Shown here: piece by piece, positions 1 through 37,496 of the stretch
Layout of the letters: the number at the start of each line of letters is the position of its first letter
Numbering within the stretch: position 1 is the first letter of the stretch
IMG/VR virus record: IMGVR_UViG_3300027969_000217
Location: 1-37,496 of that record
Reading direction: 5' to 3' (one strand)
Origin: a virus
DNA: 37,496 nt
Position numbers and translations under genes: made by a program
The notes under the pieces: model-generated
The model's input: only the letters and a program-made list of their open reading frames with translations
What the model was told of the DNA's origin: nothing
The model's database searches: none

Positions 1-828
1 TCAGGCAGCGGAGTAAAGAGCCGATTCAGTCCTACCGGTATGCTACTGATTAAGCCGAAGACATCACTAAGCGAAGGAGACAGCGGACTCAGTGGCGAGT
101 ACCTTAAGTTTGTTAGTCCTCCGATGGATACGCTAACCTTCCTACGTAGTGAGATTGAGCAGCAGATGGCTAAGGCAAGACGCATACTGCATCTTCCATC
201 AAGCGATGAAAGTGGAACTATCGGTGAGGCATCAACTGCAACAGGAAGCTTGAATAAGCTTCGCGCATTGTACGCTTTCGTGAAGCCTATCAGCGATCAG
301 CTATTCACCATCTACGAATTCTGCTTGGTGACAATGGGCCGCATGAGATACGGCGATTTGTTTGGCGGAGTAAACTTAGTTTATCCAACCTCATTCGACA
401 TCTCAACACCAAGCGACTACCTTGCTATTATTGCTGAAGGTGTCAAGGCAGGCGTTCCTCCTGCGGTGACTTACTCGAATGTTTACAACTACATCAGAGC
501 AATCAACTACACAGACGAGGAAAGTAGTGCTTTATTTGAGCTAATAGTTAACGCAGACGAGTTGCTTCTTATGAGCAACGCTGATGTGCTTGCTCGACTT
601 GCAAGTGGGACGGTTGAGAAGTGGCAAGATGTATTGCATAACTCAGCACCTCAACTTGTGATGGAGCTTATGCGTGACTACATCGCAACAGAGGAAGCAC
701 CGAAGTTCTTTGACCTTCCGATGAACGAGCAGATTGCACAGCTAAGAGCGAAGGCGGCAGAGAAGATTGCAACAACATTGGATCCGATAGCACAGGCACA
801 ACAAACTCTTTTGAATGGCATCGTTTGA
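1..828 (+). CDS. Portal protein, C-terminal part (5'-truncated by the window edge)
   Basis: The frame is open from base 1 (tca ggc agc...) and matches residues 361-635 of the complete portal gene at 33173-35080, with three visible amino-acid changes (T/N, I/V, E/D). The portal is the dodecameric ring at the capsid vertex through which DNA is packaged and to which the neck attaches. The fragment holds the C-terminal stem and crown part, including a helical EIEQQMAKARRIL segment. An internal ATG at 40 is not the real start, because the reading frame continues upstream. It overlaps the next gene by 14 nt. The identification rests on gene order (portal, then Mu F-like protein, scaffold, capsid) and on the full copy. 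Confidence 0.85.
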   Translation, partial: SGSGVKSRFSPTGMLLIKPKTSLSEGDSGLSGEYLKFVSPPMDTLTFLRSEIEQQMAKARRILHLPSSDESGTIGEASTATGSLNKLRALYAFVKPISDQLFTIYEFCLVTMGRMRYGDLFGGVNLVYPTSFDISTPSDYLAIIAEGVKAGVPPAVTYSNVYNYIRAINYTDEESSALFELIVNADELLLMSNADVLARLASGTVEKWQDVLHNSAPQLVMELMRDYIATEEAPKFFDLPMNEQIAQLRAKAAEKIATTLDPIAQAQQTLLNGIV

Positions 829-1765
829 TGAACTTGTTAAGCGTAAGATTAAGCTACTTGAAACCGTTCCCGAGGACATTGCAACTGCGGCGGAGAAGGC
901 ACAGCGAGAAGCATGGAGAAAGATTGCTCCACTTCTCGCTGAGATGGATGTCGATGCCGATGGAAACATTGCACAGACGGAAAACAATATTAGACGAATT
1001 GGAGGAATAACAGAGGAACTCAACAAGGTACTTGCAGGCGGAGAATACAAAGCCGCCGTGCAGTCGTTCCTTGCTTCCATCGATGAAGGTGTTCAGCTTA
1101 CTGATGACATCGCAAAAAAGATTGACAGCACCTTTCAACCCGACAACGTACAAAAGCAACTACTCGCAATATCCAAGCAGAACGCAATCAATGCCTTCTT
1201 TGGTTCTGGACTTCGGCAGAATGTTACAGTGCCATTCCTTGAGCAGCTTACTGCAAACGTAGCGGCAAGAGCACCACTGCGCGAAGCAACCAAAGCATTG
1301 CAAGGAGTAATCGAAGGAACTGATGCAAACGATGGCAGGCTACTTGCCAATGTGCGCACTACTGCAAACACAGCTCAAGCAATCGCTGACAGAAGCTATG
1401 CAGCAGCTGTCAATGAAGAACTTGGCATTGAATACTTCCAATACCTGGGCGGAGAAATACCGACAACAAGACCATTCTGCCAACATAGAGAAGGTGAGAT
1501 ATATCATCGTAAGGAGATTGAGGCGTGGGGCGATGGCAAGAACAGCGCAGGCATCAACGACATTCGCAACGGCACATGGGATGGACGCATCGATGGCACT
1601 GACTCACGCAGCATCTTCACCTTTGTTGGTGGTTGGAACTGCCGCCACTTCCTTGTTCCAGTAATCAAGCAAAGAGTTCCTGCATCAGTAATTGCAAGAG
1701 CAGAGGCAGAAGGTTTTGCAACACCACCAAGACCAAGAGGAGGAGCTGAAGCACTAACGGCTTAA
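815..1765 (+). CDS. Minor head protein, Mu F / SPP1 gp7-like
   Basis: A 316-residue protein encoded directly after the portal. The N-terminal two thirds is helical and highly charged. The C-terminal part carries the family signature: RPFCQH with C222 and H224, a W-x-D/G-rich middle, then GWNCRH with C276 and H278. This Cys/His pattern is typical of the phage Mu gpF / SPP1 gp7 head morphogenesis domain and probably binds a metal. Family members sit inside the procapsid near the portal and help assembly or DNA delivery. The start at 815 overlaps the portal stop by 14 nt and is supported by a second copy at 35067. Function is inferred from motif and position. Confidence 0.85.
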   Translation: MASFDELVKRKIKLLETVPEDIATAAEKAQREAWRKIAPLLAEMDVDADGNIAQTENNIRRIGGITEELNKVLAGGEYKAAVQSFLASIDEGVQLTDDIAKKIDSTFQPDNVQKQLLAISKQNAINAFFGSGLRQNVTVPFLEQLTANVAARAPLREATKALQGVIEGTDANDGRLLANVRTTANTAQAIADRSYAAAVNEELGIEYFQYLGGEIPTTRPFCQHREGEIYHRKEIEAWGDGKNSAGINDIRNGTWDGRIDGTDSRSIFTFVGGWNCRHFLVPVIKQRVPASVIARAEAEGFATPPRPRGGAEALTA

Positions 1766-1782
1766 GCGCAATAGAATAATAT

Positions 1783-1811
1783 TTTGCGCAATCAAAAGTT
1801 TACTATCTTTG
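1783..1811 (+). promoter_or_regulatory. Bacteroidota-type promoter upstream of the scaffold region
   Basis: A -33 TTTG (1783-1786) is separated by 17 nt from the -7 element TATCTTTG (1804-1811), matching the TTTG-N17-19-TAnnTTTG consensus known for Bacteroidota. The first ATG follows only 4 nt after the -7 element, so a transcript from here would be nearly leaderless for the 1816 ORF, with a normal leader for the scaffold gene at 1931. The same element is present at 36035-36063. Confidence 0.75.
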
Positions 1812-1815
1812 CCTT

Positions 1816-2037
1816 ATGACTTACTACATCATGAGAGATGGCAGCATCAAGCAAGCATCTGATGTACTCGCAAAAGAACTTATCAAGCGAGGAGCAAGAG
1901 AATTGAAACTAACACCAATAACAATAGACTATGGCAATCAAATCGGAGGAAGCACTGGAGCTGATGAAGTTCCTCAACCTCGAAGAAGCAGCCGACCTAG
2001 AAGCGGCAAAAGAAAAGTTCCAAGAAAATTGGATTAA
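1816..2037 (+). CDS. Small hypothetical protein overprinted on the scaffold gene start
   Basis: A 73-residue ORF placed immediately after a promoter. The first 40 residues look like a normal short protein (MTYYIMRDGSIKQASDVLAK...). The last third lies in a different frame over the first 107 nt of the scaffold gene and becomes strongly basic and proline-rich (PRRSSRPRSGKRKVPRKLD). Such a long overlap is unlike the 4-20 nt overlaps elsewhere in this genome. It could be a real overprinted gene, or an upstream leader ORF whose translation feeds the scaffold start. The ATG is very close to the predicted transcription start. I do not recognise a family. Confidence 0.5.
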   Translation: MTYYIMRDGSIKQASDVLAKELIKRGARELKLTPITIDYGNQIGGSTGADEVPQPRRSSRPRSGKRKVPRKLD

Positions 2038-2752
2038 ACAGGAAGAAGTAAGCGGCAAGATTGGCAAGCTTACCGGTACTATTGCCAATGTAACTCGCAA
2101 AGCATTTGAGCCGTTTGGCATCGTGCTCACTGACGAGGACTTCAAAGGGCAGAAGGTTGAGGAAGTTATTCGCAGCGCATCAGAGAAAGCAAAGACGTCG
2201 TTTGAAACACAGCGCGAAGAGTGGGAGAAGCGTGCATCTGGCAACGGCTCAGAGGCATTGCTGCAAGAGTGGGAGAAAAAGTATAAATCACTTGAGCGCA
2301 AGAGCAATGAGCTTGACTCCGCTCGCCAAGATGTGATGAATCAGTTTGAGTCTTACAAGGTACAAGTTGCAACCGACATCAAGACGAGCAAAATCAACTC
2401 ATCATTCGAGAAGGAGCTTGGCGCATTGAAGCTTGATCCAAGTGTAAACGAGTACACCATTCGTGGATTCAAGTCGGCGGTCACTGATAAGTATGCAATC
2501 GACCTTGAGGATGATGGTGCATTCGTTGTTAAGGATAAGGCAACAGGCGAGCGGTTGAAGAGCAAGGAGAAGGCAGGATCGTTTCTAACAATGTCCGATG
2601 TGCTTATCAAGGAAGCAACAGAAGCAGGCATCATCCAAAAGAATCCTCATGCAGGAGCAAAATTTCCTGCACGTAATCCGTTGATACCTCAACTCGAGGC
2701 AGCATCGGAAAAAAAATTAAAAGGAATCAACCCTAGATTCTACCAAAAATAA
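1931..2752 (+). CDS. Capsid scaffolding protein
   Basis: A 273-residue, very charged, largely helical protein directly upstream of the major capsid gene, which is the canonical scaffold position. Residues roughly 85-150 (around EEWEKRASGNG and EKKYKSLERKSNELD) have coiled-coil heptad character. The C-terminus is short, basic and proline-containing (KLKGINPRFYQK), as expected for the capsid-binding end of a scaffold. Scaffolds line the procapsid interior and leave or are cleaved on maturation; no protease gene is visible nearby. The second copy at 36183 is identical in amino-acid sequence. Assigned by context and composition rather than by a specific motif. Confidence 0.75.
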   Translation: MAIKSEEALELMKFLNLEEAADLEAAKEKFQENWIKQEEVSGKIGKLTGTIANVTRKAFEPFGIVLTDEDFKGQKVEEVIRSASEKAKTSFETQREEWEKRASGNGSEALLQEWEKKYKSLERKSNELDSARQDVMNQFESYKVQVATDIKTSKINSSFEKELGALKLDPSVNEYTIRGFKSAVTDKYAIDLEDDGAFVVKDKATGERLKSKEKAGSFLTMSDVLIKEATEAGIIQKNPHAGAKFPARNPLIPQLEAASEKKLKGINPRFYQK

Positions 2753-2753
2753 T

Positions 2754-2761
2754 TATCTTTG
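2754..2761 (+). promoter_or_regulatory. Isolated -7 element TATCTTTG just before a terminator
   Basis: The sequence TATCTTTG follows the scaffold stop codon at once. No convincing -33 TTTG is seen 17-19 nt upstream. Transcripts starting here would meet the strong terminator at 2790-2821 after about 55-60 nt, so they would be a short non-coding RNA unless there is read-through into the capsid gene. Confidence 0.4.
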
Positions 2762-2789
2762 TAGGGGGTATTAATGTTTTTTTAGTTTG

Positions 2790-2821
2790 GCCGCACTTGT
2801 TAAGAGTGCGGCTTTTTTTTT
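2790..2821 (+). terminator. Rho-independent terminator between scaffold and capsid genes
   Basis: Perfect 8-bp stem GCCGCACT (2790-2797) / AGTGCGGC (2805-2812), 7-nt loop, followed by nine T residues (2813-2821). It lies upstream of the capsid promoter and so separates capsid transcription from the upstream operon. Confidence 0.9.
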
Positions 2822-2822
2822 A

Positions 2823-2830
2823 TACCTTTG
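2823..2830 (+). promoter_or_regulatory. -7 element for the major capsid transcript
   Basis: TACCTTTG begins directly after the T-tract of the preceding terminator. It fits TAnnTTTG; a -33 TTG is only found with a 23-nt spacer, so that half is weak. It would give the capsid gene a leader of about 100 nt (2835-2936), the longest leader in this genome. Confidence 0.6.
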
Positions 2831-2936
2831 TGATTCTCTATGGTAGTCGGCAGGACTTTCAGCTGCAAAAAGTAGGCATCAAAGCAACAGCCTTCAGAAT
2901 ACGTTGCAAAAAATTCTACAATAAAAAACGACTATC

Positions 2937-3980
2937 ATGTCTATTTCAAGAATACTTTCCGAATGTCCTAATGTTCAGATGAACTTAGGCGAATTATTTA
3001 TCGAGGTTGGTCAGCGCGAGCAACTTCCATTTCTAGAATTCTTATTGTCTCCAGAGAATGCGAAGATGATCCGCACTGAAGTTGCTCCAGGTAATGGAAA
3101 ACTTAAGACGGTTCAAGCTCGTTGGATTCAGCGTTTGCCTGAGACGGAAGTTGAAGAAGGTGGCGACATCCTTACTTGTACTTCAAGCAACACGTATGGC
3201 GATTCAACTGCAACATACACAGTTGAAACGACTGACACTTACACTGCTTCTCAATTGATTAATGCAGCGGATATCGCTCGTCATTGCCAAGAGAACAGCC
3301 GTTATGTGCTTGAGTCAATCATGCGCTTGATGGATGTATTAGATCGCAAGATTGCTTCTGCTGCTGCTGTTCAGTCTGTTGCTGCAATTGGTAACTGGGG
3401 AACTGAAGTAGAAGCATTCTACACAGTATCTTCTGATTGCTTAGTTGTTCCAACTATGATCACTGACAATGAGCCTAACGCATTTGCTATCGCTGACATT
3501 CAGCAAGCAACACGCATGGCTAACTACCCAGGTGCACCAATTGCATTCGGTGGAGCAGCGATGCAGCGTTATGCTAACGCGATGGCAGCAGGATGCTGCA
3601 CTCAGTATGGTATCGACTTACTTGCAATCACTCAGCAAAACGGTTTCGGCTTTGCTTATGATGCTCGTTTGGCAGCTGCTCAAGGTTCTCAGTCTAAGGC
3701 GTTGGTTACAACAGCAGGAGCAATCCAGTGGTTGTCATTCAACCTTGCAGAGTGGAACACAGGCATCACTCCAACAGCAGGAAGCAACTACTCTAAGACG
3801 TTGGTGTATACACCGGCAGGAGTTCCAGTTGACTTGACTATGAAGGATGATTGCGGAAACTTATCAATTGTATTGACTACAACTGGTATCATCGCAACAT
3901 TGCCAACTGACATCTATGAGGCATCAGACAAGTATGCAGGTGTTAACTACGTGAATTGCGTATCTATCGTAAACCCGTAA
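2937..3980 (+). CDS. Major capsid protein
   Basis: A 347-residue protein following the scaffold gene, transcribed as its own unit between two terminators, as expected for the most abundant virion protein. The N-terminal part (LFIEVGQREQLPFLEFLLSP) resembles the N-arm region of Bacteroidota phage capsids. The middle has an Ala-rich spine-helix-like segment (SMRLMDVLDRKIASAAAVQS). I see no HK97-type protease cleavage signal. Codon use differs from its neighbours: it is richer in T-ending codons (gct, ggt, gtt), consistent with high expression. The stop at 3978-3980 is preceded by a possible -1 slippery site, so a longer minor form may exist. A divergent second allele begins at 37189. Confidence 0.85.
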   Translation: MSISRILSECPNVQMNLGELFIEVGQREQLPFLEFLLSPENAKMIRTEVAPGNGKLKTVQARWIQRLPETEVEEGGDILTCTSSNTYGDSTATYTVETTDTYTASQLINAADIARHCQENSRYVLESIMRLMDVLDRKIASAAAVQSVAAIGNWGTEVEAFYTVSSDCLVVPTMITDNEPNAFAIADIQQATRMANYPGAPIAFGGAAMQRYANAMAAGCCTQYGIDLLAITQQNGFGFAYDARLAAAQGSQSKALVTTAGAIQWLSFNLAEWNTGITPTAGSNYSKTLVYTPAGVPVDLTMKDDCGNLSIVLTTTGIIATLPTDIYEASDKYAGVNYVNCVSIVNP

Positions 3981-4057
3981 CGAGCTCGCAGAATCTGCTG
4001 AGCGAAGGCTCGGATGATCTGTTGAGCGAGGGAAGCGACAATTTGCTTTCACAATGA
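3971..4057 (+). other. Candidate -1 frameshift signal and C-terminal extension of the capsid protein
   Basis: The heptamer A AAC CCG (3971-3977) fits X XXY YYZ in the capsid frame and is followed at once by the TAA stop. Seven nt later a stem-loop can form: CTC GCAG (3985-3991), loop AAT, CTGC T GAG (3995-4002) with one bulged T. A -1 shift would read 26 further codons to the TGA at 4055-4057, adding VTSSQ and then the tandem repeats NLLSEGSD / DLLSEGSD / NLLSQ. The frame is open between a stop at 3944 and 4055. Alternatives are a separate 33-residue peptide from TTG 3956, a remnant, or a one-base sequencing error. The closest known precedent is the minor capsid protein 10B of phage T7. Confidence 0.5.
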
Positions 4058-4063
4058 TTTAAG

Positions 4064-4089
4064 GGAGAGGTGCAAGCCTCTCCTTTTTT
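4064..4089 (+). terminator. Rho-independent terminator after the capsid gene
   Basis: Stem GGAGAGG (4064-4070) / CCTCTCC (4077-4083), 6-nt loop TGCAAG, then six T residues (4084-4089). It ends the capsid transcript and directly precedes a new promoter. Confidence 0.9.
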
Positions 4090-4094
4090 ATTTA

Positions 4095-4102
4095 TATCTT
4101 TG
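4095..4102 (+). promoter_or_regulatory. -7 element TATCTTTG for the neck/fibre operon
   Basis: TATCTTTG sits 5 nt downstream of the terminator T-tract and 18 nt before the ATG at 4121. It repeats the terminator-then-promoter arrangement seen upstream of the capsid gene. Confidence 0.7.
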
Positions 4103-4120
4103 TGAAAAATAAGACAGCCA

Positions 4121-5167
4121 ATGTGCTACGAATCTCTACTCGGCTTACAAGGTTGCGACAGACCAGAGCCAACTACTGGGCTTTATATCGATGACTTAGG
4201 CATCAATCAGACTTTACTCGGGCAGCTAATCACTGACCAATATAATAGCGGAGTTGAATTATTTGAAGCTAAGCGAGCATTTGCTTGGCGCAAGATGTCA
4301 ACTGATGTCCTGAGCAGGCTAACACCGATGATGAAAGCGGACACTGTTGTGGAGTCTAAGCGCATCGGTCAAGTGGTTAGCAATGCAAGCAATGTGGATG
4401 TGGCAGTAGGTGTAGGAAAGTTCACAGGCATCAGAGTAACGATTGACCCAAACACGGAAAGCTTTCTGAACTTTTACTTGTCGAATTTTAAGATTGACAT
4501 CTACACGATGGCAACTCCTGTCGAGATATTTGTCTACGACATGGCAACGCTAAAGCTTATTGATTCATTCTTTTACCAATCGGAAGCTGTTGAGCAGTTT
4601 ATCGGCAAGACATTCAAGGCTAATCGACGCAAGATGGATTTGGCATTTGTCTATGAGTCGCTTTACGATACCACTAAAATGATTCCTAAGAAGGGCAGTT
4701 GCACTGATTGTGGAGGTAGCTTAAGAGCGGTGCACGTTTGTCCATTTGTGGATGCAATCGGAATCGAGCTGACCACTGATGGCTTCAATGTGCTATCATC
4801 GAAAGCGAAGAAGTACACGCAAGGGATGTCGTTGGTTTACAATGTGAACTGCGACAGAGAAGCTTGGCTGTGTTCGATTGGAGGATTGATGGCAATGCCG
4901 CTTGCATATGCAACAGCGGTTGAGATTTATAACTACGGTTTAAGCATCAGCCCAAATCAGCGTGTCAATACAACTGTTAGTGTCAACATAGGGAGCAAGC
5001 CATTCGCAACCGCTGATGCCAACGATGGAATGATTGCAGGGCGAGACATTGCAGCAACAAGATACAACGATGAGCTCACGGCCATGTTGCAAAACATGAG
5101 AATGCCTGAGGACAACACGTGCTTTGATTGCCGCCGCAACATGAAGTATGTAACTGCTCTACCATAA
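4121..5167 (+). CDS. Conserved-looking phage structural protein of unknown function
   Basis: A 348-residue protein between the capsid and tail-completion genes, expressed from its own promoter. It has paired cysteines (C-T-D-C-G-G in the middle, C-F-D-C near the C-terminus) and several beta-rich stretches (IRVTIDPNTESFLNFYLSNF). In this position one expects a head-tail connector, neck or accessory capsid protein, and a virion role is likely. I recognise no domain. It ends with TAATG overlapping the next gene. Confidence 0.6.
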   Translation: MCYESLLGLQGCDRPEPTTGLYIDDLGINQTLLGQLITDQYNSGVELFEAKRAFAWRKMSTDVLSRLTPMMKADTVVESKRIGQVVSNASNVDVAVGVGKFTGIRVTIDPNTESFLNFYLSNFKIDIYTMATPVEIFVYDMATLKLIDSFFYQSEAVEQFIGKTFKANRRKMDLAFVYESLYDTTKMIPKKGSCTDCGGSLRAVHVCPFVDAIGIELTTDGFNVLSSKAKKYTQGMSLVYNVNCDREAWLCSIGGLMAMPLAYATAVEIYNYGLSISPNQRVNTTVSVNIGSKPFATADANDGMIAGRDIAATRYNDELTAMLQNMRMPEDNTCFDCRRNMKYVTALP

Positions 5168-5628
5168 TGGCTACACCGAAGGAAGTGAGTGATCGCATCA
5201 ATGGGCTGTTCTCCGAATGGAGTTCTGGATTTACTCCTTTGTCTCAAGCAGTGCAGGATATGAGGCGTGAGATGTACATACGCATCTTTGGAATTGATAC
5301 TGGAAGAGGTAGAAATCAAGCAGGCAACTTCCTGCCAACTAAACCTTACACTCCTGCATACGCAAAAATCAAACAAGCAAATGGCCGTCCTCCATTGGAG
5401 CTCACAGGCTTTCTTAAGCGATCGTTTGCAACAGATCAAACCACAGTTATAACCGAAGGATTTGATACTGCAATTTACACTGTTGCAGATGAAGCAGGAA
5501 AAGTGGAAGGACTTGAGAAACTTTACGGCACAATTTTCAAACCAACAACGGAAGAGCAATCGAGAATGTTGCAACTACATGCAGACTTACTTGTTGAGCA
5601 AATATCAAATCAGATAAGCAAACCATGA
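5167..5628 (+). CDS. Tail completion / head-tail joining protein-like
   Basis: A 153-residue protein starting at the ATG of the TAATG overlap (an in-frame upstream ATG at 5128 would overlap the previous gene by 40 nt). The central part, PPLELTGFLKRSF followed by beta segments, resembles the 'L-x-x-S/T-G-x-L-x-x-S' pattern of HK97 gp10-like and virion-morphogenesis tail-completion proteins. These cap the head-proximal end of the tail or join it to the neck. It overlaps the next gene by ATGA. Assigned from a short motif plus position. Confidence 0.5.
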   Translation: MATPKEVSDRINGLFSEWSSGFTPLSQAVQDMRREMYIRIFGIDTGRGRNQAGNFLPTKPYTPAYAKIKQANGRPPLELTGFLKRSFATDQTTVITEGFDTAIYTVADEAGKVEGLEKLYGTIFKPTTEEQSRMLQLHADLLVEQISNQISKP

Positions 5629-8303
5629 ATCTACTTAAGACCATCATCGAGCGGCTCAACCAACGTGTTGAGGTAGCAAATATCTTCGACAAGCAGTTCG
5701 GCTTATGCGAGCTTAATGCAAACGGCAACGAGAAGGCTTGGGTGCATTACATCGGCAATGGTCAAGCGGAGGTAGTTACTAACTTCGATGCAAAGCAAGG
5801 CACATTATTTTGGGCTAAGCGTGGCAAGGTAACAGTTACTAAGACTGATGCGTATAAGATGAGTCGCTGCAAGCAGTTTTATGTTACCTCTTTCCCTTTG
5901 ACTGCTTATGCTGTTGTGCGCAAAAGCCATCTGCCATGCGATGGAGATGATGCTCAGGACTGGCTTGCTTCAAGAATCTATAAGCTGACAAGTGGCACTG
6001 ATCCACTCTTCAAGCAAAGCATCGCAGTTATTAACTACGAGGTAATTCCGAGCGGTTACATCAACGAGATTAAGACACTAACAACAAACTTCGAGTGGGC
6101 TTGTGTCACTGTCGACTTCGATGTGCAAGTGATCACAACCACTGAAGATGGCTGCTATGACATCTGCGCAACCGGTGACATTCCGCTACCAGACTTGCAG
6201 CCATGCACACCATGCTTAACGGAGGTTGCTGTTGATGGTGTTACTATTACAGGAAACGGAACTCCTGAGGATCCATTAAGCGCAGTTGGTGGCGAAGGTG
6301 GTGCGATAGCAGTGCAGGATGAAGGAGTTGAGGTGACTCCAGTTGCAACGACATTAAACTTTACAGGAGATGGAGTGACAGCATCACTGACATCGCCTGG
6401 AGTAGTTGAGGTAAACATACCAGGGGGAACAGGAGATGTTGGAACATTGCAAGAGGTGACAGACCTCGGTAACAGCACAACAAATGACATTGCATTCACA
6501 GCATCCGCAGGGCTTTCATTTGACAACGGCGCATTCTTCCGCAAAGGAACTACCGATGCAGGCAACGGCGGCGCAAAGGGCACAGCGCAAATATGCTCAA
6601 TAAGCTACGAGCTTAAGTGGGAAGCAGGACGGTTGTACTACATGCAGCAAGATGGCTTCACTATTCGCGATGTAACGCATAACTTTACCTTTGTTCCTCA
6701 AGTAACTGATGACAGCACAAAGGGCTTTGTTGCCGGTTCTCGATGGAGCTTGGATGATGGCACTGTTTACCTATGCTCAGATGCCACAATCGGCTCAGCA
6801 GTTTGGGCAGTGGTTGCAGTTGGCGGAGTTACATCGGTAACAGGCACAGCACCCATCGCATCAAGTGGCGGCAATACTCCAGACATCAGTATCACTCAAG
6901 CCGATGGCAGCACTGATGGATACCTAACCTCAACCGATTGGAGCACCTTCAATGGCAAGTTCGATGTGCCAACTGGAACAAACACCGAATACCTTGATGG
7001 AACTGGAGCACCGACACCATTCCCGACATTACCTACTGGCACAGTCACATCGGTCGACCTTTCGATGCCTCCTGCATTTTCTGTCACTGGCAACCCAGTA
7101 ACAACGAGCGGGACATTGGCTGTTGCTGCGGCAGGGCTTTCTACTCAATACATCAGAGGTGACGGTCAGCTTGCTAACTTTCCGACATCAAGCGGAGGAG
7201 GTTCAAGTGTTAGCTACTACCTCAACGGATCAGTTGCTCAAGGTACGCTTGGAGGTGTCGCATTCAAGCAGATTAGCGGCACTCCAGTCATTGGAGCAGG
7301 AACAGACTTCACTATCAATGCTGATGGTTATATTCAATCATTTATCACTGATGCGAGTGTACCAAATCAATTGGCAATTCCGGCAGGCAATTGGAATTTC
7401 GAAATGTACTTCAGTTCATCAAGTGCAGGAGGAACACCAAGATTCTACATTGAGCTTTACAAGCTTAGCGCAGGAACATTGACATTGCTTGCATCAAGCT
7501 CTGCAAATCCTGAGTTTATCACTAATGGAACAGCAATTGATCTTTACACAACGGCTGTTGCAGTACCAAGCACAGTGCTTCTTGCTGCCGATAGACTTGC
7601 GATAAGAGTATATGTTATACATAGCAGCAAGACAATAACATTGCATACTGAAGACAATCACCTATGCCAAGTCATTACAACTTTCTCAACTGGCATCAAT
7701 GCTCTTAACGGATTAACGGCTCAAGTGCAAAACTTCGCAGTAGGAACTTCGGGCACTGACTTCGCAATAAGTTCGTCAACAGATACGCACACATTTAATC
7801 TACCAACGGCAAGTGCTGCAAATAGAGGAGCATTAAGCACAGCTGATTGGTCAACATTCAACGGCAAGCAAGATGCACTAGTAAGCGGCACAAACATCAA
7901 GACCATCAACTCGACATCTATACTTGGCAGTGGTAACTATGCCACTCCATTCGAGCTTGTTGTTGCAGCATCGGATGAGAGCACTGCCCTAACAGCCGGA
8001 ACGGCAAAGATTACTTTTAGGATGCCAAGAGCAGTGACACTAACAGCGGTAAGAGCATCACTCACAACTGCTCAGGCAAGTGGTAGCATCTTTACTGTTG
8101 ATATAAACGAAAGCGGCACAAGCATCCTAAGCACTAAGCTGACAATTGATAACACCGAGAAGACAAGCACAACGGCTGCCACTCCTCCAGTGATCAGCGA
8201 TACTGCTCTTGCCGATGATGCAGAGATAACCATTGACATTGACCAAATTGGTAATGGTAGTGCTAAAGGATTAAAAGTAATGTTAATAGGTAACTACGCA
8301 TGA
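5625..8303 (+). CDS. Large tail fibre with an N-terminal neck/tail-terminator-like domain
   Basis: An 892-residue protein in two parts. Residues 1 to about 190 form a compact cysteine-containing domain (MNLLKTIIERLNQRVEVANIF..., NFEWACVTVDFDV) that looks like a small tail-terminator or attachment protein. From about residue 195 a low-complexity, G/T/S-rich fibre follows, with repeated fibre elements such as GNGTPEDPLSA, GTAPIASSGGNTPDISI, and DWSTFNGK twice (about residues 437 and 739). The final 110 residues look like a beta-sandwich tip. Such DWSTFNGK elements are common in Bacteroidota phage fibres. The protein probably anchors to the virion by the N-terminus and contacts the host with the C-terminus. 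ATGA overlaps occur on both sides. Confidence 0.75.
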   Translation: MNLLKTIIERLNQRVEVANIFDKQFGLCELNANGNEKAWVHYIGNGQAEVVTNFDAKQGTLFWAKRGKVTVTKTDAYKMSRCKQFYVTSFPLTAYAVVRKSHLPCDGDDAQDWLASRIYKLTSGTDPLFKQSIAVINYEVIPSGYINEIKTLTTNFEWACVTVDFDVQVITTTEDGCYDICATGDIPLPDLQPCTPCLTEVAVDGVTITGNGTPEDPLSAVGGEGGAIAVQDEGVEVTPVATTLNFTGDGVTASLTSPGVVEVNIPGGTGDVGTLQEVTDLGNSTTNDIAFTASAGLSFDNGAFFRKGTTDAGNGGAKGTAQICSISYELKWEAGRLYYMQQDGFTIRDVTHNFTFVPQVTDDSTKGFVAGSRWSLDDGTVYLCSDATIGSAVWAVVAVGGVTSVTGTAPIASSGGNTPDISITQADGSTDGYLTSTDWSTFNGKFDVPTGTNTEYLDGTGAPTPFPTLPTGTVTSVDLSMPPAFSVTGNPVTTSGTLAVAAAGLSTQYIRGDGQLANFPTSSGGGSSVSYYLNGSVAQGTLGGVAFKQISGTPVIGAGTDFTINADGYIQSFITDASVPNQLAIPAGNWNFEMYFSSSSAGGTPRFYIELYKLSAGTLTLLASSSANPEFITNGTAIDLYTTAVAVPSTVLLAADRLAIRVYVIHSSKTITLHTEDNHLCQVITTFSTGINALNGLTAQVQNFAVGTSGTDFAISSSTDTHTFNLPTASAANRGALSTADWSTFNGKQDALVSGTNIKTINSTSILGSGNYATPFELVVAASDESTALTAGTAKITFRMPRAVTLTAVRASLTTAQASGSIFTVDINESGTSILSTKLTIDNTEKTSTTAATPPVISDTALADDAEITIDIDQIGNGSAKGLKVMLIGNYA

Positions 8304-9088
8304 GTTTTTTAGTCAACCCTTATTCTTATGCTACTGGATGTACCGATGCTGATGCACTTGCATTCTTATCGGCTGCTGCAATAACGGATGCCACAATTAC
8401 CTCAGCCATCTGCACATTGGTCACAACGATGAAAGCAGATGGAACTTGGGCAAAGATGAGCGCAATATATCCGATGGTAGGAGGAACGGCAACAACGCAC
8501 AAGTTCAACCTTAAGAATCCACTTGATACAAATGCAGCATTTCGCTTATCGTTTGTTGGAGGATGGACTCATTCAAGCGGTGGAGCATTGCCTAATGGAA
8601 CTAATGCTTACGCTGATAGTTTTCTAATTCCTACTACTACACTTTCATTGAATAGTCATAGTTTTGGAATTTATTCAAGAACTAATGATATAACTGGAGT
8701 TAAATTATACGGAAATTATTTAGTACCAAGTGCTGTTTTTTTGCATCACAATATAACTGGTGCTAACTTTAATAGTGGAGTTCTTGCAAATGCAATTTCT
8801 TATACTGCTAATCCAACAACAGGGCTTATAATGGCATCAAGAACAAGCAATACATTATTTACTGCATATAGAGCTGGAGTGTCATTAGGTACAAATACGA
8901 CAGCAGTCGTATCAATACCAAATATTAATTTTTATTTTGCCGCAAGAAATGCAAGTGGAACAGCTCAAACATTTACAAATCATCAAATTGCATTTGCATT
9001 TCTTGGTAGTGGATTAAACTCTACTGAAGCAGCAGCACTTTACAATTCAGTACAAGCTTTTAACACAACCTTATCTCGTCAAGTATAA
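8300..9088 (+). CDS. Tail fibre / receptor-binding protein candidate
   Basis: A 262-residue protein following the large fibre with an ATGA overlap. The N-terminal 80 residues (DADALAFLSAAAITDA, then IYPMVGGTATTHKFNLKNP) match a module I associate with Bacteroidota phage tail proteins, which attaches a variable C-terminal domain. The remainder is Gly/Asn/Thr/Ser-rich with beta-sandwich character (a concanavalin-like or LamG-like fold is possible). Base composition drops noticeably from about 8590 to the end (runs of att, aat, tta codons) compared with the first 290 nt, suggesting the C-terminal receptor-binding part was acquired separately. Confidence 0.6.
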   Translation: MSFLVNPYSYATGCTDADALAFLSAAAITDATITSAICTLVTTMKADGTWAKMSAIYPMVGGTATTHKFNLKNPLDTNAAFRLSFVGGWTHSSGGALPNGTNAYADSFLIPTTTLSLNSHSFGIYSRTNDITGVKLYGNYLVPSAVFLHHNITGANFNSGVLANAISYTANPTTGLIMASRTSNTLFTAYRAGVSLGTNTTAVVSIPNINFYFAARNASGTAQTFTNHQIAFAFLGSGLNSTEAAALYNSVQAFNTTLSRQV

Positions 9089-9288
9089 TGCAAGTCCACC
9101 TACTAACAGAAGAACAAGCAGAATGGCTCGATGGTGTCGAGTTTGTTCCTGATAATTACTTTAACCCAATCCAAGATGCAGATGGCAATTGGATAATCTC
9201 AATCGAAGAGGTCGAGCAGTCATCACTTGATTGGGTTAAATTCTTACCTTTGATAACCTACAAATCTATATCGACATGGCAGGCGTAA
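9088..9288 (+). CDS. Small hypothetical protein in the fibre operon
   Basis: A 66-residue acidic protein starting at a TAATG overlap and ending 13 nt inside the next gene. It has tryptophans and a DADGNWIISIEE segment but no recognisable domain. In tail-fibre operons such small genes are often fibre assembly chaperones or accessory tip proteins. That role is only a guess from position. Confidence 0.6.
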   Translation: MQVHLLTEEQAEWLDGVEFVPDNYFNPIQDADGNWIISIEEVEQSSLDWVKFLPLITYKSISTWQA

Positions 9289-9773
9289 AAATTACAGACT
9301 TAGGTACATTGACTACGGCAGTTGATGCAGACTTATTATACATCGTGGACGTTAATGACACATCCCAATCCCCACAAGGCACATCTAAGCAGATTGAACT
9401 TGGTAATATCGTAAGTAGCGGCAATTGGACTCCAGTAGTTAGCGGTGAGACTTACAATGAAATTGTAAGTATTCAAAGAGCAAACTATTCAAGGGTAGGG
9501 ACTATTGTCAGTTGCTCCTTATTTATGGATATTGACCTTGATGTAGCAGAAACACAAGCAGACTTTCAATTCTCCATTCCAGTAGCATCAGATTTCACCA
9601 ATGCAAAAGATGCTTTTGGAATCGTTGCATATAATGGAGATAATACGCAGTTTACTGGATGGTTAATAAGTGCTGATGTTGCAACTAATAAAATAGCTAT
9701 TGCCGTTTCATCAGTAACAACTGGATATTCTTTTCAATCTTTATACGTAATGCTGCAATATGAAATCGTCTGA
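9276..9773 (+). CDS. Small tail-fibre-associated protein
   Basis: A 165-residue protein. The N-terminal motif MAGVKITDLGTLTTAVDADLLYIVD plus SQSPQGTSKQIELGNI is a recurrent adaptor in Bacteroidota phage fibres (a KITDLG... DADLLYIVD strand-turn module). A beta-rich C-terminal domain of about 110 residues follows (NWTPVVSGETYNEIVS..., FSIPVASDF). The C-terminal half has AT-richer codons than the N-terminal adaptor, again fitting exchange of tip domains. It overlaps the lysozyme gene by 14 nt. Likely a virion component at the tail tip or a decoration; exact role unknown. Confidence 0.6.
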   Translation: MAGVKITDLGTLTTAVDADLLYIVDVNDTSQSPQGTSKQIELGNIVSSGNWTPVVSGETYNEIVSIQRANYSRVGTIVSCSLFMDIDLDVAETQADFQFSIPVASDFTNAKDAFGIVAYNGDNTQFTGWLISADVATNKIAIAVSSVTTGYSFQSLYVMLQYEIV

Positions 9774-10218
9774 TAACGGCATCAGACTCATACAAGAGTT
9801 TGAGGGCTTGCGCTTGACTAGCTACCTATGCTCAGCAGGAGTGCCGACCATTGGCTATGGTGCAACCTTTTACCATGATGGCAGCAAGGTGAAGCTCGGG
9901 CAGACCATAACTAGAGACCAGGCGAATCAACTTCTTAAGGATCACCTTAAGGAGTTCGAAGGCAGCGTGATAGGACTGCTAAATGGCACGGCTGTGAACG
10001 CTAACCAGTTCGATGCGCTTGTAAGTTTCTGCTACAACGTGGGCGCAGCAAATCTCGCCAAGTCGCAGATGCTAAGATTCATCAAAGCCAATCCAAACGA
10101 CCCGAAGATTGCAGCCGAGTTTCTTAAGTGGAACAAAGCAGGCGGCGAGGTTTCAACTGGGCTTGTAAGAAGACGCAAGAAAGAGGCGCAACTATATTTC
10201 ACTCCAATCGTTTCTTAA
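9760..10218 (+). CDS. Endolysin, GH24 (T4-type) lysozyme
   Basis: A 152-residue muramidase that cleaves the MurNAc-GlcNAc bond of peptidoglycan at lysis. The catalytic signature is clear: E15 (EFEGLRL), then C24 where T4 lysozyme has Asp20, and T30 in GVPTIGYG, giving the E-8aa-D/C-5aa-T spacing. The downstream NQFDALVSFCYNVG and GLVRRRKKEAQLY segments are also typical of the family. There is no signal peptide, so export must depend on a holin; the next gene is holin-like. Length is normal for GH24. Confidence 0.95.
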   Translation: MKSSDNGIRLIQEFEGLRLTSYLCSAGVPTIGYGATFYHDGSKVKLGQTITRDQANQLLKDHLKEFEGSVIGLLNGTAVNANQFDALVSFCYNVGAANLAKSQMLRFIKANPNDPKIAAEFLKWNKAGGEVSTGLVRRRKKEAQLYFTPIVS

Positions 10219-10223
10219 TTATT

Positions 10224-10424
10224 ATGGCGGCAAGGAGAGTCAGCAAACCAAGGCAAGTGCTTGACATTATTCTCAAGCACTGGAGGCCAACAATTGGCTC
10301 TTTGGCGATTCTCAGTTCTGTCTTTGCTTTAATCTTTAAGCAGATATCAACAGAGACACTTGCAGCGATAGTGGCAGCAATGGTGGCCGCAGGATACATA
10401 CCTAAAAGCAGTGACAATGGATGA
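10224..10424 (+). CDS. Holin-like small membrane protein
   Basis: A 66-residue protein beginning 5 nt after the lysozyme stop (an in-frame upstream ATG at 10128 lies inside the lysozyme gene and is less likely). The basic N-terminus (MAARRVSKPRQ) is followed by two hydrophobic segments, TIGSLAILSSVFALIF and ETLAAIVAAMVAAGYI, and a polar tail. Size, charge pattern and position next to the endolysin fit a two-TM (class II) holin that permeabilises the inner membrane and releases the lysozyme. No sequence family is recognised. Confidence 0.6.
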   Translation: MAARRVSKPRQVLDIILKHWRPTIGSLAILSSVFALIFKQISTETLAAIVAAMVAAGYIPKSSDNG

Positions 10425-10899
10425 CGGAATAGACTCAGTACAAGTGATCACGACCCTCGATGAGGGTTGCGTGGTGGGCATTGGCTGCAAGGTCCATACG
10501 CATCACCACACAATTCACATCGAGCCGCAGATAGTATACCAATCGATGGAGAAATTCACTATCTTTGGCAAGCACTATTGCACTAATCAATGGGGGCAAA
10601 CTTACGAGTTGCCTGCCGATGAGCCAATGCCAGAGCCGATTCATATGCAGCAAACATACGCAAGCGATACAATCACACCAACCACATCTGCATTCTTGCT
10701 TGCTCCTAAGCCAGAGGCTAAGATTATAATCAAGCCTCGCACTGAGTACTCCAAATACAAGCCGACAATGGATGGACCAGTGATGGGCGTGCTGTTGACA
10801 TTTACAATTTACCTCACAGCGCAATGGGCATGGAGCTCGATGACTGCTTGGAATAATCTATATAGCGAACTCTCTGCATGTCTTCGCTCTTCATCTTAG
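10411..10899 (+). CDS. Membrane-anchored hypothetical protein in the lysis cassette
   Basis: A 162-residue protein with one hydrophobic segment near the C-terminus (about residues 122-140, GPVMGVLLTFTIYLTAQWAW), so probably tail-anchored with a cytoplasmic N-terminal domain. The N-terminal part contains a histidine cluster (HTHHHTIHIE, residues 29-38) and several cysteines, suggesting possible metal binding. It overlaps the holin-like gene by 14 nt and the PAS-HisKA gene by 22 nt. The start could also be the ATG at 10417. It might regulate lysis, but nothing in the sequence proves this. Confidence 0.6.
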   Translation: MTMDDGIDSVQVITTLDEGCVVGIGCKVHTHHHTIHIEPQIVYQSMEKFTIFGKHYCTNQWGQTYELPADEPMPEPIHMQQTYASDTITPTTSAFLLAPKPEAKIIIKPRTEYSKYKPTMDGPVMGVLLTFTIYLTAQWAWSSMTAWNNLYSELSACLRSSS

Positions 10900-11444
10900 A
10901 ACATTCGATTGATTTGTTTTATGTGGTCACTGATCAAGACGGCAGAATTGTGTCCAACAATGAGCTGTTTAAGAACTATGTCAGCCATATTAAGCCAAAG
11001 AAGATCACCGATATCATAAGCATCGAAGGTGACAAGGATGACTTTATTGAAGCCATTGAGAAAGCTCGCAAGCATTCGCCTGAGCCATCAAGAGTCTATG
11101 CTCGCACAAGACAGAAGAATACAAGCGACAGATATAATGTTTGGAATTGCTTTGCGATTGCTGACACTCTACACTTTGTCGGCATCCAGATGGTGGATGT
11201 AACAAGCATTAGCTCACACGATCATGAGCGGCAGAAAGTCCTGCTCGAGGAGTTCCGCTTTATGCTATCGCACGAGCTGCGCCAACCATTGACCAACATC
11301 TCTGGACTTGTGCAGATGCTCATGCAGCATCAAGGTGCAAGCGATGTCGATAGAAAGGATGTGCTGAGCATGATCCACACATCGGTCAACAAGCTTGATG
11401 ATGCAATCAAGATACTCATCAAGAAAGCAGCTCGAGAATTATGA
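10878..11444 (+). CDS. PAS-HisKA protein lacking the kinase ATPase domain
   Basis: A 188-residue protein built like the front half of a sensor histidine kinase. Residues about 8-110 look like a PAS domain (IDLFYVVTDQDGRIVSNNELF, typical PAS start; FVGIQMVDVTSIS end). Residues about 120-185 form a HisKA (DHp) hairpin with a full H-box, FRFMLSHELRQPLTNISGL, including phospho-acceptor H132 and P137. The protein stops just after the second DHp helix. No HATPase_c domain follows, and the next ORFs do not encode one, so this is not a simple frameshift. It has no transmembrane segment. It could accept or drain phosphate in a host two-component pathway, or dimerise with a host kinase. Overlaps its neighbours by 22 and 4 nt. 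Confidence 0.8.
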   Translation: MSSLFILEHSIDLFYVVTDQDGRIVSNNELFKNYVSHIKPKKITDIISIEGDKDDFIEAIEKARKHSPEPSRVYARTRQKNTSDRYNVWNCFAIADTLHFVGIQMVDVTSISSHDHERQKVLLEEFRFMLSHELRQPLTNISGLVQMLMQHQGASDVDRKDVLSMIHTSVNKLDDAIKILIKKAAREL

Positions 11445-11623
11445 CGGATCGGCAAGCGGACGAGAGACTGGTTAAGGTTGCCGCTTGGTACGTGATGGAG
11501 CGCGGCATGCCGGTATGTGTAGCATTGCAGATATTGCAAGCGGAGCTCAAGGATAAAAGATTGTTTTGGGAGTCATCGCAGGAACTTATAAAAATCATTC
11601 AACATGGCATCTGTCAAAGCTGA
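11441..11623 (+). CDS. Small hypothetical protein
   Basis: A 60-residue protein coupled by ATGA to the PAS-HisKA gene and overlapping the next gene by 20 nt. Predicted helical, with a hydrophobic and aromatic core (VKVAAWYVMERGMPVCVALQIL). No family recognised. Tight translational coupling suggests it may act with the PAS-HisKA protein, but this is inference. Confidence 0.6.
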   Translation: MTDRQADERLVKVAAWYVMERGMPVCVALQILQAELKDKRLFWESSQELIKIIQHGICQS

Positions 11624-12251
11624 GACCCTATTCTTAGGCGCAATCATTGTGCTCTTGTTCTTGTTGTTAAAAAGTTGCGGCGATGGCGTTGAGTCAGATT
11701 ACCGCCTTAAGCACACGATGTATGAGGACAGCATACTTATCGCCTCACAGCGCAAAGTAATCGCACAGGCAGGCTCTGATGCAGCCAAACAAGCGCAGCA
11801 GATTGCAGAGCTCGAAGTCAAAGTCAAGAACGCAAGCGAGGTGGTGCGCATCGAGACCAGGACAATCATCAAAACGCAAATAAAAGTAGGCGATACAGTC
11901 ATGGTCAATGGGCTGCCGCTAATAAGAACAGGAAAGCCGTTCCTTAAGACTGATAAATGGTATACAATTGGTGGATTCATCAACCGCCTTGGTTGGTTGC
12001 AGATTGATTCGCTAGTGATCCCGGCAAAGTTTACCTATGCAGTCGGTGATACCATGCGCACTGGGCTAATAAATCGACTCCTGAAGAAGAAGGATACGGT
12101 TGTACGTATGAGAGTCGACAATCCCAATGTCACCATCACCGGAATGTCAAACATCTACATCAAGCAAGATAAAAAGTGGCATCAGACAACCGCATTCAAG
12201 GTAGGAGTTGGGGCAATCATAGGCTTCGGATTGGGAGTGAGTAGAAAATAA
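11604..12251 (+). CDS. Membrane-anchored coiled-coil protein, possible spanin
   Basis: A 215-residue protein with an N-terminal membrane segment (LFLGAIIVLLFLLLKSCG, about residues 9-25), a charged coiled-coil stretch (about residues 45-90), a beta-rich periplasmic-like domain, and a hydrophobic Gly-rich C-terminal segment (VGVGAIIGFGLGV). With both ends hydrophobic and a soluble middle, it could span the periplasm, and it closes the lysis cassette. This would fit a spanin-like role in outer membrane disruption, but no lipobox-containing partner is evident. The short cysteine after the first TM is not a clear lipobox. Confidence 0.5.
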   Translation: MASVKAETLFLGAIIVLLFLLLKSCGDGVESDYRLKHTMYEDSILIASQRKVIAQAGSDAAKQAQQIAELEVKVKNASEVVRIETRTIIKTQIKVGDTVMVNGLPLIRTGKPFLKTDKWYTIGGFINRLGWLQIDSLVIPAKFTYAVGDTMRTGLINRLLKKKDTVVRMRVDNPNVTITGMSNIYIKQDKKWHQTTAFKVGVGAIIGFGLGVSRK

Positions 12252-12328
12252 TTGCACTGATTCTGTGCGAGTTAGGATAATTATGCGTAAATAGTTTTGA
12301 AGGGTAGTGTATAATCAAAATAAAGATA

Positions 12329-12336
12329 TAAATTTG
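12329..12336 (+). promoter_or_regulatory. Possible -7 element for the replication operon
   Basis: TAAATTTG fits TAnnTTTG and lies about 34 nt before the ATG at 12371 in a 119-nt AT-rich gap separating the lysis and replication modules. The nearest TTTG (12296-12299) is 29 nt upstream, too far for a standard -33, so support is partial. The leader contains the short tandem repeat ATTCACT twice. Confidence 0.4.
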
Positions 12337-12370
12337 CCCATCAATCATTCACTAATTCACTCATTAATCT

Positions 12371-12658
12371 ATGAACACATTTTTCAAATCACACGACAGC
12401 ACGCAGTTTTTTAACTACGATCATCTATCTGGCATCATGCTAACAATTGTGCAAGACGGTTGCCACCAAGGCCTCTTTCAGAGATGCGACAAGACATCCC
12501 TTGTACTTGTTCGCCAGTTCTCCAAGGAGATGACTCAAGGCATTCACGAATCGGTTCGCACTTATCATCCATCTGATGTTGGCGAGTTCTTCAAGATGTA
12601 TCAGAAGACATTGCACAATACTCAAGTATCATTCAAACAATTAATAAATCAATTCTAA
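12371..12658 (+). CDS. Hypothetical protein, first gene of the replication module
   Basis: A 95-residue protein behind the gap that holds a possible promoter. It is rich in His, Phe and Gln (FFKSHDSTQFFNYDHLSG) with no recognised domain. As the first gene of the early-type operon it could be a host-takeover or regulatory protein. Position is the only support for that. It ends 10 nt before the SSB-like gene. Confidence 0.65.
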   Translation: MNTFFKSHDSTQFFNYDHLSGIMLTIVQDGCHQGLFQRCDKTSLVLVRQFSKEMTQGIHESVRTYHPSDVGEFFKMYQKTLHNTQVSFKQLINQF

Positions 12659-12668
12659 TTTTTACACT

Positions 12669-13301
12669 ATGGGCTTAAAAGCACCTTCAGGGAATAACAC
12701 CTCCCGCCAAATCGCTCCAGAAGGAGCATTCGTGGCAAGATGTTACCAAATCGTTGACCTTGGAACAACGATGCAAACTGGTCAGTTTCCAGGCAAAAAA
12801 CGCAAAGTTCAGTTTATCTTTGAACTGCCGACAGAAACACACGCATTCGAGGAAGGCGGCGAAGAGAAGCCGTTCTATGCTCGAAGCATCTACAACCTTA
12901 GCATGAATGAGAAAGCGGTACTTCGCCGTGACATCGAATCTTGGGCAGGCAAAAAGATGACCAATGGCATTGCTGAAGACTTCGATATCTTCACACTTAT
13001 TGGTAGACCTTGCATGGTGAACTTGACTCACGTAGTTAAAGGAGATATCACTTATGCCAACATCATTGGAATCTCTCCAGTGCCAAAAGGTTTGGTTTGT
13101 CCTCCTGCTTTCAATACGCCGCTATGCTACAACACCGAAGAGCATGATGATGCAATCTTCGCTCAGCTGCCCGAGTTTATTCAAGACAAGATCAAGATGT
13201 CTGACGAGTGGATTGCGAGAATCAGCAAGCCGATTACGAGAGTAGTAGTTGGCTCAGTGGTATCTGAAGAAAACGACTTCGAGGACGGCTTCCCATTTTA
13301 A
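12669..13301 (+). CDS. Single-stranded DNA-binding-like protein
   Basis: A 210-residue protein whose central region (VARCYQIVDLGT..., KVQFIFELPTE, VNLTHVV) has the strand pattern of an OB-fold-like phage DNA-binding protein. It ends in an acidic tail finishing DGFPF (EENDFEDGFPF), like the protein-interaction tip of bacterial and phage SSBs. It precedes the nuclease and helicase genes, fitting a role in coating ssDNA during replication or recombination. The start at 12669 follows an A/T-rich leader ending ACACTATG, also used by the next gene. Family assignment is by tail and context. Confidence 0.65.
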   Translation: MGLKAPSGNNTSRQIAPEGAFVARCYQIVDLGTTMQTGQFPGKKRKVQFIFELPTETHAFEEGGEEKPFYARSIYNLSMNEKAVLRRDIESWAGKKMTNGIAEDFDIFTLIGRPCMVNLTHVVKGDITYANIIGISPVPKGLVCPPAFNTPLCYNTEEHDDAIFAQLPEFIQDKIKMSDEWIARISKPITRVVVGSVVSEENDFEDGFPF

Positions 13302-13306
13302 CAAAT

Positions 13307-13333
13307 AAAAAAGGGGCGGTGTTAGGCCGCCCC
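13307..13333 (-). terminator. GC-rich hairpin with a T-tract on the minus strand
   Basis: Stem GGGGCGG (13313-13319) / CCGCCCC (13327-13333), loop TGTTAGG, preceded on the + strand by six A residues (13307-13312). Read on the - strand this is a classic terminator. On the + strand there is no T-tract, so it could act as an mRNA-stabilising or attenuating hairpin between the SSB-like gene and the next gene. No minus-strand gene is visible that would need it. Confidence 0.5.
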
Positions 13334-13358
13334 AAATTTGCACTAATCTTATAACACT

Positions 13359-14015
13359 ATGAACGCAGCTAATATAGAAAACTTATCCGAGTTCTACAAG
13401 GCATTGAACTCAACCGAGGTGCTACGTGCTCAAGGCATGATTGCAGGTGCTCCACAAATCATCGAAGACAAGCTCACATACGATATGAGTGCTGAGTCCA
13501 TTAAGGCCGCTAACGATGCCATCAAGCACATCGAAACCAATCGCAAGATGGTAACGCTTCCGCTCGATGCTTTCAAAAAGTCCATCATGGATGTCGAGCG
13601 CGATGCTACTGCTTCGCTGAAGGCTTACATCGATCACCGAAAGCAGATGATGATAGACTACTCCAACGAGCTCGAGCGCAAGAAGGCAGAAGCAGATGCA
13701 AAGATTGCACAGGATGCAGCCGATGCACTGATGTCGGCAAGCAGCAGCGATGTGAGCGATATCTTTGCCACCTTCACCGATGCAACAACAACCACAACTC
13801 TTGAGATGGACCACACCAAGAACATTCGCATATCTAAGAAAGCGGAGATAGTTGGCGAGGTAGATTGGATGACACTGCTCTGGACACTAATGCAAGCAGA
13901 GATGTTTGATGTGCAAGAGTTACTCCGCAAGCTTCCAAAAGCAATGGAGCTCACCAAGATTGACCAGATAAAAGGCATTGAACTAACAGAAGTTAAAACA
14001 CAAGTAATCCGATGA
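13359..14015 (+). CDS. Coiled-coil protein of the recombination module
   Basis: A 218-residue protein, mostly helical. Residues about 55-125 form a long charged coiled coil (ERDATASLKAYIDHRKQM..., ERKKAEADAKIAQDAADA). The C-terminus ends IKGIELTEVKTQVIR, similar to the terminal strand of DUF1351-like phage proteins found beside recombinases and SSBs. No catalytic motif is seen. It overlaps the next gene by ATGA. A structural or accessory role in recombination is inferred from neighbours. Confidence 0.6.
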   Translation: MNAANIENLSEFYKALNSTEVLRAQGMIAGAPQIIEDKLTYDMSAESIKAANDAIKHIETNRKMVTLPLDAFKKSIMDVERDATASLKAYIDHRKQMMIDYSNELERKKAEADAKIAQDAADALMSASSSDVSDIFATFTDATTTTTLEMDHTKNIRISKKAEIVGEVDWMTLLWTLMQAEMFDVQELLRKLPKAMELTKIDQIKGIELTEVKTQVIR

Positions 14016-14248
14016 ACGAGCTAAACAACATAGGCGCAGAGTTCGCCAATTTCAACCGCTACCTTGATGCAATCATTGATCCACGCGAAGCAGAAAACGA
14101 CACGATGGAAGCCAAGGTAAAAGAAGCAATCATCCAAGCCTACTCAAACGGCTACCATGATGGGCAGCAAGCAATGGCCGACAGACTTCCGAAGCCAACT
14201 TATAACGGAGGCGATGAAGGAGGGCGCGAGTATTATGATGCGTTGTAA
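14012..14248 (+). CDS. Small hypothetical phage protein
   Basis: A 78-residue acidic protein translated from an ATGA overlap. The segment IIQAYSNGYHDGQQAM resembles short helical proteins common in the replication regions of Bacteroidota phages, but no function is known to me. Its end overlaps the HNH gene start by 14 nt. Confidence 0.6.
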   Translation: MNELNNIGAEFANFNRYLDAIIDPREAENDTMEAKVKEAIIQAYSNGYHDGQQAMADRLPKPTYNGGDEGGREYYDAL

Positions 14249-14840
14249 CTGGACACTGCAAGAGACCGAGCTGCTGATTGAGTACTATCCGCATCGGTCG
14301 ACAAAAGAGGTGGCATTCATCACTGGGAAATCAATCTCCCAGTGTTATGCCAAAGCCTTCGCACTTCAATTGCATAAGACTCCCGAGTATCTTGCGACAG
14401 AGCTTAGCGGCAGACTCAAGAAAGGCAACATCGGCACTTACTTCCCCAAAGGACATGAGCCTTGGAACAAAGGCATGAAGGGGCTTGACATCGGAGGCAA
14501 GGAGACAAGATTCAAGAAGGGCACTGTGCCACCGAATCACAAAGAAGTCGGCTCTGAGCGCATCGATGAAGATGGATACACCTATATCAAGATTGCTGAG
14601 CACACGCGATGGGTGCTGAAACATCGGCACATCTACGAACAGCATCACGGCAAGCTTGAGCCGCACATGATAGTGACATTCCGCGACAAGAACATCAGCA
14701 ACTTCTCCATCGAAAACCTCGAAGCAATCACCAAAGTGGAAAACATGGAGCGCAACCGCATCACCAAATACCCTCAACCAATTCAACAAACAATTAAAAC
14801 TCTGAACAAGTTATGGCACGCAATAAAATCGAAGACCTAA
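14235..14840 (+). CDS. HNH endonuclease with N-terminal helix-turn-helix
   Basis: A 201-residue protein from ATG 14235 (a run-in ORF from 14157 exists, but the later start overlaps the previous gene only slightly and lies behind an AAGGAGG). Residues 5-45 form a SANT/HTH-like DNA-binding unit (NWTLQETELLIEYYPHRSTKEVAFITG). Residues 70-100 carry NUMOD3-like FPKGHEPWNKG and FKKGTVPPNHK motifs. The catalytic core is HNH: H130-R-H132, H144, FRDKN (N153) and NFSIENL (N156, N161). Such proteins are free-standing homing-type nucleases that cut DNA and promote spread of their own gene; phages also use them in packaging. Overlaps the next gene by 28 nt. Confidence 0.85.
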   Translation: MMRCNWTLQETELLIEYYPHRSTKEVAFITGKSISQCYAKAFALQLHKTPEYLATELSGRLKKGNIGTYFPKGHEPWNKGMKGLDIGGKETRFKKGTVPPNHKEVGSERIDEDGYTYIKIAEHTRWVLKHRHIYEQHHGKLEPHMIVTFRDKNISNFSIENLEAITKVENMERNRITKYPQPIQQTIKTLNKLWHAIKSKT

Positions 14841-15028
14841 GGGATCACCTATTCGAAATCATCGAGATGTTAAAAGAAAACGACATGGAGCTCGACAAAG
14901 CAAAAGCAATAGCAGACATTGCCCAGGTCATTGTCAACTCAGCAAAGGTTGAGGTTGACTTCATAAAGGTAGTACATGGCAACGGCAGTGGATTTATTCC
15001 ATTGGACAAGAGAGCACTGGAGCAATGA
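14813..15028 (+). CDS. Small conserved-type phage protein
   Basis: A 71-residue protein. The pattern KIEDLRDHLFEIIEML ... LDKAKAIADIAQVIVNSAKVEVDFIKV is one I associate with short helical proteins in many phage early regions, function unknown. It overlaps both neighbours (28 nt and ATGA). Confidence 0.7.
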   Translation: MARNKIEDLRDHLFEIIEMLKENDMELDKAKAIADIAQVIVNSAKVEVDFIKVVHGNGSGFIPLDKRALEQ

Positions 15029-15588
15029 GCCGCGACATCTACAACAGCATCGAAGCCATCAACGCATCAAGCATCAAGAGGCATTTCACTGGCAGCATCC
15101 AATACGCTGCCGGTGCTCTCGAGAGAGGTGCGGAGTTCCATCGCAACCTACTCGAGACAGAGCCCAGTGCAATGCCGCCCAATGCTCGCCAAGTTTATGA
15201 TGCCATCATGAAGCATCCAATGCTCCGCTTGATATTCGAGAAGTCCGCAAAGGAGATCACCTTCATCAAGGAGGTTGAGATTGATGGGCGCAAGGTAGCA
15301 GCAAAAGGCATCCTCGACTTGCACTGCCCGATGTACTCGATTAATGCCGATATCAAGACAACTTCTTGCACAACGCTTCGAGCATTCGCCTCCGACATGA
15401 CTAAGCACTACAACCACATCCAAGCCGTTTGGTATTCGTACCTCACTGGCTATTCGCCGACAAACTTCTACTACATAGGAGTGCCCAATAAGTTCAAAGG
15501 TGAACTTTTTATCCATCGACATACAACCGAGGAGATTGACACAGCAGAAAACCTCATCAGAGAATACTTGGAGCACAGAGGGCTTTGA
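15025..15588 (+). CDS. PD-(D/E)XK exonuclease-like protein
   Basis: A 187-residue protein with the YqaJ/RecB-like nuclease pattern: GAEFH near residue 35-39, E83 (KEVEIDG), D98 (KGILDLHC), D109-I-K111 (NADIKTT) and a downstream HIQAVWYSYL helix with Q133. These match the E, D, (D/E)xK and QxxxY motifs of DUF3799/YqaJ-type exonucleases. It would resect dsDNA ends to supply ssDNA for the nearby SSB-like protein during recombination. No RecT/Erf annealase is obvious beside it. Starts at ATGA. Confidence 0.8.
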   Translation: MSRDIYNSIEAINASSIKRHFTGSIQYAAGALERGAEFHRNLLETEPSAMPPNARQVYDAIMKHPMLRLIFEKSAKEITFIKEVEIDGRKVAAKGILDLHCPMYSINADIKTTSCTTLRAFASDMTKHYNHIQAVWYSYLTGYSPTNFYYIGVPNKFKGELFIHRHTTEEIDTAENLIREYLEHRGL

Positions 15589-15610
15589 AAATTACAGCTT
15601 TACCAATGTG

Positions 15611-15838
15611 ATGTATTACTTCCTGCATCGCGACTTCATATATATAGAGACAAACTTTAAGCATCTGAAAATGATGTACAATCACTTCGATGATGCAACG
15701 GTGTTCATTACCCTTGCCGATGACACGAAGTATGTCGAATACGTTTGGAGTACACCTGGAAGAATTAAAACAACATTTAAATCCTACAACATCCATGACA
15801 TCTACACCATTGAAAAGAATCCAACAGCTCTGCAATGA
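15611..15838 (+). CDS. Small hypothetical protein
   Basis: A 75-residue protein starting at ATG 15611, 22 nt after the exonuclease stop (the frame is open from 15500 but would overlap heavily). Aromatic-rich, predicted alpha/beta (MYYFLHRDFIYIETNFKHL; VFITLADDTKYVEYVWS). The same HFDDATVFITLADD-type fold could be a small DNA mimic or regulator; no family recognised. Confidence 0.55.
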   Translation: MYYFLHRDFIYIETNFKHLKMMYNHFDDATVFITLADDTKYVEYVWSTPGRIKTTFKSYNIHDIYTIEKNPTALQ

Positions 15839-16052
15839 CAGAGCCTATGAGTACCGCAAATCGAAAGAGGATTACGCCATTGCTATGGCGATGGTATTCG
15901 AGCATATCTCAGTATTCTGCGAAGCCGAACTGCCCAACGAAAAGCAGATGATAATAGACATCTGCAACGAGTGCGCAAAGGATATGATTGCAGGAAATTT
16001 AGCCCTCGGAAAGCCCGTAGGTGAACAACTTTATAAAAAGAAGTACCAATGA
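15795..16052 (+). CDS. Small hypothetical helical protein
   Basis: An 85-residue protein from ATG 15795 (the frame is open from 15690; TTG 15810 is another option). It overlaps the previous gene by 44 nt. Two helices (RAYEYRKSKEDYAIAMAMVFEHISVF; EKQMIIDICNECAKDMIAG). No known domain. Ends with an ATGA coupling to the next gene. Confidence 0.55.
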   Translation: MTSTPLKRIQQLCNDRAYEYRKSKEDYAIAMAMVFEHISVFCEAELPNEKQMIIDICNECAKDMIAGNLALGKPVGEQLYKKKYQ

Positions 16053-16258
16053 GCCCGCAAGAAAAAGCAAAAGAATTGTTAGATAAAATGACAATGGAAA
16101 TAGGAAAGTTCAATGCCACACAATGCGCATTGATTGCAGTTGATGAGATAATAAAATTCATGGAGATGGATGATGAACATAATGAGTGTCTTTATTTTGC
16201 TAATTCTAAATGGGTTCAATATTTAATGGAAGTTAAACAAGAACTTGAGAAACTATGA
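16049..16258 (+). CDS. Small conserved-type phage protein
   Basis: A 69-residue protein from an ATGA overlap. The layout KAKELLDKMTMEI ... CALIAVDEIIKFME ... YLMEVKQELEKL is a recurrent helical small protein in Bacteroidota phage and host genomes; function unknown. AT-rich codons compared with the helicase gene downstream. Confidence 0.65.
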   Translation: MSPQEKAKELLDKMTMEIGKFNATQCALIAVDEIIKFMEMDDEHNECLYFANSKWVQYLMEVKQELEKL

Positions 16259-16479
16259 AAAAACAAACAGCAGTTGAGTGGTTAATGGAGCAAGTACACT
16301 CAGATGAATATACACAAGCATTTGGTCAAACATATATTAGCATTGTCTTAGTTGACCAAGCCCTCGCAATGGAAAAGGAGCAGATAATTGATGCTTATGA
16401 AGAAGGCGAAAGCGGCGAGTGGGATCCATTTGATTTCAATAGTGGAAAAAAATACTACACCTCAACCTACGGCTCATGA
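16255..16479 (+). CDS. Small conserved-type phage protein
   Basis: A 74-residue acidic protein from an ATGA overlap with the previous gene and ATGA into the helicase gene. It shows MKKQTAVEWLMEQVHS ... ALAMEKEQIIDAYEEG ... KKYYTSTYG. This AVEWL ... EKEQI-DAY layout is frequent in small proteins next to Bacteroidota phage replication genes; function unknown. Confidence 0.7.
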   Translation: MKKQTAVEWLMEQVHSDEYTQAFGQTYISIVLVDQALAMEKEQIIDAYEEGESGEWDPFDFNSGKKYYTSTYGS

Positions 16480-17978
16480 TCCTGCGACCCTACCAGGAGC
16501 GATTCATCAACAACATATCAGCGAAGCTGCGCACCCATCGCAAGGTGGTTGCTCAGCTCGCAACAGGCGGAGGCAAGACAGTATGCTTCGCTGCGATATG
16601 TGACCGCTACTGCGCTCGAAGCACTCAAGATGTCTTAATCCTCGTGCATAGAGAAGAACTGCTCACACAAGCAGCCAAAGCCATCAATCTTCCCGTGCAG
16701 AAAGTAGTAGCCGGAATGAAGACCATCCCCAAAGCTCGGGTCTATGTCGCAATGGTCGAATCGGCTCATAAGCGGCTGCACCTCTTCGACAACATCGGCA
16801 TGGTGATAGTTGACGAGTGCCACATTGGAAACTTTACCAAGGTGATTGAGCACTTTAAACAGCAGTACATTATCGGCTTCACTGCCACACCACTTGCCGC
16901 CAAGAAGACCAACCCACTGAAGGGCTACTTCGATGACATAGTGTGCGGCATCGACATCCCAGAACTAATCGAGCAGGGCTTCCTATGCCCTGAGCAGACC
17001 TACTCCGCATCATCCATTGTCGAACGTGCTAAGCTCAAGATGAAAGCAGGCGACTTCGACCAGGCGCAGATGGGCGCAATGTACAAAGAGCCAAAGTACA
17101 TCGATACCACAATCAACGCCTACCGCAAGAACTCGATCGGGCGCAAGACAATCATCTTCAATTGCAATGTTGAGCACTCGATGGCAGTCAATGCCGCATT
17201 CCTTGCAGAGGGCTTCAACTCACGTCACCTCGATGCAAACTCAACAGATCGCTCTGAGGTTCTCGAATGGTTTGCCAACACTCCAGATGCAATCCTCAAC
17301 AACATCGGCATTGCAACAACAGGCTTCGACCAGCCCGACATCGAGACAGTCATCGTTAACAAGGCAACAGCATCGATGCCGCTTTGGCTTCAGATGTGCG
17401 GCAGAGGTGCTCGTCCGCATCCAATCAAGCTCGCATTCACCATCATCGACCTTGGTGGCAATTGCCTCACGCATGGCTCATGGGCCGCCGCACGAAATTG
17501 GGAGGATATCTTCCACAATCCAAAGAAGCCAGGCGCAGGAGTTGCGCCCGTCAAAGAATGCCCCAAGTGCGCAGCCCTCTTGCATACATCCAAGATGAAG
17601 TGCGATGCGCAACACCTCGGCATGCTATTTCCTTGCGGCTATGAGTTTCCCAAGAAGATAGTGCTCGATCAAGGCATCGAGGACTTTATCCTCATGACCG
17701 ATAGCGTGGACATCAAGAAGCTCATCGCAATGAATGAGCACCACAAAGAATACCGATCCCTATTTGTAGCCATTGAACACGTTGCCCTTATTGCAAAAAA
17801 GAACATTAAGAAATTAAATGCAGACAACTACCAACATATTGCAAAAAAGAATCACGAAATTGCGAGGCTCTGGTGTCGTGAACGCAACAGGAAATTCAAC
17901 CGCTTCCACAAAGACTTGGCTGATGAGAAACTGAAAACAACCCTAAAAACAATATATAATGCTGATATCCTCCTATAA
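16476..17978 (+). CDS. SF2 DNA/RNA helicase (DECH box) with a zinc-ribbon tail
   Basis: A 500-residue superfamily 2 helicase. Motifs: Q-like RPYQERF at the N-terminus, Walker A ATGGGKT (29-35), motif Ia VHREELL, motif II DECH (113-116), motif III FTATP (135-139), motif V GIATTGFDQPD and motif VI MCGRGARP. After the RecA-like domains, CPKC ... C ... C (from about residue 360) forms a probable zinc ribbon. It resembles UvsW/RadD-type phage helicases acting on branched DNA during replication or recombination. It overlaps the primase gene by 20 nt. Complete, with no missing core residue. Confidence 0.9.
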   Translation: MILRPYQERFINNISAKLRTHRKVVAQLATGGGKTVCFAAICDRYCARSTQDVLILVHREELLTQAAKAINLPVQKVVAGMKTIPKARVYVAMVESAHKRLHLFDNIGMVIVDECHIGNFTKVIEHFKQQYIIGFTATPLAAKKTNPLKGYFDDIVCGIDIPELIEQGFLCPEQTYSASSIVERAKLKMKAGDFDQAQMGAMYKEPKYIDTTINAYRKNSIGRKTIIFNCNVEHSMAVNAAFLAEGFNSRHLDANSTDRSEVLEWFANTPDAILNNIGIATTGFDQPDIETVIVNKATASMPLWLQMCGRGARPHPIKLAFTIIDLGGNCLTHGSWAAARNWEDIFHNPKKPGAGVAPVKECPKCAALLHTSKMKCDAQHLGMLFPCGYEFPKKIVLDQGIEDFILMTDSVDIKKLIAMNEHHKEYRSLFVAIEHVALIAKKNIKKLNADNYQHIAKKNHEIARLWCRERNRKFNRFHKDLADEKLKTTLKTIYNADILL

Positions 17979-20091
17979 GAATGTACACGATTCCCAAGAC
18001 ACCGACATCGAAATTGCTAGCTTCCTCGAAGGAGTACAAACAGGCAAATGGCAAGACATAGCCTTCGAGGTGCGCAATGCTCCAACTAAACAAATCAAAG
18101 ACCTTAAGAAGAAGACCGCTCCACTGGTAACAATTAGCGGCTCGTTCTCAGCTCGCAAGGATGATGCAATCAGACAGCACTCCAACTTCATAGCCATAGA
18201 CATCGACAACCTTGATGATGCCGCCGAAACGAAAAAGCGAATAGGTAGTGACCCCTACCTCTACGCTGCATTCCTATCCATCGGAGGAAATGGCCTGTGC
18301 TTAATCATCAAGATGGATGGCACTCGCCACCTTGATGCGTTTAATGGCATCGCTGCATACCTCTACAACGAGTATCAGCTTATTGTGGATCAGTCCGGCA
18401 AGAACGTATCCCGTGCGCGATTCGTTTCCTACGATCCATTTATGCTGCTTAACACCAAGTCAGCAACATTCAAGAAGTATCTGCCCAAAAAGAAAGAGCC
18501 CAAGTATCCAAAAGTCATGGTAATAAAAACCGACTTTGATGCTATGATTAAGCAGATGGATGAGAAAGGCATCAACCTATGCGAAGACTACTCCGATTGG
18601 GTACGCATCTGCTATGCCCTCATACAAGAGTTTCAAGAGCAAGGCCGCGAATACTTTCACACACTGTCATCGCACAGCTCGAAGTACAACTCACTGGACT
18701 GCGACAGCCAGTTCAATGCCTGCTATAAAAACCACAGCGAGTCCAAGTCTAAGAAGTCGACAATCGGCACGATCTACTTTCACGCTAAGCAGAACGGAAT
18801 CGACATCTACTCTGAGCACACCAAAGCAATCGCGCGATTTGCAACATCGCAAAAGGCAGCAGGACTGTCCAAGGAAGCCATTATCGACACACTCGAAAAG
18901 CAAGGGGGATATTCTCCTGATGACTCTAAAGAAATTGTTGAGCAGATAGTAAGCAAGGATATCAAATTCAAATCTGATTCGGTAAGCACAGACATAGCTG
19001 CATTCGTTAGCACCTATGACCTTAAGAAGAATGTCATCACTCGCAAGATTGAACTTGATGGCAAAGCAATTGATGACTCCGACCTCAACTCCATCTTTCT
19101 TGACTCGAAAGCAGTATTCAAAGAATCGACAAAAGACCTTATCACATCGATTATATTCTCCAATCGAGTGCCGTCATACAATCCACTTCATGAGTTCTTC
19201 GAGGAAGAGTTATTTGAATATGACAATGACAACTGGCCCAACATTAAGCTACTTCTTAGCAGCGTTGTTTCCGATACGGATGAAGCAGACTTCTTCATAC
19301 TTCGATGGCTGCTTTCAGTAGTCGCATCATCATACGGCCATAAGTCAGAACTCGTGCTTGTTTTCTGCGGAGAGAAGCAGGGCACTGGCAAGACACACTG
19401 GTTCAGATACCTCCTTCCAAAGAAGCTGCGCTACCTATACGCCGAATCCAAAATGGATGCCGGAAAGGATGACGAGATACTCATGTGCGGCAAGCTTATC
19501 ATTAATGATGACGAGTACGGTGGTAAGTCCAAGAAGGAAGACAAGCGACTCAAGGAGCTGACCTCAAAAGAATTCATCAACGTGCGTGAGCCATACGGCA
19601 GAGTTTCGGTGGATCTAAAAAGACTATCTGTTTTTTGCGGCACATCAAACGAGACTCAAATACTTAGCGATGCAACTGGCAACAGACGAATCATGCCAAT
19701 CCATATAAATGACATTGACCATGACTATTATAACCAGTGCGACAAAGAAGGACTTTGGCGCGAGCTCTTCTGCATGTATCAGATGGGTGCTGAGTACACC
19801 ATCCTCAAAGAAGATATTGACAGGCTCAATGCAGCAACTGAGATGTACAAGATATCAACACCTGAAGATGATCTAATACACAAGAAGCTTTCACCTGGAA
19901 GCTCAACAAGCTACGGTGAGTGGATGTCGCTCACTGACATTCAACAGTACTTGATTAGCGATACTAAGTTCAACTACCTCAACACCAACCGCATTGGTCA
20001 GATTCTCACATCGTTAGGATTCGAAAAGCAACGCAGAGTTCTCAACCTATCAAAGGTGATGATGTACTTTGTTAGCCGTAACCCTACTTAA
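17959..20091 (+). CDS. Primase-helicase: AEP primase, PriCT and SF3 (VapE/D5-type) helicase
   Basis: A 710-residue replication protein. Residues 1-175 are a BT4734-like archaeo-eukaryotic primase domain with FIAIDIDNL (D81, D83), SIGGNGLCLII (107-117) and SRARFVSYDP. Residues about 195-280 (DYSDWVRICYALI ... SSKYNSLDCDSQF) are PriCT-like. Residues about 400-650 are a virulence-associated-E/D5 SF3 helicase with Walker A GEKQGTGKT (471-479, K478), Walker B LIINDDEYGG, sensor FCGTSNE and arginine finger GNRRIMPI. The C-terminal 60 residues look like a winged helix. It would synthesise primers and unwind DNA at the phage origin; a repeat array follows immediately. Confidence 0.9.
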   Translation: MLISSYKNVHDSQDTDIEIASFLEGVQTGKWQDIAFEVRNAPTKQIKDLKKKTAPLVTISGSFSARKDDAIRQHSNFIAIDIDNLDDAAETKKRIGSDPYLYAAFLSIGGNGLCLIIKMDGTRHLDAFNGIAAYLYNEYQLIVDQSGKNVSRARFVSYDPFMLLNTKSATFKKYLPKKKEPKYPKVMVIKTDFDAMIKQMDEKGINLCEDYSDWVRICYALIQEFQEQGREYFHTLSSHSSKYNSLDCDSQFNACYKNHSESKSKKSTIGTIYFHAKQNGIDIYSEHTKAIARFATSQKAAGLSKEAIIDTLEKQGGYSPDDSKEIVEQIVSKDIKFKSDSVSTDIAAFVSTYDLKKNVITRKIELDGKAIDDSDLNSIFLDSKAVFKESTKDLITSIIFSNRVPSYNPLHEFFEEELFEYDNDNWPNIKLLLSSVVSDTDEADFFILRWLLSVVASSYGHKSELVLVFCGEKQGTGKTHWFRYLLPKKLRYLYAESKMDAGKDDEILMCGKLIINDDEYGGKSKKEDKRLKELTSKEFINVREPYGRVSVDLKRLSVFCGTSNETQILSDATGNRRIMPIHINDIDHDYYNQCDKEGLWRELFCMYQMGAEYTILKEDIDRLNAATEMYKISTPEDDLIHKKLSPGSSTSYGEWMSLTDIQQYLISDTKFNYLNTNRIGQILTSLGFEKQRRVLNLSKVMMYFVSRNPT

Positions 20092-20093
20092 TT

Positions 20094-20302
20094 GGACAGG
20101 CACGGACAGGCACTTTTTATTTTTGCCTGTCCATCCAAAACCATTGCCACTCTAAGTTCACAGAGGACTTGGACAGGGGACAGGCACTTTATCTAATAAT
20201 ACTATAATATATATACACACACACATATATGCACACACACACACACACATGTAGCAACCTCCAAAGTTGTGAATGTCGCATGTCCTGCCTGTCCGCCTGT
20301 CC
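20094..20302. repeat. Iteron-like GGACAGG(C) repeats, candidate replication origin
   Basis: Seven copies of an 8-bp word in 209 nt. Forward GGACAGGC lies at 20094, 20104 and 20178, plus GGACAGG at 20171. The reverse form GCCTGTCC lies at 20125, 20287 and 20295. The first two are a perfect 10-bp tandem (GGACAGGCAC), and the copies at 20104 and 20125 form a 9-bp stem with an 11-nt T-rich loop. They flank an AT-rich and alternating purine-pyrimidine tract. Iterons plus an unwinding tract next to the initiator-type primase gene are what a replication origin looks like; a repressor operator array is the alternative. Confidence 0.55.
20207..20253. repeat. 47-nt alternating purine-pyrimidine tract (AT/CA repeat)
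   Basis: Uninterrupted alternation of purine and pyrimidine: (AT)n, (AC)n, ATATATGC, then (AC)n ending ATGTA. Such sequences melt or adopt Z-DNA easily. It lies between the forward and reverse clusters of the GGACAGGC repeats and is preceded by the AT-rich stretch from 20188. Confidence 0.85.
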
Positions 20303-20305
20303 AAA

Positions 20306-20635
20306 ATGAGCGAAGTTGCAACCCAAGCGAAAGCCTTTCAAAACCTTTGGAACGCCCGCCCAGACTTAAGAGGACGAATATTTGCAATCAATAACAACTC
20401 GATTAACGGCATTAAAGGAGCAATGAATAAAGCCATGGGAGTCATTGCCGGTGTTGCTGACATGTGCTATCTCAAGCCAAACGGCAAGACATGTTGGATT
20501 GAATGGAAGACAGAAATCGGCAGACAGTCACCTCAGCAGATCAACTTTGAGAAGCTTTGCCGATCACTCGGGCATGAGTATCACATTGTAAGAAATGAAG
20601 CAGAATTTTTAAAAATCATAAACCAAACAACATGA
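20306..20635 (+). CDS. VRR-NUC domain nuclease
   Basis: A 109-residue protein from ATG 20306, 3 nt after the last repeat (an in-frame ATG at 20273 would put coding sequence through two repeats). It has the compact VRR-NUC fold: NNSINGIKGAMNKAMGVIAGVADM with the catalytic D, then IEWKTEIGRQSPQQINFEKL (E-x-K and Q) and GHEYHIVR. These small PD-(D/E)XK nucleases are proposed Holliday-junction or structure-specific nucleases in phages. It is coupled by ATGA to the next gene. Confidence 0.85.
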   Translation: MSEVATQAKAFQNLWNARPDLRGRIFAINNNSINGIKGAMNKAMGVIAGVADMCYLKPNGKTCWIEWKTEIGRQSPQQINFEKLCRSLGHEYHIVRNEAEFLKIINQTT

Positions 20636-20922
20636 ACAATTGTAAAAAATGCGGACACGATAGCTTTGAATATCGTTTAGTAAATATGCACCTTGGACAA
20701 TATTGCGCTAAGTGTGATGCTCACCAAAAATGGATATCTCAAAATAAACCGATGAAGACAATGCCATTCGGTAAGTATAAAGGAGAAATTATATCCGAAA
20801 TAAATGACTATCAATATTTAGGATGGCTAGAACAAAGTTTAAGTGCAACCGAAGAAAATAGAACTAAGTTTCCAAAACTAATTGAAGCATTAAGAGAAAG
20901 ACTAAAAGACTATGTCAACTGA
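20632..20922 (+). CDS. Zinc-ribbon plus DUF3820-like protein
   Basis: A 96-residue protein. Residues 4-28 form a CxxC...CxxC zinc ribbon (CKKCGH, YCAKCDAH). Residues 44-75 match the DUF3820 pattern MPFGKYKGEIISEINDYQYLGWL. Such proteins are linked to nucleic-acid metabolism in phages, role unknown. Notably AT-rich codon use (aaa, aat, ata, tta) compared with the genes on both sides. Confidence 0.7.
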   Translation: MNNCKKCGHDSFEYRLVNMHLGQYCAKCDAHQKWISQNKPMKTMPFGKYKGEIISEINDYQYLGWLEQSLSATEENRTKFPKLIEALRERLKDYVN

Positions 20923-21166
20923 AGAAAAGATAATTAAGACGATGAACGAGTACTATCCAATCGAGGGCAAGATCGTAGATGGCTGCGTGACATATCATTC
21001 AACACAGCGAACGCATGAGAGCTTTAGGTTGCACTTAATGAATGCCAACCCCGAGAGCATTGTCTACCAGTACTACTTAAAACGATGCGGAAAGTGGATT
21101 AAGACCTTAAAATTGCATAATCAAAAGTTAATTCCTATCTTTGTGACCAATGGAACAGAAGATTGA
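20912..21166 (+). CDS. Small hypothetical protein
   Basis: An 84-residue protein overlapping the previous gene by 11 nt. Basic, alpha/beta (MNEYYPIEGKIVDGCVTYHSTQRTHESFRLHLMN). No domain recognised. Its 3' end contains a promoter element (21136-21143) and overlaps the next gene by 17 nt. Confidence 0.6.
   Translation: MSTEEKIIKTMNEYYPIEGKIVDGCVTYHSTQRTHESFRLHLMNANPESIVYQYYLKRCGKWIKTLKLHNQKLIPIFVTNGTED
21136..21143 (+). promoter_or_regulatory. -7 element TATCTTTG upstream of a small DNA-binding gene
   Basis: TATCTTTG lies inside the end of the previous gene, 6 nt before ATG 21150. A TTG at 21113-21115 (20-nt spacer) could serve as the -33. The spacer shares AATCAAAAGTT with the promoter at 1783-1811. 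The transcript would be nearly leaderless. Confidence 0.55.
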
Positions 21167-21335
21167 GAACAGAGGCGGCAAGAGAAAAGGAGCAGGCCCG
21201 AAGTTTATCTACGGCGAGGACACCTGCAACATCACTTTGCGAGTGCCCAAGAGCAAAAAGGAAGAGATTAAGAAGATGATATACAGAATGCTTGACTCAT
21301 ACAAATCAAAACGCACTGACGACTATGGCTGCTAA
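21150..21335 (+). CDS. Small basic protein, probable ribbon-helix-helix-like DNA binder
   Basis: A 61-residue, strongly basic protein. It opens with a GGKRKGAGPK motif, then a strand (CNITLRVPKSKKEEIKKMI) leading into a helix. The KRKGAGPK plus ITLRVP layout is common in small phage and plasmid regulators with a ribbon-helix-helix-like fold. It has its own promoter, which suits a regulator. It overlaps the next gene by 11 nt. Confidence 0.6.
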   Translation: MEQKIENRGGKRKGAGPKFIYGEDTCNITLRVPKSKKEEIKKMIYRMLDSYKSKRTDDYGC

Positions 21336-21624
21336 CAGATGGAGAAGTGGATACATGAGGCTGCAAGATGACACCTTCACTGGATACTTGACTCCAATTG
21401 GACAAGTACAAGATGTTGAGGTGACATTCAAGCTTAAAGCCATGCAGAAGATAATGGAAGCATCTGAGGACTTGCAAGTGGATGCGCCGAATGAGTATTT
21501 GATTGGAGCACTGCGCGACAGCGAAGAAGGATACAAGACTGCCGATGTGATCATCTACAACAAGGTTGTAAGATTGAAATTAACAGAGGAAGATATCAAG
21601 CGAAGCAAAACACTATCTTTGTAA
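21325..21624 (+). CDS. Small hypothetical protein
   Basis: A 99-residue protein from ATG 21325 (the frame is open from 21292). Beta-rich start (RWRSGYMRLQDDTFTGYLTPIGQVQDVEVTFKL) and a charged C-terminus. No family recognised. Its last codons contain the promoter element at 21614. Confidence 0.6.
   Translation: MAANRWRSGYMRLQDDTFTGYLTPIGQVQDVEVTFKLKAMQKIMEASEDLQVDAPNEYLIGALRDSEEGYKTADVIIYNKVVRLKLTEEDIKRSKTLSL
21614..21621 (+). promoter_or_regulatory. -7 element TATCTTTG for the packaging operon
   Basis: TATCTTTG lies 7 nt before ATG 21629, upstream of the small ORF, HAD-like gene and terminase genes. No good -33 TTTG is seen at 17-19 nt. It is a plausible start of the late packaging and tail transcript. 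Confidence 0.5.
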
Positions 21625-21628
21625 AACT

Positions 21629-21760
21629 ATGCCACTATTCCAAGGAGACTCGCCACAAATCATCCAGATGAACATCAAGAAGCTAATTGATGAAGGATAC
21701 TCACTTCAACAAGCGGTGGCAATAGCCAATGCTGAAGCTGCTAAGTTTAAGAAACGATGA
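21629..21760 (+). CDS. 43-residue small phage protein
   Basis: Short ORF (MPLFQGDSP ... IQMNIKKLIDEGYSLQQAVAIANAEAAKFKKR). The pattern of a short start, then N-I-K-K-L-I-x-E-G-x-x-x-x-Q-A-V-A-I-A, is one I recognise as a tiny conserved phage protein of unknown function. It is placed directly after a promoter and coupled by ATGA to the HAD-like gene, which supports translation. Confidence 0.7.
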   Translation: MPLFQGDSPQIIQMNIKKLIDEGYSLQQAVAIANAEAAKFKKR

Positions 21761-22071
21761 AGATATCTTTCGACATTGACGGAGTACTTGACACACCACA
21801 AGGCATAGCACTTGCTCGCAGGAAGATTGCCAATGGTGATCGCGTGTACATCATCACTGCAAGAAACGAATCAACGATGAGTGCGCGAGTGTATGAGATT
21901 GCAAAGGAGCTTGGCATCCCGAGGTTAAGAGTTTACTTCACCAATGGAGAAGATAAGTGGAAGACGATACAACGATTGGGCATTGAAGTGCACTACGATA
22001 ACAACGAGGAACAGATAACAAAAATCAAGGAGAACACTGATTCCAGAGCGGAGTTGGTGAGCTACGAATAA
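21757..22071 (+). CDS. HAD-like phosphatase domain protein
   Basis: A 104-residue protein with a minimal HAD fold: motif I FDIDGVLD (D6, D8), motif II IITAR (T34), a lysine in DKWKT (K67/K69) and a late acidic HYDNNEEQI (D81). HAD proteins hydrolyse phosphate from nucleotides or sugars. At this size there is no cap domain, so the substrate may be a polynucleotide or another protein. Similar small HAD proteins occur beside packaging genes in phages. Starts at ATGA. Confidence 0.75.
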   Translation: MKISFDIDGVLDTPQGIALARRKIANGDRVYIITARNESTMSARVYEIAKELGIPRLRVYFTNGEDKWKTIQRLGIEVHYDNNEEQITKIKENTDSRAELVSYE

Positions 22072-22091
22072 TACAGCACAAAAACAGCACA

Positions 22092-22397
22092 ATGGCGGCC
22101 AAGGACATTGAGAAGCATAAGTTCAAGAAAGGGCAGACAGGCAACCCTAATGGGAGACCTAAGAAGCTTCCCGAATTGGGCAAGCTTATGGCAGACATCT
22201 TGGGCGATGAGAAGAATGGATTAAGCACAGCTGAGCGCATCCTCAAGGCGATTGAAGCCAAGGCATTGCGCGGAGACATCAAGGCGGCGGAGATGCTGCT
22301 TGATCGCGGCTACGGCAAGCCCAAGCAAACGACAGACACCAACATCACAAGTTCTGAGCCATTGGTGATCATTCGCACAGAGCCCAAGAGTGAATGA
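22092..22397 (+). CDS. Probable terminase small subunit (DUF5681-like)
   Basis: A 101-residue protein immediately upstream of the large terminase gene, with ATGA coupling. The N-terminus FKKGQTGNPNGRPKK is the DUF5681 signature. The rest is helical (TAERILKAIEAKALRGDIKAAEMLLDRGYGKPKQ), typical of the DNA-recognition helices of proteins at the small-subunit position. It would bind the packaging site and hand DNA to the large subunit. Identified by motif and position. Confidence 0.75.
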   Translation: MAAKDIEKHKFKKGQTGNPNGRPKKLPELGKLMADILGDEKNGLSTAERILKAIEAKALRGDIKAAEMLLDRGYGKPKQTTDTNITSSEPLVIIRTEPKSE

Positions 22398-23671
22398 GCT
22401 ATACGCTGACGGAGACACAGACAGTTGCATTTGACCAGGCGATAAGTGGCGAGAAGCGAGTGATTGTCTTTGGCGGCGCGATTCGAGGCGGCAAAACATA
22501 CTGGCTGCTGCTCACGATCAGCCATCTTGCATTGCACTATGGAGGCAGTCGATGGGTTATAATTCGCAAGAGCTTACCTGACCTTAAGCGGACAACCTTC
22601 CCGAGCTTCACTGGATTGCTCGGTGATGGGTTGAACGCACATATTAAGAGTTGGAATCGAGATACCAATGTGGTGACATTCAACAACGGCAGTGAGCTCA
22701 TCTTCATGGCGGAAAGCTTTGACGAGGACAAAGACCTAAACAGGTTTCGTGGTCTTGAGGTGAACGGCGCAGGGCTTGATGAAGTCAACGAGCTGCAAGA
22801 GCCGACCTTCTACAAGGTGCAGGAGCGCATCGGTAGTTGGAACAAGGCACATGGCAAACCGCCAATCGTTTGCCTTGCAACGTGCAACCCTGCAAACAAT
22901 TGGGTGAAGTCCATCATCTACGACAGATATCGAGACAACAGCCTACCTGAGCGGTGGAGCTACATACCGAGTAAGATAACCGACAACCCACATATTCCTG
23001 CCGAGTACCTGGAGAGCTTAAAGGAGTTGCCACCGGTCCAGTATCAGCGATTCGTGGAAGGCGATTGGGATATCCTTGATGACGTTGCGAATCCGTTCTT
23101 GTACGAGTGGAAAGACGAGCAGCACATCGATGACAGTGTTGCACTTAATCGCAACATCCCGATCTTCATCTCAGTCGATTTCAACATCAACCCACTCTGC
23201 GCACTTGTCATCCAACAGCTACCGAGGGGCTGCGTGGTGGTTGATGAGATTAAGATTGAGAAGGGCAGCGTTGATGCGTTCTGCGATTACATTGAGCGAA
23301 TGGGTATCCCAATGGGCTTGCTGCGCATCACAGGCGATGCGATGGGCAAAGGTGGCACTGTGCAACAGCGAGACAACTCGAGTGCCTACACGCAGATTAA
23401 ACGGAGGTTGCATCTATCCGATTCGCAGATCATCATCCCGGCGAATCCAACCCACTACAACAGCCGCATCGATTGCAATGCAGCACTGCGCAAGTTGGAC
23501 ATCAGAGCCAACTCGGTTCGATGCAAGGGCTTCGTGTTCGATGCTAAGCAGGTGCAGTGCGATGCCAATGGCAGCATCATCAAGAGCAACAGAAGAATCT
23601 TATCCGAGCGTGCTGACTTCTTGGATTGTTTTCGTTACTTTGTCAACGCAATCTTAAAGAGATACCTATGA
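22394..23671 (+). CDS. terL: Terminase large subunit
   Basis: A 425-residue DNA-packaging motor. ATPase part: Walker A GGAIRGGKT (27-35), Walker B GAGLDE (D129, E130), coupling-motif-like LATCNP. Nuclease part (RNase H-like): D262 in ISVDFNINP, D315 in ITGDAMG, D408/D411 in ADFLDCFRYF. It pumps DNA into the prohead through the portal and cuts concatemers. The family resembles P22/Sf6-like terminases, consistent with headful packaging and a circularly permuted genome, but I infer that only loosely. Complete. Confidence 0.95.
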   Translation: MSYTLTETQTVAFDQAISGEKRVIVFGGAIRGGKTYWLLLTISHLALHYGGSRWVIIRKSLPDLKRTTFPSFTGLLGDGLNAHIKSWNRDTNVVTFNNGSELIFMAESFDEDKDLNRFRGLEVNGAGLDEVNELQEPTFYKVQERIGSWNKAHGKPPIVCLATCNPANNWVKSIIYDRYRDNSLPERWSYIPSKITDNPHIPAEYLESLKELPPVQYQRFVEGDWDILDDVANPFLYEWKDEQHIDDSVALNRNIPIFISVDFNINPLCALVIQQLPRGCVVVDEIKIEKGSVDAFCDYIERMGIPMGLLRITGDAMGKGGTVQQRDNSSAYTQIKRRLHLSDSQIIIPANPTHYNSRIDCNAALRKLDIRANSVRCKGFVFDAKQVQCDANGSIIKSNRRILSERADFLDCFRYFVNAILKRYL

Positions 23672-23997
23672 GCGTATGTTCACCATGTTATGATGCAGGC
23701 AGTTATGTGAACGCCTGCCTGACAGAGTTCAGCTTCGGCACATTGCCTGCCGATGACACAGAGTACATTGTTTGGCTGCAACACAATGCAACCAAGAAGA
23801 TAATGCAGTTCACTGCAACAACGGATGCGGAAGGCTACATCATCATTGAGGGCATTCAATTAGATCCACTTCAAGGCTACACGATATGGGCAACATTAGA
23901 CGGCGTACAGCAAGACATCACAGTAGATGGAGATATCTACACGTGCTTGTCATTCTCGGCTGCTTCGGTTGGGCAAAGTCCTGTGGTAATACCATGA
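23668..23997 (+). CDS. Small beta-rich hypothetical protein
   Basis: A 109-residue protein from an ATGA overlap with the terminase (the frame is open from 23626). Begins MSVCSPCYDAG, then YIVWLQHNATKKIMQF and TTDAEGYIIIEGIQLDPLQGYTIWATL, suggesting an Ig-like beta sandwich as in phage decoration or tail proteins. The C-SP-C pair recalls the cysteine-rich tail proteins downstream. Probably structural; not proven. Confidence 0.6.
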   Translation: MSVCSPCYDAGSYVNACLTEFSFGTLPADDTEYIVWLQHNATKKIMQFTATTDAEGYIIIEGIQLDPLQGYTIWATLDGVQQDITVDGDIYTCLSFSAASVGQSPVVIP

Positions 23998-24194
23998 GCA
24001 AGGTAGGCGCAATCATAAGAGGTTGGTGGTTCATGATCAGAGGCAAGAACAATGAGCTGAGCAAACCACGCACAGCCATCTGTGCTCTGTGCCAACACAA
24101 GGACAAGCGACTCAACACTTGCAAGGAATGCGGCTGCTTTCTTCCTGCTAAGACAAGAGTGGAGGATGCAGAGTGTCCATTCGGTTACTGGTGA
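23994..24194 (+). CDS. Zinc-ribbon small protein
   Basis: A 66-residue protein from ATGA. The C-terminal half is a compact zinc ribbon: CALCQHK ... CKECGCFLPAKTR ... CPFGYW, ending at the last tryptophan. Such proteins (similar to DUF6171-type) occur near packaging and tail genes of Bacteroidota phages. Function unknown. It ends 1 nt before the next ATG. Confidence 0.7.
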   Translation: MSKVGAIIRGWWFMIRGKNNELSKPRTAICALCQHKDKRLNTCKECGCFLPAKTRVEDAECPFGYW

Positions 24195-24195
24195 C

Positions 24196-24453
24196 ATGGC
24201 AGGCTTCATCCATGTTCAGACTAAGCTTATCCAGTTTATGGATACTGATGATGAACAGCTCAAGGACTTGACAGCTGAGGAGATTGGATGGACGGACTTA
24301 CTTGTTAACACGGACCAGATTAATTATGTGTTTGATGATAAGTTGGACACCATTATCATGATGCAAAACGGAAGCACACTATACGTTAAAGAATCAATAC
24401 ATGAAGTACATAACAGGATTAAAAGGACGACTGCGCTCTTTATTGGGCAGTAA
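24196..24453 (+). CDS. Small hypothetical protein
   Basis: An 85-residue acidic protein from ATG 24196 (the frame is open from 24082). It contains FIHVQTKLIQFMDTDDEQL and a strand-turn pattern TIIMMQNGSTLYVKESIHEVHNRI, the latter resembling flagellar- or PilZ-like small beta proteins that read a fixed Leu/Val strand. No family recognised. It overlaps the chaperone-like gene by 53 nt. Confidence 0.6.
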   Translation: MAGFIHVQTKLIQFMDTDDEQLKDLTAEEIGWTDLLVNTDQINYVFDDKLDTIIMMQNGSTLYVKESIHEVHNRIKRTTALFIGQ

Positions 24454-25027
24454 GAAGACCACGCACAACCTCGTTGAGGTATTCACGCACGAGGGCCACA
24501 CCTACTACCGGTTCCCGAAAGAAGTCAACCTACCACTGGAACGCTTCAGCATGTCGATGAGTCTGCTTGAGCGGTTGAGCTCTGGAGTCAGCGGAGCGGA
24601 GATGGAGCTTATACTTGGCGAGATGGAGAAGGCATTGGGCGCAGGCTTGAGCAATCCAAAGAATGCGGCACTGATTGGCGCATATATCCATGTGATACGT
24701 GAGCGGCATGATACGGTGATCCATCGAGACATCCTTCTCAACATTGCAGCCACTTGGATCATCAGAGATGACGAAGACCCGAACATCGTCAACAGCGACA
24801 TCCATAACTATAAGCTCGAGTTATTCGAGCAGCTGAGCAAGGGAGGTGCGAAAGATTTTTTCTCAAGCTTGGGTATCGATCCGCTGATGCCCTTGTTAAC
24901 TATGTCTCCCGAAGACTTTCAGATATTATGGGAGTACAACCTGGTACAGCAAAGAAATCTCAAAGAGTCCTTGTTCCGTCTGAATTCTCACCGAGAGTCA
25001 GGGCGCAAAAAGCAGGCGACTACATGA
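24401..25027 (+). CDS. Tail assembly chaperone-like protein (G-like)
   Basis: A 208-residue, mostly helical protein two ORFs upstream of the tape measure, the classic position of the lambda G/GT chaperone pair. It ends in a basic tail, RESGRKKQATT. At the end of the gene C AAA AAG (25006-25012) is in frame as a possible -1 slippery site, and the -1 frame is open to 25143. So a longer GT-like form of 247 residues is possible. The first 50 residues overlap or follow the previous gene closely; the start at 24401 is the only good ATG. Confidence 0.55.
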   Translation: MKYITGLKGRLRSLLGSKKTTHNLVEVFTHEGHTYYRFPKEVNLPLERFSMSMSLLERLSSGVSGAEMELILGEMEKALGAGLSNPKNAALIGAYIHVIRERHDTVIHRDILLNIAATWIIRDDEDPNIVNSDIHNYKLELFEQLSKGGAKDFFSSLGIDPLMPLLTMSPEDFQILWEYNLVQQRNLKESLFRLNSHRESGRKKQATT

Positions 25028-25143
25028 GGGAGCAGGTGATGATTCTTAGCGGTGGCAGCGTTGTGGAGTATAATGAGATGATGAATGGTGATGTTGACTT
25101 TTATTTGCGTAAATTTGAGGCCAACATCAAAGCTCAGAAGTAA
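25024..25143 (+). CDS. Short ORF / -1 frameshift extension of the tail chaperone (T-like)
   Basis: The frame encodes MREQVMILSGGSVVEYNEMM ... KFEANIKAQK. From ATG 25024 it would be a 39-residue peptide coupled by ATGA to the chaperone stop. In the -1 frame it can also be joined to the chaperone at C AAA AAG (25006-25012), adding 43 residues. The run-in ORF goes back to 24928. It ends in TAATG with the tape-measure gene. Either reading matches the second half of a G/GT system. Confidence 0.55.
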   Translation: MREQVMILSGGSVVEYNEMMNGDVDFYLRKFEANIKAQK

Positions 25144-27392
25144 TGGCAACAGCTACTATTCAAGTCGCTTATGAAGCGGAAACATCCAGTCTCAAGGCGA
25201 CAGTCAACGAGATCAATCAGATTAACGACAAGGTAGTAGAGGGAGCGCAGGAATCAGCTAAGAAGGTTAAAGGATTCTTCGCCAACATAGCAAGTTCATT
25301 CTCTGCTGCATTCAGCGGCGGCGAGGTTAAGAAGACACTCGACAACCAAGCGAAAGCCATCGACAACCTTGGTAAGTCTGGCAAGACATTAACTGGACAG
25401 CTAAGAGGATTAAAGCAGGAGCTTGCGAACTTAGAGATTGCAGGGCAAGAAGGAACGGCGGCTTTCAATCAGCTACTAGTTGCAGCGGCAAAGCTTGAGG
25501 ATCAGATTGGCGACACAAGAGCGAAGGTTAAGATACTTGCATCTGACACGTTTAAATTTGATGCGGCGGTAGGTGCGACACAAGCATTGGCTTCAGGCTT
25601 TGAGGTAGCTCAAGGAGCAGCGGCTTTGTTTGGTGGCGAGAGCGAAGACTTGCAGAAGACAATTGCTAAGGTAACAGCAGCGACTGCTATTGCAAATGGC
25701 GTTCAACAGCTTGCTGTATTGATTAAAGAGGAAAGCGCACTTAAGACTCAAATAGAGACAGGCGCACTTGCTGCATACAATGTTGTTGTAGGCACATCGA
25801 CAGGAGCATTGAAAGTCTTTCGCTTAGCATTGGCTGCGACAGGAGTTGGCGCACTTGTCATCGGATTAGTTGCCTTATATGAGAATTTCGATAAGGTTAA
25901 GCAGTTTGCATATAACGCGATACCAGGTCTTGAGTCGTTTGCCAATGGAGTCGGCAAGGTGGTTGATGCGGCTAAGAAGCTTGTCGGCATCGAAGACCCA
26001 AAGAAGTCTGAAGACAAGGTTGCCAAGTTGATTGAGTTGGAGACCAGACGAGTGCAAGCTCAAGAGTCAGCCATCACAAGACGAATCAACTTGCTTAAGG
26101 CGGAGAACAAAGACACGGCAGCACTGGAGATTCAGCGCGAGCAGATACTACTTGATTTCGCCAACAAGAAAGTGGCAGCTGTTAAGCAAGCAGGAACAGC
26201 AGCGGCAGCGGCAGGCATCGACACCGGCAAGGTATTGTTTGACTTAAGTCAAGAGATACTCGATCGTGAGAATGCTATTCAAGTGCTTAGGATACAGAAT
26301 GCAAGAACAGCAACAGCAAAGATTGAGACACTTGAAACAATTGCATTCAAAGGAACAGTTAGCCGTAAGGAAGAAGAGCTTAAGTTGAATACAAATGTAT
26401 CAAATTCATATCGTGAGCAGTTGCAAAAAGATAATGATTTACGCATTGCACAGCTCGAGCTTGATAAGTCAGTCAATGGAGAAAGCTTAGCTAACACAAT
26501 TGCTATTATTAAGGCGAAGGCAAAAGCGGAATCCGATGCACTTGGCTTGACTGAAGCAGATTCATTAAAGAGGCAGAAGATATTTGCTGATTCCGAGAAA
26601 GCCATCACGGATGCAACCAATGCAGAATTTCAAAAGAGGCAAGAACTCATTGACCAGTTTGTGCAACAGACCACACAGGCATTCACTGCACTTAACGAGT
26701 TGAGCCAAGTATCAACACAGTTACGACTTGAGGAGATACAAACAACAAGCGACAAAGAACTTGAGGCAATCAATAATAGCACAATGCTTGAGCGCGATAA
26801 GGTACAGAGTCGAATTGCATTGGAGAAGAAGAAGGCTGCGCAGATTGCGGAGATTAATCGAAAGCAAGCGGTGCAAGACAAAGCACTTGCAGTATTTAAC
26901 ATTGGCATCAGCACAGCGGAAGCCATCATGAAGTTCTTGGTTAAGCCAGGCGGCCCTGAAGGTATCGCTTTATCAGTGCTTGCAGGTATCACTGGAGCAG
27001 CACAAGCAGCGGCAGTATTAGCTAAGCCAATCCCTAAGTTTGAGCGAGGTGGATTGATTGGAGGTAGATTGCACAGCCAAGGAGGTACGCTGATTGAAGC
27101 GGAGCAAGGCGAGTACATGGTGAACAGAAGGCAGAGCGCAAAGCATCGCAGAGAACTGGATGCAATGAATACCTCAACGGAAGCCTTCCGCAGAATGATT
27201 GACGAGAAGTATGTGCGTCCTGCGCTGATGAGTTACTCGGCAGGCAGAAGAGGCAAGGACGGCATCACGGTGAACGCATCGCTTAACAGCAAGAGCATGG
27301 AGAAAGAGATGAGAGGTATGCGCAAGGACTTGAAGAATCGCAATGTGATTGTTAACATCAACCAACAAGATTCAAGATACTTATGGCAGTAG
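25143..27392 (+). CDS. Tail tape measure protein
   Basis: A 749-residue protein with long helical and coiled-coil stretches (about 1-130 and 290-600), rich in Ala, Lys, Glu and Gln, and a hydrophobic segment around 227-245 (LALAATGVGALVIGLVALY). The C-terminal FERGGLIGGRLHSQGGTLIEAEQGEYMVNRRQ is typical of Bacteroidota tape-measure proteins. It sets tail length (about 110 nm estimated from 749 residues) and may pass into the host envelope. The start is at TAATG; its end overlaps the next gene by 10 nt. Confidence 0.9.
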   Translation: MATATIQVAYEAETSSLKATVNEINQINDKVVEGAQESAKKVKGFFANIASSFSAAFSGGEVKKTLDNQAKAIDNLGKSGKTLTGQLRGLKQELANLEIAGQEGTAAFNQLLVAAAKLEDQIGDTRAKVKILASDTFKFDAAVGATQALASGFEVAQGAAALFGGESEDLQKTIAKVTAATAIANGVQQLAVLIKEESALKTQIETGALAAYNVVVGTSTGALKVFRLALAATGVGALVIGLVALYENFDKVKQFAYNAIPGLESFANGVGKVVDAAKKLVGIEDPKKSEDKVAKLIELETRRVQAQESAITRRINLLKAENKDTAALEIQREQILLDFANKKVAAVKQAGTAAAAAGIDTGKVLFDLSQEILDRENAIQVLRIQNARTATAKIETLETIAFKGTVSRKEEELKLNTNVSNSYREQLQKDNDLRIAQLELDKSVNGESLANTIAIIKAKAKAESDALGLTEADSLKRQKIFADSEKAITDATNAEFQKRQELIDQFVQQTTQAFTALNELSQVSTQLRLEEIQTTSDKELEAINNSTMLERDKVQSRIALEKKKAAQIAEINRKQAVQDKALAVFNIGISTAEAIMKFLVKPGGPEGIALSVLAGITGAAQAAAVLAKPIPKFERGGLIGGRLHSQGGTLIEAEQGEYMVNRRQSAKHRRELDAMNTSTEAFRRMIDEKYVRPALMSYSAGRRGKDGITVNASLNSKSMEKEMRGMRKDLKNRNVIVNINQQDSRYLWQ

Positions 27393-29344
27393 AATTAAAG
27401 TTCCTAATCGATGGAGCTGATAGAGGACAGCCGACCAATGCTGATGATTTCAGTGTTAACATAACTGAGGACACAGCAATCAACACTCGCATTGTATCCT
27501 TTGACAATGACCTTAAGTTTGTCGGTGGGATGTTTGATTACTTGTACAATCAGCTGATTGATACAGGTGGATGTTCACTGGTAGATGTTGAGGTGCAGTA
27601 CTTGTGCGCAGGAGTTTGGAAGCGATTGACATTAGGGTACATCATTATCAGCGAGTGCGCATTCCAATTGGATAAGTGCAGCGCATCAACAAAGCTATAT
27701 GACAATTCATTTAGCAGCAAGATTAACAACAATAAAAGCATCCCGTTCCCATTGAATGGAACTATAAGCAAGAACTTGCAGACGGTTGTGCCTCCAGTTC
27801 AGCGCAAGGTGCTAATGTTTAATCCTGCCACTGGAGCATATCAATATCCTTGCTATGGAGTTGGAGTGTACGATGCATTCAAGCAGCTTGTTAGTTGCAT
27901 GAGTGATAATCTTGTCGACTTCGATAGCAATTACTTTTCATTCGACTTCACAGCGGATGGCAATTTCATACTTGTGAGCACTGGTCTGTCGATTATCAAC
28001 GAGTCAAAGGATTCTGCAATCATTTCATTTGAGGAGTTATATACAGCACTCAACAAGAAGCTTCGACTTGGAATGGTAATTGAAACTCAATCTAACGGCC
28101 GTCCATTGCTTCGCATCGAGCCTGCATCATATTTCAATCAGCAAGGTGCTCAGGTAAATCTTTATGATCAGCCAAACATATTGCTTAAGTACGATGTTGC
28201 TCAGCAATTCGCATCAATCAACTTTGGCTCGAATCCATATCTTGAGCAGCATGAGTGCAACAATGGCGAGACGGCTTGCACGTTCTTTCAGAACTCTTTC
28301 AAAGGATTCCGAGATGAGACCTTTGGATTGATTGGTGAGTGCAACACAACGGCTGTGCTTAATCTTAGCAGTGATAAGGTTATATTCGATACAAACGTGA
28401 TTGAAGACACCTATGTGCACAGCAATGCAACTTATAACAATGATACTTTTATCATTGAGTCATATTGGTTTGTCGGTGAAGACCAAGGCTATGCACGGCA
28501 GTTCGACCCATACGGCATCGGGCAGACGGTATACAATGGCGGCTTCACAAATGACAACTCAGCTCTTAATTGGGTAGGTGGATATCCTAATGGTATATAC
28601 TCATATATCCAGGGCTTCGTACCTGGTAGCACTCAAGTTCAGGCAACGAGTAACTCAAGCCCATTACAATCATGGGGCATCAGCGATGTGTTCACATCTT
28701 ACTACCTAGCGACTTTCCGTCCTTATGTGAAGTTTGGCAATGAGATAATAGACCCGAGCAACAACTTTGACTTCTTTAAGTATACCGTACCATATACTGG
28801 CACTTATACATTCACAACCACAATTATTGTAAGTAATGTTTATGAAGCATATGCTGAGTTTGTGCGAGCTGATGGATCTGGAGCATTCATTCAAAGCTAC
28901 ATCGAGTTTCCTCCGATTATAGCTGACCCAATCACATTCATTGCTGTATGCACATTGACTTGGCAAGTGGTATGCAATGAAGGTGACCAGGTGACAGCAA
29001 ATGTTTGGGCCCGAGTGGATGATACTTTCCCTGCTGTTACCGCAACCATTGAAAACACCTATGACATATACACAACGCAGTTCGATGCAATAGGTGAGCC
29101 CTTCCCTAATGTATTGCAGCCTGTTGATCCTAACAGCATCAAGCGTTTCATCTATTCCTTCGACCGACCACTGCGAATGGAGGAGATTGAGGCGATACTC
29201 GACAACACCTCGAGGCCCATTAAGTTCGGGCAGTTCGATGACCCACTGCGAGTGATTGAGGGATACATCAACAAGGTAGACATCAAGAGCATCATCAAGC
29301 AAGATGCTTCCATACAACTTAAATCAAACAAGATACTTCGATGA
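27383..29344 (+). CDS. Tail tip / distal tail protein
   Basis: A 653-residue protein directly after the tape measure, where distal-tail and hub proteins are encoded. Beta-rich throughout with several Cys (GGCSLVDVEVQYLCAG; HECNNGETACTFF). Residues 420-560 (PYTGTYTFTTTIIVSNVYEAY ... TLTWQVVCNEGDQVTANVWA) look like a jelly-roll or carbohydrate-binding domain inserted in the protein. The last 60 residues (RPLRMEEIEAILDNTSRPIKFGQ) probably bind the neighbouring tail protein. Precise family not identified. ATGA overlap to the next gene. Confidence 0.7.
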   Translation: MAVELKFLIDGADRGQPTNADDFSVNITEDTAINTRIVSFDNDLKFVGGMFDYLYNQLIDTGGCSLVDVEVQYLCAGVWKRLTLGYIIISECAFQLDKCSASTKLYDNSFSSKINNNKSIPFPLNGTISKNLQTVVPPVQRKVLMFNPATGAYQYPCYGVGVYDAFKQLVSCMSDNLVDFDSNYFSFDFTADGNFILVSTGLSIINESKDSAIISFEELYTALNKKLRLGMVIETQSNGRPLLRIEPASYFNQQGAQVNLYDQPNILLKYDVAQQFASINFGSNPYLEQHECNNGETACTFFQNSFKGFRDETFGLIGECNTTAVLNLSSDKVIFDTNVIEDTYVHSNATYNNDTFIIESYWFVGEDQGYARQFDPYGIGQTVYNGGFTNDNSALNWVGGYPNGIYSYIQGFVPGSTQVQATSNSSPLQSWGISDVFTSYYLATFRPYVKFGNEIIDPSNNFDFFKYTVPYTGTYTFTTTIIVSNVYEAYAEFVRADGSGAFIQSYIEFPPIIADPITFIAVCTLTWQVVCNEGDQVTANVWARVDDTFPAVTATIENTYDIYTTQFDAIGEPFPNVLQPVDPNSIKRFIYSFDRPLRMEEIEAILDNTSRPIKFGQFDDPLRVIEGYINKVDIKSIIKQDASIQLKSNKILR

Positions 29345-30981
29345 GCTTTACTTCCATACCGAATCAGCCAATTATCTTCACAAGCAACACTTTTGTCGAC
29401 TGCCCAGGTTGCGGTGGCGACTACAAGCAGCTGCTTGACTTCAACGATCAGGTGTTCTTCCAAGTGGAGTCGACACCATGTCCATTGTCAGTGTTGTATA
29501 AGTACGACACGGTGGAAGCCGCTTGGGGTGTTCCAGTAGATAATCAAGCATGCTCGACTGAGTTGGATGTAAGCGGCATCTACTGCCAACTGCTTCGAAC
29601 AAACTACATCTATCAGCTATATCAAGTCGAGTTCACCATCTTGACATTGGATGAGGGAAGCTTGATTGTTGGACTTGATGGCTCAGCTACTTATGAGCTG
29701 ACATTGCCTGGCACTTACACGCTGTACTTTGCCAATCCAACGATGACCAATGACAGCGTCACGTTGTGCTTTGCCAGTGAGAGTTGGATTGGATGCTTAA
29801 GCACAACAGGCATCAGAGTCTACGGTCTTGCATCAGCAAATCAGATGAAGGTAGGAATCGTTGATGCGGTGACACTCGAGACGGTTGACTTGGTTGCTCC
29901 GCTTTACACGGTTAAGGATAACAAGATTACTGGAGCATTTGCATTGACTGACCTCGCACTTGGTGAGGGCTGCTACCGATTGGCGATGACTGACTTCTGC
30001 ACTAACACTTGCGGACAGAGTTATGTGTTCAATGGTGTGTTCAGAGATGCAAGCGGAGTGGGTGGATGGATAACAGGAGGAACAGGCGCAGTGACATTAA
30101 CTGAAGGAAGTGCTGAGTTTAATCTTGGCACAGGCGAAGATGGAACTATCACACAAAATCAAAGCAACAACCTATGCGATGGATTGCAATACTATGTGAG
30201 CGTGTTCATCGAGAGCCGTACCAATGTGCGCATCTACGCAGTTAATGGAACTGAGCAAGTGCAAATCAGCGGCACAGGATATCAGACGGTGCTAATCACT
30301 GCCGATGGCAACAACCCACTTGAGATACTTGTCAGCGAGTTCGGAGGAGCTCCTGCCGCTGCCGTCATTAAGCTTGTGGAGATTAGCATCGAGAATGATT
30401 CTATCCAGTGGGATCAGTTCAGCGATGTGCTTAGCATTGGCGATTACAATGATGAGTGCAAATACTTTAAGATTGAAGGCTGCAACGCAGAGGATCAGTT
30501 CAACCTTGCATTCGGTGGCTCATCCTTTTTGCCTGCCATCCGACTTGAGGGGCGCAAGTTCAGAGCGCAGTATGTGACTGAGGTGAATAACTTCCGCTTT
30601 GCTTCCGGCAGATATCAGACTACCTATGTGGACCGCGAGAAGAAGTGGACATTCGCATTCGGCAGATTGCCTGAGTACGTTCTTGACTTCTTGAGCACCA
30701 TCTTCTACTATGACAACTGTTATGTTAATGGTGACTTGTACTATGCCATCGATGGTGAGTTCCCAGATGTGGAGTACAACGATGCAGATGATCTTGGAGC
30801 AATCAACATAGACCTTGCACTTAAGTCATCTAAGGTGCGCAAGACCATTTGCAGCAACACGGATGCTGACTGCTTGCCATCGATTCTAGACAATGGAGAT
30901 GAGCCGTTCTTGCTCGCGCAGGATGAGCAAAGATTGACAACTGAGAATTCTGTTAACTTATATCAAGAAATTATTTTGTAA
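29341..30981 (+). CDS. Tail tip protein with carbohydrate-binding-like domain
   Basis: A 546-residue cysteine-rich structural protein. The N-terminal 60 residues contain DCPGCGGDYKQLLDF. Residues about 220-350 (GVFRDASGVGGWITGGTGAVTLTEGSAEF...) resemble a CBM-type jelly roll. The C-terminus ends in imperfect 8-residue repeats, FLLAQDEQ / RLTTENSV / NLYQEIIL, like those seen in the capsid -1-frame extension. Likely a hub or adhesin at the tail tip. Its stop lies within a promoter element (30979-30986) for the next gene. Confidence 0.65.
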   Translation: MSFTSIPNQPIIFTSNTFVDCPGCGGDYKQLLDFNDQVFFQVESTPCPLSVLYKYDTVEAAWGVPVDNQACSTELDVSGIYCQLLRTNYIYQLYQVEFTILTLDEGSLIVGLDGSATYELTLPGTYTLYFANPTMTNDSVTLCFASESWIGCLSTTGIRVYGLASANQMKVGIVDAVTLETVDLVAPLYTVKDNKITGAFALTDLALGEGCYRLAMTDFCTNTCGQSYVFNGVFRDASGVGGWITGGTGAVTLTEGSAEFNLGTGEDGTITQNQSNNLCDGLQYYVSVFIESRTNVRIYAVNGTEQVQISGTGYQTVLITADGNNPLEILVSEFGGAPAAAVIKLVEISIENDSIQWDQFSDVLSIGDYNDECKYFKIEGCNAEDQFNLAFGGSSFLPAIRLEGRKFRAQYVTEVNNFRFASGRYQTTYVDREKKWTFAFGRLPEYVLDFLSTIFYYDNCYVNGDLYYAIDGEFPDVEYNDADDLGAINIDLALKSSKVRKTICSNTDADCLPSILDNGDEPFLLAQDEQRLTTENSVNLYQEIIL

Positions 30982-30986
30982 CTTTG
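30979..30986 (+). promoter_or_regulatory. -7 element TAACTTTG for the tail tube gene
   Basis: TAACTTTG overlaps the stop codon of the previous gene and is followed by a leader of about 75 nt before ATG 31064. No clear -33 TTTG at 17-19 nt. A separate promoter fits the high copy number of a tail tube protein. Confidence 0.5.
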
Positions 30987-31063
30987 CCAAACATAGAGAC
31001 CAAGTAGGTGACAATGCAGCGACCTATCGAACAGCGCAAACATTTTACAAACACTTTACTACA

Positions 31064-31603
31064 ATGGCCTGTGTATCATATTGCGACACGTCCTTGCTTG
31101 ACCACAACTTGGTCAATTGCAACGAATATAAGCTTGGCGGAGTTTCCGCTATTATCGTAGGTGCTTGCGGAACAGAATTAGTTGACCCATCAAGTGATGT
31201 TGAAGTTGATGTTTTATTGTTAGCTGGCACTGCCAAGCTAATCAGTGACATCAGATTCGCACTTCCTGCTGGATCACCTATTACTGTCGATTCACCAATC
31301 GGCTGCGGCACTTCAATCCGTATCAACGAAGATCGTACTGCGACATTGTACGATGCGAATGTAACTGACGAGAACAATACGTTCTGGAACGATGTAAACA
31401 ACCGCCGTATCTCTTGGATACTTGCGTACATGTGTGACAGCGGAAAGGTGATTTATATCTCTGCTCCTGTTGGAATTACAACATCTGCAAACTTCATCTT
31501 GCCTGAGCAGAACAATGAGCTTCAGCGTTATGAGGTGACCTTCTCTTGGAGAAACAAAGATATCCCTGCTCAATATGATGCTCCTGCCGGAGTGTTCGCA
31601 TAA
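31064..31603 (+). CDS. Probable major tail (tube) protein
   Basis: A 179-residue beta-rich protein with its own promoter and a leader. It begins MACVSYCDTSLLDHNLVNCNEYKLGG (three cysteines) and ends FSWRNKDIPAQYDAPAGVF. Size, fold pattern and independent expression fit the repeated ring subunit of a siphophage tail tube. Codon use is richer in gct/ggt/gtt codons, like the capsid gene, which supports high expression. TAATG overlap with the glycosyltransferase gene. Confidence 0.6.
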   Translation: MACVSYCDTSLLDHNLVNCNEYKLGGVSAIIVGACGTELVDPSSDVEVDVLLLAGTAKLISDIRFALPAGSPITVDSPIGCGTSIRINEDRTATLYDANVTDENNTFWNDVNNRRISWILAYMCDSGKVIYISAPVGITTSANFILPEQNNELQRYEVTFSWRNKDIPAQYDAPAGVFA

Positions 31604-32556
31604 TGACTGAGGAATTATCACAAACCACTCAGAGCATCACTCCATCAACTGGAGTGGTGCTTCTTGCGTTTGGTAAACCGCAATATTATTGGGCGGCTTT
31701 CAATCTTGCTTTCAGCATTAGAAAGCACAGCCCAAATGTCAATATCACAGTGCTTTTTGATGATCCGATTAAGGGCTTAAGCAACTGCCCTGACTTGATG
31801 CAGTATATCAACAACATTGGTCACATTGATGCCGACGATATCTACACCAACAAGAAGCTTGATCCCGGCAAGGTGAAAGTGAATTTATACAAATACTTGC
31901 CATACGATTGCAACCTCTACCTTGACGTAGATGCCATTGCGCTCAAAGACATTCAGCCGATGATTGACGAACTTGCTCAATCCGGCAAAGATTACATAAG
32001 CCATTGCGTGGGATATCACACCATCGACAAGGGGCGAGACTTCAAGGAGATGCAGTGGGCATGGGCGGATAAGCTATGGGCGCACTTCAACTTGCTTGAG
32101 TCTTACGTGATGCCTGCCATCAACAGCTCAATGCAGTGGATAGTAAAAGGCTCACAGGCAGAAGCGATTTATCGCACTGCAAAAGATTTATACTTCAATC
32201 ACCCAATGGAGGTGAAGGATTTGCGTATGAAATGGGGCGGTGGACAGCCAGATGAGTTATACATGAATGTCGCACTTGCGATTCATGGCATTGACCCTGC
32301 GCTTAAGAAGTACGAAAAGATTCAAGGCAGCGAAGGCGGCATGATTCACTTCTCGATGCAGAGAGGGTTGAACTTCCAAGATATAATCGACAACTACTAC
32401 TTGCAAAGCTACTATGGTGGCGCAGGATTCACTCCGATATTTTACATCAATTGGCTTGATAGGATGCTCAATGCGGAATTCAAAGCAATTGGCAAAAGAC
32501 ATATCTACTTAATTAGCAGAATAGCACAAAACAAATATGCAGATGGAAAACGTTGA
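31603..32556 (+). CDS. Glycosyltransferase (GT-A fold, GT8-like)
   Basis: A 317-residue protein. The start of the domain is GVVLLAFGKPQYYWAAFNLAFSI (nucleotide-sugar binding strand and helix), then FDD, and the DxD metal motif YLDVDAI (D108, D110). Later GGGQPDELYMNVAL and GGMIHFSM (a conserved His region) also fit GT8-type transferases. It would move a sugar from a nucleotide donor to a protein, DNA or surface polymer. Placed between the tail tube and methyltransferase genes, virion proteins are a plausible substrate. The next gene overlaps by 20 nt. Confidence 0.75.
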   Translation: MTEELSQTTQSITPSTGVVLLAFGKPQYYWAAFNLAFSIRKHSPNVNITVLFDDPIKGLSNCPDLMQYINNIGHIDADDIYTNKKLDPGKVKVNLYKYLPYDCNLYLDVDAIALKDIQPMIDELAQSGKDYISHCVGYHTIDKGRDFKEMQWAWADKLWAHFNLLESYVMPAINSSMQWIVKGSQAEAIYRTAKDLYFNHPMEVKDLRMKWGGGQPDELYMNVALAIHGIDPALKKYEKIQGSEGGMIHFSMQRGLNFQDIIDNYYLQSYYGGAGFTPIFYINWLDRMLNAEFKAIGKRHIYLISRIAQNKYADGKR

Positions 32557-33118
32557 ACCAAAGAAACGAGGGCGCAAGCCGAAAGCAATTGTGACCACTG
32601 AGACATTCACAGAGGTTGCTCGTCACGACTGGAACTCAGAGGATGAGTGCGGCGCATTCTTAGCGGCACTTGTTAAGATGAGCAAGTACAAGACGGTGCT
32701 TGAGATTGGAGTGTTCGAAGGTGAGACAACTCAGCATCTTATCAATGCGCTTCCGCAAGGTGGGCAGTATGTCGGCATCGACATCAATGATTATCGTACC
32801 GACAAGACAACGGCATTGATGGAAGTTGGTGGCAAGTCGATTGACTTTATACTTGGCAATTCACTTGATGAGTTGAATAAGTTGCCTAAGAATCATTTTG
32901 ACCTTATCTTTGTAGACGGAGACCATAGCTTTGGACATGTGCTGCAAGAGTTTAAACTTGTTGAGAAGTTGGTGGCAAGAGGCGGAATGATTGTTTACCA
33001 TGACACCATCCACTTGGATGGCCCGAGAAAGCTTGTTGAATACGCAGCGCATTATAAATATAACAACGTCACGCTTAACACAACTGAAGGGCGAGGCATC
33101 TCAATCCTACACCGATGA
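32537..33118 (+). CDS. SAM-dependent methyltransferase (class I, Methyltransf_24-like)
   Basis: A 193-residue protein. The N-terminal basic KKRGRKPKA (9-17) looks like an AT-hook or basic DNA-binding motif. The catalytic core follows: VLEIGVFEGETT (motif I, E56-G58), GIDIND (D82, ribose-binding acidic), FDLIFVDGDH (D117, D119, H120) and VYHDTIH. The HDT and DGDH pattern is typical of Methyltransf_24 enzymes acting on sugars or small groups. With the glycosyltransferase it may build a modified glycan. Starts 32537 or 32543. ATGA overlap follows. Confidence 0.8.
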   Translation: MQMENVEPKKRGRKPKAIVTTETFTEVARHDWNSEDECGAFLAALVKMSKYKTVLEIGVFEGETTQHLINALPQGGQYVGIDINDYRTDKTTALMEVGGKSIDFILGNSLDELNKLPKNHFDLIFVDGDHSFGHVLQEFKLVEKLVARGGMIVYHDTIHLDGPRKLVEYAAHYKYNNVTLNTTEGRGISILHR

Positions 33119-33189
33119 AACCAAACTACTGTCGTTCGAAATCTTGTGGATCTAACATAATGGAAAGACCAAATGGCACTAAGCTCTGA
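33115..33189 (+). CDS. Possible 24-residue leader peptide before the portal gene
   Basis: A tiny ORF, MKPNYCRSKSCGSNIMERPN..., coupled by ATGA to the methyltransferase stop and ending 17 nt inside the portal gene. It has two close cysteines. It may couple translation across the 54-nt gap or be chance. Length gives little statistical support. Confidence 0.3.
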   Translation: MKPNYCRSKSCGSNIMERPNGTKL

Positions 33190-35080
33190 GGACATTCAAA
33201 AAATAGTTTACCGATTCGCGCATAAGCGAAAGGGTTGGGAGCAGATGTCGCAATCTACTCCATTGAATCCTATAACTAAGCAGCGAGCATCGAGCCAGTA
33301 TCCAGAATATTGGAGCGGTTACAATTATGCCGCCAAGATGTATGATAGCATCTTGCCGCATAGCCGCTCCGATGTTTATCCTGAGCACTTGCTGTCGGTG
33401 CGTGCTCCCAATCAAACGGATGCGCAGGCGATGTACATCAAGGCAAACTATAAGGCAACAACCTTGAGCGTGTTTGAGGACTTCAGAGCAACGATAAGCA
33501 GAGCATTTGCGGATCAGAACTGGAGCATCAGATACTCGCCCGAGTTAGATGCGCGATTTGGTGAAGAGACCTTTCAGCGATTTGTCAATACCGAGATTGA
33601 GAAGTTCGGCAGCTTGGAGATGTTCGTTAAGAATATGCTTCCAACGCTGAAGCTTGTCGATGCCAATGGTATAATTGCCATCTATCCCGATGATATTCCC
33701 TATGTGGAAGTTGATGGAGTAGAGCAGCCGATTATAACTAATGAGCTGCTTCGTCCAATGCCAACCTACTACAACTGCAAGAACATTGTGGGGCAGGAGT
33801 TTGGCGAGTATTACCTAGTCATTAGCGATGACCACAGCCATGTTAAGTCGGGCAGTAAGATGGAAGAGAGCGGTATCGTGCTTTACTTGTACGACACGAT
33901 GGCCATCTACCGCATCGAGCAGACAGGCAAGAAGAGCGACATGACTTTCAGCGAGCCTGTGCTTTACTTCCAACACAACTTGGGATATGTCCCTTGCATC
34001 AAGCTGATGGGAGCACCTCAACTGATAGGTGACGAGATTGCATTTCAATCGCCATTCATCACAGCAGTGCCATTGCTTGATCAGGTTGTTCTTGATGAGA
34101 GCTACTTGCAGATGAGCAAGGCAACAAGTGCATTCCCTTTTATGGTTGCGCTTGGCGAAATATGCGAGTTCGTAGATCGCGAAGGTAACAAGTGTAATGA
34201 TGGGCAGATATTCGACCCAATCAACGGAGGCTATCGCACTTGCTCTTCATGCTCAGGCAGCGGAGTAAAGAGCCGATTCAGTCCAACCGGTATGCTACTG
34301 ATTAAGCCGAAGACATCGCTAAGCGAAGGAGACAGCGGACTCAGTGGCGAGTACTTGAAGTTTGTTAGCCCTCCAATGGATACGCTAAACTTCCTGCGCT
34401 CTGAGATTGAGCAGCAGATGGCTAAGGCAAGACGTATCCTGCATCTTCCATCAAGCGATGAAAGTGGAACTGTCGGTGAGGCATCGACTGCAACAGGAAG
34501 CTTGAATAAGCTTCGCGCATTGTACGCATTTGTGAAGCCTATCAGCGATCAGCTATTTACCATCTACGAATTCTGCTTGGTGACAATGGGACGCATGAGA
34601 TATGGCGATTTATTTGGCGGAGTAAACTTAGTTTATCCGACCTCATTCGATATCTCAACACCAAGCGATTATCTTGCTATCATTGCTGAAGGTGTTAAGG
34701 CAGGCGTTCCTCCTGCGGTGACTTACTCGAATGTTTACAACTACATCAGAGCAATCAACTACACAGACGAGGAAAGCAGTGCTTTATTCGAGCTGATAGT
34801 TAACGCTGACGAGTTGCTACTTATGAGCAATGCCGATGTGCTTGCTCGACTTGCAAGTGGTACGGTTGAGAAGTGGCAAGATGTATTGCATAACTCAGCA
34901 CCTCAACTTGTGATGGAGCTGATGCGCGACTACATCGCAACAGAGGAAGCACCGAAGTTCTTTGACCTTCCGATGAACGATCAGATTGCACAGCTAAGAG
35001 CTAAGGCGGCAGAGAAGATTGCAACAACATTGGATCCGATAGCACAGGCACAACAAACTCTTTTGAATGGCATCGTTTGA
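33173..35080 (+). CDS. Portal protein, complete
   Basis: A 635-residue portal. N-terminal helices (KRKGWEQMSQSTPLNP) are followed by the wing and stem regions. LGYVPCIKLMGAPQLIGDEIAFQSPF is a recognisable portal-core segment, and the C-terminal half is helical (EIEQQMAKARRIL). An unusual cysteine group, C331, C341, C357 and C360 (CSSCSGSG, like a DnaJ zinc-finger repeat), may bind zinc. The portal forms the DNA entry ring and binds the terminase and neck. Followed by the Mu F-like gene with a 14-nt overlap. Its C-terminal part is repeated at 1-828. Confidence 0.85.
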   Translation: MALSSEDIQKIVYRFAHKRKGWEQMSQSTPLNPITKQRASSQYPEYWSGYNYAAKMYDSILPHSRSDVYPEHLLSVRAPNQTDAQAMYIKANYKATTLSVFEDFRATISRAFADQNWSIRYSPELDARFGEETFQRFVNTEIEKFGSLEMFVKNMLPTLKLVDANGIIAIYPDDIPYVEVDGVEQPIITNELLRPMPTYYNCKNIVGQEFGEYYLVISDDHSHVKSGSKMEESGIVLYLYDTMAIYRIEQTGKKSDMTFSEPVLYFQHNLGYVPCIKLMGAPQLIGDEIAFQSPFITAVPLLDQVVLDESYLQMSKATSAFPFMVALGEICEFVDREGNKCNDGQIFDPINGGYRTCSSCSGSGVKSRFSPTGMLLIKPKTSLSEGDSGLSGEYLKFVSPPMDTLNFLRSEIEQQMAKARRILHLPSSDESGTVGEASTATGSLNKLRALYAFVKPISDQLFTIYEFCLVTMGRMRYGDLFGGVNLVYPTSFDISTPSDYLAIIAEGVKAGVPPAVTYSNVYNYIRAINYTDEESSALFELIVNADELLLMSNADVLARLASGTVEKWQDVLHNSAPQLVMELMRDYIATEEAPKFFDLPMNDQIAQLRAKAAEKIATTLDPIAQAQQTLLNGIV

Positions 35081-36017
35081 TGAACTTGTTAAGCGTAAGA
35101 TTAAGCTACTTGAAACCGTTCCCGAGGACATTGCAACTGCGGCGGAGAAGGCACAGCGAGAAGCATGGAGAAAGATTGCTCCACTTCTCGCGGAGATGGA
35201 TGTCGATGCCGATGGAAACATTGCACAGACGGAAAATAATATCAGACGAATTGGAGGAATAACAGAGGAACTCAACAAGGTACTTGCAGGCGGCGAATAC
35301 AAAGCCGCCGTGCAGTCATTCCTTGCTTCCATCGATGAAGGTGTTCAGCTTACTGATGACATCGCCAAAAAGATTGACAGCACCTTCCAACCAGACAACG
35401 TACAAAAGCAACTACTCGCAATATCCAAGCAGAACGCAATCAATGCCTTCTTCGGTTCGGGGCTTCGGCAAAATGTTACAGTGCCATTCCTTGAGCAGCT
35501 TACTGCAAACGTAGCGGCAAGAGCACCACTGCGTGAAGCAACCAAAGCATTGCAAGGAGTAATCGAAGGAACTGATGCAAACGATGGCAGGCTACTTGCC
35601 AACGTGCGCACTACTGCAAACACTGCTCAAGCAATCGCTGACAGAAGCTATGCAGCAGCTGTCAATGAAGAACTCGGCATTGATTACTTCCAATATCTAG
35701 GCGGCGAGATACCGACCACAAGACCATTCTGCCAACATAGAGAAGGTGAGATATATCATCGCAAGGAGATTGAGGCATGGGGTGATGGCAAGAACAGCGC
35801 AGGCATCAACGATATTCGCAATGGCACATGGGATGGGCGCATCGATGGCACTGACTCACGCAGCATCTTCACCTTTGTTGGTGGTTGGAACTGCCGGCAC
35901 TTCCTTGTTCCAGTGATCAAGCAAAGAGTTCCTGCAAGTGTAATTGCAAGAGCAGAGGCAGAAGGTTTTGCAACACCACCGAGACCAAAAGGTGGAGCAG
36001 AAGCACTAACAGCTTAA
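35067..36017 (+). CDS. Minor head protein, second copy
   Basis: Second allele of the gene at 815-1765. 316 residues, with only E/D (near residue 219) and R/K (near the C-terminus) substitutions noticed, while many codons differ at third positions. The Cys/His motif is intact. The mostly synonymous changes show both alleles evolved under purifying selection as real proteins. Confidence 0.85.
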   Translation: MASFDELVKRKIKLLETVPEDIATAAEKAQREAWRKIAPLLAEMDVDADGNIAQTENNIRRIGGITEELNKVLAGGEYKAAVQSFLASIDEGVQLTDDIAKKIDSTFQPDNVQKQLLAISKQNAINAFFGSGLRQNVTVPFLEQLTANVAARAPLREATKALQGVIEGTDANDGRLLANVRTTANTAQAIADRSYAAAVNEELGIDYFQYLGGEIPTTRPFCQHREGEIYHRKEIEAWGDGKNSAGINDIRNGTWDGRIDGTDSRSIFTFVGGWNCRHFLVPVIKQRVPASVIARAEAEGFATPPRPKGGAEALTA

Positions 36018-36034
36018 GCGCAATAGAATAATAT

Positions 36035-36063
36035 TTTGCGCAATCAAAAGTTTACTATCTTTG
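36035..36063 (+). promoter_or_regulatory. Bacteroidota-type promoter, second copy
   Basis: Same TTTG-N17-TATCTTTG element as at 1783-1811. Two base changes lie just after it, before the ATG at 36068. Confidence 0.7.
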
Positions 36064-36067
36064 CTTC

Positions 36068-36289
36068 ATGACTTACTACATCATGAGAGATGGCAGCATC
36101 AAGCAAGCATCTGATGTACTCGCAAAAGAACTTATCAAGCGAGGAGCAAGAGAATTGAAACTAACACCAATAACAATAGACTATGGCAATCAAATCGGAG
36201 GAAGCACTGGAGCTGATGAAGTTCCTCAACCTCGAAGAAGCAGCCGACCTAGAAGCGGCAAAAGAAAAGTTCCAAGAAAATTGGATTAA
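36068..36289 (+). CDS. Small overprinted hypothetical protein, second copy
   Basis: Identical in amino-acid sequence to the ORF at 1816-2037 and overlaps the scaffold copy by 107 nt. Because the two copies carry no changes here, they give no evolutionary test of whether it is translated. Confidence 0.45.
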   Translation: MTYYIMRDGSIKQASDVLAKELIKRGARELKLTPITIDYGNQIGGSTGADEVPQPRRSSRPRSGKRKVPRKLD

Positions 36290-37004
36290 ACAGGAAGAAG
36301 TAAGCGGCAAGATTGGCAAGCTTACCGGTACTATTGCCAATGTAACTCGCAAAGCATTTGAGCCGTTTGGCATCGTGCTCACTGACGAGGACTTCAAAGG
36401 GCAGAAGGTTGAGGAAGTTATTCGCAGCGCATCAGAGAAAGCAAAGACGTCGTTTGAAACACAGCGCGAAGAGTGGGAGAAGCGTGCATCTGGCAACGGC
36501 TCAGAGGCATTGCTGCAAGAGTGGGAGAAAAAGTATAAATCACTTGAGCGCAAGAGCAATGAGCTTGACTCCGCTCGCCAAGATGTGATGAATCAGTTTG
36601 AGTCTTACAAGGTACAAGTTGCAACCGACATCAAGACGAGCAAAATCAACTCATCATTCGAGAAGGAGCTTGGCGCATTGAAGCTTGATCCAAGTGTAAA
36701 CGAGTACACCATTCGTGGATTCAAGTCGGCGGTCACTGATAAGTATGCAATCGACCTTGAGGATGATGGTGCATTCGTTGTTAAGGATAAGGCAACAGGC
36801 GAGCGGTTGAAGAGCAAGGAGAAGGCAGGATCGTTTCTAACAATGTCCGATGTGCTTATCAAGGAAGCAACAGAAGCAGGCATCATCCAAAAGAATCCTC
36901 ATGCAGGAGCAAAATTTCCTGCACGTAATCCGTTGATACCTCAACTCGAGGCAGCATCGGAAAAAAAATTAAAAGGAATCAACCCTAGATTCTACCAAAA
37001 ATAA
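36183..37004 (+). CDS. Capsid scaffolding protein, second copy
   Basis: 273 residues, identical in amino-acid sequence to the copy at 1931-2752, in contrast to the dozens of silent changes in the portal and minor head genes upstream. Followed by the same -7 element, terminator and promoter. Confidence 0.75.
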   Translation: MAIKSEEALELMKFLNLEEAADLEAAKEKFQENWIKQEEVSGKIGKLTGTIANVTRKAFEPFGIVLTDEDFKGQKVEEVIRSASEKAKTSFETQREEWEKRASGNGSEALLQEWEKKYKSLERKSNELDSARQDVMNQFESYKVQVATDIKTSKINSSFEKELGALKLDPSVNEYTIRGFKSAVTDKYAIDLEDDGAFVVKDKATGERLKSKEKAGSFLTMSDVLIKEATEAGIIQKNPHAGAKFPARNPLIPQLEAASEKKLKGINPRFYQK

Positions 37005-37005
37005 T

Positions 37006-37013
37006 TATCTTTG
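37006..37013 (+). promoter_or_regulatory. Isolated -7 element TATCTTTG, second copy
   Basis: Second copy of the element at 2754-2761, directly after the scaffold stop and before the terminator. Confidence 0.4.
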
Positions 37014-37041
37014 TAGGGGGTATTAATGTTTTTTTAGTTTG

Positions 37042-37073
37042 GCCGCACTTGTTAAGAGTGCGGCTTTTTTTTT
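37042..37073 (+). terminator. Rho-independent terminator, second copy
   Basis: Same 8-bp stem, 7-nt loop and T-tract as at 2790-2821. Confidence 0.9.
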
Positions 37074-37074
37074 A

Positions 37075-37082
37075 TACCTTTG
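37075..37082 (+). promoter_or_regulatory. -7 element for the capsid transcript, second copy
   Basis: TACCTTTG directly after the terminator T-tract, as at 2823-2830. Confidence 0.6.
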
Positions 37083-37188
37083 TGATTCTCTATGGTAGTC
37101 GGCAGGACTTTCAGCTGCAAAAAGTAGGCATCAAAGCAACAGCCTTCAGAATACGTTGCAAAAAATTCTACAATAAAAAACGACTATC

Positions 37189-37496
37189 ATGTCTATTTCA
37201 AGAATACTTTCCGAATGTCCTAATGTTCAGATGAACTTAGGCGAATTATTTATCGAGGTTGGTCAGCGCGAGCAACTTCCATTTCTAGAATTCTTATTGT
37301 CTCCAGAGAATGCGAAGATGATCCGCACTGAAGTTGCTCCAGGTAATGGAAAACTTAAGACGGTTCAAGCTCGTTGGATTCAGCGTTTGCCTGAGACGGA
37401 AGTTGAAGAAGGTGGCGACATCCTTACTTGTACTTCTTCTAATGTTTATGGTGATAGCACAACTACGTATACAGTTGAAACAACTGATACGTATAC
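37189..37496 (+). CDS. Major capsid protein, N-terminal part of a second allele (truncated at window end)
   Basis: The first 82 codons (to 37436) match the copy at 2937. After that the nucleotide sequence differs at about 21 of 60 positions, yet the protein reads SSNVYGDSTTTYTVETTDTY against SSNTYGDSTATYTVETTDTY. This is therefore a genuine capsid allele from a related phage, joined to an identical upstream stretch. The 3' part lies outside the window. Confidence 0.85.
   Translation, partial: MSISRILSECPNVQMNLGELFIEVGQREQLPFLEFLLSPENAKMIRTEVAPGNGKLKTVQARWIQRLPETEVEEGGDILTCTSSNVYGDSTTTYTVETTDTY

Follow-up and report, generated by a model that had tools for sequence, protein, structure and literature searches.

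Why would a phage with a genome of about 34 kb keep, among its lysis genes, the sensory and histidine-bearing half of a histidine kinase and nothing of the half that uses ATP? The question is raised by IMG/VR virus record IMGVR_UViG_3300027969_000217, the whole 37,496-nucleotide stretch of which is referred to here as the window. At 10878–11444, on the plus strand like all the genes of its cassette, the window encodes a 188-aa protein with an ATG start that appears to consist of a sensory PAS domain and the dimerisation/phospho-acceptor (DHp) hairpin of a HisKA-type kinase, standing alone. Hundreds of uncultured phages carry this ATPase-less sensor and histidine half of a kinase by their lysis genes. 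Because the reactive histidine has been kept without the ATP-using half, the protein probably plugs into the host's own signalling.

The phage genome and its lysis cassette

The record is a single virus record in which terminase, portal, primase-helicase and endolysin genes were identified. The two ends of the window, 1–3184 and 34253–37436, carry the same sequence (97.5% identical, with 79 mismatches and no gaps), and the mismatches cluster, as if two variants had been assembled. Given this overlap of 3184 nt, the record represents a genome of ~34.25 kb that is either circular or terminally redundant. The nearest relatives of the primase belong to Cellulophaga, Nonlabens and Flavobacterium phages, and its N-terminal domain is BT4734-like. 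Both features suggest that the phage, as first proposed, is of the Bacteroidota type and probably infects a member of that phylum, the host itself being predicted.

Several other genes in the window can be assigned. A replication initiation gene of the phage family NGO0469 (NF046043; 12669–13301, E 6e-50, above the cut-off), here called o210, lies downstream of the cassette, as does an HNH endonuclease gene (14157–14840; PF13392, E 4e-15). The structural region includes a 123-aa ORF (24082–24453) that matches the flagellar FlbD family above the cut-off (PF06289, E 4e-7), which is unexpected in a phage. Also among the structural genes is an O-methyltransferase-like gene (32537–33118; Methyltransf_24, E 3e-18), preceded by a 317-aa gene that by eye resembles a glycosyltransferase gene (region 31603–33118).

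The lysis cassette begins with an endolysin of the GH24 phage lysozyme family (9760–10218; Pfam Phage_lysozyme, E 3e-41; PHROG endolysin, E 2e-55). It is followed by a 66-aa membrane protein (10224–10424) with one or more hydrophobic segments, also present in its homologues, and without a match to any family; its position and topology suggest a holin. A tail-anchored membrane protein of 161/162 aa with a C-terminal transmembrane segment (10417–10899) comes next, then the PAS-DHp gene, a 60-aa ORF (11441–11623) and a 215-aa protein with an N-terminal transmembrane segment at residues 4–22 (11604–12251; DUF6549, sub-threshold at E 4e-5). The last two are conserved in place, and position and topology point to a spanin role for the 215-aa protein. 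The first-pass annotation had the PAS-DHp gene overlapping both a membrane-protein gene and a spanin-like gene. The upstream overlap stands, at 22 nt, but the downstream overlap, of 4 nt (ATGA), is with the 60-aa ORF, and the spanin-like gene starts 160 nt further on. The PAS-DHp gene has a fixed place between the endolysin and holin-like genes on one side and the spanin-like gene on the other, and its link to lysis is one of position. Among the relatives, L140, L229 and others have extra small ORFs between the endolysin and holin-like genes, and a 165-aa tail-fibre-like gene upstream of the cassette is very variable.

Predicted architecture of the PAS-DHp protein

The HisKA profile matches residues 129–177 well above its cut-off (PF00512, E 3e-9, 37.2 bits against 26.9). 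An AlphaFold2 monomer model, computed from the protein with 59 relatives, predicts two long antiparallel helices, 113–150 and 156–187, at medium confidence (pLDDT 62–71), giving a DHp hairpin over residues 113–187 (11214–11438). The hairpin would presumably dimerise. It is preceded by a PAS fold, predicted at residues 11–105 (pLDDT 84–89) and delimited as a domain at residues 13–109 (10914–11204), and the same layout of PAS and hairpin is predicted for a 47%-identical relative. Searches with Foldseek matched full-length LOV/PAS histidine kinases over PAS and DHp together (E 2e-7) and isolated PAS domains at 2.0–2.7 Å over ~105 columns. The PAS assignment depends on these two methods, the Pfam PAS_9 match being sub-threshold (E 0.007). 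A chance HisKA match can be ruled out, since the profile was matched in 59/59 diverse members of the family and the Foldseek hits and the alignment to PhoR agree with it. In that alignment, residues 15–181 correspond to positions 19–172 of the 333 in the NCBIfam PhoR profile (TIGR02966), with PAS and DHp in register and nothing beyond; the score is 36.6 bits, where the cut-off is 334. The likeness to PhoR-type kinases (TIGR02966, PnpS, AtoS) lies in a PAS domain and a HisKA DHp that follow each other with unchanged register and spacing, but the phage protein has no membrane anchor and no CA/HATPase_c domain.

The H-box, FRFMLSHELRQPLTNI, occupies residues 126–141 (11253–11300). The candidate phospho-acceptor, H132, is encoded by CAC at 11271–11273 and is followed by E133 (H+1) and Q136 (H+4). 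The chain stops right after the second DHp helix, with the tail IKKAAREL (residues 181–188; 11418–11441) directly before the stop codon. In these respects the initial reading of an apparent PAS domain, an intact H-box with H132 and an end after the DHp helices has held up, as has its expectation of a DHp hairpin in the predicted structure. By profile and model, the protein has the HisKA/DHp domain of a sensor histidine kinase.

Distribution and relatives

Scans of IMG/VR found the gene on ~220 or more contigs. Some of these stand under several locus identifiers, and a safer figure is at least 159 distinct complete proteins of 185–189 aa, 47–99% identical to the window protein. The order of the cassette is constant throughout the family on these contigs. 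Within the middle clade the PAS-DHp protein has a mean identity of 61% and the endolysin 55%, and by this comparison it is as conserved as the endolysin. An independent set of contigs, not included in the count above, was fetched with o210. The gene is carried by 63 of them, that is, by 63/63 with enough upstream sequence; it is present wherever more than 4.2 kb of upstream sequence is available, and 13 contigs stop short of where it would be. The same gene position across the phage group, which had been proposed as a check, was thus found.

In 158 loci, and also in L309, a relative only 24% identical, the gene immediately before that for PAS-DHp is the tail-anchored one. Its product evolves fast, and 109/158 homologues carry a motif of the Cys-x5-Cys-x2-His type, for which metal binding or a partner role is possible. 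As it is always directly upstream, even in L309, the tail-anchored protein is the best candidate for a phage-internal partner of the PAS-DHp protein.

No relative was found in isolated phages (tblastn against INPHARED). Cellulophaga phage phi46:1 and Nonlabens phage P12024L have the primase in common with the window and gave no PAS-DHp match. The Manatee Spring phages were considered as relatives and rejected; they share only the replication gene and are otherwise unrelated. Among 84,980 species genomes, outside which the host may lie, there was no close cellular relative. The single confirmed bacterial match, L285, has the H-box sequence SHELRQPL and is a full-length kinase of the ordinary kind, in which the N, G1 and G2 boxes can be recognised. 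These results argue against a recent acquisition from the host. A search of open-licence PMC papers found no earlier description of phage-encoded histidine kinases.

Conservation of H132 and the H-box

Among the matches listed, H132 is invariant in 159/159 distinct proteins, at saturated synonymous sites, and H+4 is Gln in all of them. Part of this set was found with an H-box pattern that requires Gln at H+4, and conservation was therefore recounted in the 76 proteins of L001–L174, which were not picked by that pattern, and in the o210-selected contigs. In the 76 proteins, 10/12 of residues 126–137 are invariant, against 62/176 elsewhere (Fisher p 0.0014, sites treated as independent). In the o210-selected contigs H132 is kept in 63/63, while SHELRQP, and with it Gln at H+4, is found in 59/63. 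The other four have diverged H-boxes with His, Ser, Asn and Ser at H+4: SHEIRHP in L356, SHELLSP in L307, NHDVINN in L308, which carries the canonical HDxxN, and NHKLRSS in L309. H132 is kept where E133, R135, Q136 or P137 has changed. Of the H-box residues, by eye, F128 and H132 are the two that L308 and L309 have both retained. These natural variants are useful for asking which residues matter.

The ratio dN/dS is 0.077 for the whole protein, 0.025 for residues 126–141 and 0.035 for the last eight residues, in which K183 and R186 are invariant in the 159 listed proteins. H132 is encoded by CAC in 74 of the proteins and by CAT in 85; this, with the low ratio in the H-box, excludes a simple constraint at the DNA level. 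The earlier impression that the gene is maintained and not broken is borne out by the fixed length throughout the family, the low dN/dS and the invariance of H132 despite synonymous saturation. A pseudogene or truncated kinase is ruled out by that fixed length, by the invariant C-terminal residues and by the lack of any ATPase remnant.

Absence of an ATPase domain and a response regulator

Pfam scans, which covered ORFs of the window and then the whole record, found no HATPase_c domain, in agreement with the first-pass annotation, which saw no remnant in the neighbouring ORFs. Neither HATPase_c nor Response_reg was found in 24 near-complete genomes of 33.8–38.7 kb (0/24 for each), in scans whose positive controls worked. 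All homologues end ~56 aa after H132, and none with HATPase_c was found in the family or the o210-selected contigs, so that the domain has not been lost only here. By these scans, the CA domain and nearby response regulator of a sensor kinase, and the phage-encoded ATPase partner of a split kinase, all appear to be missing. It follows that a partner kinase or regulator, if there is one, has to be supplied by the host and that, the CA domain being absent, autophosphorylation with ATP is not expected.

Possible functions of the PAS-DHp protein

Our tentative preference, held at a little short of even confidence, is that the protein is a PAS-gated DHp partner working in trans on a two-component system of the host, for which it would serve as a phosphoryl acceptor or decoy. 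Late in infection, the DHp dimer would engage the host system, and H132 would take a phosphoryl group from the ATPase domain of a host kinase or, backwards, from a phosphorylated response regulator. As a sink or decoy, the protein could dampen or rewire one host pathway. Control of phosphoryl acceptance may lie with the PAS domain, responding to a small ligand, to redox state or to contact with a protein, and the upstream tail-anchored protein could recruit PAS-DHp to the membrane, the site of the lysis proteins. Within this scheme we infer the phosphorylation of H132, the host target, the PAS ligand, the membrane recruitment and the effect on lysis timing. Three points count against an acceptor or decoy: E133 has become Lys in L309 and Q136 has changed in L307, L308 and L356, so that the chemistry is not uniform; the DHp part of the structure model is of medium confidence and comes from a monomer; and the positions that set specificity in EnvZ, which we take by eye to correspond to T139, G143 and L144, are mostly conserved. 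A broader proposal, in which an entire group of probable Bacteroidota phages has this as a core lysis-module gene whose H132 swaps phosphate with the host two-component system, with the tail-anchored protein as membrane partner and host signalling coupled to lysis or silenced at it, is doubtful as a whole.

To our knowledge, neither the phage protein PIT4 nor the phi3T Rap-Phr has been described as a PAS-HisKA protein, and their architecture is unrelated as far as known. They resemble the present protein in that each is a phage protein aimed at host two-component or phosphorelay signalling (PMC10714779, PMC8027211), and the binding partners of PIT4 are histidine kinases of the host (PMC10714779). 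GacS is inhibited when RetS forms a heterodimer with it and draws off phosphate from the GacS DHp (PMC12189002). RetS acts on another kinase through the DHp, as is proposed for the phage protein, but it is a large host hybrid kinase, whereas the phage protein has 188 aa and a target that is only hypothetical. Between them, RetS-GacS and PIT4 show that a kinase can be inhibited at its DHp and that phages do attack host kinases.

The same two precedents would serve a dominant-negative protein, which pairs with a host histidine kinase in mixed dimers and blocks its autophosphorylation with no need to be phosphorylated itself. DHp domains dimerise, RetS-GacS is an inhibitory DHp heterodimer (PMC12189002) and PIT4 exemplifies the targeting of host kinases by a phage (PMC10714779). 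However, mixed dimers need close DHp likeness, and the species genomes searched, from which the host may be absent, held no close relative; conservation of the protein is lowest in helix 2 and the loop; and blocking of this kind does not require an invariant H132. We regard it as unlikely.

Less probable again is a split kinase, in which H132 receives a phosphate from a host protein with an ATPase domain and hands it on to a host regulator as a productive signal that times lysis. CheA3/CheA4 offer a precedent for a phospho-acceptor apart from its ATPase domain (PMC3591291), but the P1 domain of CheA is an Hpt domain with a partner in the same genome, whereas the PAS-DHp phage has no partner gene; Hpt (PF01627) gave no match in Pfam scans of the window ORFs and family members. 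The residue after the histidine is needed for kinase chemistry in HisKA domains, as seen in CrdS (PMC3510030), and E133 is kept in nearly all members. Against a split kinase stand its replacement by Lys in L309, the lack of a partner ATPase or regulator in the 24 phage genomes, and a link to lysis timing that is positional only.

A PAS-gated phosphatase of a host response regulator seems improbable. The DHp of EnvZ or NtrB alone suffices to act on a response regulator in vivo, with a constitutive phosphatase phenotype (PMC3510030), and L308 has the canonical HDxxN. Those domains are likewise hairpins with a phospho-acceptor His and no ATPase half, but they are fragments made in the laboratory and have Thr or Asn at H+4, whereas the phage protein is natural, with Gln at H+4 and a PAS domain of its own. 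HisKA phosphatase activity requires Thr or Asn at this position, and CrdS N375Q had no measurable phosphatase activity and ~60% of kinase activity (PMC3510030). The Gln, found in 159/159 listed proteins of the partly pattern-selected set and in 59/63 of the independent one, makes a simple phosphatase role less likely and favours an acceptor, decoy or partner role. It adds a constraint to the initial reading, which had suggested a phosphate sink, a dominant partner for a host kinase, or redox or ligand sensing that times lysis. Least probable is a pure scaffold, in which the DHp serves the lysis cassette only for dimerisation and sensing, partnered by the upstream membrane protein and free of phosphochemistry; the tail-anchored gene directly upstream even in L309 would suit it, but H132 is one of two H-box residues kept in L308 and L309 while most around it have changed.

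Significance

Histidine kinases are unexpected as core genes of small phages of 34–38 kb. Studies of a DHp half that lacks the ATPase half have dealt mainly with laboratory fragments, and here such a half forms a natural family under strong purifying selection, next to lysis genes. The PAS-DHp family would give phages a ready-made means to inhibit or tap the two-component signalling of the host, and it raises the testable question of whether the phosphorylation of one phage histidine links host signalling to lysis.
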